Below are positions 1-64,000 of a stretch of 64,000 bases of DNA, piece by piece. Under the pieces are notes generated by a model, which did no database searches, was not told the origin of the DNA, and worked only from the letters and a program-made list of their open reading frames with translations. The DNA comes from a virus: IMG/VR virus record IMGVR_UViG_3300042308_001511, positions 62,001 to 126,000 of that record, one strand, 5' to 3'. The position numbers were made by a program, and so were the translations under genes. Within the stretch, counting starts at the first letter, position 1; each line of letters starts with the position of its first letter.

Positions 1-170
1 CCATCCCACGATTTGTAGTCTGGGTGTCTTTGTGGATCATTCTCTTCACACGTTACATATTTCATAGGATTCTCCCAGTCGTAGTATTTTAGTTTTATTT
101 CTCCAGATTTGTCTACGTAGCTGGCTACCAGTTTTTTTGTATGTGTTAGGTATTGTGTCTCTATAAGCAT
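1..170 (-). CDS. DNA polymerase, B family (gp43-like), N-terminal fragment
   Basis: An ATG at 170 (minus strand) opens a frame that runs off the left edge, giving 56 residues. The peptide has the layout of the T4 gp43 N-terminus: a short strand, then Y-V-D-K-S-G, then a segment ending in N-P-M-K-Y followed by C-E-E-N-D-P and S-W-D-G. T4 gp43 has an equivalent Y-I-D-E-N-G, then P-T-M and C-K-E-E. The exonuclease and polymerase motifs lie outside the window, so the call rests on N-terminal resemblance alone. It would be the replicative polymerase and fits the other T4-like replication genes here (UvsX, gp32). The 51 bases upstream separate it from the preceding small gene. Confidence 0.55.
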   Translation of the reverse strand, partial: MLIETQYLTHTKKLVASYVDKSGEIKLKYYDWENPMKYVTCEENDPQRHPDYKSWD

Positions 171-221
171 CTAATTGTGTATTTGTTGTTGTTTATATTT
201 TTGACTTTAACTATGTTTATG

Positions 222-734
222 TTAGAAGTCACAGTCGTAGTAATCCAATATTCCACCATCACTCTTTACGAATATTAGTTCGTCGCGTCTTACAAGTTGA
301 TAATCATAATGCCTTCCTAATTTGAACAGCGTTCTTATGAAAGGTATTCCTTCACCTTCGTTAACTTGTTTTTCTTCTATCATTAGACAAAGTATTTTTC
401 TGTCTTCCTCAGGATTGTAATTAACTACTTCATCTTCATGATCTCTTTCGAGTCCTTTTTTACCATATGTTATGAATGTTGATTCAAGTCTTTCACCACT
501 AGGTGTATACTCTATCCATACGTTGTCACCTATTTTTATATTGACATCTTCATCCTTTAAATAAACCCTTGTCCAGAAGTATACTTTCTCAGGTGTTACT
601 TCTACCTGTATTTCACTTACATCGTCACTCAAATCGGTGGTATCTACATCCTGTAGTTGTTCTCTTACAAAGTCGTAAAGAGATATTGGATCTCCAGACC
701 CAATAATGTATTCCTTTTCAGTACTAGTTTCCAT
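222..734 (-). CDS. hypothetical acidic phage protein
   Basis: 170 residues, acidic, with no recognised domain and no membrane segment. Near residues 20-30 it has Y-D-F-V-R-E-Q-L-Q-D-V-D, which resembles F-V-R-V-Q-L-Q-D-I-D in the protein at 11408-11935. The two may share a small alpha/beta module, but this is inferred from one short match. Its start overlaps the end of the preceding gene by 11 bases, so it belongs to the minus-strand operon that leads into the DNA polymerase. Confidence 0.7.
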   Translation of the reverse strand: METSTEKEYIIGSGDPISLYDFVREQLQDVDTTDLSDDVSEIQVEVTPEKVYFWTRVYLKDEDVNIKIGDNVWIEYTPSGERLESTFITYGKKGLERDHEDEVVNYNPEEDRKILCLMIEEKQVNEGEGIPFIRTLFKLGRHYDYQLVRRDELIFVKSDGGILDYYDCDF

Positions 735-1008
735 TTTTTTCGTTTGTTTTTTTATATTCTAACCAAGACTCCAAACTTTCGTAGTCTCTTGATTTACCCG
801 CATCAAATGCTGCATTCAATTCTTTATAATTGTATTTTGGTATCGTCTTTGGTATTTCATAATTGTGGTTTCCATTCGACACAAAAGCTTGAAATAGTTT
901 CATCTCCTCATTATATGGTCCATATTTTTCCTCGTTACGGTTGTTTATTTCGATTACGATTTGGTGTGAAGGATTGTTAGGGTCAAGACCCTCGTTCAAT
1001 TTGCTCAT
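724..1008 (-). CDS. hypothetical protein with short LNE-G leader
   Basis: 94 residues, charged, soluble, function unknown. It begins M-S-K-L-N-E-G, a minimal form of the [F/L]-x-E-[A/G/S] end seen in the longer N-terminal leaders elsewhere in the window, so it could be a truncated member of that set or a chance match. Start and stop overlap the neighbours (4 bases with the upstream gene, 11 with the downstream gene), typical of translational coupling. Confidence 0.7.
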   Translation of the reverse strand: MSKLNEGLDPNNPSHQIVIEINNRNEEKYGPYNEEMKLFQAFVSNGNHNYEIPKTIPKYNYKELNAAFDAGKSRDYESLESWLEYKKTNEKNGN

Positions 1009-1571
1009 ATTATCTCGTTTATTTTTTTGTTTCTTACATATGCCTTAGTCCACTCTTCAAGACTCAACACACCGAAGTCTGGATCCTCCACGTTGTGCTC
1101 ACTACGTACAGGTGATCTAGGCAGCAAAGTAGCATACCTATTTTCCTGGTGTCGTATGTATTTGTCATAGTTTATACAATAACCTTTGTCGGTATTGTTG
1201 TTTTTGTCAGTATCCAATAAAAACTCTAAAACAAATACATCACACGGAATACTCCTAATAAGACGTACATACTCTACAAACGGATAGTCATCTATCAGAT
1301 TGTGTATCATAAGACCTTCAACAAATACAAAAGTGTTAGGTTCCTTCTCTACGAGTTCACGGACTAATGTCAATCTTTTTGAGTCCTCAACTATGTCGGT
1401 TGAAAGAGTGAATTTCCACGTGAACTTCGAGTCAGGATATGGCATAACCTTCTGAACTTCTCTATGTGTGAGAAGAATAGATTGGTAGCCAGAGGTTTCA
1501 AGTCTCTTAGTCATCTCGATAAAAAAATAGGTCTGACTATTTGTGTCAAGCTTTATTAGTGTGTTCGGCAT
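1005..1571 (-). CDS. hypothetical protein, kinase-like layout without P-loop
   Basis: 188 residues. Alternating hydrophobic strands (F-V-F-V-E-G near residue 80, C-D-V-F-V-L-E-F near 110) suggest an alpha/beta NTPase-like fold, but there is no G-x-x-G-x-G-K loop, so no kinase activity can be claimed. The C-terminus ends R-N-K-K-I-N-E-I-I, which matches a terminal pattern shared with several other small proteins in the window. The gene is the second in the minus-strand operon after the glycosylase, with a 32-base gap. Confidence 0.65.
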   Translation of the reverse strand: MPNTLIKLDTNSQTYFFIEMTKRLETSGYQSILLTHREVQKVMPYPDSKFTWKFTLSTDIVEDSKRLTLVRELVEKEPNTFVFVEGLMIHNLIDDYPFVEYVRLIRSIPCDVFVLEFLLDTDKNNNTDKGYCINYDKYIRHQENRYATLLPRSPVRSEHNVEDPDFGVLSLEEWTKAYVRNKKINEII

Positions 1572-1603
1572 GACTATTATAAAGAGTAATCAACGGTAAG
1601 TTT

Positions 1604-2389
1604 TTAGTAGGGACAATACGGAATCCACTTTTCTTCAAACCAGAAAGTTCTTCCGGTGCTATCCTTTACCCCAACTCCTTTTTGGTAGAATACCCACTCA
1701 GAAAAGTCTTTTACATCACCACCGTTAGGATTATGCCAGTCTCTGAGTTGACCTCCATTATATTTGTATGCTTGTAATGGAATATCACAACACATATCGA
1801 GTATGTCTGGTCTTTTGTTTATAACATCTCTGGCTTTATCGAACGGATTTTCACCTAAGTAATAAAGTATAGTCGAACGAAGATAGTTGCCAATTCCATT
1901 AAAGTATTTCTGATCCAACAACGCCTCACAGATTGGTTTGTCGAATACCTTTTTGTGTAGGTTATTTAGTACATTTTCTTTAAAAACATCAAATTCTTTA
2001 GTCGGATCGGGACCTCTTTTTGTCGCAAATCCACCTACTTTATATTTAGGACCCATATAAGATCCATAAAGAAGTAATGAATATCCATCATCTGTATCGA
2101 GTCGGAAACGAACGAACCTGGTATCGTTCCACTTATCGGTAGTAACGAAAGCCCAGTTACCGGACATACCCATAAAAACGTGTACGTTTATCGATTTGTT
2201 CTCACTGTGTAGTCCTATTATAAGTTCTTTACCGAATGATTCCGCACTAACTATAAAGTCACCTTCTATGATGTTTGATTGTGTTGGTATATTACCTTTG
2301 GTAACGTCATATACCGTAGTGTATTTTCGTTTTTGAGACTTCGAGTTAATGAAGTCTGACATAATTTTCAATTCTGCTAATTCTGGCAT
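1604..2389 (-). CDS. Fpg/Nei-family DNA glycosylase with NEIL1-like zincless finger
   Basis: 261 residues, normal family length. The mature N-terminus would be Pro2-Glu3 (the catalytic imine-forming proline and the following glutamate), and Lys54 sits in G-K-E-L-I-I-G-L, as in Fpg/Nei. The helix-two-turn-helix is at about 150-178, with D-Q-K-Y-F-N-G-I-G-N-Y-L-R as its core. The C-terminus lacks the four zinc cysteines; residues 234-251 instead read F-Y-Q-K-G-V-G then G-R-T-F-W-F with Arg247, like the zincless finger of NEIL1. The enzyme should excise oxidised bases and cut the backbone by beta/delta elimination. The neighbouring ligase-like gene supports a base-excision-repair role. Confidence 0.88.
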   Translation of the reverse strand: MPELAELKIMSDFINSKSQKRKYTTVYDVTKGNIPTQSNIIEGDFIVSAESFGKELIIGLHSENKSINVHVFMGMSGNWAFVTTDKWNDTRFVRFRLDTDDGYSLLLYGSYMGPKYKVGGFATKRGPDPTKEFDVFKENVLNNLHKKVFDKPICEALLDQKYFNGIGNYLRSTILYYLGENPFDKARDVINKRPDILDMCCDIPLQAYKYNGGQLRDWHNPNGGDVKDFSEWVFYQKGVGVKDSTGRTFWFEEKWIPYCPY

Positions 2390-2433
2390 GAAATAATCTA
2401 TTAGATTATTTATATACTATAATTAGAATCTGT

Positions 2434-3069
2434 TTAGAACTTATAGTTTTTTGTAGGTTTTCTACACTTCACTTGACTTTTTATATTGTTTAGCTCGGTG
2501 TTTCCAATCTCTAACCTTGCATTTTTTCTTTTTAGTACCAACCCTTCAACCATATCTATTTTAGTTATTTCATCATACTTATCTTTGAATTTATTAAGGT
2601 ATGATTTAACCCGGTATACATTTTCTGATACTGAGTAAAGGTATTCGTGTTCTGATGAATTTACACCAAACATTTCGTCAAGTATGTTAGATCTTTGTTC
2701 AAACGTTTTTGTTATTAGGTAGTCACCATCATTTACGAGTATATCGAATATAACCAGTTTGTGATTGAATGTTTTTCCAGTTCCGTCTCTTTTTGATTTA
2801 TTCATATACTCTCCGTTTATTACGGTCCAACCACCAGTGCCTTTATACAATTTTAGTATTTCTTCACTAGGTATCTCGAATTTCGTAAGAGGTTGTGAGT
2901 GTCTATTCATAACCTTTATATTCTTACCATCTGTAAATATTAAACAATTTGAACCATCCAATTTAGGTTGTCCAAACATTGTGTTGTTATCATATGAGTT
3001 CAAATCCAAAGAAGGTATTGCATTCTTCGGTCTTGGAGGATAGATGTATCTATATACTGGATATTTCAT
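2434..3069 (-). CDS. minimal ATP-dependent DNA/RNA ligase-like nucleotidyltransferase
   Basis: 211 residues. Motif I is K36-L-D-G-S-N with the adenylated lysine at 36, motif III is N-G-E-Y-M around Glu87, motif IV is E-G-L-V-L-K at 175-180, and motif V is Q-V-K-C-R-K near 199-204. The protein ends just after motif V, so the OB-fold domain of full ligases is absent. It could seal nicks in DNA next to the glycosylase or act on RNA; the sequence does not decide. A TACATTTG element at 3084-3091 lies 14 bases before the start. Confidence 0.8.
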   Translation of the reverse strand: MKYPVYRYIYPPRPKNAIPSLDLNSYDNNTMFGQPKLDGSNCLIFTDGKNIKVMNRHSQPLTKFEIPSEEILKLYKGTGGWTVINGEYMNKSKRDGTGKTFNHKLVIFDILVNDGDYLITKTFEQRSNILDEMFGVNSSEHEYLYSVSENVYRVKSYLNKFKDKYDEITKIDMVEGLVLKRKNARLEIGNTELNNIKSQVKCRKPTKNYKF

Positions 3070-3083
3070 TTGTCTGTTTTTGA

Positions 3084-3091
3084 CAAATGTA
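3084..3091 (-). promoter_or_regulatory. Bacteroidota-type -7 promoter element TACATTTG
   Basis: On the minus strand TACATTTG matches the TAnnTTTG -7 consensus of Bacteroidota sigma-A promoters and lies 14 bases upstream of the ligase-like start at 3069. Confidence 0.5.
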
Positions 3092-3102
3092 AGGAAATTT
3101 TC

Positions 3103-3903
3103 TTATAGATTTATATAAATATGTTTTTCTAAACGTTCTATCAACTCACCTTTTCCGATACTTTTTGGACCTGCTGTATTATTGTGTTCCCATTCTATCG
3201 AATCTATCGCCGATATTAATTTGGGTAAATCTATTTTAGATTTTATAAAATAATGTGATTGTTCTGATTTGTTATCGACTTCTAAGTAGTGTCTACCGGC
3301 ATAAAACCCAACTCTTCTGAATGCAAAGTCGGCTTCTGATTTATTTACAAATTCAAATAGATTGCTAGACTTTTTATAAACCTTTAATTCTCTAAGATAA
3401 TCTAATCTGTTCCATATTTGGAAAACACAAGGTACTTTATATACGTTTCCTTCCAATGTGAAAGAATCATCTGGAAGATCCATCTCGTATATTAAATGAT
3501 ACTCTAATGGTATTTTGTTTTTTATAGTGTCTTTTTTGAAAGACTTTGGAAGTATGAATGCTATAGTTTCTGCACCAATATCTGCAGCTTTTTTCAAAAA
3601 CTTAAGTGCCAGAGTTCCCTGATTACCGAAAGGTGGATTACCGACAACGAGTATTTTACCTGATAAATCCGAAGGATCAAATTCTAACCAATTTTGTTTT
3701 TTGACTCGTTTTGATTCTGGTGCAATATCAAATGATAATAGGTTTGTGTGATTTATCTTTTCTGTGAATGCACCACCTCCGGCAGATGGCTCTATAACGA
3801 CGTCAAAATTATTAAGTTCGATTTTAGAAAGAACATCTAATACGGTTTTTTCTTTTGTGTAGAATTTATCGTTCTCATTTCTTTTGTTACGGTTGTATGC
3901 CAT
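3103..3903 (-). CDS. adenine-specific DNA methyltransferase
   Basis: 266 residues, class I methyltransferase fold. The SAM-binding motif is E-P-S-A-G-G-G-A-F at 38-46, and the catalytic motif N-P-P-F is at 89-92, which is diagnostic of amino-methylases acting on adenine N6 (or cytosine N4). The remaining C-terminal half would hold target recognition. No restriction endonuclease is adjacent, so it is probably an orphan methylase that protects phage DNA from host restriction. The start is the ATG at 3903, preceded by an AT-rich TATATATCTATAATATAG stretch. Confidence 0.88.
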   Translation of the reverse strand: MAYNRNKRNENDKFYTKEKTVLDVLSKIELNNFDVVIEPSAGGGAFTEKINHTNLLSFDIAPESKRVKKQNWLEFDPSDLSGKILVVGNPPFGNQGTLALKFLKKAADIGAETIAFILPKSFKKDTIKNKIPLEYHLIYEMDLPDDSFTLEGNVYKVPCVFQIWNRLDYLRELKVYKKSSNLFEFVNKSEADFAFRRVGFYAGRHYLEVDNKSEQSHYFIKSKIDLPKLISAIDSIEWEHNNTAGPKSIGKGELIERLEKHIYINL

Positions 3904-3965
3904 CTATATTATAGATATATATTCACCAATTTGTTTAGATAAAATAACAAACATTAAATTACTTT

Positions 3966-4157
3966 TTAAATTCCGATAGATACCAAAACATCGTTTCTTT
4001 TCTCGGCCTTTGTTTTCTCGACCGGACGAATCTCGTGGTAGCAGTTGATACAATCGCGAACATATTTCTTAGCATCAGATATGCTCTCAAACTCTCCAAA
4101 TCTGAAGAAATTCGTACTCGTTCCGAGCCAAAGTTCACATTTCTTCTTAGCCGCCAT
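3966..4157 (-). CDS. small hypothetical protein
   Basis: 63 residues, starting M-A-A-K-K-K. A longer reading from 4202 would overlap the upstream gene by 43 bases, so the internal ATG at 4157, two bases after that gene's stop, is preferred. It contains F-F-R-F-G-E-F-E-S-I-S-D-A-K-K-Y and a C-x-x-C-Y-H-E motif; the two cysteines and histidine could bind metal but no family is recognised. Confidence 0.6.
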   Translation of the reverse strand: MAAKKKCELWLGTSTNFFRFGEFESISDAKKYVRDCINCYHEIRPVEKTKAEKRNDVLVSIGI

Positions 4158-4159
4158 AA

Positions 4160-4351
4160 TCAGAAAGGTAAGTCGTTTTCGATAGGTTTGAAAATACCAC
4201 ATTTAGACTTCAAATGACAATCAATCTTATTGACCTCATCCATATACTGTTGTGCCTTCCAGTCGTCCATCATTCTCAATAAGTCAACCATTTGTTGATC
4301 ATCAATTGGTCTTTCTAATAAATCGTATGCTATGTTATCAATGTTTGTCAT
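4160..4351 (-). CDS. small hypothetical protein
   Basis: 63 residues with an acidic helical N-terminal half and two cysteines in the C-terminal half. No domain is recognised. It is immediately upstream of the 63-residue gene at 3966-4157 and probably cotranscribed. Its start is back-to-back with the plus-strand SLOG gene at 4408. Confidence 0.55.
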   Translation of the reverse strand: MTNIDNIAYDLLERPIDDQQMVDLLRMMDDWKAQQYMDEVNKIDCHLKSKCGIFKPIENDLPF

Positions 4352-4407
4352 ATCTTTTTCTTTTTACGAATATACGGAACTTTGTATTTCTTTTTAATAT
4401 AAAGTGC

Positions 4408-5025
4408 ATGAGAATTGAGGATTTTTTTGTCGAGGTAAAATCTCCTATATCCTGCCATAGTGGTGGAGCAGAAGGAGCAGACACTGAGTTTGAACTCGGA
4501 TGTGTCAATATGGGAATACCTGTTTATGCATACTCCTGGAAGACGGAAAGACATAAATCACCCAACAAAGTAGAGATTTCATTAGATGATTTCAGAGAAG
4601 GATCTGAAAAAGTTAAGTCTGCTGCAAAAAGTATTGGAAGAAAAGGTGTAGAAAGACACATAAATCTTTTGGCACGTAACTGGGCACAGGTTAAATATTC
4701 TATGCAAGTCTTTGCAGTATCAACTATAGTTGCACCAGGGCATACTGAACCGAAAGGTCGAGTATCCACCGCTAAGAAAGAAATTGTTGCAGGTGGGACA
4801 GGATATGCTGTGGAGATGGCAATATTACACGAAAGAGAAGTATATGTGTTTGATCAGGTAAAGTGTGAATGGTTTGTGTGGTCTTATTCTTCTGAACGCT
4901 TCGTTCCATCTAAAGAACCATTAGTAACCAAACCATTTGCAGGAATTGGTTCTCGGCAGTTAACTCTGGAAGGAACCGAAGCCATAAAATCATTGTTAAA
5001 AAGGAGCTTCAGTTCTACTAAATAG
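4408..5025 (+). CDS. circularly permuted SLOG/DprA-like Rossmann protein
   Basis: 205 residues from the ATG at 4408; the frame is open further upstream, but that part is low-complexity and antisense to the previous gene. SLOG-type nucleotide-binding motifs are present: S-G-G-A-E-G-A-D at 18-25, G-G-T-G-Y-A at 129-134 followed by a V-Y-V-F strand, and G-I-G-S-R at 179-183. In ordinary members G-I-G-S-R is the N-terminal strand; here it is last, so the order is circularly permuted. SLOG proteins bind nucleotides or nucleotide-derived ligands, sometimes hydrolysing or sensing them. Substrate unknown. It is first in a plus-strand block with a glycosyltransferase. Confidence 0.7.
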   Translation: MRIEDFFVEVKSPISCHSGGAEGADTEFELGCVNMGIPVYAYSWKTERHKSPNKVEISLDDFREGSEKVKSAAKSIGRKGVERHINLLARNWAQVKYSMQVFAVSTIVAPGHTEPKGRVSTAKKEIVAGGTGYAVEMAILHEREVYVFDQVKCEWFVWSYSSERFVPSKEPLVTKPFAGIGSRQLTLEGTEAIKSLLKRSFSSTK

Positions 5026-5028
5026 TAT

Positions 5029-5880
5029 ATGGCAACATTAGTAATATATTCAAACAAAGCATACGAACATATGGTCGACTCATTTTTGGCGTCTAGGTCA
5101 TATGCTGATGCAGAGTCTCATACCGTCGTTTTTTATATGATAGGTTATGATTCCGATATAGAATACCCAAATTTGGTCAAACGTAGGTGGGATCCACCGG
5201 TCGAAAGACAAAACTTTCAATTCTACAAACCACACATAATGTTACAATCATTAGAGTTTGAAGGTGATCTTATATACTTTGACACCGATATACTAATTGG
5301 TAAAAGGTTCAATCCCTCAAAACTGACTACTGAAAAGGATTACCCTATAGCATGTGCGGGTCCTCTAAACTTTGTTTACTATTGGGAGATGCACCAAGAT
5401 GGAACTACCTCACAGTATGACGAATCTATGCTTAAGGAATATCTTGGTGTAAGTGATAGAACAACACACTACCTTTGGACTTCTATGTTGTGTTACAATT
5501 CTTCGTGTAGAGACTTCTTACAGGAGTGGTGTTCTATCGTTGATAATAGTTATTTTCACCGAGACGGAAAGTCCAGACACTATTTCCCATTTGGAGATGA
5601 AACTGCGTTTAACGTTCTTATATGGAAAAGAGGCTACACAGATTTTCTACCAAGATATTTCGTTAACACAACGGTATTCGAAACATTGGTTGAAGTAGAA
5701 AGTGATGACTCCTACAATTACTACCTCGATAACACATTCAATAATCATACTCCACTCTATGAGATATATGAGAGATGTGACGATTCGAGTATTGTTCAGT
5801 TCTACCACGGTATAAAAGATCCAGGTCAAATAATAAAGGTGATGTCTTGGATGATTGTAAACAAAAAATCCTTATATTAG
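5029..5880 (+). CDS. GT-A type glycosyltransferase
   Basis: 283 residues. The D-T-D motif at 85-87 in L-I-Y-F-D-T-D-I-L-I is the metal/nucleotide-sugar binding DxD of GT-A enzymes, and the layout (short Rossmann N-terminus, then DxD, then an acidic G-D-E-T-A-F acceptor-side segment) resembles GT8-like enzymes. Donor and acceptor are unknown; phage targets could be modified DNA, virion proteins or host glycans. It starts 3 bases after the SLOG gene. Its last codons and TAG stop are part of the TATATTAG promoter element for the next gene. Confidence 0.75.
   Translation: MATLVIYSNKAYEHMVDSFLASRSYADAESHTVVFYMIGYDSDIEYPNLVKRRWDPPVERQNFQFYKPHIMLQSLEFEGDLIYFDTDILIGKRFNPSKLTTEKDYPIACAGPLNFVYYWEMHQDGTTSQYDESMLKEYLGVSDRTTHYLWTSMLCYNSSCRDFLQEWCSIVDNSYFHRDGKSRHYFPFGDETAFNVLIWKRGYTDFLPRYFVNTTVFETLVEVESDDSYNYYLDNTFNNHTPLYEIYERCDDSSIVQFYHGIKDPGQIIKVMSWMIVNKKSLY
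5873..5880 (+). promoter_or_regulatory. TATATTAG promoter element, four bases from ATG
   Basis: TATATTAG followed by CAGT and the ATG at 5885. The same arrangement (element, CA plus two bases, ATG) occurs at 7488, 50535 and 59913. If it is a -7 box, transcription would begin at or near the start codon, giving a leaderless or nearly leaderless message. Confidence 0.55.
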
Positions 5881-5884
5881 CAGT

Positions 5885-7222
5885 ATGGTAAAAGTAGTAG
5901 AAATTGTAAAGATAACAAGACTGGTTCCGGTTTATAAGGACGGTCAAGAAGCGAACTCAATCTCGGTTGCTAAGTTCGAGTTTGCTGATGGAGGTGAATG
6001 TGGGTTCAATGTAATCGCACAGAAAGGTTTGTATGAGATTGGTTCTAAGGCCGTTTACATACAACCAGATTATTGTTTGTCTGATAATGAATTGTTTTCC
6101 AGTTTTATTGCACCTGGTGGTGAACCGAAAAAAAGTAGACTTGGAAAACAAAACAGAATACGTGCAATCAAATTTAACTTCCAATTTGAAGGAAGTAGTG
6201 ATCCAATTTATTCAAATGGTATTCTTATGCCACTTTCAGAAGTAGAAGATTTTCTAAATAATTCGGATCCTGAAAACTATTGTTTTTATAGTGATTTACC
6301 TTCACCGAATGCTTATTCTAAAATAGAAGATATAGAAGATTTGGCAGAGAAACTCGGTGTTACAAAATATGAAGAACCGGAAAGTGCGGGGTCAGGATTG
6401 GCTGCTGGTGAATTCCCTTCATTTATGTATAAAACGGATGAACCGAATGCGCTCAATTTAGTTTCACATATCAAACGTGTAATTGAGGAAGGACAAGAAC
6501 TTGGTATAACAATCAAAAGAGATGGTTCTTCACATACAACATACTTCAAATTAAAAGATGATGAGTGGAAAGTTGGTGTTTGTTCACGTTCTATGGAAAA
6601 GAAGATGGAACAATTACAAACAACTGGATACGTTTCATCAGAGGGTTTAGAGTATAGAAAACACTTTGATCGTGATACTATGACGAAAGGTTGGTTCTGT
6701 GAGACGAACGGTGAGTTTATTACTGATAATATCGCAGAGGAGACACTAACACCTATACAGAAAGAGGTGAAAGACTCCTGGGTAGAACTGGCTAAAAACT
6801 CAGGATTACTCGATAAAGGACTCGAATATTGTAAAGAGTATGGTGTTCAACTAGCATTCCGTGGAGAGATTATAGGACAGGGATTGAAAGGATCAGGAAA
6901 CAAAGTGAATCCAGATGCAAACGAAAAACAAAAACTCGTTCTTTTCGGAATTGATGATTTATCTGAGGGATATTCTAAGAGAATCAACTACTCTTCTCCA
7001 CACAATTTGAGATATGTTGCAAATCTTCTTGGTGTTGAATACACACAGGCACACATCGCGAAGTTTCCGACTTACGAGGCATTGTGTGAATATTGTGAAG
7101 GTATATTTGTGAAAGAGAAAGCAGAAGGAAGAATCATCGAAGGTGTCGTAATACGAACGATGTATACCAACGATTTATCTTGCAAATATATGAACGCGGA
7201 GTATGACAGTCTTAAGAAGTAG
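5885..7222 (+). CDS. RNA ligase, DRB0094/Rnl5-like family
   Basis: 445 residues. The N-terminal ~190 residues resemble the OB-like domain of Deinococcus-type RNA ligase (V-Y-I-Q-P-D then G-K-Q-N-R-I-R-A-I-K-F). The nucleotidyltransferase domain has motif I K211-R-D-G-S-S, motif III F-R-G-E-I-I-G with Glu328, motif IV E-G-V-V-I-R at 419-424, and motif V around Lys434 in S-C-K-Y-M-N. The enzyme should adenylate and seal RNA ends, possibly 3'-OH/5'-phosphate nicks. With the downstream kinase and HAD protein it forms a likely RNA-repair group against host tRNA-cutting nucleases. The start lies four bases after a TATATTAG element. Confidence 0.85.
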   Translation: MVKVVEIVKITRLVPVYKDGQEANSISVAKFEFADGGECGFNVIAQKGLYEIGSKAVYIQPDYCLSDNELFSSFIAPGGEPKKSRLGKQNRIRAIKFNFQFEGSSDPIYSNGILMPLSEVEDFLNNSDPENYCFYSDLPSPNAYSKIEDIEDLAEKLGVTKYEEPESAGSGLAAGEFPSFMYKTDEPNALNLVSHIKRVIEEGQELGITIKRDGSSHTTYFKLKDDEWKVGVCSRSMEKKMEQLQTTGYVSSEGLEYRKHFDRDTMTKGWFCETNGEFITDNIAEETLTPIQKEVKDSWVELAKNSGLLDKGLEYCKEYGVQLAFRGEIIGQGLKGSGNKVNPDANEKQKLVLFGIDDLSEGYSKRINYSSPHNLRYVANLLGVEYTQAHIAKFPTYEALCEYCEGIFVKEKAEGRIIEGVVIRTMYTNDLSCKYMNAEYDSLKK

Positions 7223-7231
7223 GAGTTATAT

Positions 7232-7477
7232 ATGACAAAGAACGATTTCATAGAGTTGTTGAAGAGCCACGCCGATAACGCTGGCTCTAGTCGTGGAAGA
7301 TTCGTCACCTACGGTCAGAACGAGAACAACTGGTCTTACGTAAGACCTACGGTAGATTGTTTCGAGCCGACCATAAATCTTACTAAAGAGGGTTCTGTTG
7401 AGTATTGGAACTACGGGTCCGAAACTCCGGATGTCTACACATACGAAGATTTTGCAAAGATGTATTACCTTATTTGA
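7232..7477 (+). CDS. small hypothetical protein
   Basis: 81 residues, tyrosine- and asparagine-rich, no recognised domain. It sits between the RNA ligase and the P-loop kinase and ends ten bases before the promoter element of the kinase. Confidence 0.6.
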   Translation: MTKNDFIELLKSHADNAGSSRGRFVTYGQNENNWSYVRPTVDCFEPTINLTKEGSVEYWNYGSETPDVYTYEDFAKMYYLI

Positions 7478-7487
7478 TTATTATAAC

Positions 7488-7495
7488 TATATTAG
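7488..7495 (+). promoter_or_regulatory. TATATTAG promoter element, four bases from ATG
   Basis: TATATTAG then CAAT and ATG at 7500, the same spacing as upstream of 5885, 50530 (minus) and 59908 (minus). Confidence 0.55.
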
Positions 7496-7499
7496 CAAT

Positions 7500-7922
7500 A
7501 TGGAAAAAAACTTATACATAGTGAGGGGATTGCCAGGATCCGGTAAGTCAACACTGGCATTATCTTTGGTGTATCACGATTTCCTCGTTTGTGAAGCAGA
7601 TAAATACTTCATTGATAAAGAGACTGGTGAGTACAAGTTCGATGCGAAGTTCATAAAGAACGCACACGATTTTTGTAGAAACACCGTCGAACAATATATG
7701 AAAGATAATCAGGTGAATGATCAATTCTACACCAGGATTGCAGTTTCCAACACATTCACTCAGGAGTGGGAGATGGAGCCATACTTTGAACTTGCTAAGA
7801 AATATGGATACAGGGTTTTTTCAATTGTAGTTGAGAACAGACACGGTGGAAAAGACATACATAATGTTCCGCAAGCAGCATTAGATGCTATGGAGAATAG
7901 ATTTCAGCTTAAGTTGATATGA
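7500..7922 (+). CDS. P-loop polynucleotide kinase-like protein (AAA_33 type)
   Basis: 140 residues, beginning M-E-K-N-L-Y-I-V-R-G with Walker A G-L-P-G-S-G-K-S at 10-17. The fold is that of the short P-loop kinases related to the T4 Pnkp N-domain and NEDD4BP2. An ATG at 7500 right after a promoter element is chosen over a longer reading overlapping the previous gene. It would transfer phosphate to 5'-OH ends, perhaps of cut tRNA. The stop overlaps the HAD gene by ATGA; T4 Pnkp has kinase and phosphatase in one chain, so this may be a split version. Confidence 0.75.
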   Translation: MEKNLYIVRGLPGSGKSTLALSLVYHDFLVCEADKYFIDKETGEYKFDAKFIKNAHDFCRNTVEQYMKDNQVNDQFYTRIAVSNTFTQEWEMEPYFELAKKYGYRVFSIVVENRHGGKDIHNVPQAALDAMENRFQLKLI

Positions 7923-8359
7923 AACTTGGATTAGATATACACGGTGTAATAGACAAAAAACCAGAGGACTTTGCTTCTCTGGCTTCTGCCGTTATTTGGA
8001 CCGGAGGTGAGGTACATATAATAACCGGTGGTTCGGTGACCGAAGATATGAAAGAGAAGGTCAAAGCCTTTGGTGTTGCTTGGACACATTTCTTCTCGGT
8101 GTATGATTATATGGAATCTATTGATGAGCAACAAGTTGGTGTTATACAGTTTCCAGATGGGACGGTTCAGAAGAAATTCGATCCTGAAAAATGGGATATG
8201 GTAAAGGCCGATTATTGCAAGAGGAATTCAATAGACCTACACATCGATGATACAGATACATATGGTGTTCATTTCAAAACACCATTTATGTTGTTCTCTG
8301 CAAACGACGGAAGTGAGAAAATATCACACGTCGAGATAATGAAATGTTTATGTCCTTAA
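7919..8359 (+). CDS. HAD-like protein with D-x-H motif I
   Basis: 146 residues. G-L-D-I-H-G-V-I-D at 4-12 corresponds to HAD motif I, and I-I-T-G-G near 34-38 to motif II with Thr36; H-I-D-D-T-D near 103-108 matches the acidic motif IV. The nucleophile Asp6 is present, but the usual second aspartate (general acid/base, two residues on) is His8. Phosphatase activity is therefore plausible but not certain. It overlaps the kinase by four bases and may provide the 3'-phosphatase half of an RNA end-healing pair. Confidence 0.72.
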   Translation: MKLGLDIHGVIDKKPEDFASLASAVIWTGGEVHIITGGSVTEDMKEKVKAFGVAWTHFFSVYDYMESIDEQQVGVIQFPDGTVQKKFDPEKWDMVKADYCKRNSIDLHIDDTDTYGVHFKTPFMLFSANDGSEKISHVEIMKCLCP

Positions 8360-8733
8360 AGAAGTATAAAAAACTGAACAGGAATGAGTCTGGATTGACA
8401 CCGAAGAGGATTGTCGGGCACACTAACATCTGTTACTTTCTCGAGTTCGGTGATGGTATTAGTTACTATGACTACTATTGGTATAATGAAGATGTATCAT
8501 ATTGGGAACCAGATTACTACGACAATGATTTTGAAATACCTGTTTATGTAGAGTGGATCGAAAAACGTGGAGGACGTGTAACAATCGACAAAAGAAAGAT
8601 TGGCTCTTATATACCCGAGGAGGCCTGGTTGGGAAAGGATGGTCGTAGGAATAAGTTGATTGACTCGCTATTCGAGGACGTGCCGAATAATAAAAATACC
8701 ATTGGAAACATAACTGGGTTTGGTGAGAATTAA
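8350..8733 (+). CDS. hypothetical protein, aromatic and acidic
   Basis: About 127 residues from the ATG at 8350 (an earlier ATG at 8344 is also possible). It overlaps the HAD gene by ten bases. The N-terminus M-S-L-K-K-Y-K-K-L-N-R-N-E-S weakly resembles the shared leader of the CTS-like set. The middle is rich in Y, D and W (Y-Y-D-Y-Y-W-Y-N-E-D). No family recognised. Confidence 0.6.
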   Translation: MSLKKYKKLNRNESGLTPKRIVGHTNICYFLEFGDGISYYDYYWYNEDVSYWEPDYYDNDFEIPVYVEWIEKRGGRVTIDKRKIGSYIPEEAWLGKDGRRNKLIDSLFEDVPNNKNTIGNITGFGEN

Positions 8734-8769
8734 ATGTTTTGCTATATTCGTATTCTAAAAACAATAGAT

Positions 8770-9003
8770 ATGGCAACCAAAGGAACACTATTATCATACA
8801 AACAGAAAGAATACTCTGGTGTTGTTAAAGAGATGAAAGAAAACTGCATCGTTGAGTATCCTGCTAAAGACGACGGTGAGAATGGAATTAGTTCTGTGGT
8901 GATTGAGGCACCAATAGACTTCGTTGATAAGATGTTACAGGAATACACTGGTCAGAATGTTACTATCAAAGTAACCGTAGAGATTACATCTAACACCATC
9001 TGA
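8770..9003 (+). CDS. small hypothetical protein
   Basis: 77 residues from M-A-T-K-G-T. A longer reading from 8734 would include a TATATTCG promoter-like stretch at 8743, so the ATG at 8770 is preferred. Predicted mostly beta (V-V-K-E-M, then V-T-I-K-V-T-V-E-I-T at the end). Function unknown. Confidence 0.6.
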   Translation: MATKGTLLSYKQKEYSGVVKEMKENCIVEYPAKDDGENGISSVVIEAPIDFVDKMLQEYTGQNVTIKVTVEITSNTI

Positions 9004-9005
9004 TT

Positions 9006-9284
9006 ATGTATAATGAGGAACAAAAGGAGAGTATATTAAGACTCGCCAATACCATAGACAAATTCCTTACCGACAAAGGAGTCAAGCCCGCATGTCCTAC
9101 GATTGATGCTGAGAAGATTATTGTTGAGAATAAACAACATCTTACCTTCTACGTAAATCCACACAACTTAGGTTGGTACGTCGATAGTCAATTCCGTCGT
9201 GTACATGGCGAGACACTGCTCGTAGACGGAAGTGTAATAGAGACTTCATTGAGGGAAATTGCATTGAATAGTATTGGTATATGA
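9006..9284 (+). CDS. small hypothetical protein with RExALN-type C-terminus
   Basis: 92 residues, no recognised domain. The C-terminus L-R-E-I-A-L-N-S-I-G-I fits the terminal pattern shared with proteins at 1005, 31152, 31430, 48273, 57217 and 57759. It is the last gene of the plus-strand block and runs straight into a bidirectional terminator. Confidence 0.6.
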   Translation: MYNEEQKESILRLANTIDKFLTDKGVKPACPTIDAEKIIVENKQHLTFYVNPHNLGWYVDSQFRRVHGETLLVDGSVIETSLREIALNSIGI

Positions 9285-9314
9285 AAAAAAACCACCGGAA
9301 TGGGTGGTTTTTTT
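9284..9314. terminator. bidirectional hairpin terminator
   Basis: A-tract plus ACCACC, a GGAATG loop, GGTGGT, then eight Ts. It separates the convergent genes ending at 9284 and 9314. The same ACCACC/GGTGGT stem recurs at 10068 and 40872. Confidence 0.85.
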
Positions 9315-10048
9315 TATTTTAACATTTCTCTAAATACTTCTTCGTTTATGTTGTATCTGTTTAGAAAATCATCATCAAATACCATATCACCTGGTATTTT
9401 ATAGAATTTTTTCAATTTATTAATAATATCATCGTATGGATATTCATTCCAGAAAATTATTATATTATCATCATTTGTGAATGTGAATAATTCGGTATCA
9501 CTTGTAAGTGATTTGAAGACCATACTACTCCATATAGATGCTTTATTTGAGTTGAATGAGGATATATAATCGAAATCCTTTATTATTTTCTTATATATTT
9601 TTACACCTAGGCCACAATTTCTTAAGAATGGTGGTAGAGAGTTGTTCACATCTATTTTATTTAGACGTTTTTCATCTAATGAAATATTTAGAAATATCTC
9701 CCTTATATTATAGTCTGAACCAAATAAATCAAATTCTAATTTTTTATTTCTATTTCCTACAACTTCTCTTTTGAGATCGGTGATCATAATATATAAATCA
9801 TTGTCGTATAATATGTCTATATCATCTATTGATTTTTCATCATAGTTTATATTATCATAATGTATGTTTGGTGCAACATTTTTAATATCATCTATCATTG
9901 TACTAAATTCGGATAATAGGGACTTATAATCACCGGCATCACGAAAACGTTTTATGGTATTTCTCTTTTCTTCTGATAATGATTTCTCATTCAATCTGAG
10001 TTTTTTTAGATCGTTAAGTTGATCAGAATATGTTCTTATTAATCTCAT
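9314..10048 (-). CDS. hypothetical protein with CTS-like leader
   Basis: 244 residues from M-R-L-I-R-T-Y-S-D-Q-L-N; a longer reading adds ten residues without support. The start resembles the shared leader (basic residue, hydrophobics, aromatic), and L-R-L-N-E-K at about 17-22 offers an L-x-E site. The rest is strongly AT-rich and acidic, with no known domain. If packaged, the leader would be removed by the prohead protease. It lies between two hairpin terminators, so it is a single-gene transcript. Confidence 0.65.
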   Translation of the reverse strand: MRLIRTYSDQLNDLKKLRLNEKSLSEEKRNTIKRFRDAGDYKSLLSEFSTMIDDIKNVAPNIHYDNINYDEKSIDDIDILYDNDLYIMITDLKREVVGNRNKKLEFDLFGSDYNIREIFLNISLDEKRLNKIDVNNSLPPFLRNCGLGVKIYKKIIKDFDYISSFNSNKASIWSSMVFKSLTSDTELFTFTNDDNIIIFWNEYPYDDIINKLKKFYKIPGDMVFDDDFLNRYNINEEVFREMLK

Positions 10049-10067
10049 TTTATAAATATTTTTATAA

Positions 10068-10099
10068 TAAAAAACCACCTATTCGGGTGGTTTTTATTT
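10068..10099. terminator. bidirectional hairpin terminator
   Basis: AAAACCACC, TATTCG loop, GGTGGTTTTT. It follows uvsX on the minus strand and precedes the gene starting at 10048. Confidence 0.85.
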
Positions 10100-10100
10100 T

Positions 10101-11327
10101 CTATCCGAAGAAGTCTGCTGCGTCTCCGTCTACGTATCCATCGTTGTTGTCTTCATCATCAGAACCTACAATCTGTTCAAATTCTTTCTCTACTTGCTCA
10201 ATCTCATCGAGTGATTTGAATCTGAAATAATCATTGATAATAGGTGCCATTGAATTTAATACATCTTCTGTGAAAATTTCTGGTGTAAATAATTGTTTGG
10301 TTGTAACTGATTTACCTAAGTGTCTAATATACCATCTCAAGCCACCAGGTGTAAATGTCATCTCACCAGTTTTCTTATCAACTTCCATCTTACCTTTTGC
10401 GATACCGACTTCTTCGAAGAATTCTGGGCGACAGAATCCATCTAAACCAGTGTATGGGTTCATACCATTTACAAAAGAAATATCGAATCTTATTTTCTTT
10501 GGTTTTGCCATACGGTTTTTTGCTGTTTTGAATAAAACGGTAATACCAGATTGTCCTAAATCCATATCATCTTCATTTCCATCTTTAAGTTTCGATTTTG
10601 ACATGAATCCAATTACTGACGCAGAATAAAGTAATCCATTTCCTCCACGTAATTTTTCTTGTGGGTAGAGATCTAAAGTTAGATATGTGTGGTTTGCTAC
10701 AAGTAAAGGAATGTCGAGGTATCCTAAATCTGTGTTTATAGAACGGAACATAGATCCGAGAGCCTTTGCTTTGGTCATATCCTGTTTGATGTCACCTTTC
10801 AATAAATCCTCTTTCTCTTTGTTTGATGCCATCTGTCCTAATGAATCTAAAACTAACATAATTTTAGGTATTTCGTATCCTGCTAACTTCTGTTGTTTGA
10901 GTTCATCAACTAATTGAGTGAGTGTGATATTAACGTCCTCTACTTTGTTCGATCTTATTAGTCTTAGTTTTTCAAGTGAATTATCAACACCAAATTTAGG
11001 AAAGTCTTCAAGGTCAATTGCCTGTTCTGTGTCGATGTAGATGACGAAGTAACCTAACTTCTGTGCCTGCTTAACACATGAGTAACAGAGGAAAGATTTA
11101 CCTGATCCAGATTCACCAGCAAATGCAGTTATACGGTTTGTTGCGATACCACCACCTAATAACTTTCCTGATAGTGCCGCATCGAGGAGGTAAACACCTG
11201 TTGATATGAATGTCTTTTCTTTAATCTCTTTCTCTACAACGATTGGAACTGATTTAGCGATATTATCTAATATTCCTCCTATTTTACTAATCTCAAATTT
11301 TTTTATTTCTTTTGCTTGTTTTGCCAT
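10101..11327 (-). CDS. uvsX: UvsX-like RecA-family recombinase
   Basis: 408 residues. Walker A G-E-S-G-S-G-K-S is at 71-78, T-E-Q-A with the catalytic glutamate at about 100-103, and the Walker B strand ends at Asp161 (I-M-L-V-L-D-S-L-G). The DNA-binding loop region and the conserved L-R-G-G-N-G-L-L-Y-S-A segment are also present. The C-terminus is a highly acidic tail ending A-D-F-F-G, comparable to the acidic tail of RecA/UvsX. It forms filaments on single-stranded DNA for strand exchange and recombination-dependent replication, working with the gp32-like protein at 40913. It is the only gene on its transcript, ending at the terminator at 10068. Confidence 0.93.
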   Translation of the reverse strand: MAKQAKEIKKFEISKIGGILDNIAKSVPIVVEKEIKEKTFISTGVYLLDAALSGKLLGGGIATNRITAFAGESGSGKSFLCYSCVKQAQKLGYFVIYIDTEQAIDLEDFPKFGVDNSLEKLRLIRSNKVEDVNITLTQLVDELKQQKLAGYEIPKIMLVLDSLGQMASNKEKEDLLKGDIKQDMTKAKALGSMFRSINTDLGYLDIPLLVANHTYLTLDLYPQEKLRGGNGLLYSASVIGFMSKSKLKDGNEDDMDLGQSGITVLFKTAKNRMAKPKKIRFDISFVNGMNPYTGLDGFCRPEFFEEVGIAKGKMEVDKKTGEMTFTPGGLRWYIRHLGKSVTTKQLFTPEIFTEDVLNSMAPIINDYFRFKSLDEIEQVEKEFEQIVGSDDEDNNDGYVDGDAADFFG

Positions 11328-11407
11328 AATAAAATGAACTTTTTTTTTGTATTAATTATACAGTTCGGTAATGGCTTTGTTGATTTAAATAGTTGTGAAT
11401 GTGGTTG

Positions 11408-11935
11408 TTATTTGAGATTGAACTTAGCACCGACCCACGACCAGTTATCTGTGTCTTTCAGGTCTTCGGTGATTTCTGTTTGTGTCGTTTCACCTCTCTC
11501 TGTACCGATAAGGCATTCGAGTTCGATGTTGTCACATTGGTACTTAAGGTACTCCTCAATGCCCTCCATTATAGGCCACAACTCTTTCAGGTCTATACCA
11601 TCGTAATCTTCTGATGTGTCTAATATGATTGCTATGTTCCACTTACTCGCAATTCCTACTAGTGATCTTCTTCCGTCTATCTGTGCAGAGTATGTCTCGT
11701 ACTTAAATCTGTCACCGTTTGGATCAATGTCTTGTAACTGTACCCTTACGAACTCGTCGAGTTCTTCGAGTTGTTCCTGTATCTGTTTCTCCTTCGTCAC
11801 ACGCCAATCTCTGAGTGCGTCGGCCCTCTCGTCTTTATTCGCCTTGTCACTATGTCTCATCTTGTAGGCAGCGTTGGCCAAGGTCTCTGGACTTAGTTCT
11901 TCGTTGAACTTCTGATATCCTTTAAGTTTTCTCAT
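11408..11935 (-). CDS. hypothetical protein with CTS-like leader (FNE site)
   Basis: 175 residues from M-R-K-L-K-G-Y-Q-K-F-N-E-E. The ATG at 11935, one base after the upstream stop, is preferred to one at 11965. The leader fits the shared pattern and F-N-E is a possible protease site. The middle has F-V-R-V-Q-L-Q-D-I-D, like the protein at 222-734. It is the last gene of a five-gene minus-strand operon whose members share GC-richer coding sequence. Confidence 0.68.
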   Translation of the reverse strand: MRKLKGYQKFNEELSPETLANAAYKMRHSDKANKDERADALRDWRVTKEKQIQEQLEELDEFVRVQLQDIDPNGDRFKYETYSAQIDGRRSLVGIASKWNIAIILDTSEDYDGIDLKELWPIMEGIEEYLKYQCDNIELECLIGTERGETTQTEITEDLKDTDNWSWVGAKFNLK

Positions 11936-11936
11936 C

Positions 11937-12383
11937 TTAGTAGTTTCTTTTGTCGTCGCCTCCACCCATATTCGTCAGTCCTATACCGATTAACGTAGAT
12001 ATTATTCCTACTATTACGAATAGTGGTTGGTTGTTAAATCCACCGTATATCATTGATCCCAATCCTCCTAATAATGTGGTTAATATTGATCCAAGTCCCA
12101 GGAAGGCACCTATTTTATCAAGACGTGAACTTTCGTTGATGATGGACTCGCCGATCATCTTCTCTGCCGTCTCAGGGTTCTCTGCCAGTTTGTCGAGTTT
12201 ACTCTTTGCACTTTCAAGCCTTGCTCTTTGTTCTGTTGTTAGCTTCTCTATTTTGTGTGCCACCTCGTCGATTATCTCAGGATTCTCGGATATGTATTCT
12301 TTGGCCATCTCCTGTCCTTTTCTGAAGTTCTCTTTAGCCTTATTGAAGTAGAAGAACTCGTTTATGCTCTTTACGTGTTTCAT
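11937..12383 (-). CDS. membrane protein with CTS-like leader
   Basis: 148 residues. The start M-K-H-V-K-S-I-N-E-F-F-Y-F-N-K-A resembles the shared leader, with K in place of E at the usual cleavage position. A charged helical/coiled-coil middle (about 20-95) is followed by two hydrophobic segments, about 96-112 (glycine-rich) and 117-138, then a short basic tail. A small inner-membrane or infection-stage membrane protein is possible. If it is delivered with the DNA it could act at the host membrane, but that is inference. Confidence 0.65.
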   Translation of the reverse strand: MKHVKSINEFFYFNKAKENFRKGQEMAKEYISENPEIIDEVAHKIEKLTTEQRARLESAKSKLDKLAENPETAEKMIGESIINESSRLDKIGAFLGLGSILTTLLGGLGSMIYGGFNNQPLFVIVGIISTLIGIGLTNMGGGDDKRNY

Positions 12384-12390
12384 CTTATTT

Positions 12391-13257
12391 TTAATTTTTT
12401 TCGTTTATGGACATTATTACCTTTATCGTCAACTTGTTTCCTAGCACACTACTTATTGTACAAGACTCAGTCATCTCTAGCTTGACTTCTGGATACTCGT
12501 CCTGTGTTCGCTGGCATGCTATGTATATCTCCTCTACGAAGTCAGTCCTTTTTTTGAAGTCCTCGTATAAATTCTCGGGTTTTGTGTACGTGACTGATCT
12601 CATACCGTCGTTCACCCACTCGCCGGTTTTTATAGTGAAATTGTAAATGACGGACTTCTTGTAAATAGTTGGTCGGTAATCTCTCGTTACATCGAAACGA
12701 TCTTCTATCTCTGCATCGGACATAAGGTCAGCAAAGGCCATCTCCTGTGGTAGGTAGTCACCATTGGTGAAGTTGGTGAACTTCTCGTCAAATTTCTTTA
12801 TTCTCATAACGTATATATTATTTTGTTTTGATATACTTTCGAATGTCATTATTCTTTCCATAGTGACTCTCGGTTCGACAAAGACGAAGTCCTGTGTACC
12901 TGATTGTACAATTTCCAGTTTGGCACCTGGTTGATTCGGATCTTCCATACAGTACATCAGAGGTCCCCAAGGTCCTTTCACCTTTCCAATCTCGTTACAT
13001 ATCTGCATAAACTCATGCACTATTGGTTCGATACCTTCCAGTTCACCCCAGTTTATTCCAACCATTACCAGTCCATCGCCTTTGTTGTATTGGAACTTCC
13101 TGAGTAGGAACGGTATTACGTTGTATTCCAGGTTGAATCCTTCCAGTTCTCTTTCGAGTGACTCTTGTGTTGCGTTATCCCAGTCTATTAAGGAAACTAT
13201 GGCACCTGTATCTCGTAGTTCCTGTGCTCTTTCGTCTATTTCTTCGATTATGCTCAT
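12391..13257 (-). CDS. hypothetical protein of the tandem operon
   Basis: 288 residues, soluble, no recognised domain. It lacks the CTS-like leader of its neighbours (starts M-S-I-I-E-E-I-D-E-R). The C-terminal part has a helix (E-E-I-Y-I-A-C-Q-R-T-Q-D-E-Y-P-E) followed by K-L-E-M strand, an arrangement also found at the ends of the two upstream proteins. Overlaps the upstream gene by four bases. Confidence 0.65.
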   Translation of the reverse strand: MSIIEEIDERAQELRDTGAIVSLIDWDNATQESLERELEGFNLEYNVIPFLLRKFQYNKGDGLVMVGINWGELEGIEPIVHEFMQICNEIGKVKGPWGPLMYCMEDPNQPGAKLEIVQSGTQDFVFVEPRVTMERIMTFESISKQNNIYVMRIKKFDEKFTNFTNGDYLPQEMAFADLMSDAEIEDRFDVTRDYRPTIYKKSVIYNFTIKTGEWVNDGMRSVTYTKPENLYEDFKKRTDFVEEIYIACQRTQDEYPEVKLEMTESCTISSVLGNKLTIKVIMSINEKN

Positions 13258-14276
13258 TTCTTACACCATTTTATTGTTATTTCCAGGAAGCCGTCAGGAT
13301 AATTCTTTTGTGCATATTCGAGTACTGCGTAGACGTCATCGCCACTTCTTCCACTTATATTTTCCTGGAACCAGAACTCATTGAACGGATCTGAAAGTAT
13401 AGACAACAGGTTTGACTTACATCTCATCACGTTTATAGAGATCCAGTTACCTTCGTCTTCGAGGGTACGACATGTGTCGATTATCCTTTCTAAAAGGTCG
13501 TTCTCGGAGTGTAGTGTCCAACTAAGATGGTTTACGTCCATTGTCGTCTCGTGTCTGGTGAACGGATTAGTTGGTCTGATTGATATGGCATTTACGTTGT
13601 TATCCAAATTTTTGTCCCAGTGTGATTTTAACTGTTTAACTTCTACTTCTCCTTTGAATTCGTCGAACAATGAAGTGATGTCATTATCATGACTATTGCT
13701 CTCGTTGACGTGCTCCTTCCCGTGCTCCTCGATGAAGTCGTTTATTATGTCCACTATTACCATAGACATGTTCGGCACGTCGTATATGTCTTTGTTGCAG
13801 TCTGCCAGGTTGTTGTCCTCCATATCGTAGACGCTGCCGCTTTCGGATGAGTAGTAGACTATGTCGGTAGCGAAGTTCGATGTGTCTGATGTGAGTTCTA
13901 GTAGGTATCTTTCCATGCTGGTCTCGTTACGGAACTGGTATTCCAATGTCTGTTCGACCGATTCCAGGTCCCAGTTTCCGCTGTCCCATCTGTTTAGTAC
14001 GTATATCTCCTCTGCGGTGCTCTTCCCGGTCACTCCCTTTTTGGTGCCCTTCGGCTTTCTCTGTATAATCACGACGTGCTTGCCCTTGTGATAGTCCTCC
14101 CACTCGTGGATGTCGTCGTTTATGCACCACTGGCATTTGTTTGCGTACTTCCTGAGTGCGGTGTGTGTCAGTGGCATAACGACTATTATGTCATCGTTCC
14201 TGAACACGTCGAGTCTTTCCGACCTCTTCACACGTCCCTCGTTGAGAATCTCACCGTATTTCTTCAGGTATCTCAT
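13254..14276 (-). CDS. hypothetical protein with CTS-like leader (LNE-G site)
   Basis: 340 residues. The N-terminus M-R-Y-L-K-K-Y-G-E-I-L-N-E-G is a clear match to the shared leader with L-N-E before glycine. Next, at about 38-62, A-L-R-K-Y-A-N-K-C-Q-W-C-I-N-D-D then W-x-x-Y resembles a small domain with a W-C-I core seen in many large phage proteins. The C-terminus ends in helix plus strand (F-L-E-I-T-I). GC-richer than most of the window: about 52 per cent over 14041-14100. Overlaps both neighbours by four bases. Candidate head-packaged protein. Confidence 0.7.
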   Translation of the reverse strand: MRYLKKYGEILNEGRVKRSERLDVFRNDDIIVVMPLTHTALRKYANKCQWCINDDIHEWEDYHKGKHVVIIQRKPKGTKKGVTGKSTAEEIYVLNRWDSGNWDLESVEQTLEYQFRNETSMERYLLELTSDTSNFATDIVYYSSESGSVYDMEDNNLADCNKDIYDVPNMSMVIVDIINDFIEEHGKEHVNESNSHDNDITSLFDEFKGEVEVKQLKSHWDKNLDNNVNAISIRPTNPFTRHETTMDVNHLSWTLHSENDLLERIIDTCRTLEDEGNWISINVMRCKSNLLSILSDPFNEFWFQENISGRSGDDVYAVLEYAQKNYPDGFLEITIKWCKK

Positions 14277-15043
14277 TCTCTCGTCACGAATTTTATGACA
14301 ATCTGCCTGTCTCCTCCTCCTATACTAAGTTTCAGTCCTTCTTCCCAGGCCTCGTCTCTTATTTCTTTCAGTGCCTTCACGTATGCTGCCTGTTGAGGGG
14401 AGCTTACCTCTTCGTGTGTCCCATCTGCAATCTTACTGAGTCTTATTTTAGTACCCCATTCCATATCACTCTGAGATGGCGAGTATCTGAACTCTAACCA
14501 GTTGTCCTTTAATACCGGTCTTTTCTTTTGGTATCCTGCTATGAGGTCCGCCATCCTTTTGAGCCATCCATTGACCTTCGGCATCTTGTCCTCTTTCTTC
14601 TCGATGTCCGGTCCCACAACCACAAACATTAACACGAGTACACCATTATCGTTCTCTATGTTGAAGTTGACGTTGTTGTCGTTCCTGGCGATGTAGAACC
14701 TCTGTACGATTTCTATCGCTTCCTGTAACTTGTCTAGGTCGGTCATACACGTACCAGTGTTGAATGTTAACTGCGACTCGACTTCGTCTATTCCGGTCTC
14801 GTTTGACATGTCGAACTTAAGCTCTACGAGTTTCGCGACAGCGGTTCTGTTAGTACCGAAATTTACACCCTTCTTTATGACTAATCTACCTTCTTTGTAC
14901 ATTCCGTTGTACTCAACGTGACAGTCTGTTATCTTTAGTGTATCGTCGTCTTGGTCGGTGTACTCTGAAAAAAGAAGTCTTATGTCATTCTCGACGTTGT
15001 CCCAATTTTCGGTGGCGGCTTCGTTAAATCTTCTTATCCTCAT
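14273..15043 (-). CDS. hypothetical protein with CTS-like leader (FNE-A site)
   Basis: 256 residues. It starts M-R-I-R-R-F-N-E-A-A-T-E-N, the shortest clean version of the leader, with F-N-E before alanine exactly as in the T4 prohead-protease consensus. The body has alternating strands and helices and ends in a helix then K-L-S-I-G and I-V-I-K-F strands. Function unknown. Coupled by a four-base overlap to the next gene. Confidence 0.7.
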   Translation of the reverse strand: MRIRRFNEAATENWDNVENDIRLLFSEYTDQDDDTLKITDCHVEYNGMYKEGRLVIKKGVNFGTNRTAVAKLVELKFDMSNETGIDEVESQLTFNTGTCMTDLDKLQEAIEIVQRFYIARNDNNVNFNIENDNGVLVLMFVVVGPDIEKKEDKMPKVNGWLKRMADLIAGYQKKRPVLKDNWLEFRYSPSQSDMEWGTKIRLSKIADGTHEEVSSPQQAAYVKALKEIRDEAWEEGLKLSIGGGDRQIVIKFVTRE

Positions 15044-15044
15044 A

Positions 15045-15677
15045 TCATTTTACTGGTTTTCCTGCGGTTATTCTGACCTCGTGGATTCTGACCTCGTGGT
15101 TTGGTTTGTCCTTCAGCTCCCTAACCATCTTCGGTATGTATTTCTTTTCGACTTTTGTCCTCTTCCTGGTCCGCTTAATGATTTTGTCCTCTTCCTTGGT
15201 GACGTTCGTCCAGGTAATCTCGAAGATGTTAGTGAGTCCTTGTTCGTTGAGCATTATAGCGATGGACTGTAGCCTTTCGACGAACTCTTCGCCAATCATT
15301 ATGTAGTTGCCTGTTTTGAGGTCATCGAGTGTGTTTATAGGCCTGTGTGGTGGCCTTATTTCCACGTACAGGATGTTGTTCTTGTCAATCTCAATCTTCT
15401 TCTTTATCTCGTCTCCGAACTCCCACAGAAGCTCCTTCACGTATTGTGCTGCTTGTGCGACATCGTCTGTATTATTAATTGATTCCTCTATTGTTTTTTC
15501 AGCTTCTTCTCTTTCTTTTTGCTCCCTATCGAGTTCCTTTAATCTCATCTTCCTTTGGTCTTCGGCGTCCAGATAATTTCTTAAGTTTATATCCTTTGGT
15601 GTTTCGTTCGTGAAATCTTTTGCAAATTCAGGTGCAAAATTGGTGAAGTCGCTTATTATTCTTTTTTTCTTTCTCAT
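15045..15677 (-). CDS. hypothetical basic protein, first gene of the tandem operon
   Basis: 210 residues. It begins M-R-K-K-K-R-I-I-S-D-F-T-N-F, a basic start only loosely like the leader. A charged helical stretch (about 35-75) precedes a strand/helix module, and a K-R-T-R-K-R-T-K basic run lies at about 168-175. A TATATATA box lies just upstream, so this promoter probably drives all five genes down to 11408. Confidence 0.65.
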   Translation of the reverse strand: MRKKKRIISDFTNFAPEFAKDFTNETPKDINLRNYLDAEDQRKMRLKELDREQKEREEAEKTIEESINNTDDVAQAAQYVKELLWEFGDEIKKKIEIDKNNILYVEIRPPHRPINTLDDLKTGNYIMIGEEFVERLQSIAIMLNEQGLTNIFEITWTNVTKEEDKIIKRTRKRTKVEKKYIPKMVRELKDKPNHEVRIHEVRITAGKPVK

Positions 15678-15679
15678 GT

Positions 15680-15695
15680 AGTATATATAAAAATA
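15680..15695 (-). promoter_or_regulatory. TTTTTATATATA box (candidate late promoter)
   Basis: Read on the minus strand, TTTTTATATATAC ends a few bases before the ATG at 15677. Similar boxes precede virion and CTS-leader genes at 18906, 28218, 39364 and 56096 (minus) and 23028 (plus). T4 late promoters use TATAAATA; this could be the equivalent here. Confidence 0.45.
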
Positions 15696-15709
15696 TCATG
15701 TATTTTTCC

Positions 15710-15728
15710 TATATTTGTTTTATATTTG
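15710..15728 (+). promoter_or_regulatory. tandem TATATTTG -7 elements
   Basis: Two copies of TATATTTG (15710-15717 and 15721-15728) fit the TAnnTTTG -7 consensus. They lie 16-34 bases upstream of the ATG at 15745 and are divergent from the late-type box at 15680. Confidence 0.55.
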
Positions 15729-15744
15729 TTAAAAAAATAAAAAC

Positions 15745-16026
15745 ATGAAAAAGATTCTGGATTTCGGTAAGTTTGTGGAGATAAACAATTCCAGACTCGA
15801 TGTTATAAAAACAGAGAAGTCGGACGACGAAGTTCGATACGATGTAAGACTTCGTATTAACGAACAAGTTGTAAAGGGCCAGATATTCGTAGATGGACAG
15901 GGTGAACTTGAGTGTTGGCAACTCTATGACTCAGAGGGTAGATGTCTTTCAGAGACATATGGACAAGATAATATAGATAAATTAGTAAATAAAAAAATTA
16001 AAAAGATTAGGAAGAATGAGGCATGA
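15745..16026 (+). CDS. small hypothetical protein
   Basis: 93 residues. M-K-K-I-L-D-F-G-K-F-V-E-I-N weakly resembles the shared leader but has no good cleavage site, and its promoter is of the TATATTTG type. The body is beta-rich and ends in a lysine-rich tail. Overlaps the phosphoesterase start by 11 bases. Confidence 0.65.
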   Translation: MKKILDFGKFVEINNSRLDVIKTEKSDDEVRYDVRLRINEQVVKGQIFVDGQGELECWQLYDSEGRCLSETYGQDNIDKLVNKKIKKIRKNEA

Positions 16027-16621
16027 TACTCAGGACATATTTTTCATAAGTGATTTACACGTTGGTCATGCCAATGTTATAAAGTTTGACGGTAGACCAT
16101 TTCAAAACACAGATGAGATGCACGTCGAATTGATAAAAAGGTGGAACTCGGTGGTTGGTTCTGATAGTATTGTTTACTTTTTAGGAGACCTTTCATTTGC
16201 AAGGTCTGGACTTACTAAATGGTTCGTAAGTCAACTAAATGGTAAGATATATGCAATAGCTGGTAACCACGATAAACCGGAAGATTTGAGAAGATTGGAT
16301 CGTTTCGAAGAAGTTTATGATTATGGAACTGAAATTGGTGTTTATGATGAAGATAGTCTTCAATCGAGAGGATCTCAGGGATATCAAAAGATAATAATGG
16401 CACATTATCCAATATTGTCTTGGAACAAAGCACACTATGGTAGTTATATGTTACACGGACATTGCCATGGTGGTTTAGTTAAGACTATGCCAGAATACTA
16501 CAAAAGGAAGGTAATGGATGTGGGTTGTAATATGATTGATTATACACCAATCTCATATTCACAGGTAAAGGAAGTGATGAATAAAAGAGTAATTAGTAAA
16601 GTTGATAATCATGGTGAATGA
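16016..16621 (+). CDS. calcineurin-like metallophosphoesterase
   Basis: 201 residues. The five metal-binding motifs are present in order: S-D-L-H-V-G-H at 12-18, G-D-L-S at 57-60, G-N-H-D at 83-86, A-H-Y-P at about 129-132 and H-G-H-C-H-G at 147-152. The enzyme should bind two metals and hydrolyse phosphomonoesters or diesters; the closest resemblance is to small bacterial/phage phosphoesterases with unknown substrate. A nucleotide or RNA-end role is possible but not shown. Confidence 0.88.
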   Translation: MRHDTQDIFFISDLHVGHANVIKFDGRPFQNTDEMHVELIKRWNSVVGSDSIVYFLGDLSFARSGLTKWFVSQLNGKIYAIAGNHDKPEDLRRLDRFEEVYDYGTEIGVYDEDSLQSRGSQGYQKIIMAHYPILSWNKAHYGSYMLHGHCHGGLVKTMPEYYKRKVMDVGCNMIDYTPISYSQVKEVMNKRVISKVDNHGE

Positions 16622-16622
16622 T

Positions 16623-16799
16623 ATGGATAAGGTGGGTAAAATTACTACAGAGAACAATTTGGTTTGCGTCTCTGTAAAAACACAGATATTGGAAGAGGAT
16701 GGTTCTTTGGTGGTTTTGGTAACTGAAAAAGTAACCTCTAAGATTACTGGAAAAACGGTAACTAAAACTGTTTACCGTAGAGAAATTGTAAACTTATAA
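16623..16799 (+). CDS. small hypothetical beta-rich protein
   Basis: 58 residues from M-D-K-V-G-K-I; ATGs at 16602 and 16611 are alternatives but overlap the phosphoesterase. Valine/threonine-rich strands throughout. No family recognised. Confidence 0.5.
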   Translation: MDKVGKITTENNLVCVSVKTQILEEDGSLVVLVTEKVTSKITGKTVTKTVYRREIVNL

Positions 16800-16810
16800 A
16801 AACAAAACAT

Positions 16811-16984
16811 ATGAAAAACATTTTTTTTATTGCGACATTACTAGGTATAGTATGTTTCTTCACATCTGAGACAAAAACTGAAATGTTGGCATGGGGTGCT
16901 GCAATTTGTTTCGGATTATCATCTGCGTTACTGGCTAGTGAAAATGAAAAGTTGAAAAAAGAGAAAGACGATGAAGGACGTTAA
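16811..16984 (+). CDS. small membrane protein, two hydrophobic segments
   Basis: 57 residues. Segment one (about 3-18, N-I-F-F-I-A-T-L-L-G-I-V-C-F-F) could be a transmembrane helix or signal anchor; segment two (about 25-43) is A-W-G-A-A-I-C-F-G-L-S-S-A-L-L-A-S. A charged lysine/glutamate tail follows. A two-helix inner-membrane protein with holin-like size, but there is no lysis gene next to it. Its stop overlaps the next start by 14 bases. Confidence 0.6.
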   Translation: MKNIFFIATLLGIVCFFTSETKTEMLAWGAAICFGLSSALLASENEKLKKEKDDEGR

Positions 16985-17834
16985 GAGTTTTTGTAAACTA
17001 TTTGATCTAAACGTACCTAGTTACGATGACTTCGATTACTACCGGTCTCTGTATAAAAGGGTTGGTCGTCATTCGGATATAGATGAACTCGTTTCGATGT
17101 ATGAAGAATTGGAGAATGAGGTAGGTGATATGTTTGCATATAGAATAGAATGTACTGACTTACTGGTCAAATACATAGAGTCAACTCGTGCATTCAATGA
17201 TTTGAATTTAGATCCTATGGTACCAGACCTACCTGTCGACAAAAACTTTCGTTATGTTGAAGGTAAATACTATGTTTCATTTGATTTGATAAAAGCGAAT
17301 TGGCAAGCTGTGAAATCCTACGATCCAGACTTTTTGAATGAGATGAAAGGTAGTTGGGAAGAGTTAGTATCTTATTTGGGAATACCACCTCTTTTTTCTA
17401 GGTCTAAACAATTACGTCAATATGTTTTTGGTAATTTGAATCCGAAACGTCTTATGAGGGTACAACGTAAGATGATACAATCAATTCTTGAAAAACTACC
17501 TAAACCAGATTGTATAAAACATGATGAAGTCATTTTCTCTTTTGATAATCTTCATTTGGCATATGAATTCGTAAAATTCGTAACACCTGAAAAATTCAGA
17601 ACTAAAGTTTTCACAGTTGATGTTAGAGATGGTTATCGTATAAACAACTATATTGACATTGATGGTGTGGTTTATGATAGTGAACCAGTTGGATGTAACG
17701 GACACAAATACTTTATGGTTTTAAAAAATGATATTTTTGATGAACCTATGGATGTAAGGGATCTCTATTTCAGAATGGATGGTGAACTATCTGTGTGGAT
17801 GATACCAGGACTTGAATTAATATTAAATAAATGA
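16971..17834 (+). CDS. hypothetical protein
   Basis: 287 residues, soluble, no recognised domain. The N-terminal half is helical and acidic; the C-terminal half alternates strands and helices with several D-G and Y-D turns. It lies between two small membrane proteins on the same transcript. Confidence 0.7.
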   Translation: MKDVKSFCKLFDLNVPSYDDFDYYRSLYKRVGRHSDIDELVSMYEELENEVGDMFAYRIECTDLLVKYIESTRAFNDLNLDPMVPDLPVDKNFRYVEGKYYVSFDLIKANWQAVKSYDPDFLNEMKGSWEELVSYLGIPPLFSRSKQLRQYVFGNLNPKRLMRVQRKMIQSILEKLPKPDCIKHDEVIFSFDNLHLAYEFVKFVTPEKFRTKVFTVDVRDGYRINNYIDIDGVVYDSEPVGCNGHKYFMVLKNDIFDEPMDVRDLYFRMDGELSVWMIPGLELILNK

Positions 17835-17838
17835 TAAT

Positions 17839-18420
17839 ATGAGATTATTGATTTTACCATTCTTGTTATTTAAGGGACTTTTAGTAAACAATCCGTTCAA
17901 AACTATTATTTTAGTACTTTGTATTTTTTGTTGGTATCACGCGGGAACACTAAAAAAACAAAGGTTCGAGACACGAATATACCACGAATTTGAAATTAAC
18001 GGACAATGGTTTGGTATTTATGGTGATAGTGATCCTGATATTTTGGTCTTCAACGAGAAGCCTTTACTTGTGGGTAAACAAAAGAACATATATGTCAGTT
18101 ATAACTACCATCCAGGAAACGCTTTTCTTTGGTTAGGTTTTGGTATATCTTTATTCATTCTAATTGTAGGTACTTTTGTAGAGGATGGATGGGAATTAGA
18201 AAGTGTTTTAAAAATGGGTCTATCAGTTTTTGTACGATGTGATATAGAAGATGGTGTTTTTGTGTATACTATTTTCGGAAGGTTGTTGGCTAAGTATAAA
18301 AATCAGGTGGAGACGACGAACTTTCATCAGTTGCGTTCAATTTCATCTATACTAACACTTCCAAAATACGAAACTAAAATGTCGAGGAGAGAAAGATTAC
18401 TTAGAATAATTGGAATATGA
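17839..18420 (+). CDS. membrane protein
   Basis: 193 residues. Hydrophobic segments at about 22-38 (T-I-I-L-V-L-C-I-F-C-W-Y) and about 95-113 (F-L-W-L-G-F-G-I-S-L-F-I-L-I-V-G) flank a domain with aromatic residues. The C-terminal 75 residues are soluble, mixed alpha/beta and basic at the end. No family recognised; probably an inner-membrane protein made during infection. Confidence 0.65.
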   Translation: MRLLILPFLLFKGLLVNNPFKTIILVLCIFCWYHAGTLKKQRFETRIYHEFEINGQWFGIYGDSDPDILVFNEKPLLVGKQKNIYVSYNYHPGNAFLWLGFGISLFILIVGTFVEDGWELESVLKMGLSVFVRCDIEDGVFVYTIFGRLLAKYKNQVETTNFHQLRSISSILTLPKYETKMSRRERLLRIIGI

Positions 18421-18539
18421 ATGATAAAAATAGGTTGGTTAACTTCGACTACACAAGTCTATATCCGTCGTCTATACATATAAAAAGTTATAGAATGTTG
18501 CTTGTTTCAATGAATAGGAAGAAGGTCATAGAGTATTGA
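18417..18539 (+). CDS. 40-residue peptide with polymerase-motif-A-like sequence
   Basis: ATG at 18417 overlaps the previous stop as ATGA and the frame ends just before a terminator. The peptide contains N-F-D-Y-T-S-L-Y-P-S-S-I, which matches the motif A core of family B DNA polymerases (D-x-x-S-L-Y-P-S). The rest is basic. It is far too short for a polymerase. It may be a remnant, a mimic or a chance match. Confidence 0.5.
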   Translation: MNDKNRLVNFDYTSLYPSSIHIKSYRMLLVSMNRKKVIEY

Positions 18540-18544
18540 AAATA

Positions 18545-18578
18545 AGAATGCTTATCCGTTTGGATAAGCATTCTTTTG
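18545..18578. terminator. bidirectional hairpin terminator
   Basis: Perfect 13-bp stem AGAATGCTTATCC / GGATAAGCATTCT with GTTT loop followed by Ts. Confidence 0.85.
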
Positions 18579-18588
18579 TAAATCGTTA

Positions 18589-18906
18589 TTATTTAGTTTT
18601 TTCAATTAAATCATCATTAGCTTCTTTTGGTGAATTATATTCAATAACATAATTCTTAAGTTTTTTATCTGGTATATAATATAAAATAGTTAATTTCTTT
18701 TTGAAATTACCAACAGGGAATATGGCTATTTCATCATCAGAATTATTTTTGTAATTATGTCTATCATAATTTTCATCATACCCAGTATATTCATACCCGG
18801 CAGCTGTTAAAGTTTTATCTAACTTATCTAATTCCGCTGGTAATTTTGATTTTTTATCTGGTGTTTCATCTGGAGTATACTCTTCAAATAACTTTATGTA
18901 TTTCAT
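18589..18906 (-). CDS. small protein with CTS-like leader
   Basis: 105 residues starting M-K-Y-I-K-L-F-E-E-Y-T-P-D-E-T. The start matches the shared leader; F-E-E and P-D-E are candidate cleavage sites. The remainder is a small acidic/lysine-rich domain with two strands (I-A-I-F-P-V and L-T-I-L-Y-Y-I-P). A TTTTATATATAGT box lies upstream. Function unknown. Confidence 0.62.
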   Translation of the reverse strand: MKYIKLFEEYTPDETPDKKSKLPAELDKLDKTLTAAGYEYTGYDENYDRHNYKNNSDDEIAIFPVGNFKKKLTILYYIPDKKLKNYVIEYNSPKEANDDLIEKTK

Positions 18907-18927
18907 ATTTTATTTCTTTTTTATAAA

Positions 18928-18943
18928 ACTATATATAAAATTT
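18928..18943 (-). promoter_or_regulatory. TTTATATATAGT box (candidate late promoter)
   Basis: Minus-strand TTTTATATATAGT 22 bases upstream of the CTS-leader gene at 18906. Confidence 0.4.
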
Positions 18944-18950
18944 TTTACCT

Positions 18951-18958
18951 TATATTTG
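18951..18958 (+). promoter_or_regulatory. TATATTTG -7 element
   Basis: Matches TAnnTTTG and points towards the tRNA-like gene and structured region that start about 60 bases downstream. Confidence 0.5.
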
Positions 18959-19020
18959 TAATGTAGGAACAATTCAGATACTACACACGCCTGGGCAACG
19001 ATTTGGATACAAAGGCGTTT

Positions 19021-19130
19021 AGTCAGGTGGCGGAAACTCGGGAATCGCACCCGTATAAAAACGGTGGTACTGTTTCGACACAGTTGATCAGGTGAAAGGC
19101 ACCAAACAGGTTCGAATCCTGTCCTGACTA
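19021..19130 (+). tRNA. unusual tRNA-like gene (Leu-type features, 110 nt)
   Basis: AGTCAGG (19021-19027) pairs with CCTGACT (19123-19129) as a 7-bp acceptor stem followed by A. A T arm ACAGG-TTCGAAT-CCTGT fills 19106-19122, and a D arm GCGG...TCGC with a GG-containing loop follows the acceptor, as in leucine tRNAs. The next stem (CCGT/ACGG, 19051-19064) has a six-base loop ATAAAA where a seven-base anticodon loop is expected, so no anticodon can be read; one extra T would give a UAA (Leu) anticodon. Between this and the T arm lie 40 bases with two extra hairpins (ACTGT/ACAGT, GGTG/CACC), too long for a normal variable arm. Degenerate, inserted or specialised tRNA-like RNA. Confidence 0.5.
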
Positions 19131-19134
19131 CAAA

Positions 19135-19240
19135 AGTGATGAAAGAAGTATAATAAATTGGTGTAAGACCCGTCAACTACTGAGAGAGTAGTCATTGTAA
19201 GGGATTTGAGTATGGTTGGCACGTCATCATTTTTTTATAA
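19135..19240 (+). ncRNA. unidentified structured region ending in T-run
   Basis: AGTGATGA (19135-19142) can pair with TCATCATT (19224-19231), enclosing a hairpin CTACT/AGTAG around 19176-19190 and possible CCC/GGG pairing, followed by seven Ts. No convincing open frame is present. It could be a second small RNA, part of a larger transcript with the tRNA-like gene, or just a long terminator. Confidence 0.35.
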
Positions 19241-19263
19241 AAATAGTCTAAAAGATAAATATT

Positions 19264-19413
19264 ATGTTCGACAAAAACGAGAAATCAAAAGAGCAGAAGG
19301 AACTTGATTCCTATCTTGAGTACCTGAACAGTGCTATGGCACCTTTCGAGATGAGAAAGTTGAAAGAACTAATTGATAAGACTATCAAATCCAAAGTTGA
19401 ATCGGTAAAATAA
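19264..19413 (+). CDS. small hypothetical protein (49 residues)
   Basis: ATG at 19264 to TAA at 19411-19413. The peptide is a highly charged helix (E-K-S-K-E-Q-K-E-L-D-S-Y-L-E-Y) followed by A-P-F-E-M-R-K-L-K-E-L-I-D-K. Looks coding from its composition and its position directly before the next gene. Confidence 0.55.
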   Translation: MFDKNEKSKEQKELDSYLEYLNSAMAPFEMRKLKELIDKTIKSKVESVK

Positions 19414-19426
19414 TATATAGTGAATG

Positions 19427-19930
19427 ATGAAATTCAAATCATTTACTGAGGCCAGGTTATCCGATGTACTTAATATAAAGGGTAATGGTGAGATTTCGGA
19501 TAATATTCGGAAAATGAAGGATAAACAATTTGAGTTCAATAGTAAATTGGTTAGTCTTATAACTCTTAAAAAGAGAGTGGGTGGTAAAAAGATTCAATTG
19601 AAAGTTGAATGGAATGATTCTGCAACACATGATCTGATACAAAGGGTCAGTAATCGTACATCATTTACTTCAATTGAAGAGTTTAACAATTTCTTCAAAG
19701 ATTTTGTAAATCGTATATTTCCTGATAAAGTTGGTAAAGAATTGTTTAGTGGTAAATACGCTTTTTATAGTGTTGAGTATAACATAACAATCATAATGGA
19801 GTTCAACATAGATAGATACCAAAAGGGTGATTACGCGATCCGTGTAGTTACACTTCTTCCGGGAAGAATTGCAAAAAATATTGTGGACTTTATCGATATC
19901 AATGAAAGTTTTGCTATATTTGATGTATGA
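19427..19930 (+). CDS. hypothetical protein with CTS-like leader (FTE-A site)
   Basis: 167 residues from the second of two adjacent ATGs (19424 is the alternative). The start M-K-F-K-S-F-T-E-A-R-L is a textbook leader with F-T-E before alanine. The body has H-D-L-I-Q-R-V-S-N-R then a helix and strands G-K-Y-A-F-Y-S-V-E-Y, with a final A-I-R-V-V-T-L-L-P strand. This layout is reminiscent of small RelE/BrnT-like nuclease folds, but the match is weak. TAATATATAGTGA precedes the start. If packaged, it would be delivered into the host at infection. Confidence 0.65.
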   Translation: MKFKSFTEARLSDVLNIKGNGEISDNIRKMKDKQFEFNSKLVSLITLKKRVGGKKIQLKVEWNDSATHDLIQRVSNRTSFTSIEEFNNFFKDFVNRIFPDKVGKELFSGKYAFYSVEYNITIIMEFNIDRYQKGDYAIRVVTLLPGRIAKNIVDFIDINESFAIFDV

Positions 19931-20172
19931 ACAATAAGCAAGATATAAAACAAGACTTCGTAAAAATGTGTGGTATGATATTCGTGAACTCTAAGGGTTC
20001 TTTATCATTTCCTTTCGAATCTATCGAACACGACCCAACTTATGATTACTTAGTAGAAGGTGAGAACTACTCTGTTTTGAAATCAAAAATGTCTAGCCTT
20101 ATCGAAATGATTAATAAAGATGCGTCTATCTTAGAGAAAGATATTGAAACAGAAATCTGGGATATTTTGTAG
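19927..20172 (+). CDS. small hypothetical protein
   Basis: 81 residues, acidic, overlapping the preceding CTS-leader gene by four bases. No recognised domain. Because it is coupled to that gene it could be a partner or antidote, but nothing in the sequence proves this. Confidence 0.6.
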   Translation: MNNKQDIKQDFVKMCGMIFVNSKGSLSFPFESIEHDPTYDYLVEGENYSVLKSKMSSLIEMINKDASILEKDIETEIWDIL

Positions 20173-20202
20173 AACATTTACTACATTCAAAGATAGAATA
20201 GT

Positions 20203-21105
20203 ATGAATGTACTATCACTATTCGATGGAATGTCCTGTGGACAAATCGCACTATCCAGACTCGGTAAAAAAGTAGATAAATACTACGCCTCCGAGGTCGA
20301 TAAACAAGCAATCTCTATAACACTTAAGAACTTTCCTGATACATTACAATTAGGTAGTGTCATTGATGTAGACTCTAAGAATCTACCAAAGATTGATTTA
20401 CTTATAGGTGGAAGTCCTTGTCAATCATTCACCTTTGCCGGTAAGAGAAAGGGTATGAGTACAAAATGTAAAGTTGATATACTAACACTCGAACAATATC
20501 TCGAAATGAAAAAAAGTAATTTTGAGTTCGAAGGTGAATCATACTTATTCTGGGAATATGTCAGACTTCTTACCGAACTTAAACCAAAGTATTTTCTATT
20601 AGAAAATGTTAAGATGGAATCGAGATGGAAGACTTTAATCTCAAAGACCTTAGGTGTAGAACCTATATTCATCAATAGTAACGTATTTGGTCCACAGAAC
20701 AGGCAGAGACTTTACTGGACTAACATACCGGTTGATGAAATACCTACGTACAACGATGCTGTAATTGGTGACGTTCTCGTAGATGATTCTGAAATCATTC
20801 CAAAATTTTACCTAACTGCTAAACATCATGCTGCATTTTTGAAGAGTTATAAATGGAAACACAATCCAATTGATACCAAATCAAAACCTTTGCTAGCATC
20901 CTATCATAAACAACCACCACACTGTCCTTATGTTCCATGTAAGGATAGTGATAGTGGATTCCGTAGACTTCTTCCGATTGAGTGTGAGAGATTACAGGGT
21001 GTTTCCGATGGTTACACTGAAGGTGTAAGTGACACACAAAGATATAGAATGCTTGGAAATGGCTGGACCGTTCCAGTTATTATGCATATATTCAAAAATA
21101 TATAA
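20203..21105 (+). CDS. C5-cytosine DNA methyltransferase
   Basis: 300 residues. Motif I is L-S-L-F-D-G-M-S-C-G near 4-13. Motif IV is G-G-S-P-C-Q-S-F with catalytic Cys73, motif VI E-N-V around 136-138, motif VIII Q-N-R-Q-R-L-Y-W, and motifs IX-X are L-L-P-I-E-C-E-R-L-Q-G and R-Y-R-M-L-G-N-G-W-T-V-P-V. It is complete but at the short end of the family, with a compact target-recognition region. The product is 5-methylcytosine. With no endonuclease nearby it is probably a solitary protective methylase. Confidence 0.92.
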   Translation: MNVLSLFDGMSCGQIALSRLGKKVDKYYASEVDKQAISITLKNFPDTLQLGSVIDVDSKNLPKIDLLIGGSPCQSFTFAGKRKGMSTKCKVDILTLEQYLEMKKSNFEFEGESYLFWEYVRLLTELKPKYFLLENVKMESRWKTLISKTLGVEPIFINSNVFGPQNRQRLYWTNIPVDEIPTYNDAVIGDVLVDDSEIIPKFYLTAKHHAAFLKSYKWKHNPIDTKSKPLLASYHKQPPHCPYVPCKDSDSGFRRLLPIECERLQGVSDGYTEGVSDTQRYRMLGNGWTVPVIMHIFKNI

Positions 21106-21134
21106 AAAAGAGGGTTTATAAACCCTCTTTTTTC
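21105..21134 (+). terminator. hairpin terminator after the methylase
   Basis: AAAAAAGAGGGTTT, ATA loop, AAACCCTCTTTTTT. The stem starts within the methylase stop codon. Confidence 0.85.
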
Positions 21135-21215
21135 ATTTCATTCGTTGTGTAGTTCATTTACTTATTTAACTGACAAAATATTTTATATATAGTAAAAAAA
21201 CTGACAAAATTTCAG

Positions 21216-21401
21216 TTGAGAGTTTTTAAGAGAAAAGTTGATGGAATGCTTTACGTTATACACGTAATAGAAAAAGACGGTGTAAACTTATACACCGCCG
21301 TTCCTTATAGACATTCATCTTGTGCAGTGAAAGGTGTTTCTTTAGAAGATTTTACAATTCACTCATCAGTTCCAGGTGCCCCGAATATGGGCTTTATATG
21401 A
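21216..21401 (+). CDS. small hypothetical protein, probable TTG start
   Basis: 61 residues from a TTG at 21216, or 51 from an ATG at 21246. Coding character is reasonable (Y-V-I-H-V-I-E-K-D-G-V-N-L-Y-T-A-V-P). It ends two bases before the convergent exonuclease. No family recognised. Confidence 0.45.
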   Translation: MRVFKRKVDGMLYVIHVIEKDGVNLYTAVPYRHSSCAVKGVSLEDFTIHSSVPGAPNMGFI

Positions 21402-21402
21402 T

Positions 21403-22059
21403 TTATACGTATATTTTTATTGATGCTTCTATAGATGCTGCTACATCTCTCTCACAATATTCTTTAATGTTCTCGAGATCACCTCTGTAATATGCATCGT
21501 GTACTTGAGAACCATCGAAACTTTCTTTGGGTGAGTCTACACCAAGCTCGTAACACATTTCGTCAAAACTATAAGAGTATGCGAACTTCTGTTTCCAATC
21601 GTCTGCCATATCCACAATTCTCATATCCCATGGTTTTTTATCATAAGGATCAATAATTGCTGCTGGCTTTATTCCGTATTTGTGTAATTTATGAAGTACC
21701 CAAGGAATGTCGAAATGGTTAATTCTGAAACCAGATATTTTAAAACTCTTCTTCTCAATCTTCTTAAGTAACTCGTTGAAATCATTCACAATTTCCTTCT
21801 CATCTGTTCCGTAGAAGCTCTTTATCAATTTATTTCCATCTTCACCTAAATATCCACATGATATACAACAGATTCTACCATAGGTTGAAATTATACCACA
21901 TTGGTCACTATAAGAGTCTTCAAGTGAGAATTTTTTATCCCAACCCATACGTGTCCATTTACCCTCAAAGAGTTTAGCACCCCTTTCGTCATTGTTTTTG
22001 AATTCATTGTAGTCGCGATACTGACCAGCCGTTTCGATATCAAAGTGAAAAAGTTCCAT
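21403..22059 (-). CDS. DEDD-type 3'-5' exonuclease
   Basis: 218 residues. ExoI motif F-H-F-D-I-E-T-A-G with Asp7 and Glu9, ExoII N-H-F-D-I-P-W-V-L in the middle, and ExoIII Y-x-x-x-D built from the E-Y-C-E-R-D-V-A segment near 201-208, which is the DEDDy pattern. It resembles stand-alone exonuclease domains of family B polymerases and would degrade single-stranded DNA or RNA 3' ends using two metal ions. No polymerase domain is attached. Confidence 0.82.
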   Translation of the reverse strand: MELFHFDIETAGQYRDYNEFKNNDERGAKLFEGKWTRMGWDKKFSLEDSYSDQCGIISTYGRICCISCGYLGEDGNKLIKSFYGTDEKEIVNDFNELLKKIEKKSFKISGFRINHFDIPWVLHKLHKYGIKPAAIIDPYDKKPWDMRIVDMADDWKQKFAYSYSFDEMCYELGVDSPKESFDGSQVHDAYYRGDLENIKEYCERDVAASIEASIKIYV

Positions 22060-22108
22060 ATAAAATTTTTATTTTTCTATAAGGAATTTAGACGTTAGTT
22101 GAATAATA

Positions 22109-22142
22109 ATAAAAAAAGAGGCATTTAGCCTCTTTTTTTTTT
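22109..22142 (-). terminator. hairpin terminator
   Basis: AAAAAAAGAGGC, ATTTA loop, GCCTCTTTTTTT. Placed directly after the stop of the minus-strand gene at 22141; a T-run on both sides makes it potentially bidirectional. Confidence 0.8.
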
Positions 22143-22704
22143 AGTCTCTATCGTAATTTTCTGGGAGTGGTTGATCTTCGTTTTTCAAAACGTGTTCTAC
22201 CACCTGATCAATCAATATGTCATACACGGACTCGTTTCCATTTCCGGTCATAATTATGTTTCTTACTGCATCGACTGTACGTCTAGCCTCAGGTACGTTT
22301 TCTTCGATTATGTCTAAGAACTTTGCGTAGAACTCGCTAACCTCTGCGTCATCCTCGATTTTACCCTCACCCCAGCACTCAGGACATTCCTCGTATCCAG
22401 CGTCTTCCTCGTCGTCGTAAGATTGTGCTTCGACTTCACCACTACCACTACAATGACTACAATGGTCATAGTTATCTGACTTTGCGTTGAAGTTTCCGTT
22501 GTTAAAATTCTCGTGGTACAACCTTGATACTGCACGAATAAGTTCACCGTTAAGTGTCTCGGATGATCCACTATCACCCACTAACTCTGCGTAGAGTTTG
22601 TCGTATTCCTCTTGATGTTTTCCTACACCATTCCAATATAGGTGTTTGCTTTCTACCGACTCATTAGTTAGTTTGAAGTCGTTGAATTTCTTAAGTTTAC
22701 TCAT
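22141..22704 (-). CDS. CTS-like leader protein with DnaJ-type zinc motifs
   Basis: 187 residues from M-S-K-L-K-K-F-N-D-F-K-L-T-N-E-S; the longer reading from 22803 adds an unlikely hydrophobic extension overlapping the PspC gene. The leader fits the shared pattern. At about 85-115 there are two C-x-x-C-x-G-x-G-like motifs (C-S-H-C-S-G-S-G-E and C-P-E-C-W-G-E-G-K) like half of the DnaJ zinc centre, so it probably binds one zinc. No J domain. The function may be as a zinc-stabilised binding module, possibly head-packaged. Confidence 0.68.
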   Translation of the reverse strand: MSKLKKFNDFKLTNESVESKHLYWNGVGKHQEEYDKLYAELVGDSGSSETLNGELIRAVSRLYHENFNNGNFNAKSDNYDHCSHCSGSGEVEAQSYDDEEDAGYEECPECWGEGKIEDDAEVSEFYAKFLDIIEENVPEARRTVDAVRNIIMTGNGNESVYDILIDQVVEHVLKNEDQPLPENYDRD

Positions 22705-22750
22705 CTTATTTTTTGTAAGTTTTATGTATATATTACAATCTAAAACTCGT

Positions 22751-22912
22751 TTAGTAATCCTCTTTACTGAATATCCAAATAAGTATATAAATGAGTGTTC
22801 CACCGAACATAAAGAATCCTATACGCCAGAATATTGCATCTATACCAGTGTACTCACCTAAGCCGGCACAAACACCACCGATGTATCCTTTTTTTCTTAC
22901 GAATCTTTTCAT
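22751..22912 (-). CDS. PspC-domain mini membrane protein
   Basis: 53 residues, ATG at 22912, TAA at 22751-22753. The sequence R-K-K-G-Y-I-G-G-V-C-A-G-L-G-E-Y-T-G-I-D then W-R-I-G-F-F and a hydrophobic segment (M-F-G-G-T-L-I-Y-I-L-I-W-I-F) is the PspC domain, whose cellular members sit in the inner membrane and link to envelope-stress response. This is a bare domain with one transmembrane helix. The minus strand carries TATATTAG at 22931-22938, 18 bases upstream. Confidence 0.72.
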   Translation of the reverse strand: MKRFVRKKGYIGGVCAGLGEYTGIDAIFWRIGFFMFGGTLIYILIWIFSKEDY

Positions 22913-22930
22913 AATAACTCTTTTTTTATG

Positions 22931-22938
22931 CTAATATA
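22931..22938 (-). promoter_or_regulatory. TATATTAG promoter element
   Basis: Minus-strand TATATTAG followed by CA, 18 bases upstream of the PspC gene start; spacing longer than in the four leaderless-type cases. Confidence 0.5.
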
Positions 22939-22991
22939 AGTATTAATGCAACATCATGATATACTATTATAATTATCGTGCGTTTTTTTTA

Positions 22992-23004
22992 TTTTATATA
23001 TACC
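22992..23004 (+). promoter_or_regulatory. TTTTATATATA box (candidate late promoter)
   Basis: TTTTATATATACC about 25 bases upstream of the large virion gene at 23028. Confidence 0.4.
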
Positions 23005-23027
23005 TGTGGTAAAATATTTACAATTTT

Positions 23028-25280
23028 ATGATAAATGTGGATTACAATAACGGGACTATAGTTGTCTCAGACTCTTTTGATTTGTTAGCGGCAACAGGTT
23101 CAGTTTCTGCCGCACCTGCTTTCAATTCTATCGGCGCTGAGTATGTTCTCACTTTTTCGAATATAACAGGTTTCGCTTGTTTCAACAAATTTTTTTATGA
23201 TACATTAGGTCTTACATCTAACCGTTATTTAGAGACACATTATAGGGTTTCACGAGATGGTAATGCATATAGTGAATGGTTTCCACTTTCGGCAAACGTA
23301 AAAGACTTTCCATCATTGGATACACTTCACCTTCAAATTAGGTGGAGACGTGCTGGTGTATCTACTATAGGCTCCATAAGACTATTAGAATATAGTATAT
23401 CAGGAGAAGTTGAACGAAAAGTGATAGAGGATGATGGTGTTGCATATGTTCTTCCTGGTGAATCTGTTATTGTGAAAGCACCTTATATCTATAAAGTATT
23501 CAAACTTACCGGACATGAAGTAATTGCGGGTGGTGTATTAGAGGACGCTACACTTAAGTGGAGGTATTCTCAAGACAATAGTCGTACTTGGTCAAAATGG
23601 GAACCACTAACAGATCCAAATGTATCTACTGCTAAAATAAATCCAATAAGATTTTTTCAAGTTGAGTTTTTGGTAGAGAATGGTGGAAACTCACCACTTT
23701 CTGTAAGGGATATAAACCTTTTGGGTGATTTCCAAAATGTAAGTAAAGACTATTTTAAAAGTAACCTTATGGGTATAAGGGATAATTGTATGAGTAATAT
23801 GGTCAATGCTGGATATTATGATCAATCTGGAAACTTTGTACCTTATGCAAATCCATCTGGTGTACAAGGTAATGTATCTACCGGATTATCTGGTGATAAT
23901 TGTCAAACTGATCAACATGGTTCTACACTTCCGGCGATGAGTAATGAGAATAAAGCAGGTCTTTATAATCCATATCAACAGAATGCGGCGATGTCTCTTC
24001 TTAATAAACTAAGTACAGATGCTGCAGAGGTTTTTGGCCATCGAGTTATTTACTTTGCAACTGATCCTGATAGGAAAGGTACTGATATGACTATGCATGA
24101 ATATCAACTTTATAACGTTTCGTGTGAGGGTGAACTTAAAATTTCGGTTGAGGGAAATAATTTTCCTGATAGTCAGATTGTTATGAATCAATTTGACTTG
24201 AATCTTTTTTCAACTATGGAAGTTCACATAACCAAAAAAATGTTCAAAGAAGTTTTTGGTCCACAACGTAGACCATCAAAAGAGGACTTTATTTACTTTT
24301 GTCAGTTGAATCGTATGTATTCGGTTGATCATGCACAACAATTTAGGAATTTCAATAATTCTGCGGTTTCTTATAAACTAATACTCAAAAAGTACAACAA
24401 AGCGGCAAACTTCGATATTCAAGATTCGGATATAAGAGACAAAATAAAACAGCTCACAAAAAATTCTACTTTGGACGAGCTTATGGGTATAGAGAAGGCA
24501 GAAGACAAAGTATCTATTGCAAACAAACAACAATTTGCACCATTAACTAGAGATCCTATAAGACACAATATTGTAGCTAAGATAAAAAGAGAGTTAATTG
24601 AGAATTCTTCTACTATAATATCTAAGTCACATTATGACTTATCTACTGTAGAGTTAGGTGAGACGGCAGTTTCTTATAATAATGTTAATCCTTACTTTAG
24701 GGAGACTGACAATTTAGGTTATATGATTTGGTTCAATATAAACAATTATGTTTTTGACGATGTATATTACTTCTTTAGTTATTACGACCAGGCAAATTCA
24801 TTAGGTTGGCAGGTTAGAATGTCTAATGACAGAGTTTCCGTAGTTCTAAATGGTGTTGAATATGATTGGGATTTACTCGGTGTACAGACAAACGACGCGA
24901 CGGCATTAGACGAAGAGGTATGGTATTGTTATGTACTGAATTTGGATCAAAGACAGCGGACTATGTCACAATGGATTTATAAACGTGATGTTGATGACGA
25001 GTCTAAGGCAGGTATGATTAATAGTACTATACTTAGAAAGGTTTATTCGGATTCACGTGATATGGTTCCATTTGAAGCTTTGGTAGAGGGTGCAGATTGT
25101 TTAGTTATTGCATCTGATATGAGGGCTACTAATATCAGATTGTTTAACGATGTAATACCTGAAGATTATCACGACAAACTACTAAATCAAATGATAGTTG
25201 GTAATGATTCGAGACATCTCGTTTTTGCAGATAATGCTAATATGAGAATAGATCTTCCTAGGTATCCACTTAATGAGTAA
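23028..25280 (+). CDS. large virion structural protein
   Basis: 750 residues. The N-terminal half has repeated beta-sandwich-like segments with the pattern Y-R-x-S-x-D-x-x-x-Y-S-E-W / W-R-Y-S-Q-D-N-S-R-T-W-S-K-W, typical of extended tail or baseplate-associated proteins. The last ~190 residues (Y-M-I-W-F-N-I-N-N-Y then W-Q-V-R-M-S-N-D-R-V-S-V-V) look like a concanavalin/LamG-type jelly roll. Asparagine-rich middle. Probably a tail or baseplate component or fibre; exact T4 counterpart not identified. It stands alone on the plus strand, behind a TATATATA box. Confidence 0.65.
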   Translation: MINVDYNNGTIVVSDSFDLLAATGSVSAAPAFNSIGAEYVLTFSNITGFACFNKFFYDTLGLTSNRYLETHYRVSRDGNAYSEWFPLSANVKDFPSLDTLHLQIRWRRAGVSTIGSIRLLEYSISGEVERKVIEDDGVAYVLPGESVIVKAPYIYKVFKLTGHEVIAGGVLEDATLKWRYSQDNSRTWSKWEPLTDPNVSTAKINPIRFFQVEFLVENGGNSPLSVRDINLLGDFQNVSKDYFKSNLMGIRDNCMSNMVNAGYYDQSGNFVPYANPSGVQGNVSTGLSGDNCQTDQHGSTLPAMSNENKAGLYNPYQQNAAMSLLNKLSTDAAEVFGHRVIYFATDPDRKGTDMTMHEYQLYNVSCEGELKISVEGNNFPDSQIVMNQFDLNLFSTMEVHITKKMFKEVFGPQRRPSKEDFIYFCQLNRMYSVDHAQQFRNFNNSAVSYKLILKKYNKAANFDIQDSDIRDKIKQLTKNSTLDELMGIEKAEDKVSIANKQQFAPLTRDPIRHNIVAKIKRELIENSSTIISKSHYDLSTVELGETAVSYNNVNPYFRETDNLGYMIWFNINNYVFDDVYYFFSYYDQANSLGWQVRMSNDRVSVVLNGVEYDWDLLGVQTNDATALDEEVWYCYVLNLDQRQRTMSQWIYKRDVDDESKAGMINSTILRKVYSDSRDMVPFEALVEGADCLVIASDMRATNIRLFNDVIPEDYHDKLLNQMIVGNDSRHLVFADNANMRIDLPRYPLNE

Positions 25281-25283
25281 AAA

Positions 25284-26114
25284 TTATACTGCTATTTCTA
25301 ACTTTTCTGAAAGTTTTTTAATTCCTTCAGTTCCTGTTATTGAAAAGTCATCGATGGTATAATCGTAGAAGTTTTTCATACCTAACAATTCTATCTTTGG
25401 GTAAGAATTTATCGATTCTCTTTCCATAATCTCTTTCACTGCATCGAAGTGTCTATCGTAGATATGTAGGTTCTGAACCATATGACAAAACTTACCAACT
25501 TTGAAACCACAATGAGTCGCAACCATCATCTGTAATGCAACATATTGTATTTTGTTGATGTAACCCGCCATAACGTAATCATTCGATCTTTGATCAAGTG
25601 TCATATCTAAGTAGAGCTCACCATCCTTTCTCCTAACCGAATACTTAGTCATAAATGCACAAGGGTGAAGTCCGGGTGTCTCCTTTAAGTCAGCATACTG
25701 ATACATATCGATTATGTGTCTTCTACCGAATGGGTCATTAATAAGACCATTCAATAAATCGTCCATAAGTCCATATCTTCTTATTGTGGCACCATATCTT
25801 TGACCAATTGTACCATCACCAATATCCCATTCGTCCCACCAGTTTATACCCATATCGTGTGCATCTGATAGTGAGTTTGATTGTTTTTGGTATATCCAAA
25901 GGATTTCTTTTATACCAGTTTTGATTGCAGTATTCCTGAGAGTTGTTATAGGAAACTCACCATTTTCTAAGTCGTATTCTTCGAACACACCAGTTATAAA
26001 TTTAGTATATGCTGGTGTTCCATCCTTCCAACTCGGGCGTGGCTTCTCATCCCAAGATCCTTCTTTTAAAATTTTATTGATGTTATCTTTGTAGTATTTG
26101 TCTGCCTTCATCAT
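25284..26114 (-). CDS. thyA: thymidylate synthase
   Basis: 276 residues from the ATG at 26114, which overlaps the upstream stop as ATGA; a start at 26168 would overlap that gene by 58 bases. Conserved elements: R-R in F-G-R-R-H-I-I-D-M near 131-132 (phosphate binding), catalytic Cys152 in L-H-P-C-A-F-M, and D-Q-R-S-N-D-Y with the nucleotide-binding R-S-x-D. Asn187 aligns with the E. coli Asn177 that selects dUMP; dCMP hydroxymethylases carry Asp here. It therefore makes dTMP from dUMP with methylene-tetrahydrofolate, supplying DNA synthesis, with no sign of cytosine hydroxymethylation. The His in H-P-C is unusual. Confidence 0.85.
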   Translation of the reverse strand: MMKADKYYKDNINKILKEGSWDEKPRPSWKDGTPAYTKFITGVFEEYDLENGEFPITTLRNTAIKTGIKEILWIYQKQSNSLSDAHDMGINWWDEWDIGDGTIGQRYGATIRRYGLMDDLLNGLINDPFGRRHIIDMYQYADLKETPGLHPCAFMTKYSVRRKDGELYLDMTLDQRSNDYVMAGYINKIQYVALQMMVATHCGFKVGKFCHMVQNLHIYDRHFDAVKEIMERESINSYPKIELLGMKNFYDYTIDDFSITGTEGIKKLSEKLEIAV

Positions 26115-26302
26115 TTCTGTGTGTTGTTGTTTTGATTTTGACCGAGTGCTCTTTTCTTTTGTTGCCAAGCTTCCAGGTCTCTTTCCATAAATCTACGTAT
26201 ACGTTTGGATATGTTTATAGAGTTCTCCTCACAGAAAAGTCTGTATTCATCGAGCAGTTTGCTCGGTAGTCTAAGTGTGAACATTTTGTCTTTAGCTGGC
26301 AT
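26111..26302 (-). CDS. ribbon-helix-helix DNA-binding protein
   Basis: 63 residues from M-P-A-K-D-K-M; the longer reading from 26350 overlaps the GNAT gene and is rejected. M-F-T-L-R-L-P-S-K-L-L-D-E-Y at 7-20 is the Arc/CopG-type strand and first helix, and N-I-S-K-R-I-R-R-F-M is the second. It should bind DNA as a dimer. The tail is Gln/Asn-rich. Placed just upstream of thyA with ATGA coupling, it may regulate that operon. Confidence 0.72.
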   Translation of the reverse strand: MPAKDKMFTLRLPSKLLDEYRLFCEENSINISKRIRRFMERDLEAWQQKKRALGQNQNNNTQK

Positions 26303-26346
26303 TTGTATTCCTTTTATATGTATATACATTTGCGACAAATAGGTTT

Positions 26347-26682
26347 TCAATCAACCTTCTTTTCGACGTAGGTAACGCTTTCACCTGAATCGAAACCTTT
26401 TTCCAATAATAGAGGAAGAGATGTTTCTTTACACCATGCATATACGGTCCAACCTTTATAGTTATCTTTCACATATTCCCACCTAGTCTCCCAAAGTGCA
26501 CGGTAAAGACCTTTCCTTCGGTGGTTCTCTTCGACCCAGGCATCTAAGAATTTTATCTTTTGATTAGGTTCTATTGACATAAATATGTGACCGATGGCCT
26601 CATTACTTGTTTTGTCGTATGCAATCCACATCTCTACATTCTGTGCATTGGGTTTTATGTGTACTATTTTGGTATTTTTCAT
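26347..26682 (-). CDS. GNAT-family acetyltransferase
   Basis: 111 residues. Motif A is seen as L-D-A-W-V-E-E-N-H-R-R-K-G-L-Y-R-A-L at 46-63, with R-R-x-G-x-x-R forming the acetyl-CoA pyrophosphate loop. The fold is short but complete. Substrate unknown; phage GNATs can modify host or phage proteins. Abuts the upstream adhesin gene without a gap. Confidence 0.78.
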   Translation of the reverse strand: MKNTKIVHIKPNAQNVEMWIAYDKTSNEAIGHIFMSIEPNQKIKFLDAWVEENHRRKGLYRALWETRWEYVKDNYKGWTVYAWCKETSLPLLLEKGFDSGESVTYVEKKVD

Positions 26683-28218
26683 TTATACGTATTTTCTAAT
26701 CATTGTGTTGTAGTTGGAAATAACTTCTGATTCTGTTAGTGATTTTTCATAAACAACAACGGATCCAATTATTCCCTGAAAGAACGCTCCCCACTCAACA
26801 CCTAATGTTGCGTACTTCCTTCCACCTAATGCGGCGTAGTCCACGTTAAGGTTCGGCGTTGCGTGTCCTGTACTTCCTGCCACGGTACTCTGCAAAACAC
26901 CGTTCAAATAAATGTTATAAGAGGATCCCTGCCAAACCATTGTTAGATTCTGCCATACTGCCTGTAATACCAAAGGTGATACAACGGAAGTGAACTTACC
27001 AGACCCCCAGATTGATATGACCTCATTTGTAACATTTGATGTCGTATCGCCGAGGAATATCACAAACGGTTGTGTAATTGCAGGCGATCCGAACTGCACG
27101 AGTGTCTGTCCAGGTGTCGTTGAGCTTATTTGTGTACTCGGCTTAAACCAGGCACTTACTGAGAAGACAGAAAATGTTGAGGATAAAGTACCTCCTATGA
27201 CCTCACTTTCAATTCCTGAAAAAACAAGTCCTCTTTCGTTTTTATCAAAATTTGTCGTACTGAATGGATATATTACGTTCATTTTCGAAGACATATCTTT
27301 AACCGGTTCTGGTCCAATCAAAAGATCTTGTATACTCGGTTCCAATCCGTCAACCAAATCTATCCTTGGGTAGATGAATGATTGAGTTGCTGTATCTGTT
27401 GAATAAAAGTGATATGCATTTAGTTGTGAAGTAACCGTTGAGTAGTTCCAAATAAAGTCTGTAAATCCTGAATTATTTAATATGGTTGATCCTATTAGGT
27501 TTCCTACCTTTCCGGAGTTTGTTGTCCAAACACCGGAATCTGGATGAGCGTAGTTTCTTGCCAAAGAACCGATTGCACTACCTGGTGTAATAACACCATA
27601 TGTACTTCCGACCGGCCAGACGTGTCCGACTGCTAATGTCCAAATATTAATACCTCCTAACCATGGTGGAGAAACATCTAATGTTGTACTTGGATTATTA
27701 TTTGGTGTATAGTGAAAATATGAATAGTAACTACTTGTGAGACCAAGTGTAGGAGATGAGTTCTTACTTGGTGCAAATTGTCTTGTCGATATATCATACA
27801 TATTTACTCCAAAATATAAAGATCCAGATGTAGTTAGACCTGTTGACATTGCATCTCTTTTTGTCCAAACTGAGAAACGGTACAATTTATTTTTATCAAT
27901 AGCGGCATTGCCGGTAAGAAATCCACCATCTGGATTAGAAAATTCTCCGACATAATCATCTTGTGATGATGATTTCCATACAACTGATTTGGCGTATCCA
28001 AATGGATTACTTTGTTCTACCCTTATATTCTCATTCGTAGTCGAACTCATATTAAAATTAGTAACACCATACTTTGTAGTATCTGATGCTATGTGTCCTG
28101 TACCTGTTGTCCAGGAAGAGTAATTAATTAGGTTTGGTGCAAAACATTTACGGTTGGCGAAGTCCACATGGAACACAATTGAATCTGAAACTATTTTACT
28201 TCCTATTTTTATTGACAT
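26683..28218 (-). CDS. LamG-domain tail fibre/adhesin
   Basis: 511 residues. It begins with I-V-F-H-V-D-F-A-N-R-K, the entry strand of the same module found twice in the fibre at 59934. The C-terminal 180 residues form a LamG/concanavalin-like jelly roll: F-S-V-S-A-W-F-K-P, W-Q-N-L-T-M-V-W, Y-N-I-Y-L-N-G-V-L, I-I-G-S-V-V-V-Y-E-K-S-L-T-E-S-E-V. This domain often binds glycans, so a receptor-binding role on the host surface is likely. The long serine/threonine-rich middle is typical of fibre shafts. A TTTATATATAGT box lies directly upstream. Confidence 0.78.
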   Translation of the reverse strand: MSIKIGSKIVSDSIVFHVDFANRKCFAPNLINYSSWTTGTGHIASDTTKYGVTNFNMSSTTNENIRVEQSNPFGYAKSVVWKSSSQDDYVGEFSNPDGGFLTGNAAIDKNKLYRFSVWTKRDAMSTGLTTSGSLYFGVNMYDISTRQFAPSKNSSPTLGLTSSYYSYFHYTPNNNPSTTLDVSPPWLGGINIWTLAVGHVWPVGSTYGVITPGSAIGSLARNYAHPDSGVWTTNSGKVGNLIGSTILNNSGFTDFIWNYSTVTSQLNAYHFYSTDTATQSFIYPRIDLVDGLEPSIQDLLIGPEPVKDMSSKMNVIYPFSTTNFDKNERGLVFSGIESEVIGGTLSSTFSVFSVSAWFKPSTQISSTTPGQTLVQFGSPAITQPFVIFLGDTTSNVTNEVISIWGSGKFTSVVSPLVLQAVWQNLTMVWQGSSYNIYLNGVLQSTVAGSTGHATPNLNVDYAALGGRKYATLGVEWGAFFQGIIGSVVVYEKSLTESEVISNYNTMIRKYV

Positions 28219-28220
28219 AC

Positions 28221-28236
28221 ACTATATATAAAAACC
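28221..28236 (-). promoter_or_regulatory. TTTATATATAGT box (candidate late promoter)
   Basis: Minus-strand GGTTTTTATATATAGT, two bases before the ATG at 28218. Nearly identical to the box before the CTS-leader gene starting at 56096. Confidence 0.5.
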
Positions 28237-28301
28237 AAATCTTTATAAAGAAAATAACAATATTATTGTTAATTTAGCTATCTTAGCAAAAATAGATAGT
28301 G

Positions 28302-28685
28302 ATGACGATAGACTTCGGTACTGCGATATTATGTGATGGTGACTTCACCAGAAGTGATAACTACTCAGACCTTATAGAGAACTCTGATCATATAACATTA
28401 GATGAATCTTGGATGAACTTTACGGTCGAAGGACTTGAAGATGGTCTATTAGTTGAGTTTACACAGGATTTTGAGGGTTATTGGACACATTGTCCTGGTG
28501 ACTATTGGACACCACCTGATAGCGATTTTGAATTAATAAAAGATGAATTATTCATAAATCGTGTTCTTTTAGACGATATAGAGGTGGAAATGACAACTGA
28601 GTTAGAAAGACTTATAATGATACTTGTTATAAATGAGATAGAAAACTCCAATCGTAGAAATTCAAAAATTTATATACGAGTTTGA
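28302..28685 (+). CDS. hypothetical acidic protein
   Basis: 127 residues, rich in D, E and W, from the ATG at 28302 (a GTG lies directly before it). No recognised domain. A variant element TATCTTAG at 28278-28285, followed by CA, lies 16 bases upstream. Confidence 0.6.
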   Translation: MTIDFGTAILCDGDFTRSDNYSDLIENSDHITLDESWMNFTVEGLEDGLLVEFTQDFEGYWTHCPGDYWTPPDSDFELIKDELFINRVLLDDIEVEMTTELERLIMILVINEIENSNRRNSKIYIRV

Positions 28686-28703
28686 TCAGTTAATATATAA
28701 CTT

Positions 28704-29567
28704 ATGATTATAAGAAAAATAGGTGATAAGAAACCGAATGTACTCGTTTTTCAAGGTTCACCACGAGATTTAGATACTTGTCCTGGTATGGAATCAAAAA
28801 CCGATAAGATATTAAAAGCGACGATTGAGAGATACTCGCCTTTTATTGATTTTACAATTATTGACCTATCAGTTAACACATCTAAGAAACCGAATATACA
28901 ACCATGTAAAGGTTGTGTATCTACTGCGGGTGGATATCATTGTCACTTTCCGTGTTCCTGTTATTTTAAAGGTGGTAAGACTACAGATTTATTAGCAGAG
29001 TTAGATGTATATGACAGATTACAAAAATGTGATGCATTTCTTATATTTTCTCCTATACACTGGCATTCACTAACATCACAAATAAAAACGCTTTTCGATA
29101 GATTGGTTTGTATAAACCAGACATTAACTATAGATGATGCTAAAAAGATAACCGGTGATGAAATAAAAAATGTTGAAAAAACTGGGAAATTAGCAAGGAG
29201 TGGTAAGTATGACGGAATGTTAAGAAATCATCTTGAAGGTAAGGTATGTGGATTCTTTGTACATGGTGATGATGGTGCAGACGATTATGATGGAAAAAAA
29301 CTTCCTGATTCGTATGACGTTTTAAATGATAATTTTTCATTAGATCCTAAGAGTGTGGTTATGCCTTATGTTATGCAGATGAAATATTCTGGAGTTTTCG
29401 TTCCTGATGAGTTAATAGAGGTATTTTATATGAATAAAGGGATTGACTATAACACTGCAAATAGAACACTTGTTAAGAATAAAGAACCTTTTGATAGAGC
29501 ATTCACATTGATAGAAAGATTATTAGAATATTTAGATGTGAGAAGTAAAGAAAACAAATTGATCTAA
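28704..29567 (+). CDS. flavodoxin-fold NAD(P)H-dependent FMN reductase-like protein
   Basis: 287 residues. G-S-P-R followed by S-K-T at about 18-33 is the FMN phosphate loop of flavodoxin-like reductases; F-S-P-I-H-W-H-S at about 115-122 and I-K-T-L-F-D-R are the flavin/dimer segments. P-C-K-G-C-V and H-C-H-F-P-C-S-C-Y at about 68-88 give a cysteine cluster like that of iron-sulfur flavoproteins. It should pass electrons between NAD(P)H, flavin and perhaps a metal cluster. It opens a plus-strand run of auxiliary genes and is longer than the minimal family at its C-terminus. Confidence 0.75.
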   Translation: MIIRKIGDKKPNVLVFQGSPRDLDTCPGMESKTDKILKATIERYSPFIDFTIIDLSVNTSKKPNIQPCKGCVSTAGGYHCHFPCSCYFKGGKTTDLLAELDVYDRLQKCDAFLIFSPIHWHSLTSQIKTLFDRLVCINQTLTIDDAKKITGDEIKNVEKTGKLARSGKYDGMLRNHLEGKVCGFFVHGDDGADDYDGKKLPDSYDVLNDNFSLDPKSVVMPYVMQMKYSGVFVPDELIEVFYMNKGIDYNTANRTLVKNKEPFDRAFTLIERLLEYLDVRSKENKLI

Positions 29568-29609
29568 AACGTATAGTATAAGGATAGATTTTTTTTTACT
29601 ATATAACAG

Positions 29610-30053
29610 ATGAATTTTTACCAAGAGATGGCAATGTTTTTGCCAATTGCATTTAAAGTGCTAATAGCCACAATATGTGGTGCTATAGTAGGATATGAAC
29701 GTGAACTTAAAAATAAAAGTGCAGGTCTTAGAACAATTATATTGATTTGTGTTGGATCGTGTCTTTTCACAGTTGCATCGTTTGTTGCTGCTAAATATAC
29801 GGGTGACCCAACACGTATACTCTCAACAATTGTAACCGGTATCGGATTTTTAGGAGGTGGTGTAATTATGCAACATGAGGACAAACTTGTTGGTATAACA
29901 ACTGCCGCCTTTATATGGGTTGTTTCTGCCATTGGTATATTATGTGGACTTGGTATGGTTATGCCGCCAATTATCCTTACATTAGGCCTCGTCGGAATGT
30001 CAACATTTCTGGCTAAATATGAAAGAAAGATAAGAAAGGATGATAGAGATTGA
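29610..30053 (+). CDS. MgtC/SapB-family membrane protein
   Basis: 147 residues, four predicted transmembrane helices. The family signature is clear: G-A-I-V-G-Y-E-R-E-L-K-N-K-S-A-G-L-R-T at about 23-41, then G-I-G-F-L-G-G-G-V-I-M near 76-86 and L-V-G-I-T-T-A-A-F-I-W at about 92-102. Cellular MgtC acts at the inner membrane, with roles in low-magnesium survival and inhibition of F-type ATP synthase. A phage copy could alter host membrane energy or ion state during infection. It overlaps the CYTH gene by 14 bases, so they are cotranslated. Confidence 0.85.
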   Translation: MNFYQEMAMFLPIAFKVLIATICGAIVGYERELKNKSAGLRTIILICVGSCLFTVASFVAAKYTGDPTRILSTIVTGIGFLGGGVIMQHEDKLVGITTAAFIWVVSAIGILCGLGMVMPPIILTLGLVGMSTFLAKYERKIRKDDRD

Positions 30054-30528
30054 GAGAAAGTTCCTACTGAAGTCATTACCGGATATAGAACCGGTTGACA
30101 AAATAAAAATTTGGCAATACTACTACAAAAACTCGGAAGGTATCTGGGAAAGAGCTAGACAGATGGATTCCAAAGTAAAGGGTAAGAAGTTTGTACACAC
30201 TGTTAAGACTCGTATATCTGATATGTCGAATGATGAACAAGAGAAAGAGCTCACAAAAGCAGAGTTCTACGACTTCAGAAGGAGGTGTGTTAAATATCCT
30301 GGTAGTTCGAAGATGTTGAAAAAAACCCGACACATATATACCGATGGTGAATTGAAGTGGGAGGTAGATCTTTTTACGGAATCTGCCACACTTATTATAG
30401 CCGAAGTCGAAATACCGTCAGAAGATTATGATTTACAAATTCCAGACTTCATAACAAAAAAGATGCTTCTTGAAGTAACTACAATGAAACAATTTGGTAA
30501 CAGAAGTATTGCAAATAAAATAAGATAG
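30040..30528 (+). CDS. CYTH-domain triphosphate-processing protein
   Basis: 162 residues. It starts with I-E-I-E-R-K-F-L, the E-x-E-x-K signature of the CYTH superfamily (class IV adenylate cyclase, thiamine triphosphatase, tripolyphosphatase). The repeated charged strands of the triphosphate tunnel follow: V-K-T-R-I, K-K-T-R-H, W-E-V-D-L-F and A-E-V-E-I-P. It should bind and hydrolyse a triphosphate with Mg2+. It could act on inorganic tripolyphosphate or a nucleotide signal; the substrate cannot be read from sequence. Confidence 0.85.
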   Translation: MIEIERKFLLKSLPDIEPVDKIKIWQYYYKNSEGIWERARQMDSKVKGKKFVHTVKTRISDMSNDEQEKELTKAEFYDFRRRCVKYPGSSKMLKKTRHIYTDGELKWEVDLFTESATLIIAEVEIPSEDYDLQIPDFITKKMLLEVTTMKQFGNRSIANKIR

Positions 30529-30567
30529 ATTTTTCGAAACTATACCTATGTGACAGGTATAATTCAT

Positions 30568-31152
30568 ATGGAAGATAAACTTGAACTTAGGATGTATGGA
30601 ATAGTTCCATACAATATATCCGCGATCCAACAGGCAATACAGTTTGGTCATGCTACTGTCGAGTATGGTCAGATGGTCAAAAGGGAAAAAACTGATGTAC
30701 TTTATAACGATTGGGCAGACAACTGGAAAACGTTTATAATTTTAAACGGAGGAACTTCTAACCATAGTCAGAACCGATATCATGAAGGTGAATTTACTGG
30801 AAGTATGGAGGGACACCTTATAACACTCAATGAGATTGGTATACCGAATGCCACGTTTTATGAGCCAGATTTGAATGATATGCTTTCTGCGGTTGTTTTT
30901 ATAGTGGACGAGAGAGTATTCAATCGTAAGAAATACTTAGACCTGGGTGACTGGATCTGGATGAACAAAAGTGAATATCTCACAGATAGAATGATTACAA
31001 CACAAAAGATTGACAAAATGTACAGGAACGGTTATTTTCAGACAGACGCTAACAAAGATGAAAGAGAAATCTACGAAGAGTGGGTGAATTCAATTGGTGG
31101 TGAGAAGAATGTAAGACTTCGAGACTTTTTATCAGGATTGAAATTGGCCTAA
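30568..31152 (+). CDS. PTH2-like phage protein
   Basis: 194 residues from M-E-D-K-L-E-L-R-M. M-Y-G-I-V-P-Y-N-I-S-A-I-Q-Q-A-I-Q-F-G-H-A at about 8-28 resembles the first strand and helix of bacterial/archaeal peptidyl-tRNA hydrolase 2 (x-Q-x-A-x-Q-x-G-H-A). F-Y-E-P-D-L-N-D-M-L-S-A matches the later E-P-D-L...T-A segment. It could act on peptidyl-tRNA or bind RNA, but the catalytic residues cannot be assigned with certainty. C-terminal extension unrelated to the family. Confidence 0.6.
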   Translation: MEDKLELRMYGIVPYNISAIQQAIQFGHATVEYGQMVKREKTDVLYNDWADNWKTFIILNGGTSNHSQNRYHEGEFTGSMEGHLITLNEIGIPNATFYEPDLNDMLSAVVFIVDERVFNRKKYLDLGDWIWMNKSEYLTDRMITTQKIDKMYRNGYFQTDANKDEREIYEEWVNSIGGEKNVRLRDFLSGLKLA

Positions 31153-31433
31153 TGGATATAGATGAAAGACTTAGTGTATATTTGGTTGATATCATACAGA
31201 ATTATGAGCAAATGAATAATCAGTACCAAGACGTTGAAAACGTTAATATAACTGAGTTTAAACGAACTGAAATAATGGGCGAGGTAAAAGTACAGGCTGA
31301 ATATGTTTACGACCTATATAGTAGGTTTGATCGTAAGTGGCATCTTAAAGGTAAGCCGGGTAGAATAAGTTTAACTGATAGTGATTTTAAAAGTTACTAC
31401 AGGGATATAAAGATAGACCAATTGTTCGAATGA
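31152..31433 (+). CDS. hypothetical protein with RDIKIDQLF C-terminus
   Basis: 93 residues. Ends Y-R-D-I-K-I-D-Q-L-F-E, part of the shared C-terminal pattern. Overlaps both neighbours by one to four bases. No domain recognised. Confidence 0.62.
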   Translation: MDIDERLSVYLVDIIQNYEQMNNQYQDVENVNITEFKRTEIMGEVKVQAEYVYDLYSRFDRKWHLKGKPGRISLTDSDFKSYYRDIKIDQLFE

Positions 31434-31798
31434 TGGAATGGATGAAAATAGATGGTGAAACTTATATGATAGAAGCCATAACAACGCAGTTTAGTGAGGA
31501 TCAACACAACATAAAATCTGTTGTGTTTGTAAAAGATTTAGTATCGGAACAGAAAATAATTGACTTATATGAGTCTGGTAATAGTTTTGAATTTGAGACT
31601 AATAAATGGAAATTTACTGGGTCACGAATAAAATCTATAACTTTCGACACATCAGGTGTCGTATTCGACATCGTCTCCAGGAATGGTGGTATGAAGTCAA
31701 TACAATATGAGAGGGATAAAAGAATAGATGAATTATTCGGATATGAAACTCCGGACGACATTAATGATATAAACACAGAACCAAAAAACCATAAATAG
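31430..31798 (+). CDS. hypothetical protein
   Basis: 122 residues. The segment Y-E-R-D-K-R-I-D-E-L-F-G at about 95-106 matches the C-terminal pattern of the preceding protein, so the two may be related or share a partner; 16 further residues follow it. Beta-rich N-terminal part. No family recognised. Confidence 0.6.
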   Translation: MMEWMKIDGETYMIEAITTQFSEDQHNIKSVVFVKDLVSEQKIIDLYESGNSFEFETNKWKFTGSRIKSITFDTSGVVFDIVSRNGGMKSIQYERDKRIDELFGYETPDDINDINTEPKNHK

Positions 31799-31801
31799 TA
31801 T

Positions 31802-33922
31802 ATGGATAAAAATATGCAAAAAGAAAACGAGTATATCAAACGCCAACACGAGGTGAGGGCCGCGATAGAAGACGATGACGATGACGATAAACCTTTTGGT
31901 TCATCTTCGTCCAAAAAACCAGATTCTAAGTCTAAGACTCCAGTGCTTGATACTTATAGCCGAGATCTTACAAAGATGGCAGAAGAAGGTAAATTAGACC
32001 CAATCGTAGGTCGTGAGAAAGAGATTGAGAGAGTTTCTCAAATACTTTCAAGAAGAAAGAAAAACAATCCTATTCTAATTGGTGAACCGGGTGTTGGTAA
32101 GTCATCTGTAGCAGAAGGTCTTGCACTTCGAATTGTTCAGAGGAAAGTTTCCAGAATACTCTTTAATAAAAGAGTGGTTATGTTGGACCTTGCTTCGATG
32201 GTAGCTGGGACAAAATATCGTGGTCAGTTCGAAGAAAGAATTAAAGCACTTATGGGTGAGGTTGAGAAGAACCCTGATGTTATTCTTTTTATTGATGAAA
32301 TACACACTATGATTGGTGCTGGTGGTGCCTCTGGATCTATGGATGCGAGTAATATGTTCAAACCTGCATTATCGAGAGGTGAGATTCAAATTATTGGTGC
32401 TACAACACTTGATGAATACCGTAAACACATTGAGAAGGATGGTGCATTAGAGAGAAGGTTTCAAAAAGTAATGATTGAACCTGCTAGTCCAGAAGAGACA
32501 ATTGAAATCATCGGTAACATTAAAGACAAATATGAGTCGCACCACAATGTTAATTATACAGAGGCCGCAATAAAGGCTTGTGTTGATCTTACATCAAGGT
32601 ATATTACTGATAGGTTCCTTCCTGATAAAGCTATTGATGCACTTGACGAGGCAGGATCCAGAGTACACATATCTAATATTGTTGTTCCTAAGGAGATTAC
32701 TGATATTGAGAAACAGATATTTGACATCAAAGATAAAAAACACGATGTAATTAGATCTCAGAAGTATGAAGAAGCTGCAAAACTTAGAGACGTTGAACGT
32801 AAGTTGAATGAGGCACTTGATAAAGCGAGAAAAGAGTGGGAGTCTGAATCTGAGAAGAATAGACAGACTGTTACTGAAGACAACGTTGCAGAGGTTGTTT
32901 CAATGATGACTGGAATTCCACTTCAAAAAGTGGGTGAAAAGGAGAATGAGAGACTTTCTAGGATGTATTCTGAAATTGCTGGTAAAGTTGTTGGTCAGGA
33001 TGAGGCTGTAAGAAAAGTGGTTCGTGCTATACAAAGAGGTCGAGTTGGAATGAAAGACGCTAACAAACCTGTGTTCAGTGGTATGTTGATTGGTAACTCA
33101 GGTGTTGGTAAAACAGAATTAGCTAAACAAATTGCTAAGTATTTATTTGACTCTGAGGATTCTATGATTAGATTAGATATGTCTGAATATATGGATAAGA
33201 TATCTATGACTAAAATACAGGGATCTGCACCAGGATACGTTGGGTATGAAGATGCGAATATTCTTGATAGAATTAGAAGAAAACCTTATTCTGTTGTCTT
33301 ATTTGATGAGATTGAAAAGGCGCACCCAGAAGTATTCAACATATTTTTACAGATGCTTGACGATGGACATGTTACAGACTCACACGGAAGAAAAGTAAGT
33401 TTCAAAAATTGTATCATACTTATGACTTCCAACGTAGGAACTAGACAAGTCAAAGATTTTGGAACTGGTGTTGGTTTCTCTACAAAAAACAGAGAATCGA
33501 TGAAAGAAGATGAAATCAAATCTATTCTTGAGAAAGAATTGAAAAATAAATTCGCACCTGAGTTTATAAACAGACTTGATGACATCATCTACTTCAAAGA
33601 TCTTGGTAAGGGTGAGATAATGAAGATTGTTGATTTAGAACTTACTAAAACTATCAAGAGAGCATCTGATATAGGATTTCCTATTGAACTCACAGAAACA
33701 CTCAAAAACCATTTGGTTGAGGTTGGATATGATCCTAAGTATGGTGCTAGACCACTTAAGAGAGCAATTCAAAGATGGGTTGATGACGTTATAACAGACT
33801 TCATAATAGAGACAAACCCTGCAGAGGGAACTAATCTATACCTTGATTATGACTCTGAGAAGGAAGAGACTATAATAAAGTCTGAAAAACCTAAGAAGAA
33901 AAGGAGTAAAAAATCTAACTAA
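31802..33922 (+). CDS. ClpC-like AAA+ unfoldase lacking the N-domain
   Basis: 706 residues. The first AAA+ module has Walker A G-E-P-G-V-G-K-S at 94-101 and Walker B F-I-D-E at about 163-166. A short middle with a UVR-like E-E-A-A-K-L-R-D at 323-330 identifies the ClpC branch, and the second module has Walker A G-N-S-G-V-G-K-T at 431-438 and D-E-I-E-K-A-H-P at 502-509. The loop V-G-F at 557-559 occupies the position of the ClpP-docking loop of ClpC. The paired Clp-N repeats (about 140 residues) are missing and replaced by an acidic, serine-rich leader. It probably unfolds substrates for the host ClpP peptidase, or acts alone as a disaggregase. Confidence 0.9.
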   Translation: MDKNMQKENEYIKRQHEVRAAIEDDDDDDKPFGSSSSKKPDSKSKTPVLDTYSRDLTKMAEEGKLDPIVGREKEIERVSQILSRRKKNNPILIGEPGVGKSSVAEGLALRIVQRKVSRILFNKRVVMLDLASMVAGTKYRGQFEERIKALMGEVEKNPDVILFIDEIHTMIGAGGASGSMDASNMFKPALSRGEIQIIGATTLDEYRKHIEKDGALERRFQKVMIEPASPEETIEIIGNIKDKYESHHNVNYTEAAIKACVDLTSRYITDRFLPDKAIDALDEAGSRVHISNIVVPKEITDIEKQIFDIKDKKHDVIRSQKYEEAAKLRDVERKLNEALDKARKEWESESEKNRQTVTEDNVAEVVSMMTGIPLQKVGEKENERLSRMYSEIAGKVVGQDEAVRKVVRAIQRGRVGMKDANKPVFSGMLIGNSGVGKTELAKQIAKYLFDSEDSMIRLDMSEYMDKISMTKIQGSAPGYVGYEDANILDRIRRKPYSVVLFDEIEKAHPEVFNIFLQMLDDGHVTDSHGRKVSFKNCIILMTSNVGTRQVKDFGTGVGFSTKNRESMKEDEIKSILEKELKNKFAPEFINRLDDIIYFKDLGKGEIMKIVDLELTKTIKRASDIGFPIELTETLKNHLVEVGYDPKYGARPLKRAIQRWVDDVITDFIIETNPAEGTNLYLDYDSEKEETIIKSEKPKKKRSKKSN

Positions 33923-33924
33923 TT

Positions 33925-33955
33925 GAAGGAGAGTTAAAAACTCTCCTTTTTTTTT
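33925..33955 (+). terminator. hairpin terminator after clp
   Basis: AAGGAGAGTT, AAA loop, AACTCTCCTT followed by a run of nine Ts. Confidence 0.85.
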
Positions 33956-33980
33956 CAATATAAAAAACAAAAACTTTTAT

Positions 33981-34694
33981 ATGATACACTTACTATGGTG
34001 TACTTTGAGACCATCTCAGTTCAATCATGCACACGCACAATGGATTGAGAGAGCTGATAATTCTGAAGTTGTTACCACTTATGTGGCAGTTAATTGGAAA
34101 GAACATGCGGATGAGGTCAAACAGTACCTTGATACATCCAGAAATTATGTTATGGTAGTTAACACTAACCAAATAGGCGTTTGTTATCCATCTTACCAAT
34201 TGAGTTCCTCATTGGGAACAAAGATGGGTTCATGTGTAGATGAAGACATTGTTGTTTTTGCAAGTGATGACTTCCTTCCACCTATGGGATGGGATACCTA
34301 TCTCTTAGAACAATTGTCTGGTAAAGGAGAAGCAGCATTGATGGTACGTGATGGGTACCAATTACCGGATTCATCTAATATGTTACATCCTGCAGTTACT
34401 ATTCCAATTATGACATATTCGTGTCTTAGAAGGATGAATGGTGTTATATACCACCCTTCTTATGGACATATGTTCAGTGATTGTGAACTTTATAATAACT
34501 TAGTAGATCTTGGTCTTTTGATTGATAATCGTATGTCGGACGAGACGGTTTTTGAACATATGCATCATGCTGCTGGTAAAAGGAATGCGGACCAGGCGGA
34601 TCAGATGTATCATATGAGGTGGGCACAAGATGAGGTCAATTGGAACAAAAGACGTGTACTCTCTATTGAGGATAGAATAAAAATTGAAATATGA
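33981..34694 (+). CDS. glycosyltransferase (GT2/GT-A-like)
   Basis: 237 residues. V-V-F-A-S-D-D-F at about 90-97 carries the D-D acidic motif of GT-A enzymes, and a basic C-terminus follows a M-S-D-E-T-V-F-E-H acceptor segment. No membrane helices. It is the first of three consecutive, overlapping glycosyltransferase genes, so they may build a short glycan together. It starts 24 bases after the terminator. Confidence 0.68.
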   Translation: MIHLLWCTLRPSQFNHAHAQWIERADNSEVVTTYVAVNWKEHADEVKQYLDTSRNYVMVVNTNQIGVCYPSYQLSSSLGTKMGSCVDEDIVVFASDDFLPPMGWDTYLLEQLSGKGEAALMVRDGYQLPDSSNMLHPAVTIPIMTYSCLRRMNGVIYHPSYGHMFSDCELYNNLVDLGLLIDNRMSDETVFEHMHHAAGKRNADQADQMYHMRWAQDEVNWNKRRVLSIEDRIKIEI

Positions 34695-35431
34695 AAATAA
34701 CATTTTTTACAACCTCAACTTTCTCTGATATACAGGAATATCAAACTGCATGTATAAGGAAATTCTTTCCTCAATCTCAACACATAAAGTTTGATGGACG
34801 AAATGGCTGGTTTTCTGTTTGGTACAGATGGTTGGATTACTCAATGTCGGTTGATTCTGATTGGTATGTTCATATAGATGAGGATTGCTTTATAACTTCA
34901 GCGGATCAAATATTAGAGCTTATTTCGGATATGGAGAAAAATGGTATCGATATTGCAGGTCCACCTGACGGTCACTTCGAATATAGATCCGGAAACCATA
35001 TGGCATTGAATGCATTTTTTATGGTTATGAATCGTCGATGTATAGAAGCTTGGGCAAATAGAGTAATTATTCCTCAGTTTCGAGAAGAATGGATAGAAGA
35101 ATATCCTTTTGATAAAAGGAATGGTACTCGTTATGAGTATGATATGGAGTTTGGATCTTCCGGAAAACCATTGGGTATGATATGGAAGCCAGAGACAGAA
35201 CCTTACTATGATTTCTTTTGGGTTTTGAAGGATGCAGGTTTAAAATTCCGTTATCTCGAACCGGTATTTGGTGAAGAACTTCAGACTACTGATTTGTTGG
35301 CAGGTTCTGTAACACATCTGTGGCATCAGAGAGAGAGGTTTGCGGATTATGTAGTTTCTCCACTACATAGTATGACAAATCGTAATAGGTACGAACTTAT
35401 GATAGATAAAATTAAAAAAACTATTCTCTAA
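34691..35431 (+). CDS. glycosyltransferase (GT-A-like)
   Basis: 246 residues. V-H-I-D-E-D-C-F at about 60-67 is the likely DxD motif; M-A-L-N-A-F-F-M and W-K-P-E-T-E-P flank the acceptor side. It overlaps the preceding glycosyltransferase by four bases. Donor sugar unknown. Confidence 0.68.
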   Translation: MKITFFTTSTFSDIQEYQTACIRKFFPQSQHIKFDGRNGWFSVWYRWLDYSMSVDSDWYVHIDEDCFITSADQILELISDMEKNGIDIAGPPDGHFEYRSGNHMALNAFFMVMNRRCIEAWANRVIIPQFREEWIEEYPFDKRNGTRYEYDMEFGSSGKPLGMIWKPETEPYYDFFWVLKDAGLKFRYLEPVFGEELQTTDLLAGSVTHLWHQRERFADYVVSPLHSMTNRNRYELMIDKIKKTIL

Positions 35432-35435
35432 AAAT

Positions 35436-36125
35436 ATGAAAACATATGTTTATATAAATGTGGCAGTTATGGGTACGGTCAACTCGGTTCTCTCAAAACT
35501 TTTGTCTAATGTAAGAAAAAGTGGTCTGTACGAATTCTGTGATGGAATATATTTAGTTGTTAATGGTGATAGGTCTTTGTTGAATGTAGATTTATCCGGT
35601 GATAAGATTAACGTGATTGAAAACGGAAATGATCTCTCTGTGTGTGAGTTTCCAACTATAACAAAAATTTTCGAACATTCATTGAAAGAGGATTTCCGTG
35701 TTCTTTATATACACACAAAAGGTGTATCAAAGGGACATCCCTTCATTGAAGATTGGACAAGCCTTTTGGCATACTTCAACGTTACTAAATGGAAGGATCG
35801 TCTATCCGAATTAGAATCAAATGATTGTACCGGTATAAACCACTTCGGTAATAAAGAGGATGTTTACACACATCCTGCATACTGGGGATATGGGAAGACT
35901 CCTGTACATTATAGTGGAAACTTCTGGTGGTCAAAATCAGAACATATAAGAACTCTTGCACACCCGATAAGTTGGGCACCAGATGGTAATCTTTTTAGGT
36001 GGAGGATGATGGCAGAGATGTGGGTATGTTCCAGTAGTGTTGGTAAGTACCATTGTGCGTATAACTCTAACGTCGACCACTATCAGAACCCTTATCCTGC
36101 ATCTATATATGAACTAAACGATTAG
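35436..36125 (+). CDS. glycosyltransferase-like protein (IHTKG family)
   Basis: 229 residues. V-L-Y-I-H-T-K-G-V-S at about 90-99 is the signature of a bacterial glycosyltransferase group common in capsule and O-antigen clusters. G-N-F-W-W-S-K-S-E-H-I is a typical acceptor-side segment. Third gene of the trio; its 3' end overlaps the convergent endolysin by 12 bases. Confidence 0.68.
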   Translation: MKTYVYINVAVMGTVNSVLSKLLSNVRKSGLYEFCDGIYLVVNGDRSLLNVDLSGDKINVIENGNDLSVCEFPTITKIFEHSLKEDFRVLYIHTKGVSKGHPFIEDWTSLLAYFNVTKWKDRLSELESNDCTGINHFGNKEDVYTHPAYWGYGKTPVHYSGNFWWSKSEHIRTLAHPISWAPDGNLFRWRMMAEMWVCSSSVGKYHCAYNSNVDHYQNPYPASIYELND

Positions 36126-36800
36126 AGATTCTAACATAGCTATCATCTTTGGTTGTGGCGATATGTCTGTTTTATCTCTTCTGTAAGAATTATGAGTATA
36201 AACACCAGGTACTCCTTTCAGAGCATTTGCTGACACGTCCCACATATCTGATGGTTTATATTCTAAAGGAATTCCATAAGTATTATTCCAATGTACTAAT
36301 AATTGTCTAACTGATTCAATTTGTGCGTCTGTATAAGCGTGATAATACTTATGTCCTTTATAAGGTTTATCCAATTCACATACTTGTGAATTGGGTATTT
36401 CTCTATTAACGTAGTTTATAAATTTATTACCTACTTTTGTCAATGGTCCCCAGTTACAAATCTCAATACCAATAGATATCTTATCAATATTTTGATAAGG
36501 CACACCTACCGATTTAAATACATCGGGTTTGATACCCAAATGATATGCCCAATACTTAGATGAAAATGCTTGACAAATTTCTCCATCAAAAGTATCTTTG
36601 GATAATCCATTACCTGAAATTGTAACACACGTTGCAATTCTACCTCTATCATCAGAATCCCACATTTTTATTGTTGCTGGTCCGGATGAGTTTCCTGCGG
36701 TATGGTGTAATACAATCTGAAATTTCTTAGTTTCTTCCTTAATGTATTGGACTTCCATCATTGGAATCTGTTTAATATTTTTAGTATCTAACTTTTTCAT
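36114..36800 (-). CDS. N-acetylmuramoyl-L-alanine amidase (endolysin)
   Basis: 228 residues. Amidase_2 fold: zinc ligand His32/33 in I-V-L-H-H-T-A-G-N, I-S-I-G-I-E-I-C-N-W-G as the central strand, and a C-terminal T-H-N-S-Y-R-R-D-K-T-D-I-S-P providing the second histidine and the catalytic Lys/Asp region. No signal peptide, so it would rely on a holin. It cleaves the amide bond between muramic acid and the peptide stem to lyse the host or locally open the wall. It sits at the end of a minus-strand run of tail genes, so it might be virion-associated instead. Confidence 0.88.
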   Translation of the reverse strand: MKKLDTKNIKQIPMMEVQYIKEETKKFQIVLHHTAGNSSGPATIKMWDSDDRGRIATCVTISGNGLSKDTFDGEICQAFSSKYWAYHLGIKPDVFKSVGVPYQNIDKISIGIEICNWGPLTKVGNKFINYVNREIPNSQVCELDKPYKGHKYYHAYTDAQIESVRQLLVHWNNTYGIPLEYKPSDMWDVSANALKGVPGVYTHNSYRRDKTDISPQPKMIAMLESLIV

Positions 36801-36805
36801 TTTTG

Positions 36806-37450
36806 TTAACGTTTTTTCTTCCAGTGTTCGACTAGGAAATTATCTTTTATGTTGTTATTGTTTAATATGGTAGGTATATCATTATCAATTAATATTTTCC
36901 TTTGATCCATCAAAAATTCTATGTCATAGAAGTTGAAGTGGAAGTTCATAGTGAAGTCTTTTGCAGTTATTTTCTGTTGTGAGTAGTTAAAAGTATTTTC
37001 CTGAAGTCCTTTTATGATTATTTCGAAGAACTTTATTCTGTATATGGCGTCTCTATGTATGTCAACACACGTTATTGTAAATGGCATAACGTATTGATTC
37101 TGTAAATCAAGGTAGTGTTTTGTTATTATGTCAAACATTAACCAATAATTCAAATCTGAATCTACCGATCTAAAAGTAACGGTGAGGTCGTGTGTTGTTG
37201 TTATATCCTGAACGTTTTTTGCTGGTTTGTATTGCCTTTCTTTTCCTCTTGGTAGTATTTGTTTTGGCATTTCGAAACTTATTCCCGGAAAATTAACACT
37301 TTTTATAGTTGAACTTAAGTAGTCTATTACGTTTTCGTATTGTACAAAGTTCTTTTCGAGTATTCCTTGATAATATTCTATAGTCTCCGGTTTCAAAAAA
37401 TCTGTTGGAAGATTGAATACAAATTGTGACGACTGTGAACTAATTCTCAT
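36806..37450 (-). CDS. tail-tube/baseplate-like virion protein
   Basis: 214 residues. S-V-N-F-P-G-I-S-F-E then T-H-D-L-T-V-T-F-R-S-V-D-S-D-L-N-Y-W-L-M-F-D-I resembles the beta-barrel core of T4 gp19 tail-tube and gp54 baseplate proteins (strand, P-G, then L-T-V-T-F and W). C-terminal strand pair F-T-M-N-F-H-F-N-F-Y-D. Tube initiator or tube protein are both possible. Cotranscribed with the large virion gene upstream. Confidence 0.55.
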   Translation of the reverse strand: MRISSQSSQFVFNLPTDFLKPETIEYYQGILEKNFVQYENVIDYLSSTIKSVNFPGISFEMPKQILPRGKERQYKPAKNVQDITTTHDLTVTFRSVDSDLNYWLMFDIITKHYLDLQNQYVMPFTITCVDIHRDAIYRIKFFEIIIKGLQENTFNYSQQKITAKDFTMNFHFNFYDIEFLMDQRKILIDNDIPTILNNNNIKDNFLVEHWKKKR

Positions 37451-37471
37451 TTTCTTTACTTATGTTTTTTT

Positions 37472-39364
37472 CTACGGTTTTTTGTTCGGTGTCGTCGATT
37501 GAGTTACCTGTTTATAAGTTACCGTTGCGGTTTCTTTTCCGTAGTTAGGATCTGTTTTAGTCGTAGGTTGTGTGGTTGTTGCAGCAGCAGTTTGTGTTGC
37601 GTTATTCAACGTTCCTATGTTAGTTGTTGTGTCGTATATCTGATATAAACCATTATATACCTGTGTCGAACCTCCTGCATTTGTGGCGGTTATATAGAAT
37701 ATATTATTACCTGTAGAGAAAATCTTCTTTATAGATAGAAACCTGGATTCTGGTATTTTGAAAACAATAACACCGCCTGCGGTGTTTATCTCATTTGATT
37801 GTGTCATTATTGGAAACTCTTCTTTGGCGGAATCGTTTTTGAATACTATTTTTATTTCACCCAATCCACTCATATCTAGGTAATTTGGTGCTGTTGAATC
37901 TCCAGTTGCTATAACAAACTTAAGTATGTTGTCAAACGGATATATCTTTATGACCATTTTGCCCTCTCCGAAAAATAGGTTGTTGTTTATTATTACATTA
38001 TCAGATTTTCCGATAACGTTAAACTTCTCTACCAATACTGGATATGGTTCCTTAACTACGGTTGTAGTATTTCCACCGGTTCCTATTCCACCCATTGCAT
38101 TTCCATTTCCGGTCGATGCACCTTTGGCGAATGCTGGTCCTTTTTTATATCCTATTCCGGTTCTTCCTCTGGATGCGTTTGGAAGACCTAATGCGTTAGT
38201 CTTGCCTAAAAGAGATGCGTCTATACTATTTTTAATGTTGTATATCTTTGGTTTGTTGGCATTCTCTAGGTTTATCTTTGTGAGATTCATACTGTATTTA
38301 GAAACCTCGTCTTGTAACATACCGTATGATGCTCTTCTTATTATGGTGCTTTTATCGGCATCATCTATTAATCTCATTTCAACATCTATTATTGCAGTTG
38401 TTGTGGAGTATTTTATTATTGGTCTATAGTCTATAGTCTCGTTGAATCCCTCTGTTACCGTGAATGTTATAGTCTTTCCCCTTACATTCTGTTCGAACAT
38501 AGTTACTGAATATTCTATGTAATATCTCTGTCCCATCCTGTATGAGTCGTCGAGAAACTTTTTGAATTCTGTTATGTTTTCATTGAATGTTCCGAATATC
38601 TCGAAGTAATCTCCATTTTTTGAATGTTGTACTTTAACTGCTAAATCTTCGTACTCTGGAGTCTGAGGTACACTGGTGGTAAGTTTATCACCAAGTGTGT
38701 ATGATTTTATACCATTTATTGTTTGTTTTCCTCCTATGAATACAAAGTCAATGAATATAGGTGATGTTGGACTAAGTCCGAGACCACCAGATAGATTTTG
38801 GTTTATACTATTCGGTTTTGGTTCTCCGTTTGCAAGTTGAGAAGAAACTCCTGCAGCTGACGGTATTTCAACTACTACTGCCTTTCCCCATAGTTTCTCT
38901 TGGAAGAGAAGTGGTGGTGCAGAGTATTTCATCAGATATTGCTGAGACGAATCAGTCATATCGAAGAAGAAGTTTGAAAGATTTATCTCAATACTTCCAG
39001 TTGCATCCATAACATAAGACCTCATATAGAAGCCTATGTACTCACCAAAGTTCCAGTTTATAGGAAGGTGTATCTTTATTGTGTCGTGACGAGTTGGTGT
39101 GCCTGATGCATAATCACTCACTTGTTGATATGAGTAGTAATCAGGATTCATAACACCATATCTTGTACCTGTAAAGTCGAGATTTATTATTGTATTTAAC
39201 GATGTGTTTCCTGTGGTACTCGTATCTGCTGCAATATAAGATCTTGTACGTGTTCTTGTGTCGGTAAGTATTTTGTACCTGTCGTTTATTAGGTTTGTGT
39301 CGTTATAGACGTACTCCATTAGCACGTCTTTGTCTAGTTTTATAAACTTTGAAAGCTTAGACAT
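37472..39364 (-). CDS. large virion structural protein
   Basis: 630 residues. Beta-rich, with several F-I-D-F-V-F-I-G-G and I-E-I-N-L-S strands, a glycine/asparagine-rich linker around 395-430 (G-N-G-N-A-M-G-G-I-G-T-G-G-N) and a threonine/glutamine-rich C-terminal tail. The size, composition and position before the tail-tube-like gene suggest a baseplate or tail component. A TTTTTATATATA box lies upstream. Confidence 0.6.
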   Translation of the reverse strand: MSKLSKFIKLDKDVLMEYVYNDTNLINDRYKILTDTRTRTRSYIAADTSTTGNTSLNTIINLDFTGTRYGVMNPDYYSYQQVSDYASGTPTRHDTIKIHLPINWNFGEYIGFYMRSYVMDATGSIEINLSNFFFDMTDSSQQYLMKYSAPPLLFQEKLWGKAVVVEIPSAAGVSSQLANGEPKPNSINQNLSGGLGLSPTSPIFIDFVFIGGKQTINGIKSYTLGDKLTTSVPQTPEYEDLAVKVQHSKNGDYFEIFGTFNENITEFKKFLDDSYRMGQRYYIEYSVTMFEQNVRGKTITFTVTEGFNETIDYRPIIKYSTTTAIIDVEMRLIDDADKSTIIRRASYGMLQDEVSKYSMNLTKINLENANKPKIYNIKNSIDASLLGKTNALGLPNASRGRTGIGYKKGPAFAKGASTGNGNAMGGIGTGGNTTTVVKEPYPVLVEKFNVIGKSDNVIINNNLFFGEGKMVIKIYPFDNILKFVIATGDSTAPNYLDMSGLGEIKIVFKNDSAKEEFPIMTQSNEINTAGGVIVFKIPESRFLSIKKIFSTGNNIFYITATNAGGSTQVYNGLYQIYDTTTNIGTLNNATQTAAATTTQPTTKTDPNYGKETATVTYKQVTQSTTPNKKP

Positions 39365-39380
39365 TTCGGAATTTAATTTT

Positions 39381-39395
39381 CCATATATATAAAAA
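39381..39395 (-). promoter_or_regulatory. TTTTTATATATA box (candidate late promoter)
   Basis: Minus-strand TTTTTATATATATGG about 17 bases upstream of the virion gene at 39364. Confidence 0.4.
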
Positions 39396-39418
39396 AAAGG
39401 CTTCTCATTAGAGAAGCC
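39391..39418 (-). terminator. hairpin terminator overlapping a stop codon
   Basis: GGCTTCTC / GAGAAGCC stem with ATTA loop, followed on the minus strand by eight Ts. It includes the stop codon of the coiled-coil gene at 39408. Confidence 0.8.
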
Positions 39419-39833
39419 CTTCTTTTTCTATCCTTTGTATTACGATTCGTTTTATCTCTTCGTCTTTTAGGTCAGGGTGTTTTTGATTTATTAGTCGTTT
39501 TAGTTCTATTTCCTCCTTAATAAGTTTTTCATTCTTTTCATTTATATCCTTTATATAGTTTTCGAGAGATTCACCTTCATCTTCAATCTCTTGTAGAATT
39601 GAAATCATCTCATCGGACTTTGCTTTAACATAAGGATCTAAGTTTTCTTCCAACTTTCGTTTCTTTTGTTTTAGTTCTATGTCTTTAATTATTTTAGACA
39701 TTTTACTTTCGGCATCAGATAGTTTTTGTTTGGTTATATCTAATCTTTTAGTCGATCTTTCTATATCCATTAAGTTTTCGATATACTTTTTCCTTATCTC
39801 TACTGCTGCATCTAAAAAAATTTTATTGATCAT
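39408..39833 (-). CDS. coiled-coil protein
   Basis: 141 residues, almost entirely heptad-like and highly charged (about 15-120: R-L-D-I-T-K-Q-K-L-S-D-A-E-S-K-M, then K-L-I-K-E-E-I-E-L-K-R-L-I). No catalytic motif. A structural spacer or assembly chaperone of the tail is plausible given the neighbours. Overlaps the preceding gene by 11 bases. Confidence 0.65.
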   Translation of the reverse strand: MINKIFLDAAVEIRKKYIENLMDIERSTKRLDITKQKLSDAESKMSKIIKDIELKQKKRKLEENLDPYVKAKSDEMISILQEIEDEGESLENYIKDINEKNEKLIKEEIELKRLINQKHPDLKDEEIKRIVIQRIEKEGLL

Positions 39834-40785
39834 CAGTGATTGTCTTTTTTCTTTGACGTGTTTTTGTACCAGAGGTCTTTCTTACAGGTTTCTCACCTAT
39901 TGCAGTGTTTGGTTTAGGTGTTCTTTTAGTTGTTGTTCTTTTAGTTGTTGTTTTAGTTGTTGTTTTAGTTTTTAAAACTTCGCCGTAAACCATCTCGCGT
40001 ATTTTTGCTTCGATACTACCCCTTAGAGTTTCCGGATTTCTTAGTATCTCATGTGTTATATCTTGTGCTAAGAATTCTATAATACTTTTATCATATGACT
40101 CCTCCATCATTTCTATGAACTCTAATTTTGGTATTTTGTTAGTAAGTGGTAAATCTAATTTGAATTCAATTCCTCTCTTTATACCACGAAACATTTCCCA
40201 AGGATCCTTCTTTTCCGTTGTAATTTTATTTACTACATCGTTGGCTAAAACATCTCCAGTTGAATCGTCCCTTACGACTTCAACTCTTTGAACATTCTCG
40301 TTTGGAGTGTACTTTTTTACTACTGGTAACTCATCTACTGAGTCTTCTCCTAATAATCGTGAGAATGCCTCATTCTGTCTATTCTGTTCCATAGTGTTGT
40401 CTATAGAAACCCCATATTTTTTTGCGAGTTCTGCCTTCTCATCTTCGATAGATGATGTGTAGACTACAGGTTCGTCGAAATTTCTATTAGTAGTTGTCAT
40501 ATTATTATCGGGTGTAACTCTTATTTCTCCATCTACTTCATCAAATTGTATATTATTTGTTGGTATAGATTTTATAGATTCAAAAATAGAATTATGAATA
40601 TTACTTGATGTGTTATCTATGAATTTTTTCGGATCTATGTATTCGGTGTAATGTTCCGAGTTTAGTAGTCTCCTAACATCAACTTTAGTTTTATTCTCCA
40701 GTATGGCTATGTTTTCAAAGGAGTCTATCACCTTTATTACCTCTCCGGTTCTGTTGTCCATAAAGGATCTGTTAGCTAGATTCAT
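39823..40785 (-). CDS. hypothetical virion-assembly protein with Thr/Lys repeat tail
   Basis: 320 residues. Acidic N-terminal and middle parts, then a compact segment (about 210-275: L-P-L-T-N-K-I-P-K-L-E-F then Y-D-K-S-I-I-E-F-L-A-Q-D-I-T) that resembles small baseplate-hub assembly factors, though weakly. The C-terminal 45 residues are a simple basic repeat of T-T-K and R-T units; the DNA there is a GTTGTTTTA-like imperfect repeat at about 39915-39975. It may bind nucleic acid or another protein through that tail. Confidence 0.58.
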   Translation of the reverse strand: MNLANRSFMDNRTGEVIKVIDSFENIAILENKTKVDVRRLLNSEHYTEYIDPKKFIDNTSSNIHNSIFESIKSIPTNNIQFDEVDGEIRVTPDNNMTTTNRNFDEPVVYTSSIEDEKAELAKKYGVSIDNTMEQNRQNEAFSRLLGEDSVDELPVVKKYTPNENVQRVEVVRDDSTGDVLANDVVNKITTEKKDPWEMFRGIKRGIEFKLDLPLTNKIPKLEFIEMMEESYDKSIIEFLAQDITHEILRNPETLRGSIEAKIREMVYGEVLKTKTTTKTTTKRTTTKRTPKPNTAIGEKPVRKTSGTKTRQRKKTITDDQ

Positions 40786-40869
40786 GTTCTTATAAGTTTT
40801 TTTTCGCTTCTTTTTATATTGGTTATCAATACCTTTGTTTAGATATATTTAGTATGTGTTTTCCTTTAA

Positions 40870-40898
40870 ACAAAAAAACCACCAATTGGTGGTTTTTT
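40870..40898. terminator. bidirectional hairpin terminator
   Basis: Perfect palindrome AAAAAACCACCAATT with its complement GGTGGTTTTTT. Placed after the gp32-like gene. Third use of the ACCACC/GGTGGT stem. Confidence 0.85.
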
Positions 40899-40912
40899 AA
40901 TATATTTCTGTT

Positions 40913-41896
40913 TTAGAAATCTGAGAAGAAGTCGTCTTCTTCTGTTGTTGCAGAAGCTACACTTTGGTTTGAAGTGAAGTTTTCGTCGAACTCGAAGTCT
41001 TCAGTTGAAGGCTTGGCCGTGTTCGTCTTATTCGCGTTGAATGATCCCGAAGATTTTCCTAACAAAAAGTTAGTAATTTCATTAATCTTACCTTGTTGCT
41101 CATCATTGAGTTTCTTAGGTGCGAAATCTTCAATATCGTGTTCTCTATCAAGAAGGAAGTCTTTAACTTTTCCTTGTGCTTCTGGATTTACAACCAATTT
41201 TCCACCATCGTTAGTTGTAGTAGGTACGTTTTTGAAAGCGTTTTTATCTTTGAAATAGATAGGAAGTGAACTCTTTTCTGGTTTGAACATACTTTGTTTG
41301 TAATCAGGGTATTTTTCGTCACCTTGTCCAGTTTCTTTCACAACAAGTACAAAGTCTTTACCTTCTGCTAAATCGAAAACGTTACATGATGTTCCAGAAA
41401 TCTCACCTGATTTTTCTACTCCGATTTTGTCTTTGATAGTCTTACCGTATTGGAAAATCATAATTTTACCAACTAATTCTGGTTGTTGCTCGTCTTCTAA
41501 TACTAATACATAAGAGTAGTATTTACGTGAGAAGTTTAATTGTTTTGATTTTTCAATCAACATAGCATTTTTAGAGTTCTGCATGTTGTAGTAAAGATCT
41601 GTAAGTGGACATTTCTCTCCGAAATTTTTAGGTGAGTCGAACCATCCGCTTAACTCTTTCATATTTTTGATGTTAACATAGTGTGTAATTTTCTCTACAG
41701 TCACCTGTCCAACTTTTCCTTCTTTGGATAAGTTTGGTAAAAACCTAACCACTGATCTCCATCCTTTTTTCTTGTCTTTTACTTTTGAAAGATCTACTCT
41801 GTAGATACCATCATTGTTAGTTACCGTTTTTTGCTCGTTAAGGAAGTCCATTTTGCTGTCTAAACCTCCGTTAAACAAATCATCAAATTCTGCCAT
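40913..41896 (-). CDS. 32: gp32-like single-stranded DNA-binding protein
   Basis: 327 residues. Core features of T4 gp32: R-S-V-V-R-F-L-P-N near 47-55, Y-V-N-I-K-N, and the F-D-S-P-K-N-F-G-E-K-C-P-L-T-D-L-Y segment followed by Y-Y-S-Y-V-L-V-L-E-D and G-K-I-M-I-F-Q-Y-G. T4 gp32 has a zinc module (His-Cys-Cys-Cys); only one cysteine is left here, so the zinc site is lost. The C-terminus is an acidic tail ending D-D-F-F-S-D-F, which in SSBs recruits replication partners. It covers ssDNA for replication and UvsX-driven recombination. Confidence 0.85.
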   Translation of the reverse strand: MAEFDDLFNGGLDSKMDFLNEQKTVTNNDGIYRVDLSKVKDKKKGWRSVVRFLPNLSKEGKVGQVTVEKITHYVNIKNMKELSGWFDSPKNFGEKCPLTDLYYNMQNSKNAMLIEKSKQLNFSRKYYSYVLVLEDEQQPELVGKIMIFQYGKTIKDKIGVEKSGEISGTSCNVFDLAEGKDFVLVVKETGQGDEKYPDYKQSMFKPEKSSLPIYFKDKNAFKNVPTTTNDGGKLVVNPEAQGKVKDFLLDREHDIEDFAPKKLNDEQQGKINEITNFLLGKSSGSFNANKTNTAKPSTEDFEFDENFTSNQSVASATTEEDDFFSDF

Positions 41897-41922
41897 TTTG
41901 CTTTTTATTTTTTTAGTTATTC

Positions 41923-41936
41923 AGGCACCATTGCCT
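41923..41936 (-). promoter_or_regulatory. hairpin in the gp32 leader, possible autoregulatory site
   Basis: AGGCA and TGCCT pair around a four-base loop, about 27 bases before the gp32-like ATG. T4 gp32 represses its own translation through a leader structure, so this is a candidate operator; only a 5-bp stem is seen. Confidence 0.3.
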
Positions 41937-41978
41937 AATGATTATTATATTAGTTTTACTACTAAAAGTTTAGTTTGA

Positions 41979-42230
41979 TTATGTTTTTTTGATAAAAAAT
42001 GATACAATAACAACTATTGAACCCAAAATTGTCCAGATGATATCAAGCCAATCGAATCCCGAACCGTAAAATAGGTCCCAAACCTCCTTAAGTATTGCAA
42101 TTGCAGTACATAATAGGAAAGATGAAAGTGGTGAAACACCAAAAATCAAAGATGTGAGTGTAATCAAAGAACCGTAAATAAAGTGGTTTGCTTTATCTTT
42201 TTCTACCTCGAATTTTTCGAAACTAAACAT
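41979..42230 (-). CDS. small membrane protein (YfiM-like/holin candidate)
   Basis: 83 residues. D-K-A-N-H-F-I-Y-G-S-L-I then two hydrophobic stretches (about 18-47 and 62-80) with K-E-V-W-D and G-F-D-W-L-D-I-I-W-T between them. The D-K-x-x-H-F-x-x-G and K-E-x-x-D residues recur in YfiM-like small membrane proteins. Three helices or a hairpin. Holin activity is possible by size, but it is 5 kb from the amidase. Confidence 0.55.
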   Translation of the reverse strand: MFSFEKFEVEKDKANHFIYGSLITLTSLIFGVSPLSSFLLCTAIAILKEVWDLFYGSGFDWLDIIWTILGSIVVIVSFFIKKT

Positions 42231-42259
42231 ATAGTTTATATCGAATGTGTTTGGTAAGT

Positions 42260-42553
42260 TTATTTGTTTTGTTTATTATCTTCTCCTTTGAATGGACCTA
42301 ACATACCTTTCAGATTCCAAGATGATACGAATTTTTTGTTATGTTTCTCATAATCTTCATATGATTCGATGCCTGTATCGATTGGGTTTTGAATATATTG
42401 TATGTTAGCACCCTGCTTATTCATATCAGAAATTCTATTTCCAATATCGGTTTTTGCCGATTGTTTCATAACCCTTTTTAGTTTTTCTACTGAATTTTGA
42501 CGTGGTAGTGCCTCGTTCAACATATCAAACTCTTCAAATTTTAATATTCTCAT
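42260..42553 (-). CDS. small protein with CTS-like leader (LNE-A site)
   Basis: 97 residues. The start M-R-I-L-K-F-E-E-F-D-M-L-N-E-A-L-P is one of the best leader matches, with L-N-E before alanine. After cleavage a basic, helical ~80-residue protein would remain (K-L-K-R-V-M-K-Q-S-A-K). AATATATAGG precedes the start. Function unknown; a candidate internal head protein. Confidence 0.68.
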   Translation of the reverse strand: MRILKFEEFDMLNEALPRQNSVEKLKRVMKQSAKTDIGNRISDMNKQGANIQYIQNPIDTGIESYEDYEKHNKKFVSSWNLKGMLGPFKGEDNKQNK

Positions 42554-42612
42554 AACCTATATATTAACTTAATCTTATATAAAACCATTACGTTATATAG
42601 AATATAACAGTC

Positions 42613-44565
42613 ATGAGAATTGTATACATAACACCACACCTTTCCACAGGAGGAATGCCAGAATACCTTAGGAGAAAAGTTGAACTACTAAAAGATGACC
42701 ATGATGTGTGGGTGGTCGAGAAAAGTTTTGAACCTGCGTATAGATCGATAAGAGATAAAATAGAGTCTCTTATTGGTGAAAGACTTGTATCTCTAAATGG
42801 TAATAACGAAATTTTACTAAAACTAATTTCCGAGGTAAACCCAGATGTTATACACTTTGAGGAGTTATCCGATTATCACTTTGAACCGGCACTTCTTGAC
42901 CTTATATACACACCTGATCGTGAATATTTAATATTTGATACACTACACGATTCTTCGATAGATTATACCGAGAAAAGGTACATACCTGACAAAATGTTAG
43001 TTGTTAGTCCTTGGCAGGTTAAGAACTTCTTACCGCTCGGTATACCGGTTGAGATGTTAGAACATGAAATTTTAGCAGGTGAAAGAAATCGTGGTTTACT
43101 TTCTGAACTAGGTTTAGATCCTTCCCGTAAGCATATACTTCAGGTTGGTTTATTCTCACGTAGAAAGAATCAATCTGAGACAATAGAATTAGCCAAACTT
43201 ATGCCTGGTGTAGATTTTCACTTTGTTGGAAATCAAACAGACAATTACAGACAATATTGGGAACCTTTGTTGAATAATCTTCCATCTAATTGTAAGATAT
43301 GGGGTGAGAGATCGGATGCTGAAAAATTCTACTCTTGTATGGATTGTGTAATATTTCCATCGAGAGGTGAGTATGGTGACCGGGAGACTAACCCTTTAGT
43401 AATAAGGGAAGCAATGGCTTGGAATGTTCCACTTTTCTTACGTGATAGAGACTTCTATATGGGTATGTATTCGGAGTCTTCAATGGTTAGATTTATGCAC
43501 GAAGAAGTAGAAAAAAATGTGATAGAACTCACAGATTTTATAAAATTAGAAAATAAAGAAATTATGAAAACAGAAAACTTAACAGATGAATTCTTCAAAA
43601 GAAAACTTTTTGAAATATCATTTTCATCGGAAACTAACCAAATAGACTTCAAATATTTAGAACAACCGACACTGGAATGTATGGTTTGTATAAGAGACAT
43701 CGATACAGAGGTGCCAATTTATTCTTTTGATTCTAAATTTGAATCTGGTTCTACCGTTTGGTGTGTTCCTATACCAAAACCATACTACGACTTCCAGGAC
43801 AATCCTAACTTTGGTGGTTTTCTATATGACTTCTACATCGATGGTGAGAGAAAGTATGTTCAGACAACTAGAATAAAACCGGCGTCGATAATCAAAGAAA
43901 AATTCAGAGTCGAATCGTTTGAACCAATATTCGTTAACTACGAACAGTTCTTCACCGACAAAATTTATGACAATTTCCTATTAGGTGGAGAGATAGGAAC
44001 AGTATTAGACATCGGTGCTAACATAGGTCTATTCACAGAACTTGCTATTCGTAAAGGTGCATCTGAGGTTGTTTCAGTAGAGATAAACGAAAATGCAATT
44101 GGTATATTCGAAGATATTCACTCGGGTAGAGAAAATGTAAGACTAGTTAAGAAGGCAGTATACGACAAAACTGGTGAAATGGAAATACACACAGATCCTA
44201 ACAACTCATTAGTGGGTTCGGTTTTTCACGATCACACTGCTGGTTTATCAGAGACAGTTATTGTTCCATCAATAAGTATCGATGATCTTATGGCTGAGTA
44301 TAATTTGGAAGATATTGGTCTTGTTAAGATAGATGTAGAAGGATCAGAATATGCCATATTTGATGGTATGTCTGACGAAACACTTGACAAACTGAATAAT
44401 ATAATACTTGAATTCCACGATAACTTTGGAGGTAGACTTAGAGACTCAATAACAAAAAGATTAGATGGTAAATTTGATTACAAAATATACCAGGACGATT
44501 GTAAAAATCCTGCAAGTGAGTGGGAAGAAAGAGGTACAATATTCGCTAAAAAACATATTAAATAA
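42613..44565 (+). CDS. fusion of GT4-like glycosyltransferase and FkbM methyltransferase
   Basis: 650 residues. Residues 1-300 are a GT4-like GT-B enzyme: T-P-H-L-S-T-G-G-M-P-E-Y near the N-terminus, L-Q-V-G-L-F-S-R-R-K-N-Q-S at about 176-188 and a downstream N-P-L-V-I-R-E-A-M-A-W nucleotide-sugar motif. A linker follows, then at about 440-650 an FkbM-type methyltransferase: D-I-G-A-N-I-G at about 466-472, E-I-N-E as the SAM ribose-binding acid, and V-K-I-D-V-E-G-S-E at about 571-579. It may add a sugar and then O-methylate it. Confidence 0.8.
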   Translation: MRIVYITPHLSTGGMPEYLRRKVELLKDDHDVWVVEKSFEPAYRSIRDKIESLIGERLVSLNGNNEILLKLISEVNPDVIHFEELSDYHFEPALLDLIYTPDREYLIFDTLHDSSIDYTEKRYIPDKMLVVSPWQVKNFLPLGIPVEMLEHEILAGERNRGLLSELGLDPSRKHILQVGLFSRRKNQSETIELAKLMPGVDFHFVGNQTDNYRQYWEPLLNNLPSNCKIWGERSDAEKFYSCMDCVIFPSRGEYGDRETNPLVIREAMAWNVPLFLRDRDFYMGMYSESSMVRFMHEEVEKNVIELTDFIKLENKEIMKTENLTDEFFKRKLFEISFSSETNQIDFKYLEQPTLECMVCIRDIDTEVPIYSFDSKFESGSTVWCVPIPKPYYDFQDNPNFGGFLYDFYIDGERKYVQTTRIKPASIIKEKFRVESFEPIFVNYEQFFTDKIYDNFLLGGEIGTVLDIGANIGLFTELAIRKGASEVVSVEINENAIGIFEDIHSGRENVRLVKKAVYDKTGEMEIHTDPNNSLVGSVFHDHTAGLSETVIVPSISIDDLMAEYNLEDIGLVKIDVEGSEYAIFDGMSDETLDKLNNIILEFHDNFGGRLRDSITKRLDGKFDYKIYQDDCKNPASEWEERGTIFAKKHIK

Positions 44566-44577
44566 TTCGAAAAGGTA

Positions 44578-45252
44578 ATGATTGTAGGTAATGGACTTAT
44601 TGCAAAATCTTTCTCTATTTTTAGAGAGGATAGTAATATTATTATTTTCGCATCTGGTGTTTCTAGCTCTTTGTGTGATGACCCTTTTGAATTCAAAAGG
44701 GAGATAGATATGTTATGTGGATTGAACCAAAATTGTAGGATTATTTACTTTAGTACTGCTTCTTTGTCGGATGGTAGTTTTGAAAGTCCTTATATACGAC
44801 ATAAAATTGAAATGGAACGTATTTTAATGGATAGATTCAAAAATTATTTGATACTTAGATTACCCACGGTTGTCGGTAGTGGTGGAAATTCAACAAACCT
44901 TTTCAATCATTTTATAAATTGTATATCAAATGATTTGTGTATAAAGGTTAATGTGAATCAATATAGATCATTAATCGATGCAGATGACCTTTATACATTA
45001 ACAAAAGGTATTATACTTTCTGATTTCTTAGGTATTGTTGATATATCATTGGATAACCAGTCTACTGTTGGTGAAATTGTTGCTGATATAGAGAGTGTTT
45101 TAGGAATAAATTTCAGAAAAGAGCTTATAAATTCTCATCAAAACCACCCGATATCCAATCAACTATTAAAGGATTTGATACGTGAAGACTTCTATAAAAT
45201 AGACAGACCGGACTATAATATAAGGTTGATAAAAAAATATCAAAATAAATGA
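44578..45252 (+). CDS. extended SDR sugar-nucleotide epimerase/reductase-like protein
   Basis: 224 residues, shorter than the usual 300. G-N-G-L-I-A-K-S (4-11) replaces the canonical G-x-x-G-x-x-G. Y-F-S-T-A-S-L-S-D then Y-I-R-H-K gives the Ser/Tyr-x-x-x-Lys catalytic set, and L-R-L-P-T-V-V-G-S-G-G-N is the substrate loop. It could change a nucleotide sugar for the neighbouring transferases. Short N-terminus and altered glycine motif make cofactor choice uncertain. Confidence 0.68.
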   Translation: MIVGNGLIAKSFSIFREDSNIIIFASGVSSSLCDDPFEFKREIDMLCGLNQNCRIIYFSTASLSDGSFESPYIRHKIEMERILMDRFKNYLILRLPTVVGSGGNSTNLFNHFINCISNDLCIKVNVNQYRSLIDADDLYTLTKGIILSDFLGIVDISLDNQSTVGEIVADIESVLGINFRKELINSHQNHPISNQLLKDLIREDFYKIDRPDYNIRLIKKYQNK

Positions 45253-45956
45253 AACTCAGTGTTATAATACCGTGTTACAACTTCGAATCATATCTTGATA
45301 AGTGTATACAGAGTGTTCTCGAACAGGAAACAAATTTCTATTACGAAATAATAGTTGGTGATGACTGTTCTTCGGATTCATCAGCAACAATACTTTCGAA
45401 TTATATCGGTCGTATATCATACTATGTGAATCAAAATAACTTTGGTTATGGTGAAAATACGGTAAAGTTAATAAGTCTATGTAGAGGCGAATACATAACT
45501 TATCTCGATGGAGATGATTTCCTTACAGATAATCAAAAGTTCCAAAAACAGATTGACTTTTTAGACGCAAATCCAGAATATGTAATGCATAGTACTGGTT
45601 GTTTCTATGCAACACCAGAGGGAGAATTTTCTGGAACTATAATAACACCTGTGATTGAGGAGCCAACAACAGAAGAACTTTTATCGACTAATTACGTAGG
45701 ATTTGGAAGAACTTTCCGAAATATTAAAAATATTTCGTTTGAGTGGATGAAGGATATTAAGTTTCATGATTGGGCCATTAATTTCGAACTATCTTTGTTA
45801 GGAAAGATAAGGTGTGAGAATTTTGTATCTGGTGGATATAGGATATCCGGTAATGGCATAATAACTAGTCTCGATGATGGTGATATCTATAATCATAATC
45901 AAATTTGTATGGAAAAACTAGCTTACAGACTAAACGATTTTAAAAATAAGAATTGA
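45249..45956 (+). CDS. GT2 family glycosyltransferase
   Basis: 235 residues. Classic GT2: S-V-I-I-P-C-Y-N at 4-11, V-G-D-D-C-S-S-D-S-S at about 36-45 and Y-L-D-G-D-D-F at about 83-89. The catalytic C-terminal region holds H-D-W-A-I-N-F-E. Four-base overlap with the SDR gene. No membrane anchor. Confidence 0.85.
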   Translation: MKLSVIIPCYNFESYLDKCIQSVLEQETNFYYEIIVGDDCSSDSSATILSNYIGRISYYVNQNNFGYGENTVKLISLCRGEYITYLDGDDFLTDNQKFQKQIDFLDANPEYVMHSTGCFYATPEGEFSGTIITPVIEEPTTEELLSTNYVGFGRTFRNIKNISFEWMKDIKFHDWAINFELSLLGKIRCENFVSGGYRISGNGIITSLDDGDIYNHNQICMEKLAYRLNDFKNKN

Positions 45957-45960
45957 TAAT

Positions 45961-48276
45961 ATGAATGTTCAAAAGATAATACAAGTAACTCCGGGTGTAA
46001 TGCAAATACCACCAACAGGATGGGGTGCGGTAGAAAAAATTATATGGGAGTATACTAAATCTCTTCGTTCGGTTGGATATGACGTGGAAATACTTTATAC
46101 AGATGATGTTTCTAATAGTGATAATCAAATTGTACATGTTCATATGGCAAATCTTGCGAATATTCTAAATGAAAGAGGAATTGAATATGTTTTTTCACTA
46201 CACGACCACCACGTAGAACATTTTGGTAAAGACTCTCAATGTTATAAAGATAACTATGATGCTATCAAAAATTCGAAAATTACATTCGTTCACTCACCAC
46301 ATCTTATTGAGTATTTCGATAATATGTCTAACATAGTTTATTTACAACATGGTGTGAACAACGAAGACTACATATTTTTAGATCGTTCGGAGATGGTTCG
46401 TAGGTCTCCTGGTATTGTTATGATGGCTAATAACGGACTCGGTGGTGATTCACTTTATGATAGGAAAGGATTTTTGATTGGAATTGATGCTGCCAATAGG
46501 TTACAACTTCCTATTACTATAATATGTCCAAGTAGTAACCGTGAATTCTTTGAATATCACAAAGTATCTTATGATAAACTTCAGATTATTTACGATTTGA
46601 ATTACGAAGATTCAATTAAAGAGCTTTCTAAACATACATTATTCTTAAATCCTTCGATTATAGAAGCAGGTCATCCTAACCTAACGGTTGTTGAGTCTTT
46701 ATCGTGTGGAATACCTGTTGTTGGTACATCTTATGTAGATGTCCCGGGACTTATTAGATGTAGTAGAGATTTAGAGGATGTAGTTTTGAAAATTGATGAG
46801 TGTCTATTTAAATATGATGGTTTGGTTGAATCTATAAAACAAACTAGAGAATCTTTGTCGTGGAATATTGTTGTCACTAAAATGTTACAATATTATAAAC
46901 GTGTTTATGAAATTTCGGAAAAATCACAATTAGAATGGCAATACAAAAACACAAAAATACTTAGACTACCTAAACAGGAAAAATCAGGAATTCAGGTTGA
47001 TTTCAAAAACGGAAGAACATTTGTTAAAACATCACTACACTCTCAGGGACTCAGTGCAGTTTTCCGTGACAACAAAACCAACTCTATAATATTTGAAACT
47101 ACCATAGGTAAAACTCCGGGTAATTGGGCGTATATGTATACACCGGTTGACCGATTTGTGGATTGGGAGGTTTCTGTTAACTTTGGAACAATTCCTTTAC
47201 ACGTAGAGCGTATGGATCTAAAAAGAAAGAAGGTTCTTGTCACTGGAAATCCTGACATATCATCTTTAGTTGAATTCAGTCTAAAAACTGGTGCATTTTT
47301 GACTCTAAGAGATTTTAAAAACGGATACTTCTGTTACGACCCTGATGCTAATTCGGATGATTTCTATACTGTATTTAATGAACAACAGATTAAAGACTAC
47401 TTCACAATTTGTCCTAGAGTAGTGGATAAGTTACTTCTAAAATCAGGATCTGCGGCACTGGGTGATACAATAGCATTTATACCATATGCACAGAAGTGGG
47501 CAGCCAGTAAAGGTATTGTTGCCGATGTAGATTGTGCTTGGTCTGATATATTTAAATCTACAGAGTATCCAAACCTTTGTTTCGTTGGAAGGGATGTTTC
47601 GATAGAGAACTATTCAAATATTTGGAGATTTGAATATCTATTTGATCGTCCATTACAGAAAGGATACTCGGATCAGTTCGGTTTAGAATATAAAGAGATT
47701 CCTGCAATGATAAGGAAATCAGGTAAAGATAATCCTGTTAATGAAAGATATGTTTGTCTGGGTGTTCAGACTACAACACAGTGTAAGTATTGGAATCGTG
47801 TTGGTGGATGGGATAAACTTTGTGAGATGTTGGAGTCTGAAGGTATAAAAGTTGTTTCGTTGGATAAATATGAAGTTTTTGGAATTGATGGTTATTGGAA
47901 TAGTCTTCCTGAAAAATCCGACAAAAAAGTAGGTATGGAATTCTCCGAGGTTATAAGATATATCGAACATTGTGATGCTTTCATAGGTGTTAGTAGTGGA
48001 TTGGGATGGTTAGCATATGGTCTCGATAAACAAGTGGTTATGATATCCGGAACAACTGTAAAAAATAATGAATTTACTATAAACAACCACCGTGTGTCAC
48101 CACCGGATAATGTTTGTAATGGTTGTTTCAACAAACCACACCTTTATAATTTTGATGCAGGAAACTGGTTATGGTGCCCGGTCTATTCCGGAACTGATAA
48201 AAGGTTTGAGTGTACAACTTCTATTTCACCAGAGATGGTATTCGAGGCGGTTATGGCGGCACTTGGTGAGTCTTAA
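45961..48276 (+). CDS. fusion of GT4-like transferase and TibC/BAHT-like O-heptosyltransferase
   Basis: 771 residues. The N-terminal ~330 are a GT4-like enzyme (P-P-T-G-W-G-A-V-E-K near 19-28; N-P-S-I-I-E-A-G-H-P-N-L-T-V-V-E-S-L at about 230-247). The C-terminal ~300 match the BAHT/TibC family that O-heptosylates autotransporters. Seen are Y-V-C-L-G-V-Q-T-T-T-Q-C-K-Y-W, G-V-S-S-G-L-G-W-L and four cysteines at about 719, 722, 739 and 751 in C-N-G-C-F, W-C-P and F-E-C-T-T-S-I-S, which in that family bind iron. It may glycosylate serines in phage fibres or surface proteins. Confidence 0.8.
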   Translation: MNVQKIIQVTPGVMQIPPTGWGAVEKIIWEYTKSLRSVGYDVEILYTDDVSNSDNQIVHVHMANLANILNERGIEYVFSLHDHHVEHFGKDSQCYKDNYDAIKNSKITFVHSPHLIEYFDNMSNIVYLQHGVNNEDYIFLDRSEMVRRSPGIVMMANNGLGGDSLYDRKGFLIGIDAANRLQLPITIICPSSNREFFEYHKVSYDKLQIIYDLNYEDSIKELSKHTLFLNPSIIEAGHPNLTVVESLSCGIPVVGTSYVDVPGLIRCSRDLEDVVLKIDECLFKYDGLVESIKQTRESLSWNIVVTKMLQYYKRVYEISEKSQLEWQYKNTKILRLPKQEKSGIQVDFKNGRTFVKTSLHSQGLSAVFRDNKTNSIIFETTIGKTPGNWAYMYTPVDRFVDWEVSVNFGTIPLHVERMDLKRKKVLVTGNPDISSLVEFSLKTGAFLTLRDFKNGYFCYDPDANSDDFYTVFNEQQIKDYFTICPRVVDKLLLKSGSAALGDTIAFIPYAQKWAASKGIVADVDCAWSDIFKSTEYPNLCFVGRDVSIENYSNIWRFEYLFDRPLQKGYSDQFGLEYKEIPAMIRKSGKDNPVNERYVCLGVQTTTQCKYWNRVGGWDKLCEMLESEGIKVVSLDKYEVFGIDGYWNSLPEKSDKKVGMEFSEVIRYIEHCDAFIGVSSGLGWLAYGLDKQVVMISGTTVKNNEFTINNHRVSPPDNVCNGCFNKPHLYNFDAGNWLWCPVYSGTDKRFECTTSISPEMVFEAVMAALGES

Positions 48277-48668
48277 ATGTTGAATATGTCGATGATTTCA
48301 TCGTCTAATATCTGATTTAGTGCCAGTTCTCTACTTCTCTGTGTGAATGTCTGTATAAAGGTTAGTTCTATGAATTCGAGTATCAGACCTTCTTCACGTG
48401 ACTTTGTGAATATGGCGGTGAACTCATACTCACCCTCTGGTTGACCTTTTGTGTCTAGGTAGATGTCGTACAATTCCTGTTCGATATCGTTGTCGAACCC
48501 ACTCCATAACCAGAACCAGTCTTTCTGATCCGATTTGAACCCCATATCACCATATCCACCCTTTATAACGTCGCCAATACCCTGCACGACGGTGTATGTC
48601 TTATTGGTCTCTATTATGTCGTGCATCAAATCACGGTAGTGTTCTTCACTCTTTGTCAGTTTCTCCAT
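48273..48668 (-). CDS. hypothetical protein
   Basis: 131 residues. Tryptophan-rich middle (D-W-F-W-L-W-S-G-F-D), C-terminal helix R-S-R-E-L-A-L-N-Q-I-L-D-D-E matching the shared R-E-x-A-L-N pattern, then I-I-D-I-F-N-I. No family recognised. Convergent with the glycan cluster, overlapping it by four bases. Confidence 0.6.
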   Translation of the reverse strand: MEKLTKSEEHYRDLMHDIIETNKTYTVVQGIGDVIKGGYGDMGFKSDQKDWFWLWSGFDNDIEQELYDIYLDTKGQPEGEYEFTAIFTKSREEGLILEFIELTFIQTFTQRSRELALNQILDDEIIDIFNI

Positions 48669-48906
48669 CGATTTTATGTATTATAACCTCGGCTTCTGTT
48701 TCAATGACCACTCTAGCACCACAACTCAATATTGGTTTTTGATTACCGGATCCACAATACAACACTCTGCTCGGGCCGAGTATTTCGACCTCGTTGCAGT
48801 ATGTGTTTTTCTTACCCTGTTTCACCGTTATCACTGGTAGATCAGTCCCTTTAGTTTTATTGGAACGTATGTGATGTTGGTTTATGTGTATTCTGGTTTT
48901 CATCAC
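48646..48906 (-). CDS. conserved hypothetical protein (IHINQHHIRSN family)
   Basis: 86 residues. R-I-H-I-N-Q-H-H-I-R-S-N-K near the N-terminus and K-P-I-L-S-C-G-A-R-V-V-I-E-T near the C-terminus belong to a short protein type recurring in phages and bacterial genomes; no function is known to me. Overlaps both neighbours. Confidence 0.62.
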   Translation of the reverse strand: MMKTRIHINQHHIRSNKTKGTDLPVITVKQGKKNTYCNEVEILGPSRVLYCGSGNQKPILSCGARVVIETEAEVIIHKIDGETDKE

Positions 48907-49304
48907 TTCAGTTTTGCAAAGGCAGCACCAACTACCTTTTTATCTGCAGGTAAGTCTGTAAATGCTTTCATCACCATTCCAATGTTATTTACACCATCAG
49001 ATATCAGTTGTCTAACTTTATCTTCAATCTCTTCTACCGACATCTGTTTTGGTAGGTATGTTTCAATTATAGCTAGTTCTGTTGTAGTCTCGTCGGATGG
49101 AAATTTAGAATTCGTTTCATCAAGACTCTTTTTTGTTTTTGTTATAATTTTCAGTACGTCTTCATCAGACATATTTTCAATACCTGTATTTTTTTCAATA
49201 GTTTGTATCTCTCCTTTGATAACAGATAAGAGATTTTTACTCACGCTGTCTTTTGCTTTGAATGCAGTCATATAGTCTGCATTGATTCTTTCTTTTAGTG
49301 TCAT
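48903..49304 (-). CDS. GatB/YqeY-domain protein
   Basis: 133 residues. Helical YqeY fold: L-K-E-R-I-N-A-D-Y-M-T-A-F-K-A-K-D near the start, I-I-E-T-Y-L-P-K-Q-M-S at about 79-89 and G-M-V-M-K-A-F in the C-terminal half. In cells this domain is the tRNA-binding tail of the GatB amidotransferase subunit or a free protein; a phage copy may bind tRNA. It stands alone next to the RnlA-type tRNA ligase gene, which fits a tRNA-related role. Confidence 0.85.
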   Translation of the reverse strand: MTLKERINADYMTAFKAKDSVSKNLLSVIKGEIQTIEKNTGIENMSDEDVLKIITKTKKSLDETNSKFPSDETTTELAIIETYLPKQMSVEEIEDKVRQLISDGVNNIGMVMKAFTDLPADKKVVGAAFAKLK

Positions 49305-49324
49305 TTTTTATTATTTTTTTGTTA

Positions 49325-50530
49325 TTATTGTTTTGTCATTATATTTGGATCTATACCCTTCAATATCAACCTTGCATTCTCTAATCTGTAGGTCTCTTTG
49401 GCAAGTTTCTCCTTAACTATGCCATAAACATCTTTACCCTGTATCAACGCCATAACTGCAGAAAAGTTTTCACTCTTCCTGTATAATTGTGCGTACCTTT
49501 TTCTCATAAGACCTTCTCTCACAGAATTATCCCAATCAAAACCATCTGCCATAGTCTGATAAACTTCGTAGTCACTCATTATAGAATTTACTCTTCTATC
49601 AACCTCTTTAGTAACTGCGGCTATTATCTGCTCTACCCTTATGTGAGACTCTTTATCTTCCTCCGGTATCTGTGCCATAACATCATCTATTTGCTCATCT
49701 AATATGTAAGCTATTAGTCTGTTCTCACGGTAAAGATCGTCTGTTAGAAGTCCGTGTAGTGAAAAATACCAAGCGGTTTTCATCTTCACAAATAATCCAT
49801 CCAAATCCACTACCCATCCTTCCATATCTTCAACGGACTTACACATCTCTACAAGTTCATCAAGAGTATAATCATATTTCACGGCAGTTCTTATAGAACC
49901 TATTTTATCCTTATAGTCGTCCAAGTCTAAATACTCACCAGTTTTGTTGTTTCTAAGTCTAAGTAGTATTAGCTCTTCTTTGGCATACCTAAGTACTATT
50001 CTATTGCTTGGTGCAACATATTCAAATACTGCAACGAGGTCGTTATCAATAGACCAGTCAACAAATTTCTTTATTTCATAGTTATTGTTGTATATAGAAA
50101 GCATTCCTACCGCTTGGTCGGACTCGAATGACATTTTAGACTTAGCAAACACATTTCCGTTTGGTAGTCTTATGAAAGATCCAACAGAACCGTCCTCTTT
50201 AGAATATACAGATTTTACTTTTCTATCTTTTACTAAGGAATATTGTGTTTCTTCAACTTGGTTTAGATTGAAGAATTTGTGAAGTAGTCTGTATGTTTTG
50301 TAATTTCCGTCGTAATCGAAAACATAAACGAGACCTCGCATTTCCCATGCTAAGTTATCGTTGAAATCTTTGTATGATGCCAATCTATAATTGAATATAG
50401 ACACATTATACCCATCTACTATGAGTTTAGCCTCATAGAAAGCAGCATCGAGATACTGGTCTATTTCTGCCACGTATCTTTTGCCGATAGTCATAGCCAC
50501 AGCTTCTTCGTATGTTGGTATTTTATACAT
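49325..50530 (-). CDS. rnlA: RNA ligase 1 (T4 RnlA-like)
   Basis: 401 residues, start M-Y-K-I-P-T-Y-E-E-A; a start at 50569 would read through the promoter element. Adenylation motif I is K111-E-D-G-S in V-Y-S-K-E-D-G-S-V-G-S-F. Adjacent T4-like segments are R-G-L-V-Y, K-F-F-N-L-N-Q, F-E-Y-V-A-P-S-N-R-I-V-L, M-E-G-W-V-V and K-M-K-T-A-W-Y-F-S-L-H. The C-terminal helical domain, which recognises tRNA in T4, is present. It repairs tRNA cut by host anticodon nucleases together with a kinase/phosphatase. Start four bases after TATATTTG. Confidence 0.92.
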   Translation of the reverse strand: MYKIPTYEEAVAMTIGKRYVAEIDQYLDAAFYEAKLIVDGYNVSIFNYRLASYKDFNDNLAWEMRGLVYVFDYDGNYKTYRLLHKFFNLNQVEETQYSLVKDRKVKSVYSKEDGSVGSFIRLPNGNVFAKSKMSFESDQAVGMLSIYNNNYEIKKFVDWSIDNDLVAVFEYVAPSNRIVLRYAKEELILLRLRNNKTGEYLDLDDYKDKIGSIRTAVKYDYTLDELVEMCKSVEDMEGWVVDLDGLFVKMKTAWYFSLHGLLTDDLYRENRLIAYILDEQIDDVMAQIPEEDKESHIRVEQIIAAVTKEVDRRVNSIMSDYEVYQTMADGFDWDNSVREGLMRKRYAQLYRKSENFSAVMALIQGKDVYGIVKEKLAKETYRLENARLILKGIDPNIMTKQ

Positions 50531-50534
50531 AATG

Positions 50535-50542
50535 CAAATATA
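50535..50542 (-). promoter_or_regulatory. TATATTTG element, four bases from ATG of rnlA
   Basis: Minus strand TATATTTG-CATT-ATG, same spacing as the TATATTAG-CANT-ATG starts at 5885, 7500 and 59908. Confidence 0.55.
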
Positions 50543-50560
50543 ATAAATAATATATAAAGA

Positions 50561-51205
50561 ATGAAACATTTAGACACATTTCAACTTTTTAATGAGAAAA
50601 TGGTGCTTGATAATTATGATGAGTATGCCAAATTAGTAGCGGATGCCTACGAAGCAGCACCAGAATATGATGAAACAATGATATCATCATATAAATCTCT
50701 TATAAATCACGCAGTTAATAAACTATATCCACAAATAATTGGTATGGGTATTGATATACAATTTGTTGACTATGATCCATATAGTAGTAGAAATGATATG
50801 GCAGAAGATGTTGAAAAGAATAAGCTACTAAGAATAAGTTCATTATTCAACGAACATCCTGGTATTGATAAAAAGATATTTACCAAAGAAGATAATTTGA
50901 AATTTAGAGCTGTACACGATTGGTATACACATATAATATGTAATCAAGATTTTGGTCTAAAAGGAGAACTAAAGGCATATAATACACACGCCACATTGGC
51001 ACCACCCGATGCACTTCCTGCACTATTTACCGAAGTAGTCGGACAAGCTTGTTATGCAATTGATAGAGGTAGTGTTGGTGAAAATGGTGATTTTATACCT
51101 GGATTCGGTGGGCAAAAGTTTGCCAGATTGAATGGATTTGATTATGGAAATGTTGGTATTGTTTCTGGATATGATATTTCGGGTAAAAAACTTTTCAAAA
51201 AATAA
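50561..51205 (+). CDS. CTS-like leader protein with HDxxxH zincin-like motif
   Basis: 214 residues. The start M-K-H-L-D-T-F-Q-L-F-N-E-K fits the leader with F-N-E. The body has F-R-A-V-H-D-W-Y-T-H at about 111-120, T-H-A-T-L-A-P-P and T-E-V-V-G-Q; the H-D-x-x-x-H, second histidine and glutamate would suit a metal site. It belongs to a conserved phage protein type without known function. Ends at a UUCG terminator. Confidence 0.68.
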   Translation: MKHLDTFQLFNEKMVLDNYDEYAKLVADAYEAAPEYDETMISSYKSLINHAVNKLYPQIIGMGIDIQFVDYDPYSSRNDMAEDVEKNKLLRISSLFNEHPGIDKKIFTKEDNLKFRAVHDWYTHIICNQDFGLKGELKAYNTHATLAPPDALPALFTEVVGQACYAIDRGSVGENGDFIPGFGGQKFARLNGFDYGNVGIVSGYDISGKKLFKK

Positions 51206-51233
51206 AGATAGCCCTTCGGGGCTATCTTTTTTT
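51206..51233 (+). terminator. UUCG-tetraloop terminator
   Basis: GATAGCCC, TTCG, GGGCTATC then seven Ts. Confidence 0.9.
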
Positions 51234-51236
51234 AAC

Positions 51237-51244
51237 TATATTTG
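51237..51244 (+). promoter_or_regulatory. TATATTTG -7 element
   Basis: Matches TAnnTTTG, 22 bases upstream of the ATG at 51267. Confidence 0.5.
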
Positions 51245-51266
51245 TAGAAACTAAAATAAATAAGGT

Positions 51267-51593
51267 ATGCAAACAGTAGATATTTTTGAGAAGTTCAAAG
51301 AATTTTTAGGTAAGGGTCAATATGTAAAAGATGTTTTCCCTGAGATTTTGGAAAAACACAAAGCCGCTGATATTACTTCCGGATTGGCGGACAAATTAGA
51401 TGGTATTTCAGATCCGTTCGAAAGATTAGTGGTGGGTGTTCATGCAGTTGACCAGTTGGATACTGGGGCGACGAGTGAGGTGAAAGCATTGTCGGATCGT
51501 CACGAACCTTTACTTAGAATCTCTTTATATTTCAACTCTGGACGTGATGAAATGGCAAAAAAATACTTCGAAAAATATTTGGCACAGTTCTAA
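51267..51593 (+). CDS. hypothetical protein
   Basis: 108 residues, helical, no recognised domain. Flanked on both sides by UUCG terminators, so it is a monocistronic transcript from the TATATTTG promoter, possibly highly expressed. Confidence 0.65.
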   Translation: MQTVDIFEKFKEFLGKGQYVKDVFPEILEKHKAADITSGLADKLDGISDPFERLVVGVHAVDQLDTGATSEVKALSDRHEPLLRISLYFNSGRDEMAKKYFEKYLAQF

Positions 51594-51596
51594 TAA

Positions 51597-51627
51597 CAGC
51601 ACTTCGGTGCTTTTAATTTTTTTTTTG
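51597..51627 (+). terminator. UUCG-tetraloop terminator
   Basis: AGCAC, TTCG, GTGCT followed by a T-rich tract. Confidence 0.8.
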
Positions 51628-51630
51628 GTT

Positions 51631-52101
51631 ATGGAAAGAGTATTCAGACTTATGTCGACACATACTAATGTGGAAACCCAAATTGGTATAAATAATATTA
51701 CAAAGTCAGAATTTGACTTTATGCAGGATTTATTAAGTAATGATTATTGTATTGACTTAAAATATGATGGAATTAAGTACAATCCGGAAGGACATATTGA
51801 AGTATTGTTGACTCGTTTTGATGATGATGAGTTAGAGAAGTTTTTAGATATTGATAAAAAACTACACGTAAATTCTTTGGGTTACACAAAAGTAGAAGAC
51901 ATAACCAAAGAAGTTTTATACACAATGCACGATACGAGTGTATACGGTATTTTCGAACAGGATGTATTGGAAATGTTCTATAACTATAAATCGGACTACG
52001 TGACGAAAGATGACATACTTGAAAAAATATTAGAATACGGTATTTCATCTATAACAGAGAATGATAAAAACATATTACACGATTTACCATTAGAATTATA
52101 A
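51631..52101 (+). CDS. hypothetical protein
   Basis: 156 residues from the ATG at 51631, after the terminator (a longer reading would run through it). Acidic, mixed alpha/beta, no domain recognised. Confidence 0.62.
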   Translation: MERVFRLMSTHTNVETQIGINNITKSEFDFMQDLLSNDYCIDLKYDGIKYNPEGHIEVLLTRFDDDELEKFLDIDKKLHVNSLGYTKVEDITKEVLYTMHDTSVYGIFEQDVLEMFYNYKSDYVTKDDILEKILEYGISSITENDKNILHDLPLEL

Positions 52102-52105
52102 TCAG

Positions 52106-52279
52106 ATGAATAAGTTTAGACTACCTAGAAAGACAAAAAAGAAACTTAGGGGTTTCTATCTACTTCCTCCTGATAAAAATGGAAACAGACAATGGTGTAA
52201 TCCTAAGGCATCACAGGAAGAATATAACGATGTTAAGTCCGGAAAGGCAGAAGATATGATGAAGACATGGGTGAAATAA
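52106..52279 (+). CDS. small basic protein
   Basis: 57 residues. Strongly basic start M-N-K-F-R-L-P-R-K-T-K-K-K-L-R-G-F-Y-L-L, then N-G-N-R-Q-W-C-N-P-K-A-S. Similar short K/R-rich proteins are common in large phages; nucleic-acid binding is possible. Four bases after the preceding gene. Confidence 0.55.
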   Translation: MNKFRLPRKTKKKLRGFYLLPPDKNGNRQWCNPKASQEEYNDVKSGKAEDMMKTWVK

Positions 52280-52355
52280 AATTGGCAGCTTATGTGCAAA
52301 GAATCGGAAGAAATAAATTTAGAGTATTTGTATAATTTATCCAGACGTATTCTAA

Positions 52356-52772
52356 TTATTTAACTTTGTTATGTCTTTCAATAACACGTCCTCTTAGTTC
52401 TGTTGTAGAAAATGAGTGTCTACGCTCATTGTAGTGTGTATCTATATGAGTGAGTTCCTTTCCTGTGAAATCTTTTTCCCTATACTCCTCACCTACGACT
52501 CTTATATTTATTGGATAAGAAAGAAGTATATCCATAAGTTCTTTCTCAGTCTGGTATATTACAATCTCATCTACGTATTTACAAGCGTCTAATTGTACGA
52601 ATCTCTCAAAAACTGATTGTATAGGTCGGTTCTTCTCAGGTCTATCTATAGTAGGGTCTGTTTGGAGTCCTACTATTAGGTAATCACATACACTCTTCGA
52701 CTCTTTTAACATCATTATGTGTCCTGCGTGAAACAGGTCAAAACACGAACAGGTGAATCCAACTTTTTTCAT
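52356..52772 (-). CDS. cytidylyltransferase (TagD/RfaE-like)
   Basis: 138 residues. HxGH motif H-A-G-H at 15-18 after C-F-D-L-F, and S-F-S-T-T-E-L-R near the C-terminus, the I-S-T-T-type nucleotide-binding loop. It should activate a phosphorylated alcohol or sugar with CTP (glycerol-3-phosphate or heptose-1-phosphate type). The heptosyltransferase-like gene at 45961 makes a role in supplying activated heptose or glycerol attractive, though that is inference. Confidence 0.82.
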   Translation of the reverse strand: MKKVGFTCSCFDLFHAGHIMMLKESKSVCDYLIVGLQTDPTIDRPEKNRPIQSVFERFVQLDACKYVDEIVIYQTEKELMDILLSYPINIRVVGEEYREKDFTGKELTHIDTHYNERRHSFSTTELRGRVIERHNKVK

Positions 52773-52990
52773 AGAGGTCTTATGTTTTCTGGAAGTTCCT
52801 TCTCGTCAATCTGGTATTCACTAACGGAATTTTTTGTGTGTCTTACCATCAGGAATATAAAGTCTGTTTGACCGTCTTTCTTCACTCTTGTGTGGTAATA
52901 CTCATTTATTGTGCCCATAGCATGCACGGTCCCTAATAAATTTCTATCCTCTAGTGACTGAGGATCTCTTTTGTAAATTCTTGTACTCAT
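52769..52990 (-). CDS. small hypothetical protein
   Basis: 73 residues, upstream of and overlapping the cytidylyltransferase by four bases. Basic N-terminal half, no recognised family. Confidence 0.6.
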   Translation of the reverse strand: MSTRIYKRDPQSLEDRNLLGTVHAMGTINEYYHTRVKKDGQTDFIFLMVRHTKNSVSEYQIDEKELPENIRPL

Positions 52991-53020
52991 ACGAATTATT
53001 ATTAAAATAATTCAAAAAGT

Positions 53021-53191
53021 TTAGTCTAAAGAACCTTTTACTGCCTCATATTGTTTTTCTGTTAGTAGTTTAACGGTTTTTCCATCGTATTCTACACGTT
53101 CTACGAATTTTCCGGTTTTAAGTGTTTTTTGTAGTGATATTATAAAACCATTAGTACCTTCATACTTCCTAATCCTCTTGTTGAGTTCCAT
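53021..53191 (-). CDS. small hypothetical protein
   Basis: 56 residues from M-E-L-N-K-R-I-R-K-Y-E; ATGs at 53209 and 53227 are alternatives with longer overlap into the upstream gene. Two-strand-like body (G-F-I-I-S-L, R-V-E-Y-D-G-K-T-V-K-L-L). Function unknown. Confidence 0.5.
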   Translation of the reverse strand: MELNKRIRKYEGTNGFIISLQKTLKTGKFVERVEYDGKTVKLLTEKQYEAVKGSLD

Positions 53192-53504
53192 TTTTTCCTG
53201 TATATCCATACTTCTTATCAATTTCAATTTGAATCTTATTCAACTCCTCTACGACTTCCTGTTCAACATCGGAATCTATATCATTTAGTATCTGATGTGC
53301 TCGGTGGTTTGCACGAACCATTATCTCAGTGAAATCGAGAACGTTTTGTTTATCTATTTCCATAACCAAGTCTTCTTCTAATATAGACTCACGGAAATAG
53401 AAGGCAATCTTTATTATTTCCGCGAGTTTGGTGGTCTGAGTGTCTGTTTGTTCGATACGCCACTTCATTTTGTTTATGATTGGTTGTAAATAGTTATCTT
53501 TCAT
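53169..53504 (-). CDS. hypothetical helical protein
   Basis: 111 residues from M-K-D-N-Y-L-Q-P; the frame is open further upstream but overlaps the divergent gene. Helical with E/Q-rich segments. The C-terminus overlaps the next gene's start. No domain recognised. Confidence 0.58.
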   Translation of the reverse strand: MKDNYLQPIINKMKWRIEQTDTQTTKLAEIIKIAFYFRESILEEDLVMEIDKQNVLDFTEIMVRANHRAHQILNDIDSDVEQEVVEELNKIQIEIDKKYGYTGKNGTQQED

Positions 53505-53547
53505 ATTTTTTTTATAAACATAATTAAAAAAAGACTGTAAAACAAGC

Positions 53548-54156
53548 ATGAGATTCGAAGATTTTAATACAAATCCAAACTGGGATGAATCCATACTTAT
53601 GAATTATAGATGTTTCTATGATGAAATATGGAATGGTGGTGAATATGAGAGATATGATGTAGGTATAATGCCTGGTGATGTCGTTGTGGATTGTGGTGCT
53701 AGTATCGGTATATTTACCAGATATGCTCTTAGTAGAGGAGCCAGTCGTGTTATTTCTATAGAAGCTGATACTGATGTACATAAATATTTAGTAATAAATA
53801 CAGAAGGTCAAAATGTACTTTCGTTAAATGGAACGGTTGGTGGAGATTGGGATATTGAATCTATTATGAATACGGCGGGAATAGAAAATATTGATTTTTT
53901 GAAAATTGATATAGAGGGTTGGGAGTTTGACCTTCTTTCTAAAATAAGTGAAGACACACTTTCCAAAGTACGTAAAATATCGATGGAGGTTCACTTATGG
54001 GGAGTTTTTGAATACATATCAGAAGTACAGACTGCTGCAAATTCGTGTTTAAGACTCACTTCATTATTAGAAAGACTTACGAAGGCCGGATTCCGAATTT
54101 CTTTTGAAAGAGCACACACGAACACGTGTCTCTATATGTTATACGCAAAGCGTTAG
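53548..54156 (+). CDS. FkbM-family methyltransferase
   Basis: 202 residues. V-V-V-D-C-G-A-S-I-G-I-F-T-R-Y at about 45-59 is SAM motif I; I-S-I-E-A-D holds the ribose-binding acid; F-L-K-I-D-I-E-G-W-E at about 117-126 is the FkbM signature. It is similar in plan to the C-terminal half of the fusion at 42613, so this may be a stand-alone version. Probable O-methyltransferase acting on sugars. Confidence 0.85.
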   Translation: MRFEDFNTNPNWDESILMNYRCFYDEIWNGGEYERYDVGIMPGDVVVDCGASIGIFTRYALSRGASRVISIEADTDVHKYLVINTEGQNVLSLNGTVGGDWDIESIMNTAGIENIDFLKIDIEGWEFDLLSKISEDTLSKVRKISMEVHLWGVFEYISEVQTAANSCLRLTSLLERLTKAGFRISFERAHTNTCLYMLYAKR

Positions 54157-56096
54157 ATACGAAAGTCGTTGAATCCTGAGATCCAGGACTCGTTCTTCTT
54201 CTTTCCCTTCTTCTTTCCCTTCTTCTTCACTGGCTCCTCTCTCTTCTCGTAAGGATTGACCTCACCATCAGGGCCCAAAGATTCTTCAGTCACATCTACT
54301 ATATTCTCGTCGAACGCACTAGCTATGCCTTCCGCCTTCTCTGTGTCAATAGTACCGACGTATGCCGTCGATCCGGAATAATAAGAAGATGGTGCCGACA
54401 CGTATACCGGAATTTCCGTTTGATCGAAATACTCGTAGTCGAATATTTTCTGTAATAACCCACTCTCACTATCCTCATGTATAAAGAGTAACATGTGTAC
54501 GTCATCTAACTTGCTTACGTAAGCCCTATCATCTTCGTTTTGATCTTCTACTCCGAAGAAGAAAGTCTCGTCTAATTCGACGTTCCACTTCTTCATACTT
54601 TCAAGCTTGTTCCTGAAGAAGTAAGTACCTGCTATCTCCTTCAGGAAAGGAATGACCTCCGGTCTACGATTTATAATCTCGAAAATAACTTTTTGATTAG
54701 GATCCTCGTGCATGTACTTTCTGATTTCCCAGTAGAACACAAGTGCTGACTTACCAAGTTTGTTCTTCTCTGCCGCAACGACCGACCAGAATAGTTCCTC
54801 GTCGAGTTGCTGTTCGGACATAACACACTGCATATAAGTCGCCCTGATACCAGGATATTCCCTCACTTTAGATATGTATTTACCTGCCGCTTTCAGTACC
54901 TTTTCATAACCTTCTTTTCCCCGAAGCGTGTCAAGAATATTCTCTATGTGTTTTACCTGATCTTCGAATTCTTCTTCCAGACCTTCCTTTCGGATTAACC
55001 TCTCTATACCTGCAACCGTTTCTACCTTTCCAACCAACTGGTTAGGATCCATCCTGTAATACGTTTCATCAGAATCCGCATATAACACAGGGTTCAGTGT
55101 GAACCTTCCATATTTGGCACCGTTCACCTCGTCTAACCAAGCATCTACCGTCGATTTGAAAACAGAAACCTTCTTACCGTACATTTCCGTATCGGAAACT
55201 AGCACGAAGTCGTCTTTGTCAACCTCTTTGTCATCCTCTACCTCTCTTATGTAAGGCTTTATGTTCAGAACCGAAACAGGGTTCTTTATATCTAAGTCGT
55301 CTTTCCTCACCAGGTAAGAAACCAAAGATCCTTCCTTCACATCATAAAGTAAATATTTTGCATTCACACCGGTCTCTGTTCTATCATCAATATCACTTTC
55401 GAGTGATCTTATTCTATCATTTATATTAGTTTCCTTTTCCTGTAACTCACTGAGTTTTTTTTCCTTATCAATGTTAGGAACAAATCTATTAATCTTATCC
55501 TTACTTAGTTTTATTTCGTCTATCTCTTGTTCTAAGGTCTGCCATTCTTGTTTGACTTTTCTTAGTTCTCTTCTGAGTTTTTCTACCTCGTCCTGTTTTT
55601 TGGTTACTCTCTCAGAAGTACCGTGTGCCATAGTCATACAGTTCGTCCAGTCTCTATCGGTATCAGCACCTGCGATATCATATGGGTGTCTTGATATTAC
55701 AACCATTAGTTGTTCTTTCGATCCAGCTTTCCTGTTTTCATCCTCTACAAAGGATTTCATAAGTCTTTTTGCTTCGTTGTCTTTGGCACCTAATTTGGTG
55801 AGCACCTGACCAATCTTAGATGTATTTTTGGCATCTTTGAATTTACAAATACCTTTCACATAATCAATAACCTCGTAACCTGCATTGATTAAATAATCGG
55901 TTACTTCTTTCTCAGTACCGGTATTATTAACGAGTGTTTCACCCTTCAATGGTAGATAAATTCGATAATGGTTCTTATCACCATTATATTTTTTGAATAT
56001 TTCTACATACCTTTCTTTATTGAAAGCTTGTACAAATCTACGGAATTGTGAAGGTTTGAGTGCCTCTGTAAAAGTTTTGAAATTTATTATTTTCAT
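54153..56096 (-). CDS. large CTS-leader protein with coiled coil
   Basis: 647 residues from M-K-I-I-N-F-K-T-F-T-E-A-L, a clean leader with F-T-E before alanine; the ATG at 56135 is upstream of the TATATATA box and rejected. Residues ~120-145 contain H-P-Y-D-I-A-G and D-W-T-N-C-M-T-M, a W-x-N-C-M core. A coiled coil spans ~150-235, then mixed alpha/beta regions, and a C-terminal K-K-K-G-K-K-K-G-K-K-K basic stretch. The 3' half is GC-richer than the 5' half. By size and leader it is the best candidate for a major packaged protein. Function unknown. Confidence 0.72.
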   Translation of the reverse strand: MKIINFKTFTEALKPSQFRRFVQAFNKERYVEIFKKYNGDKNHYRIYLPLKGETLVNNTGTEKEVTDYLINAGYEVIDYVKGICKFKDAKNTSKIGQVLTKLGAKDNEAKRLMKSFVEDENRKAGSKEQLMVVISRHPYDIAGADTDRDWTNCMTMAHGTSERVTKKQDEVEKLRRELRKVKQEWQTLEQEIDEIKLSKDKINRFVPNIDKEKKLSELQEKETNINDRIRSLESDIDDRTETGVNAKYLLYDVKEGSLVSYLVRKDDLDIKNPVSVLNIKPYIREVEDDKEVDKDDFVLVSDTEMYGKKVSVFKSTVDAWLDEVNGAKYGRFTLNPVLYADSDETYYRMDPNQLVGKVETVAGIERLIRKEGLEEEFEDQVKHIENILDTLRGKEGYEKVLKAAGKYISKVREYPGIRATYMQCVMSEQQLDEELFWSVVAAEKNKLGKSALVFYWEIRKYMHEDPNQKVIFEIINRRPEVIPFLKEIAGTYFFRNKLESMKKWNVELDETFFFGVEDQNEDDRAYVSKLDDVHMLLFIHEDSESGLLQKIFDYEYFDQTEIPVYVSAPSSYYSGSTAYVGTIDTEKAEGIASAFDENIVDVTEESLGPDGEVNPYEKREEPVKKKGKKKGKKKNESWISGFNDFRI

Positions 56097-56098
56097 AG

Positions 56099-56115
56099 TA
56101 CTATATATAAAAACG
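56099..56115 (-). promoter_or_regulatory. TTTTTATATATAGT box (candidate late promoter)
   Basis: Minus-strand CGTTTTTATATATAGTA ends two bases before the ATG at 56096; matches the box before the LamG adhesin at 28218. Confidence 0.5.
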
Positions 56116-56183
56116 TTTGACCTGATAAAAAACATTTTCTCTATGTAAAACTATAATAGGACGACAAAAAATATTTTGCATTG

Positions 56184-56672
56184 ATGAAAATAAAGATTTA
56201 CCCCGAAGACATAGTACGTAGGTGCTTATGGGACAACTACGTTTACTACATACTCGCTGGTTCCGATAAGGAAGCAGAGAAGATTCTTGCAGAGAATCAA
56301 GAGATGGATATTACAGAAAAGGATGCACTTGTAATTGGACTTTTGAAGGTTATAGAGACTGACAATCTAATACACAAGTTCAACGGATATGTAGTAGAGT
56401 TTCTAACCAATAAATCTATTAAACACACAGATTTACTTTTGGCAAGAAAGAAGACATTTGATACTGCTGTTGATAAATTCCTTGATAAATTTCCAGATTA
56501 TTGGGAGCCAAAGTCTACATATGTGGGTTCTTTGGCGGAATTGGTAGAGTACGTAAACTCAATGAAGACTGATTTAGAATCATTAGAGGTTCATAAAGTA
56601 GTTGATAAAAATGTCACTTATGAATTCTACAATAGTGCTGCAATACGAAAATTATTAAAATTCAATTATTAA
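56184..56672 (+). CDS. hypothetical protein
   Basis: 162 residues from the ATG at 56184 (an adjacent TTG at 56181 is not needed). Mostly helical; no domain recognised. First gene of the GrpE/DnaJ run, five bases before grpE. Confidence 0.62.
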   Translation: MKIKIYPEDIVRRCLWDNYVYYILAGSDKEAEKILAENQEMDITEKDALVIGLLKVIETDNLIHKFNGYVVEFLTNKSIKHTDLLLARKKTFDTAVDKFLDKFPDYWEPKSTYVGSLAELVEYVNSMKTDLESLEVHKVVDKNVTYEFYNSAAIRKLLKFNY

Positions 56673-56677
56673 TAAAA

Positions 56678-57217
56678 ATGGAGGATAAAAATAAAATTAG
56701 TGAGGAACTAAAAACCAAAGAAATGAAAATAGATAGTAATACTATTGGACTTGATTTGACTGGTGAAAATGCAACAGAGTTTGTATTAGAAGACAATCCA
56801 ATTGTACATGTTTCTGTATTAGAAGAACAATTAAAAGAAGCAAATAATAAATATATGCTTCTTTATGCAGACTTAGAGAACTACAAAAAGAGAGTCACTA
56901 AGGAAAAAGAAGAAATTAAAAGTAATACAAAGGTTTCTATGTTATCTGCGATATTAGATATGGATAACGACATCGCGTTGGCAATTAAGAATATAAAAGA
57001 TGAAACTGCGAGAGATGGTGTTAGTCTAATTGCCGGAAAATTAGAGAACTTCTTAAAGTTACAAGGTATTGAGCCAATTCAAACTGAGACTTATGACGAA
57101 GATTTACATGAAGTAGTTACTGTTATTGGTGAAGGTAAGAACGTGATTGATGTTATATCAAAAGGATACACACTTTCTGGTAAACCATTCAGATATCCAA
57201 AAATAGTTATTGGGTAA
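56678..57217 (+). CDS. grpE: GrpE-like nucleotide exchange factor
   Basis: 179 residues. A long coiled coil around 45-90 (A-D-L-E-N-Y-K-K-R-V-T-K-E-K-E-E) leads into the helical bundle and the C-terminal beta domain with L-H-E-V-V-T-V and the terminal G-Y-T-L-S-G-K-P-F-R-Y-P-K-I-V-I, the GrpE signature. It should exchange ADP on DnaK. The phage carries DnaJ 1.4 kb downstream, but no DnaK here, so it probably steers the host DnaK. TAATG overlap with the next gene. Confidence 0.9.
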   Translation: MEDKNKISEELKTKEMKIDSNTIGLDLTGENATEFVLEDNPIVHVSVLEEQLKEANNKYMLLYADLENYKKRVTKEKEEIKSNTKVSMLSAILDMDNDIALAIKNIKDETARDGVSLIAGKLENFLKLQGIEPIQTETYDEDLHEVVTVIGEGKNVIDVISKGYTLSGKPFRYPKIVIG

Positions 57218-57762
57218 TGAAACAGAGAGCCTACAACACTAGGTTCACTGAAGGATTGAACCATGCTTACTTCATAAATGGTCTTATAACCTCCTATACT
57301 GATAAAGTACAGGATGAAAGTATGCGTGAACAAATTAGTAGAGATCTCGAACATCTGATTGACGAAAGAAGAGAGTTGTTCAAAGAAGGTCCTTTATCCG
57401 GTTATATGCACGAAATTGACGAGGATTCCACTGAGGAGTTCCTCGTCAGATGTGTATATGAAGCTTGGGAAAGTATGGTACTAAATCCACCCGGTTTATT
57501 CCGTATAAACCCAGGTGATACTAGAAGAGAGATGTTATCACTTATGTGGGACGTTGATCACTTTTTAGACACTATTTCTGTGTGGGCAGCAGATGTAGAT
57601 GGTCTGTTAGACCGTTTCGAACACTTAGACAAAACATCTGATACGATGCGTTTAATAACGCAGAATTATGTTAATATGATGATTAAAAAGTGTCAGGGAC
57701 ACACTAAACAAGAGCAGGAAATTATACTAAGAGACTTAAGGATAGAAAAGACACTGAAATGA
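57217..57762 (+). CDS. hypothetical protein
   Basis: 181 residues, acidic and helical, ending L-R-D-L-R-I-E-K-T-L-K, a member of the shared C-terminal pattern. Overlaps both neighbours. No domain recognised. Confidence 0.6.
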   Translation: MKQRAYNTRFTEGLNHAYFINGLITSYTDKVQDESMREQISRDLEHLIDERRELFKEGPLSGYMHEIDEDSTEEFLVRCVYEAWESMVLNPPGLFRINPGDTRREMLSLMWDVDHFLDTISVWAADVDGLLDRFEHLDKTSDTMRLITQNYVNMMIKKCQGHTKQEQEIILRDLRIEKTLK

Positions 57763-58088
57763 AACTTAGATGGCATTTAGAGATATCACCACACGTAGAT
57801 ACACTAAAATACAGAAAGACCGTTGAGGATTTAGTTGGTCCTATTATGGACTGGTTATGTGAAAGAGTGGTCGAAAATGACCTCACTACATTCGAAAAAG
57901 TAGAGGATCTTTTTAAACAAATAATGGATGAGCTTCCAATAATGCGATTGTTGCGTAGATCCGATTACAACGAACACTACGTCGGACCGGACTTCTTTAT
58001 ACAATACAACAAAAACACCGATATTATCTTTGAAGATAATGTGGCTTGTATACGAAGAGAACTTATAATAGACAACCTACTGAAATGA
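57759..58088 (+). CDS. hypothetical protein with RELIIDNLLK C-terminus
   Basis: 109 residues, helical, with the shared R-E-x-x-I-D-x-L-L ending. Overlaps the upstream gene by four bases. Confidence 0.6.
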   Translation: MKLRWHLEISPHVDTLKYRKTVEDLVGPIMDWLCERVVENDLTTFEKVEDLFKQIMDELPIMRLLRRSDYNEHYVGPDFFIQYNKNTDIIFEDNVACIRRELIIDNLLK

Positions 58089-58384
58089 GAAAGATGAAAA
58101 GATACGATGACTTCAAAAGTCCAGAGAACGAAACTCCATACTTAACAAAGGAGGAGTTAGCTAATGTAAAGTGGACAAAATACGTTATTGTGGTTCCTAC
58201 CGAGGAAGACCGTGAAGAGTTGATGGATGCGTTTGAACACATACACCACTCTGACATAGATACAGACAACGTCGCAGTGAATCAATTAGCACACGAATAT
58301 CTTAACGAAGATAGACAACCAGGAACATACAACAACATAGTTGTGGATTCTGATGCATATGAAAAACTAAGAGTGAAGAGATGA
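58085..58384 (+). CDS. hypothetical protein, leader-like start
   Basis: 99 residues from M-R-K-M-K-R-Y-D-D-F-K-S-P-E-N-E-T; ATGA overlap with the previous gene decides the start. The N-terminus loosely matches the leader (E-N-E as possible site). Acidic body, no known domain. Confidence 0.58.
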   Translation: MRKMKRYDDFKSPENETPYLTKEELANVKWTKYVIVVPTEEDREELMDAFEHIHHSDIDTDNVAVNQLAHEYLNEDRQPGTYNNIVVDSDAYEKLRVKR

Positions 58385-58638
58385 TACACACGTCAATCCC
58401 CAACTTGAAGCCGTCTAATACATTCGTGTTTTCTGTCGGCAACATACCTGCCAAAAGGAAGAAGTGGTGGCAGTTCTGGAGGAAGAAAGGAGACTCAGCA
58501 GAGGAGCAGATGGAGAAGCTTGTAAAATCGTACTCGGCCTTCAACTTTAACCGATATCTCCGTAAGGCGAAGGCGTGCGAGCTCTGGGGCATACACAGAC
58601 CTGACTGGGAGAAAGAACTCTGGTTTCCAAATAAATAG
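58381..58638 (+). CDS. hypothetical Trp/Lys-rich protein
   Basis: 85 residues, overlapping the previous gene by four bases. Contains [12 protein letters not shown], a tryptophan/lysine cluster that could touch membrane or nucleic acid. It is visibly GC-richer than its neighbours, suggesting a different origin. Confidence 0.58.
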
Positions 58639-58658
58639 AAAAAAATTCACATAAAGAA

Positions 58659-59705
58659 ATGAGTAAGGACTATTACAGCACACTCGGCGTAAATAAAGGC
58701 GCCACAGAAGAAGAAATAAAGAAAGCTTACAGAAAACTTTCTAAGAAATATCACCCGGATATAAATAAAGATGCCGGTGCAGAAGATAAATTTAAAGAGG
58801 TCTCCGAAGCGTATGAGACACTCTCAGATTCTGGTAAGAGGTCAAACTATGACCGTTTCGGAACCGCAGATCCACGAGGTGGTGGTAACCCGTTTGGTGG
58901 TGGCCATGGATTCAATATGGATGATATCTTCTCTCAGTTCGGGGATATGTTTGGTGGAGGTTCTTTCGGTGGTAGACAGATGAGGAAGAAAGGCTCTGAT
59001 TTAAGAATAAAGGTTGTTCTGAACATAGATGAAATTCTGAACGGATGTACTAAAACATTGAAATATAAAAAGAAAACATCGTGTAGTTCTTGTAATGGAC
59101 AAGGTGGTCATGATGTTAGAACATGTCTAACGTGTAATGGTGCAGGTCAAAGAATTGTTCTACAAAATACTCCATTTGGACAAATTAGGACACAATCAAC
59201 CTGTCCGGATTGTAGTGGTTCTGGTCAACAAATAAGTAGAAAGTGTGGATATTGTCATGGTGAGGGTACAACACTGATTGATAGTACTGTAAATGTGGAT
59301 ATACCTGCAGGTGTGGCAGAAGGTGCACAAATGGGACTACAGGGTTATGGTAACGAGATTAGTGGTGGAATTTCGGGTGACCTTTATATAACTATTGAGG
59401 AAAAACCGGATTCTAGCTATCGTAGAGAAGGAAACAATATAATTGTTGATAAAGAAATTTCAATTGTTGATGCGATATGTGGAGCTAGTGTTAATGTAAG
59501 TACACCTCGTGGAGATTTGAATATAAATATATCTGCAGGTACCGATCATGGACACCTAATAAGGATGAGTGGGAAGGGAATTCCTGATATGAACAGAGGT
59601 TTAGGTGACCTTTACGTTAAGATATTGGTGAAAATACCTAAGAACGTATCTCTCGATGAGAGACATGCGATTGAGAAACTCAGAGAGATGAATTGTTTCA
59701 AATAA
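58659..59705 (+). CDS. dnaJ: DnaJ co-chaperone
   Basis: 348 residues, slightly short. The J domain (1-70) has H-P-D at 32-34 in [11 protein letters not shown]-rich linker (about 75-105) follows, then the zinc domain with four C-x-x-C-x-G-x-G-type motifs ([32 protein letters not shown]), and C-terminal substrate domains with R-M-x-G-K-G-I-P. A complete type I DnaJ. It should deliver substrates to host DnaK. Ends at a terminator. Confidence 0.94.
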
Positions 59706-59735
59706 AAAATGCCGTGTAATACACGGCATTTTTTA
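59705..59735. terminator. hairpin terminator after dnaJ
   Basis: AAAAATGCCGTGT, AAT loop, ACACGGCATTTTTT. Confidence 0.85.
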
Positions 59736-59737
59736 TA

Positions 59738-59908
59738 TCAATATTGTAATTTATGTTTTTCTTTTCTGGTATAAGTCTTTGTAGATTTATGCACACGGTG
59801 ATGACATTGGCGAAGTCCTGATGCGATTTCCAAATCTCTGGATACAGAACGTTCTATTCTAAGAACTTCTTCTTGTGCTATACTCATTATGTGTCTTTCC
59901 TTTCTCAT
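59738..59908 (-). CDS. small basic protein
   Basis: 56 residues from M-R-K-E-R-H-I-M-S-I-A-Q-E-E. A longer reading from 59959 overlaps the fibre gene and its hydrophobic start is an artefact of the AT-rich spacer. Ends R-V-H-K-S-T-K-T-Y-T-R-K, basic, suggesting nucleic-acid binding. Start four bases after TATATTAG on the minus strand. Confidence 0.6.
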   Translation of the reverse strand: MRKERHIMSIAQEEVLRIERSVSRDLEIASGLRQCHHRVHKSTKTYTRKEKHKLQY

Positions 59909-59912
59909 ACTG

Positions 59913-59920
59913 CTAATATA
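59913..59920 (-). promoter_or_regulatory. TATATTAG element, four bases from ATG
   Basis: Minus strand TATATTAG-CAGT-ATG, identical in all 15 bases to the start at 5885. Confidence 0.55.
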
Positions 59921-59933
59921 AGTAAAAAAAAAA

Positions 59934-62900
59934 TTAACGACCATACTTAATCCTATCAAACTCGAAGTTTTCTTTTACTTCATTCGTAGTTAGTGCTGTG
60001 TTATAGAACCTACAAATTGATATAAAACCACCAAAAACACGTTTATAAACACTTGATTGTCCTATCAGTATTTTAGATCCTATGGGTACAGCTAAGGATG
60101 TTGCAGTACCATCAATCGTCAAATTTGTGTATAATGTACCATTTATGTAAAAATTAAAAGAGTTTATACTATTGATTACAACACAGATATGATACCACTG
60201 ACCCTTCTGTATAATATAATTGGTTGTGTTAATAGATTTACGATTACCAGAGCTACTACCAACATTATCTCCCAAATTCACAACTACTTTATACGTGTCT
60301 GTGTCGTTTGGGTTTCTAATAATAACCATATCTATTCCTGAATAATTAGAATTCAATGTAGTTGATACACCCACTGCAAGAATACCTCTTGATGTATTTA
60401 CACTCGCGGTTCCAAATGATGGATTGAACCAAGATTCTATTGTATATGGATATGAATTAGAAACATTTGTAGTTGTAGATGTACCAAAATCTATGTAAGA
60501 GTCTGCATTAAAGTTTGTAGTCGACATAGTACCATTGAAAAGAATTGCATTACTACTGAACGTAACACCTGATAATAAAGTTCCGGATGTATTGTTTATT
60601 AGGTTATATCCAACAGTACCAGTACCTTTATAAGACAATTTATTATTTGTGTTAAAGTGGAAGATTAAGTTTCGAGTTGTTACACCACTATATGTAGACC
60701 ATATGTTGGATCCTGGCGTATTCTCCCAACTCAAATCTGGATCATCCCAAGGGTTTGGTTTGTTCCACGTTTGAATGTTAGATAATTGTGCAACCTGTCT
60801 GAAAGCTCTTACTTTGTAACTTGTCGACATTGAAGTCCTTATTTGTGTTCCAGTACTACCAGATGAATCTATATTGAATGCGTATGCATAATAACTGAAA
60901 TCACCATTAGTATTAGTAGAAGACCAATATGTACCAGAAAATGCTTTACCTAATACGTAACCAGTCGATGATAGTGAGTTGTATGCCTGTGAGAGTTCAA
61001 ATAATGCGGGTAAGTACCAGTCTGTGAATCCACCACCTGTATAGTCATCACATAATTTGGCAGCAGATGTTGTATGATTGGGTCTTGAAATTATGTTTTG
61101 ACTATTAGTTGCACCGTTATAATCGTTAGTTAAACCTGTTGGCATATCGTTACTAATTGATATACTAACCGGATAGAATCCAAATAAACCAGAGCTAACA
61201 ATTGATGTGTTAACACGGTTGAAAAATCCACCGACCATTACAGATCCATTTGTATGTGTTGCAAGCACTCTACAATATGCAAAGGCTGACGGATTCCAAG
61301 AAATTGTAGGCATCGATGTATCTCTTGTACCTGTAGACTGAAGAACTGCTAAACCGGTAGCAGATGAACCATTACATAAAGTAAAAACACCTGCTATAAT
61401 TATTCTTCCACTATAAACTAAAACAGAATTAACAGTATCATTCGTCGATGCTGAAAATGTGGTATCATTCGCACCCGTTGTTGTTAGACGGGCAATGTAA
61501 CTTGCTGGCGAACTGAACCTACCACCAATTATTATCTTACCATCGGTCTGTATTGATATTGATCGAACTGCGCAAGATGGGTCACTACCAAAAGAAACAC
61601 TTCCTGTGAATGTGCCGTCTAATGTACCATTACTATTAAGACGTAAAATTCTATTCTTACTCGTACCATTGAAAGATATGAATTCACCACCTAAAATTAT
61701 TTTATTATCAGATTGAACTGCAATTGTATTTACCACAGTAGGACTTGCTCCAGTACCTAGGTTATTTGTAAATGTAGAATTTCTTGTTCCATCAAAGTTT
61801 AACTTGATTATACCAGGTGCTAAAGACGAAGCACTATTATATGTATATTGACTTAATGAGCCACCGACCAGTATGCCATCAGATATTATTTGTATATCAA
61901 ATACACTACCACTAGGTACCCCGAAGTTAGCACCAGAACTATTTCCAGCCCAAAAACTAGTATCAATTGATCCATCCGCGTTCAACCTTATTATTTTGTT
62001 AGCTGGTATGGCAGTGCCTCCTGGTGTTGCATAATAATTAGAAAATGCACCACCGACCAATATCTTACCGTCATCCTGTAACTCTATACTATATGCCACA
62101 TCATCGAATCCACATGTAAAAGTAGTATCTAAACTACCATCACTATTTAACCTTGCAAACCTACTTCTACTTACATCTTTATAAGTGGTAAAATTACCAC
62201 TTATAAGTACTTTACCGTCAGTTTGTGCTTTAATAGTTTCTACACTAATAGATGAAACATTCCAATTTGAAGAAGAAGTGTCGAAAATTGTATTAATTGA
62301 ACCAGCAGTGTTTGATGTGTCACTCGAAAGGTTACTCCATACTGATCCGGCACTTATATCCACCGTCGACATTATTAGGTACCTATTTACGTTTGATGGG
62401 TATTTCCATTTCGAAACTATAATCCCACCACCAAAGATGTCACCCACATTCAAATCATTGTCAGATTTATTGAAAAGATATCTTTTATCAACCCAGGATG
62501 TGTTTCCACTTGAATCCGTCCTCAAAATTTTATCATTTCGTTTACCCGTTATATTGAGTGAAAGATTTTGTGATACTGATAGTGATAAAGGGTCAATAGT
62601 GTGTGTATTGGTGATACCTATATCAAACTTTCTCTTTTGTGAGTTGTAATTCTTCAATATCTCATCCGCAGTAAGCGAACGGTTATAAATTCTAAATACT
62701 GCCAAATCCATTGGATTTAGGTAATTTGTATTAAGACGATGTGTACCTATCCTACCATTACCCGAATTGAAGATTCTTTTTGTTGGATCTTCTGTACCTA
62801 ATTGTTGACTTAGAGTTTGTTCTTGTCCATCAATATATATTTTGTTGTTTGTATAAGAAACGTCAGTTCTCATCTCAAAAACATAATGTGCCCACCTGTC

Positions 62901-64000
62901 GAATAAACCGAGTGTTGTGACCTGTGTCGCAGAAATTCCGTAACTATCAGTATTGTTAGTATTGTAACCCAATGTTCCACTTAGTAGATATACAGTATAT
63001 CCATTCCAACCAAAGATCATTTTACCCGTTGATCCTGGTTTAAGTCTGGCCCATATCTCAACGGTTAGTGTGTTTGTTGTACCGATAGGTGCAGAAAAAT
63101 CAATGTACTGGTTTCCAAAAAAAGAAAGATAACCATCATTTTCGGTTGAGTATGTAAGACCTACTGCGTTAGTAGACTGAAACTGAAATGCATATGATGA
63201 TGTTGCTCCAGCATTCACGACATCTCCAACTTTATTACTTCTAATTAAGTCGTTATAAGATTTCTTATTTGACATATCTATTGAGAAGACTAGACCATTA
63301 CCAACCAATTTACTCTCCATCCTAACATATCTAACACGTGCTGTAGTAGTCTTCACTGTATTCTCAAAGAATCCAGTTGTTAAGTTTAGTAACCAAGCGT
63401 TTGATGCTGATATCTCAGTAGATGTCCAATACTTTGCATTGGCTCCGGTCTGTCTTGATCCAACTTTGAAGTTGTCTTCACCAAGAACACGATTTATAAT
63501 ACCTGCGGATTGATAGATTGATTTCATCTCGTTTAAAGATGGTAGATACCAATCTCCATATCCGTTTAAAAGTGTTTCACTATACCCACCATCCGCAGCT
63601 TTTGTGGACCACCTTCCTGATGTACGTGCAATTACGAAAGTTAAAAAACCAAGGTTGTTCACATTCGAATTCACATTGGTGGTTATTAGATTCGTATTAG
63701 ACTTTCCGTTATACAAACTAGTTGCTCCTGCTAAAGACGTATCATTAAAACTCCATTTAGGATTATTATCAAACGCATCATCTGGTACAGTTCCGTCAGC
63801 ACTATATGGTATCTGTACGTCTGTTAGACTGGCAATCAAAACTTTTTCGTCTTGTCCCTCATACCATATATCAACAACTATTCCACCACCATAAAGTTCG
63901 CCAATATATCTACCCGTTTTGAAAAGTGTTTTCGGGTCGGTCCATCTAACTAAACCATTTGATCCGGAAGTAAGTATTCTTCCCGCGGCCTCATTGCCGT
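59934..64000 (-). CDS. giant tail fibre/adhesin with LamG domains and 7-repeat propeller (partial)
   Basis: Open to the right edge, so the N-terminus is outside the window; at least 1354 residues are encoded. No in-frame ATG lies near 63839 (only a TTG), and the frame continues upstream with coding-like sequence (G-R-I-L-T-S-G-S-N-G-L-V-R-W). Order: a repeated module with G-E-L-Y-G-G-G-I-V-V, then T-D-W-Y-L-P (Fib_succ/DUF1566-like) and a first LamG-like jelly roll; a second copy (G-D-I-F-G-G-G-I-I-V) interrupted by seven Delta-60-type propeller repeats (D-G-K-I-L-V-G-G-x-F...R-L-N-x-D-G-S-x-D-T-x-F), then W-Y-L-P-A-L and a second LamG. A receptor-binding tail fibre is likely. Confidence 0.85.
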   Translation of the reverse strand, partial: GNEAAGRILTSGSNGLVRWTDPKTLFKTGRYIGELYGGGIVVDIWYEGQDEKVLIASLTDVQIPYSADGTVPDDAFDNNPKWSFNDTSLAGATSLYNGKSNTNLITTNVNSNVNNLGFLTFVIARTSGRWSTKAADGGYSETLLNGYGDWYLPSLNEMKSIYQSAGIINRVLGEDNFKVGSRQTGANAKYWTSTEISASNAWLLNLTTGFFENTVKTTTARVRYVRMESKLVGNGLVFSIDMSNKKSYNDLIRSNKVGDVVNAGATSSYAFQFQSTNAVGLTYSTENDGYLSFFGNQYIDFSAPIGTTNTLTVEIWARLKPGSTGKMIFGWNGYTVYLLSGTLGYNTNNTDSYGISATQVTTLGLFDRWAHYVFEMRTDVSYTNNKIYIDGQEQTLSQQLGTEDPTKRIFNSGNGRIGTHRLNTNYLNPMDLAVFRIYNRSLTADEILKNYNSQKRKFDIGITNTHTIDPLSLSVSQNLSLNITGKRNDKILRTDSSGNTSWVDKRYLFNKSDNDLNVGDIFGGGIIVSKWKYPSNVNRYLIMSTVDISAGSVWSNLSSDTSNTAGSINTIFDTSSSNWNVSSISVETIKAQTDGKVLISGNFTTYKDVSRSRFARLNSDGSLDTTFTCGFDDVAYSIELQDDGKILVGGAFSNYYATPGGTAIPANKIIRLNADGSIDTSFWAGNSSGANFGVPSGSVFDIQIISDGILVGGSLSQYTYNSASSLAPGIIKLNFDGTRNSTFTNNLGTGASPTVVNTIAVQSDNKIILGGEFISFNGTSKNRILRLNSNGTLDGTFTGSVSFGSDPSCAVRSISIQTDGKIIIGGRFSSPASYIARLTTTGANDTTFSASTNDTVNSVLVYSGRIIIAGVFTLCNGSSATGLAVLQSTGTRDTSMPTISWNPSAFAYCRVLATHTNGSVMVGGFFNRVNTSIVSSGLFGFYPVSISISNDMPTGLTNDYNGATNSQNIISRPNHTTSAAKLCDDYTGGGFTDWYLPALFELSQAYNSLSSTGYVLGKAFSGTYWSSTNTNGDFSYYAYAFNIDSSGSTGTQIRTSMSTSYKVRAFRQVAQLSNIQTWNKPNPWDDPDLSWENTPGSNIWSTYSGVTTRNLIFHFNTNNKLSYKGTGTVGYNLINNTSGTLLSGVTFSSNAILFNGTMSTTNFNADSYIDFGTSTTTNVSNSYPYTIESWFNPSFGTASVNTSRGILAVGVSTTLNSNYSGIDMVIIRNPNDTDTYKVVVNLGDNVGSSSGNRKSINTTNYIIQKGQWYHICVVINSINSFNFYINGTLYTNLTIDGTATSLAVPIGSKILIGQSSVYKRVFGGFISICRFYNTALTTNEVKENFEFDRIKYGR
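61180..62290 (-). repeat. seven Delta-60-like repeats encoding a beta-propeller
   Basis: About seven imperfect protein repeats of 45-65 residues with the core D-G-K-[IV]-[IL]-[IV]-G-G-x-F followed by R-L-N-x-[DN]-G-[ST]-x-D-x-[ST]-F. They sit inside the second DUF1566-like unit of the fibre gene. Later repeats are more degenerate. Confidence 0.75.

What the first reader, a model, noticed from the sequence alone, without database searches (positions are those of the whole stretch)
45961..48276. GT4 fused to an iron-cysteine TibC/BAHT-like heptosyltransferase
The C-terminal half has all four cysteines and the Q-C-K-Y-W segment of autotransporter O-heptosyltransferases, a family known for protein glycosylation. 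A phage version fused to another transferase could build a disaccharide on phage fibre or host surface protein. A cytidylyltransferase at 52356 could supply an activated precursor.
Basis: partly seen in the sequence, partly recalled or inferred. Interest (0 to 1): 0.62.

Follow-up and report, generated by a model that had tools for sequence, protein, structure and literature searches.

The report
Phage sugar-transferase linked to collagen-like fibres
A giant phage carries a two-part sugar-attaching enzyme related to the bacterial enzyme TibC, and phages with such enzymes tend strongly to carry huge collagen-like tail fibres made almost only of glycine, serine and threonine, which suggests that they sugar-coat these fibres.

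Summary
The ORF at 45961-48276 is real: an N-terminal GT4-fold transferase, a TibC-type beta-barrel and a TibC-type catalytic domain with the catalytic Asp, donor-binding Thr/Lys/Trp and all four iron-site cysteines. TibC is the best PDB match by sequence (E 2e-31) and by fold (E 2e-24). The fusion is not a one-off: the same GT4+TibC pair is fused in 18 other viral contigs and a 735-kb phage, and split into adjacent genes in three more. The TibC-like family is widespread in environmental phages (at least 581 matching stretches).

Phage members mostly lose TibC's adenine-contacting Arg (Val here), many shorten the dodecamer thumb, and no strand-loop-strand acceptor repeats were found. The likely acceptor is different: this phage encodes a 2,709-aa tail fibre with 429 collagen-like Gly-X-Y triplets, 394 of them only Gly+Ser/Thr. 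Association holds in independent tests: 6/6 enzyme-positive versus 1/29 enzyme-negative related contigs carry such repeats; 17/28 Ser/Thr-collagen contigs versus 0/22 Pro-collagen contigs carry the enzyme. Fibre O-glycosylation is inferred, not shown; sugar identity is unknown.

The parts
45961..48276 (+). whole ORF, 771 aa, GT4-fold + TibC-like fusion glycosyltransferase
45961..46965 (+). GT4-fold domain, residues 1-335; conserved DRKGF and E235-x9-E245 motif
   Evidence: Pfam PF13692 E 0.0011; 37-56% identical domains in 21 other viral contigs (18 fused, 3 as a separate upstream gene) and LR756501; conserved motifs; Foldseek GT4 hits
46972..47250 (+). TibC-type N-terminal beta-barrel, residues 338-430 (weak sequence match)
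   Evidence: HMM built from other phage members hits 338-428, 10.1 bits; TIGR04414 positions 7-88, 9.8 bits; strands 344-427 in the model
47248..47433 (+). insertion between barrel and catalytic domain, residues 430-491, also in L010 and L011 but absent from most relatives; low model confidence
47434..48252 (+). TibC-like GT-B catalytic domain, residues 492-764
   Evidence: TIGR04414 E 3.9e-58; TibC best PDB match by sequence and fold, E 1.7e-24
47464..47466 (+). catalytic base D502 (= TibC D110)
47773..47787 (+). donor-phosphate residues T605 and K609 (= TibC T226, K230)
47950..47952 (+). V664 in place of TibC R286 (adenine contact)
   Evidence: role of R286 from PMC4358343
48007..48009 (+). 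W683 (= TibC W305, contacts heptose O4)
48115..48213 (+). iron-finger cysteines C719, C722, C739, C751 (= TibC C339, C342, C358, C370)
   Evidence: role from PMC4358343
42613..44565 (+). GT4 + FkbM methyltransferase fusion, first gene of the same tight gene run
   Evidence: GT4 part 38% identical to the gene just upstream of the fusion in the 735-kb phage
44578..45252 (+). NAD-dependent epimerase-like protein in the same gene run
   Evidence: PF01370 E 7e-5
45249..45956 (+). GT2 glycosyltransferase in the same gene run
   Evidence: PF00535 E 2e-29
   Evidence: TIGR02199 72 of 181.5 bits, TIGR01518 57 of 165 bits

Best explanation
The ORF encodes a two-domain protein O-glycosyltransferase. Its TibC-like half (GT9-type GT-B fold with an iron-finger) most likely puts the first sugar on serine, perhaps also threonine, of the phage's own collagen-like tail-fibre repeats (Gly-Ser-Ser / Gly-Thr-Ser), many sites per chain, before or during virion assembly. 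The fused GT4-fold half most likely adds the second sugar, and neighbouring GT2, epimerase and FkbM methyltransferase genes may extend or cap the glycan. The glycan coat would stabilise or hydrate a proline-poor triple helix and change how the fibre is recognised. Shown here: the domains, the catalytic and metal residues, the recurring fusion, the fibre in the same genome, and the association of enzyme and repeat across phages. Inferred: activity, acceptor, sugar, order of the two transfers, and the biological effect.
For: Domain identity and catalytic residues. This genome encodes a 2,709-aa ORF (G000:C1:23299-31425, -) that matches Pfam Collagen at E 2e-162 and PHROG tail fibres. It has 429 Gly-X-Y triplets, 394 of them only Gly+Ser/Thr, Ser in Y in 388, and 5 prolines. 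Linkage: 28 of 54 non-redundant enzyme loci have a G-[ST]-[ST] ORF within about 6 kb, 11 of them within 500 bp, against 0 of 35 loci of a control gene. In 35 contigs chosen only by UvsX similarity, all 6 with the enzyme carry the repeat and 1 of 29 without it does, p 4e-6. Of contigs found by a Gly-Thr-Ser pattern 17/28 carry the enzyme, against 0/22 found by a Gly-Pro collagen pattern, p 2e-6. TibC itself hyperglycosylates repeated Ser, not Thr, of its partner (PMC4358343). Precedent: SgtA, encoded just upstream of bclA3, glycosylates Thr and also Ser in collagen repeats (PMC7157674).
Against: In this genome enzyme and fibre lie about 77 kb apart. LR756504 has the enzyme but no such repeat, 11 of 28 Ser/Thr-collagen contigs lack the enzyme, and one UvsX-set contig has the repeat alone. 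The contigs are mostly fragments, so neighbouring genes can appear or vanish together. Ser/Thr-collagen and Pro-collagen phages may differ in host or habitat. No activity, glycan or virion data exist.
Confidence: 0.58

Rival explanations
1. It is a true O-heptosyltransferase of the TibC/AAH type that uses ADP-heptose on a virion or host protein with autotransporter-like repeats.
For: TIGR04414 E 4e-58; D110, T226, K230, W305 and four Cys kept; thumb of near-TibC length with a predicted hairpin; GmhA-like and HddA-like genes elsewhere in the genome and an HldE-C-like gene at 52356.
Against: No TIGR04415 acceptor repeats; R286 is Val; GmhA-like, HddA-like and HldE-C-like genes all score far below their cut-offs; no GmhB hit; no PfkB kinase hit; none of the 6 enzyme-positive UvsX-set contigs has GmhA.
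Confidence: 0.17
2. The fusion remodels a host surface glycan or protein during infection, for example to block superinfection; its closeness to fibre genes only reflects that host-recognition regions collect glycosyltransferases.
For: Phage host-recognition clusters with tail fibres often contain glycosyltransferases and this role has been proposed (PMC7029224). The window gene sits in a run with GT2, epimerase and FkbM genes.
Against: The link is specific to Ser/Thr-type collagen fibres: 0/22 contigs and 0/120 loci with Pro-type collagen carry the enzyme. TibC relatives act on protein Ser, not on lipid-linked glycans (PMC4358343).
Confidence: 0.17
3. The enzyme glycosylates another virion protein (another fibre, capsid decoration), and its co-occurrence with Ser/Thr collagen reflects a shared host group or habitat.
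For: LR756504 has the enzyme without the repeat; virion glycosylation of other proteins is reported for mycobacteriophages (cited in PMC12619734).
Against: Within one viral clade (UvsX set) presence of the two tracks closely, and many copies are directly adjacent.
Confidence: 0.08

Closest known systems
TibC / AAH, bacterial autotransporter heptosyltransferases (BAHT; PDB 4RAP, 4RB4; NCBIfam TIGR04414)
   Same: GT-B catalytic domain, D110/T226/K230/W305, four-Cys iron finger, N-terminal beta-barrel
   Different: Fused to a GT4 domain; about 60-residue insertion; R286 replaced by Val; tip of the thumb G-Y rather than F-V; outside the TibC bacterial clade in the tree; no autotransporter repeats in the genome
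Phage members in LR756501 (735 kb), Mel-JY01, LR756504 and hundreds of IMG/VR contigs
   Same: Same catalytic domain and cysteines; LR756501, L010, L011 and others share the GT4 fusion
   Different: Only about 28-45% identical to the window protein; many have other N-terminal partners (GT2, methyltransferases) and a shortened thumb
SgtA/BclA3 of Clostridioides difficile
   Same: A glycosyltransferase encoded next to a collagen-like protein that puts sugar on Thr (also Ser) of Gly-X-Y repeats (PMC7157674)
   Different: SgtA transfers GlcNAc from UDP-GlcNAc, works on a spore-coat protein and not in a phage; GPT repeats rather than GSS/GTS
Mimivirus collagen glycosyltransferase
   Same: A virus that encodes enzymes glycosylating collagen-like proteins (PMC9546862, title and abstract)
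   Different: Eukaryotic virus; hydroxylysine acceptor; different enzyme
GT4 enzymes such as MshA, SenB, BshA, PimA
   Same: Fold of the N-terminal half
   Different: Below the Pfam gathering score; E-x9-E spacing instead of the usual E-x7-E (usual spacing from memory); substrate unknown

Membership tests
BAHT / TIGR04414 (autotransporter O-heptosyltransferase) | curated HMM cut-off (200 bits) | tested here: not met
   197.2 bits whole protein, 189 bits in the genome search; relatives pass with 223-321 bits
BAHT / TIGR04414 (autotransporter O-heptosyltransferase) | catalytic Asp and donor residues T226, K230, W305 | tested here: met
   D502, T605, K609, W683
BAHT / TIGR04414 (autotransporter O-heptosyltransferase) | Arg286 contacting adenine of ADP-heptose | tested here: not met
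   V664; Arg in 79/80 bacterial and 17/84 viral members
BAHT / TIGR04414 (autotransporter O-heptosyltransferase) | four iron-finger cysteines | tested here: met
   C719, C722, C739, C751; all 84 viral members keep four. The extraction pattern asked for this motif, but every one of the 80 loci had such an ORF
BAHT / TIGR04414 (autotransporter O-heptosyltransferase) | iron bound, tetrahedral geometry | not testable with these tools
   model coordinates are not returned; only the fold match to TibC is known
BAHT / TIGR04414 (autotransporter O-heptosyltransferase) | N-terminal beta-barrel | tested here: met
   weak but in the right place: residues 338-428
BAHT / TIGR04414 (autotransporter O-heptosyltransferase) | beta-hairpin thumb with hydrophobic tip, dodecamer | tested here: inconclusive
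   thumb 28 residues against 29 in TibC, hairpin predicted, tip residues G-Y instead of F-V; assembly not testable
BAHT / TIGR04414 (autotransporter O-heptosyltransferase) | partner autotransporter with strand-loop-strand repeats (TIGR04415) | tested here: not met
   no match in the 344-kb record or in three related records; the record may be incomplete
BAHT / TIGR04414 (autotransporter O-heptosyltransferase) | ADP-heptose as donor | not testable with these tools
   needs an enzyme assay; pathway genes only partial and below cut-offs
GT4 | Pfam gathering score (PF13692 or PF00534) | tested here: not met
   19.6 of 27 bits and 14.3 of 26.4 bits
GT4 | GT-B fold of GT4 type | tested here: met
   Foldseek hits to MshA, SenB (TM by target 0.76), BshA, PimA
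collagen-glycosylating enzyme | sugar transfer to Ser/Thr of Gly-X-Y repeats | not tested
   only genomic association

The most novel reading that the evidence does not exclude
A widespread phage system in which a TibC-like iron-finger transferase, often fused to a GT4 enzyme, densely O-glycosylates giant Ser/Thr-only collagen-like tail fibres, giving proline-poor phage collagen its stability and a sugar coat.
Probability: 0.42. Interest if true: 0.85.

Novelty: new variant of a known kind. Interest (0 to 1): 0.7.

Why it matters
TibC-type enzymes are known from bacterial adhesins. Here they appear as a large phage family with its own features and a different probable acceptor. If phages glycosylate collagen-like fibres, that would explain how (GSS/GTS)n triple helices almost without proline can be stable, would give a function to many 'glycosyltransferase' genes in aquatic phages that are now guessed to act on DNA or on the host surface, and would caution against the automatic name 'autotransporter O-heptosyltransferase'. 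The pairing is directly testable with two genes in E. coli. I found no paper in the library searched that reports it, but subscription papers and preprints are not held there.

Tried and rejected
Search with the window protein alone found no relative in IMG/VR; the alignment search did. Strand-loop-strand acceptor repeats: none. A heptose supply as an explanation: GmhA-like and HddA-like genes exist near 219-220 kb but far below cut-offs, no PfkB kinase, no GmhB, and GmhA does not track the enzyme, so I do not claim heptose. The idea that the linker of the upstream GT4-FkbM protein is also a TibC barrel was not supported. A GT9-looking gene beside the fibre (G000:20406-21362) gave no family match. 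The GT2 neighbour gave no relatives to use as a control. Within short loci the reciprocal link is modest (9 of 120 against 0 of 120); whole contigs gave the clearer result. Other GT and FkbM models were rarely found near Ser/Thr collagen, but those models were built from few sequences.

Full report
What was checked. The ORF 45961-48276 (+) is real and encodes 771 aa. It lies in a 344,083-base virus record of IMG/VR, window = bases 62001-126000. It is the last gene of a tight run on the + strand: GT4+FkbM (42613), epimerase-like (44578), GT2 (45249), this gene (45961), with gaps or overlaps of about 12 bases or fewer.

Anatomy. Residues 492-764 match TIGR04414 (E 3.9e-58, 197.2 bits, cut-off 200) and TibC in the PDB (E 1.9e-31). 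By fold, 21 TibC chains come first (best E 1.7e-24), then WaaC and related GT9 enzymes at about 1e-8. The catalytic region of the model has confidence mostly above 85. Aligned to TibC: D110 = D502, T226 = T605, K230 = K609, W305 = W683, the four iron cysteines = C719, C722, C739, C751, but R286 = V664 and P300 = S678 (Ser also in AAH) (roles from PMC4358343). Residues 338-430 are a weak match to the TibC barrel, followed by an insertion of about 60 residues. Residues 1-335 have a GT4 fold, although Pfam scores are below the gathering level.

Relatives. The 735-kb phage LR756501 has the same fusion over 81% of the query at 34% identity; its upstream gene begins with a GT4 domain 38% identical to that of window gene 42613, and a collagen-like Ser/Thr-rich gene stands next to the pair. 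An alignment-based scan of IMG/VR gave at least 581 relatives, 80 kept. The same GT4 domain is fused to the enzyme in 18 of these contigs; in three more (L056, L057, L078) it is a separate gene just upstream, which argues that the two halves act together. Other members are fused to different GT or methyltransferase domains. In a tree, the window protein lies in an all-viral clade of nine (support 100/99); TibC and 33 other bacterial members form another clade (100/100). The window row has a long branch, so its exact place is less sure. Bacterial members keep R286 in 79 of 80 and the full thumb in 75 of 80; viral members keep R286 in 17 of 84 and most have a shorter thumb. The loci were found with patterns from the LGD, FEC and nearby segments, so conservation at those sites is partly selection; conservation of K230, W238 and W305 is not.

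Acceptor. TIGR04415 repeats are absent. A Gly-[ST]-[ST] DNA pattern gave 390 matches in this record and 0 for the reversed control pattern. Those listed lie in one 2,709-aa ORF, G000:C1:23299-31425 (-), with 429 Gly-X-Y triplets in five blocks: 219 GSS, 167 GTS, 17 GTR, 6 GST; Ser in Y in 388; only 5 Pro. It matches Pfam Collagen (E 2e-162) and PHROG tail-fibre families.

Is the association more than chance? The idea came from LR756501 and the enzyme loci and was then tested on other sets. (a) 25 of 54 non-redundant enzyme loci have an ORF with at least four consecutive triplets, against 0 of 35 loci around UvsX; by a slightly different count 28 of 54, 11 within 500 bp, 20 within 1.5 kb. (b) In the 35 UvsX-chosen contigs: enzyme in 6, repeat in 7, overlap 6; Fisher p 4e-6. 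The 464-kb contig has neither. (c) Contigs found by a GTSGSSGTS pattern: 17 of 28 carry TIGR04414, all above its cut-off; contigs found by GPQGPAGPQG: 0 of 22; p 2e-6, and p 7e-4 when only contigs of at least 54 kb are compared. Caveats: most contigs are fragments, often broken inside the repeats, so neighbouring genes are seen or missed together; the two collagen sets may differ in host or habitat; LR756504 has the enzyme without the repeat.

Mechanism. Most likely the TibC-like half starts the glycan on Ser of the triplets (TibC and AAH modify Ser, not Thr: PMC4358343) and the GT4 half extends it. A neighbouring transferase that glycosylates Thr and Ser of collagen triplets is known in C. 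difficile (SgtA/BclA3, PMC7157674), and glycosylation of BclA is thought to help the hydration network of such proteins (PMC8968730). That glycosylation stabilises the phage fibre is inference. Which nucleotide sugar is used is open: loss of R286 argues against reading ADP specificity across from TibC, the phage's GmhA-like and HddA-like genes are far below their cut-offs, and GmhA does not track the enzyme.

Verdict. Observation confirmed; interpretation partly supported. It works like a TibC-type protein O-glycosyltransferase, but should not be filed as an autotransporter heptosyltransferase: the cut-off (narrowly), the adenine contact and the acceptor repeat were tested and not met. The wider finding is a phage branch of this enzyme family tied to Ser/Thr-only collagen-like fibres.

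Noticed in passing
G000:C1:215624-224830 (L458:7624-16830), outside the window: A second sugar cluster: GT10 fucosyltransferase-like, FkbM-type methyltransferase-like genes, GT4-like, HddA-like GHMP kinase, GmhA-like SIS protein, methyltransferase, two NAD epimerase/dehydratases, GT2-like and a dihydrofolate-reductase-like gene. Some of these names are by eye from the translations.
   Followed up: partly
L003:1-3052 (Microcystis phage Mel-JY01): A 1,016-aa open frame of collagen-like Ser/Thr triplets on the + strand, where the deposited annotation calls a hypothetical gene on the - strand (739-2298); the annotation may have the wrong strand.
   Followed up: partly
LR756504.1:430182-430640: This 636-kb phage has a GmhA above the curated cut-off (251 bits) about 27 kb from its unfused TibC-like gene, so some phages may really supply heptose.
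   Followed up: no
L422, L433 (gammaproteobacterial MAG contigs), L400, L445: TibC-like genes in contigs assigned to bacteria with G-[ST]-[ST] ORFs nearby; L422 and L433 group with a viral contig in the tree and may be phage-derived or mis-binned.
   Followed up: partly
window:31802-33919: 706-aa protein strongly matching PHROG 4871, ATP-dependent protease (E 8e-231).
   Followed up: no
G000:C1:18226-18663 (L135:226-663): Looks like an SmpB (tmRNA-binding protein) gene in the phage, judged by eye from the sequence only.
   Followed up: no
window:45961-48276, residues 1-83: PHROGs matches only about the first 70 residues of this protein (phrog_33732), and several Synechococcus phages match only residues 1-83; the rest of the fusion is not covered there.
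   Followed up: no
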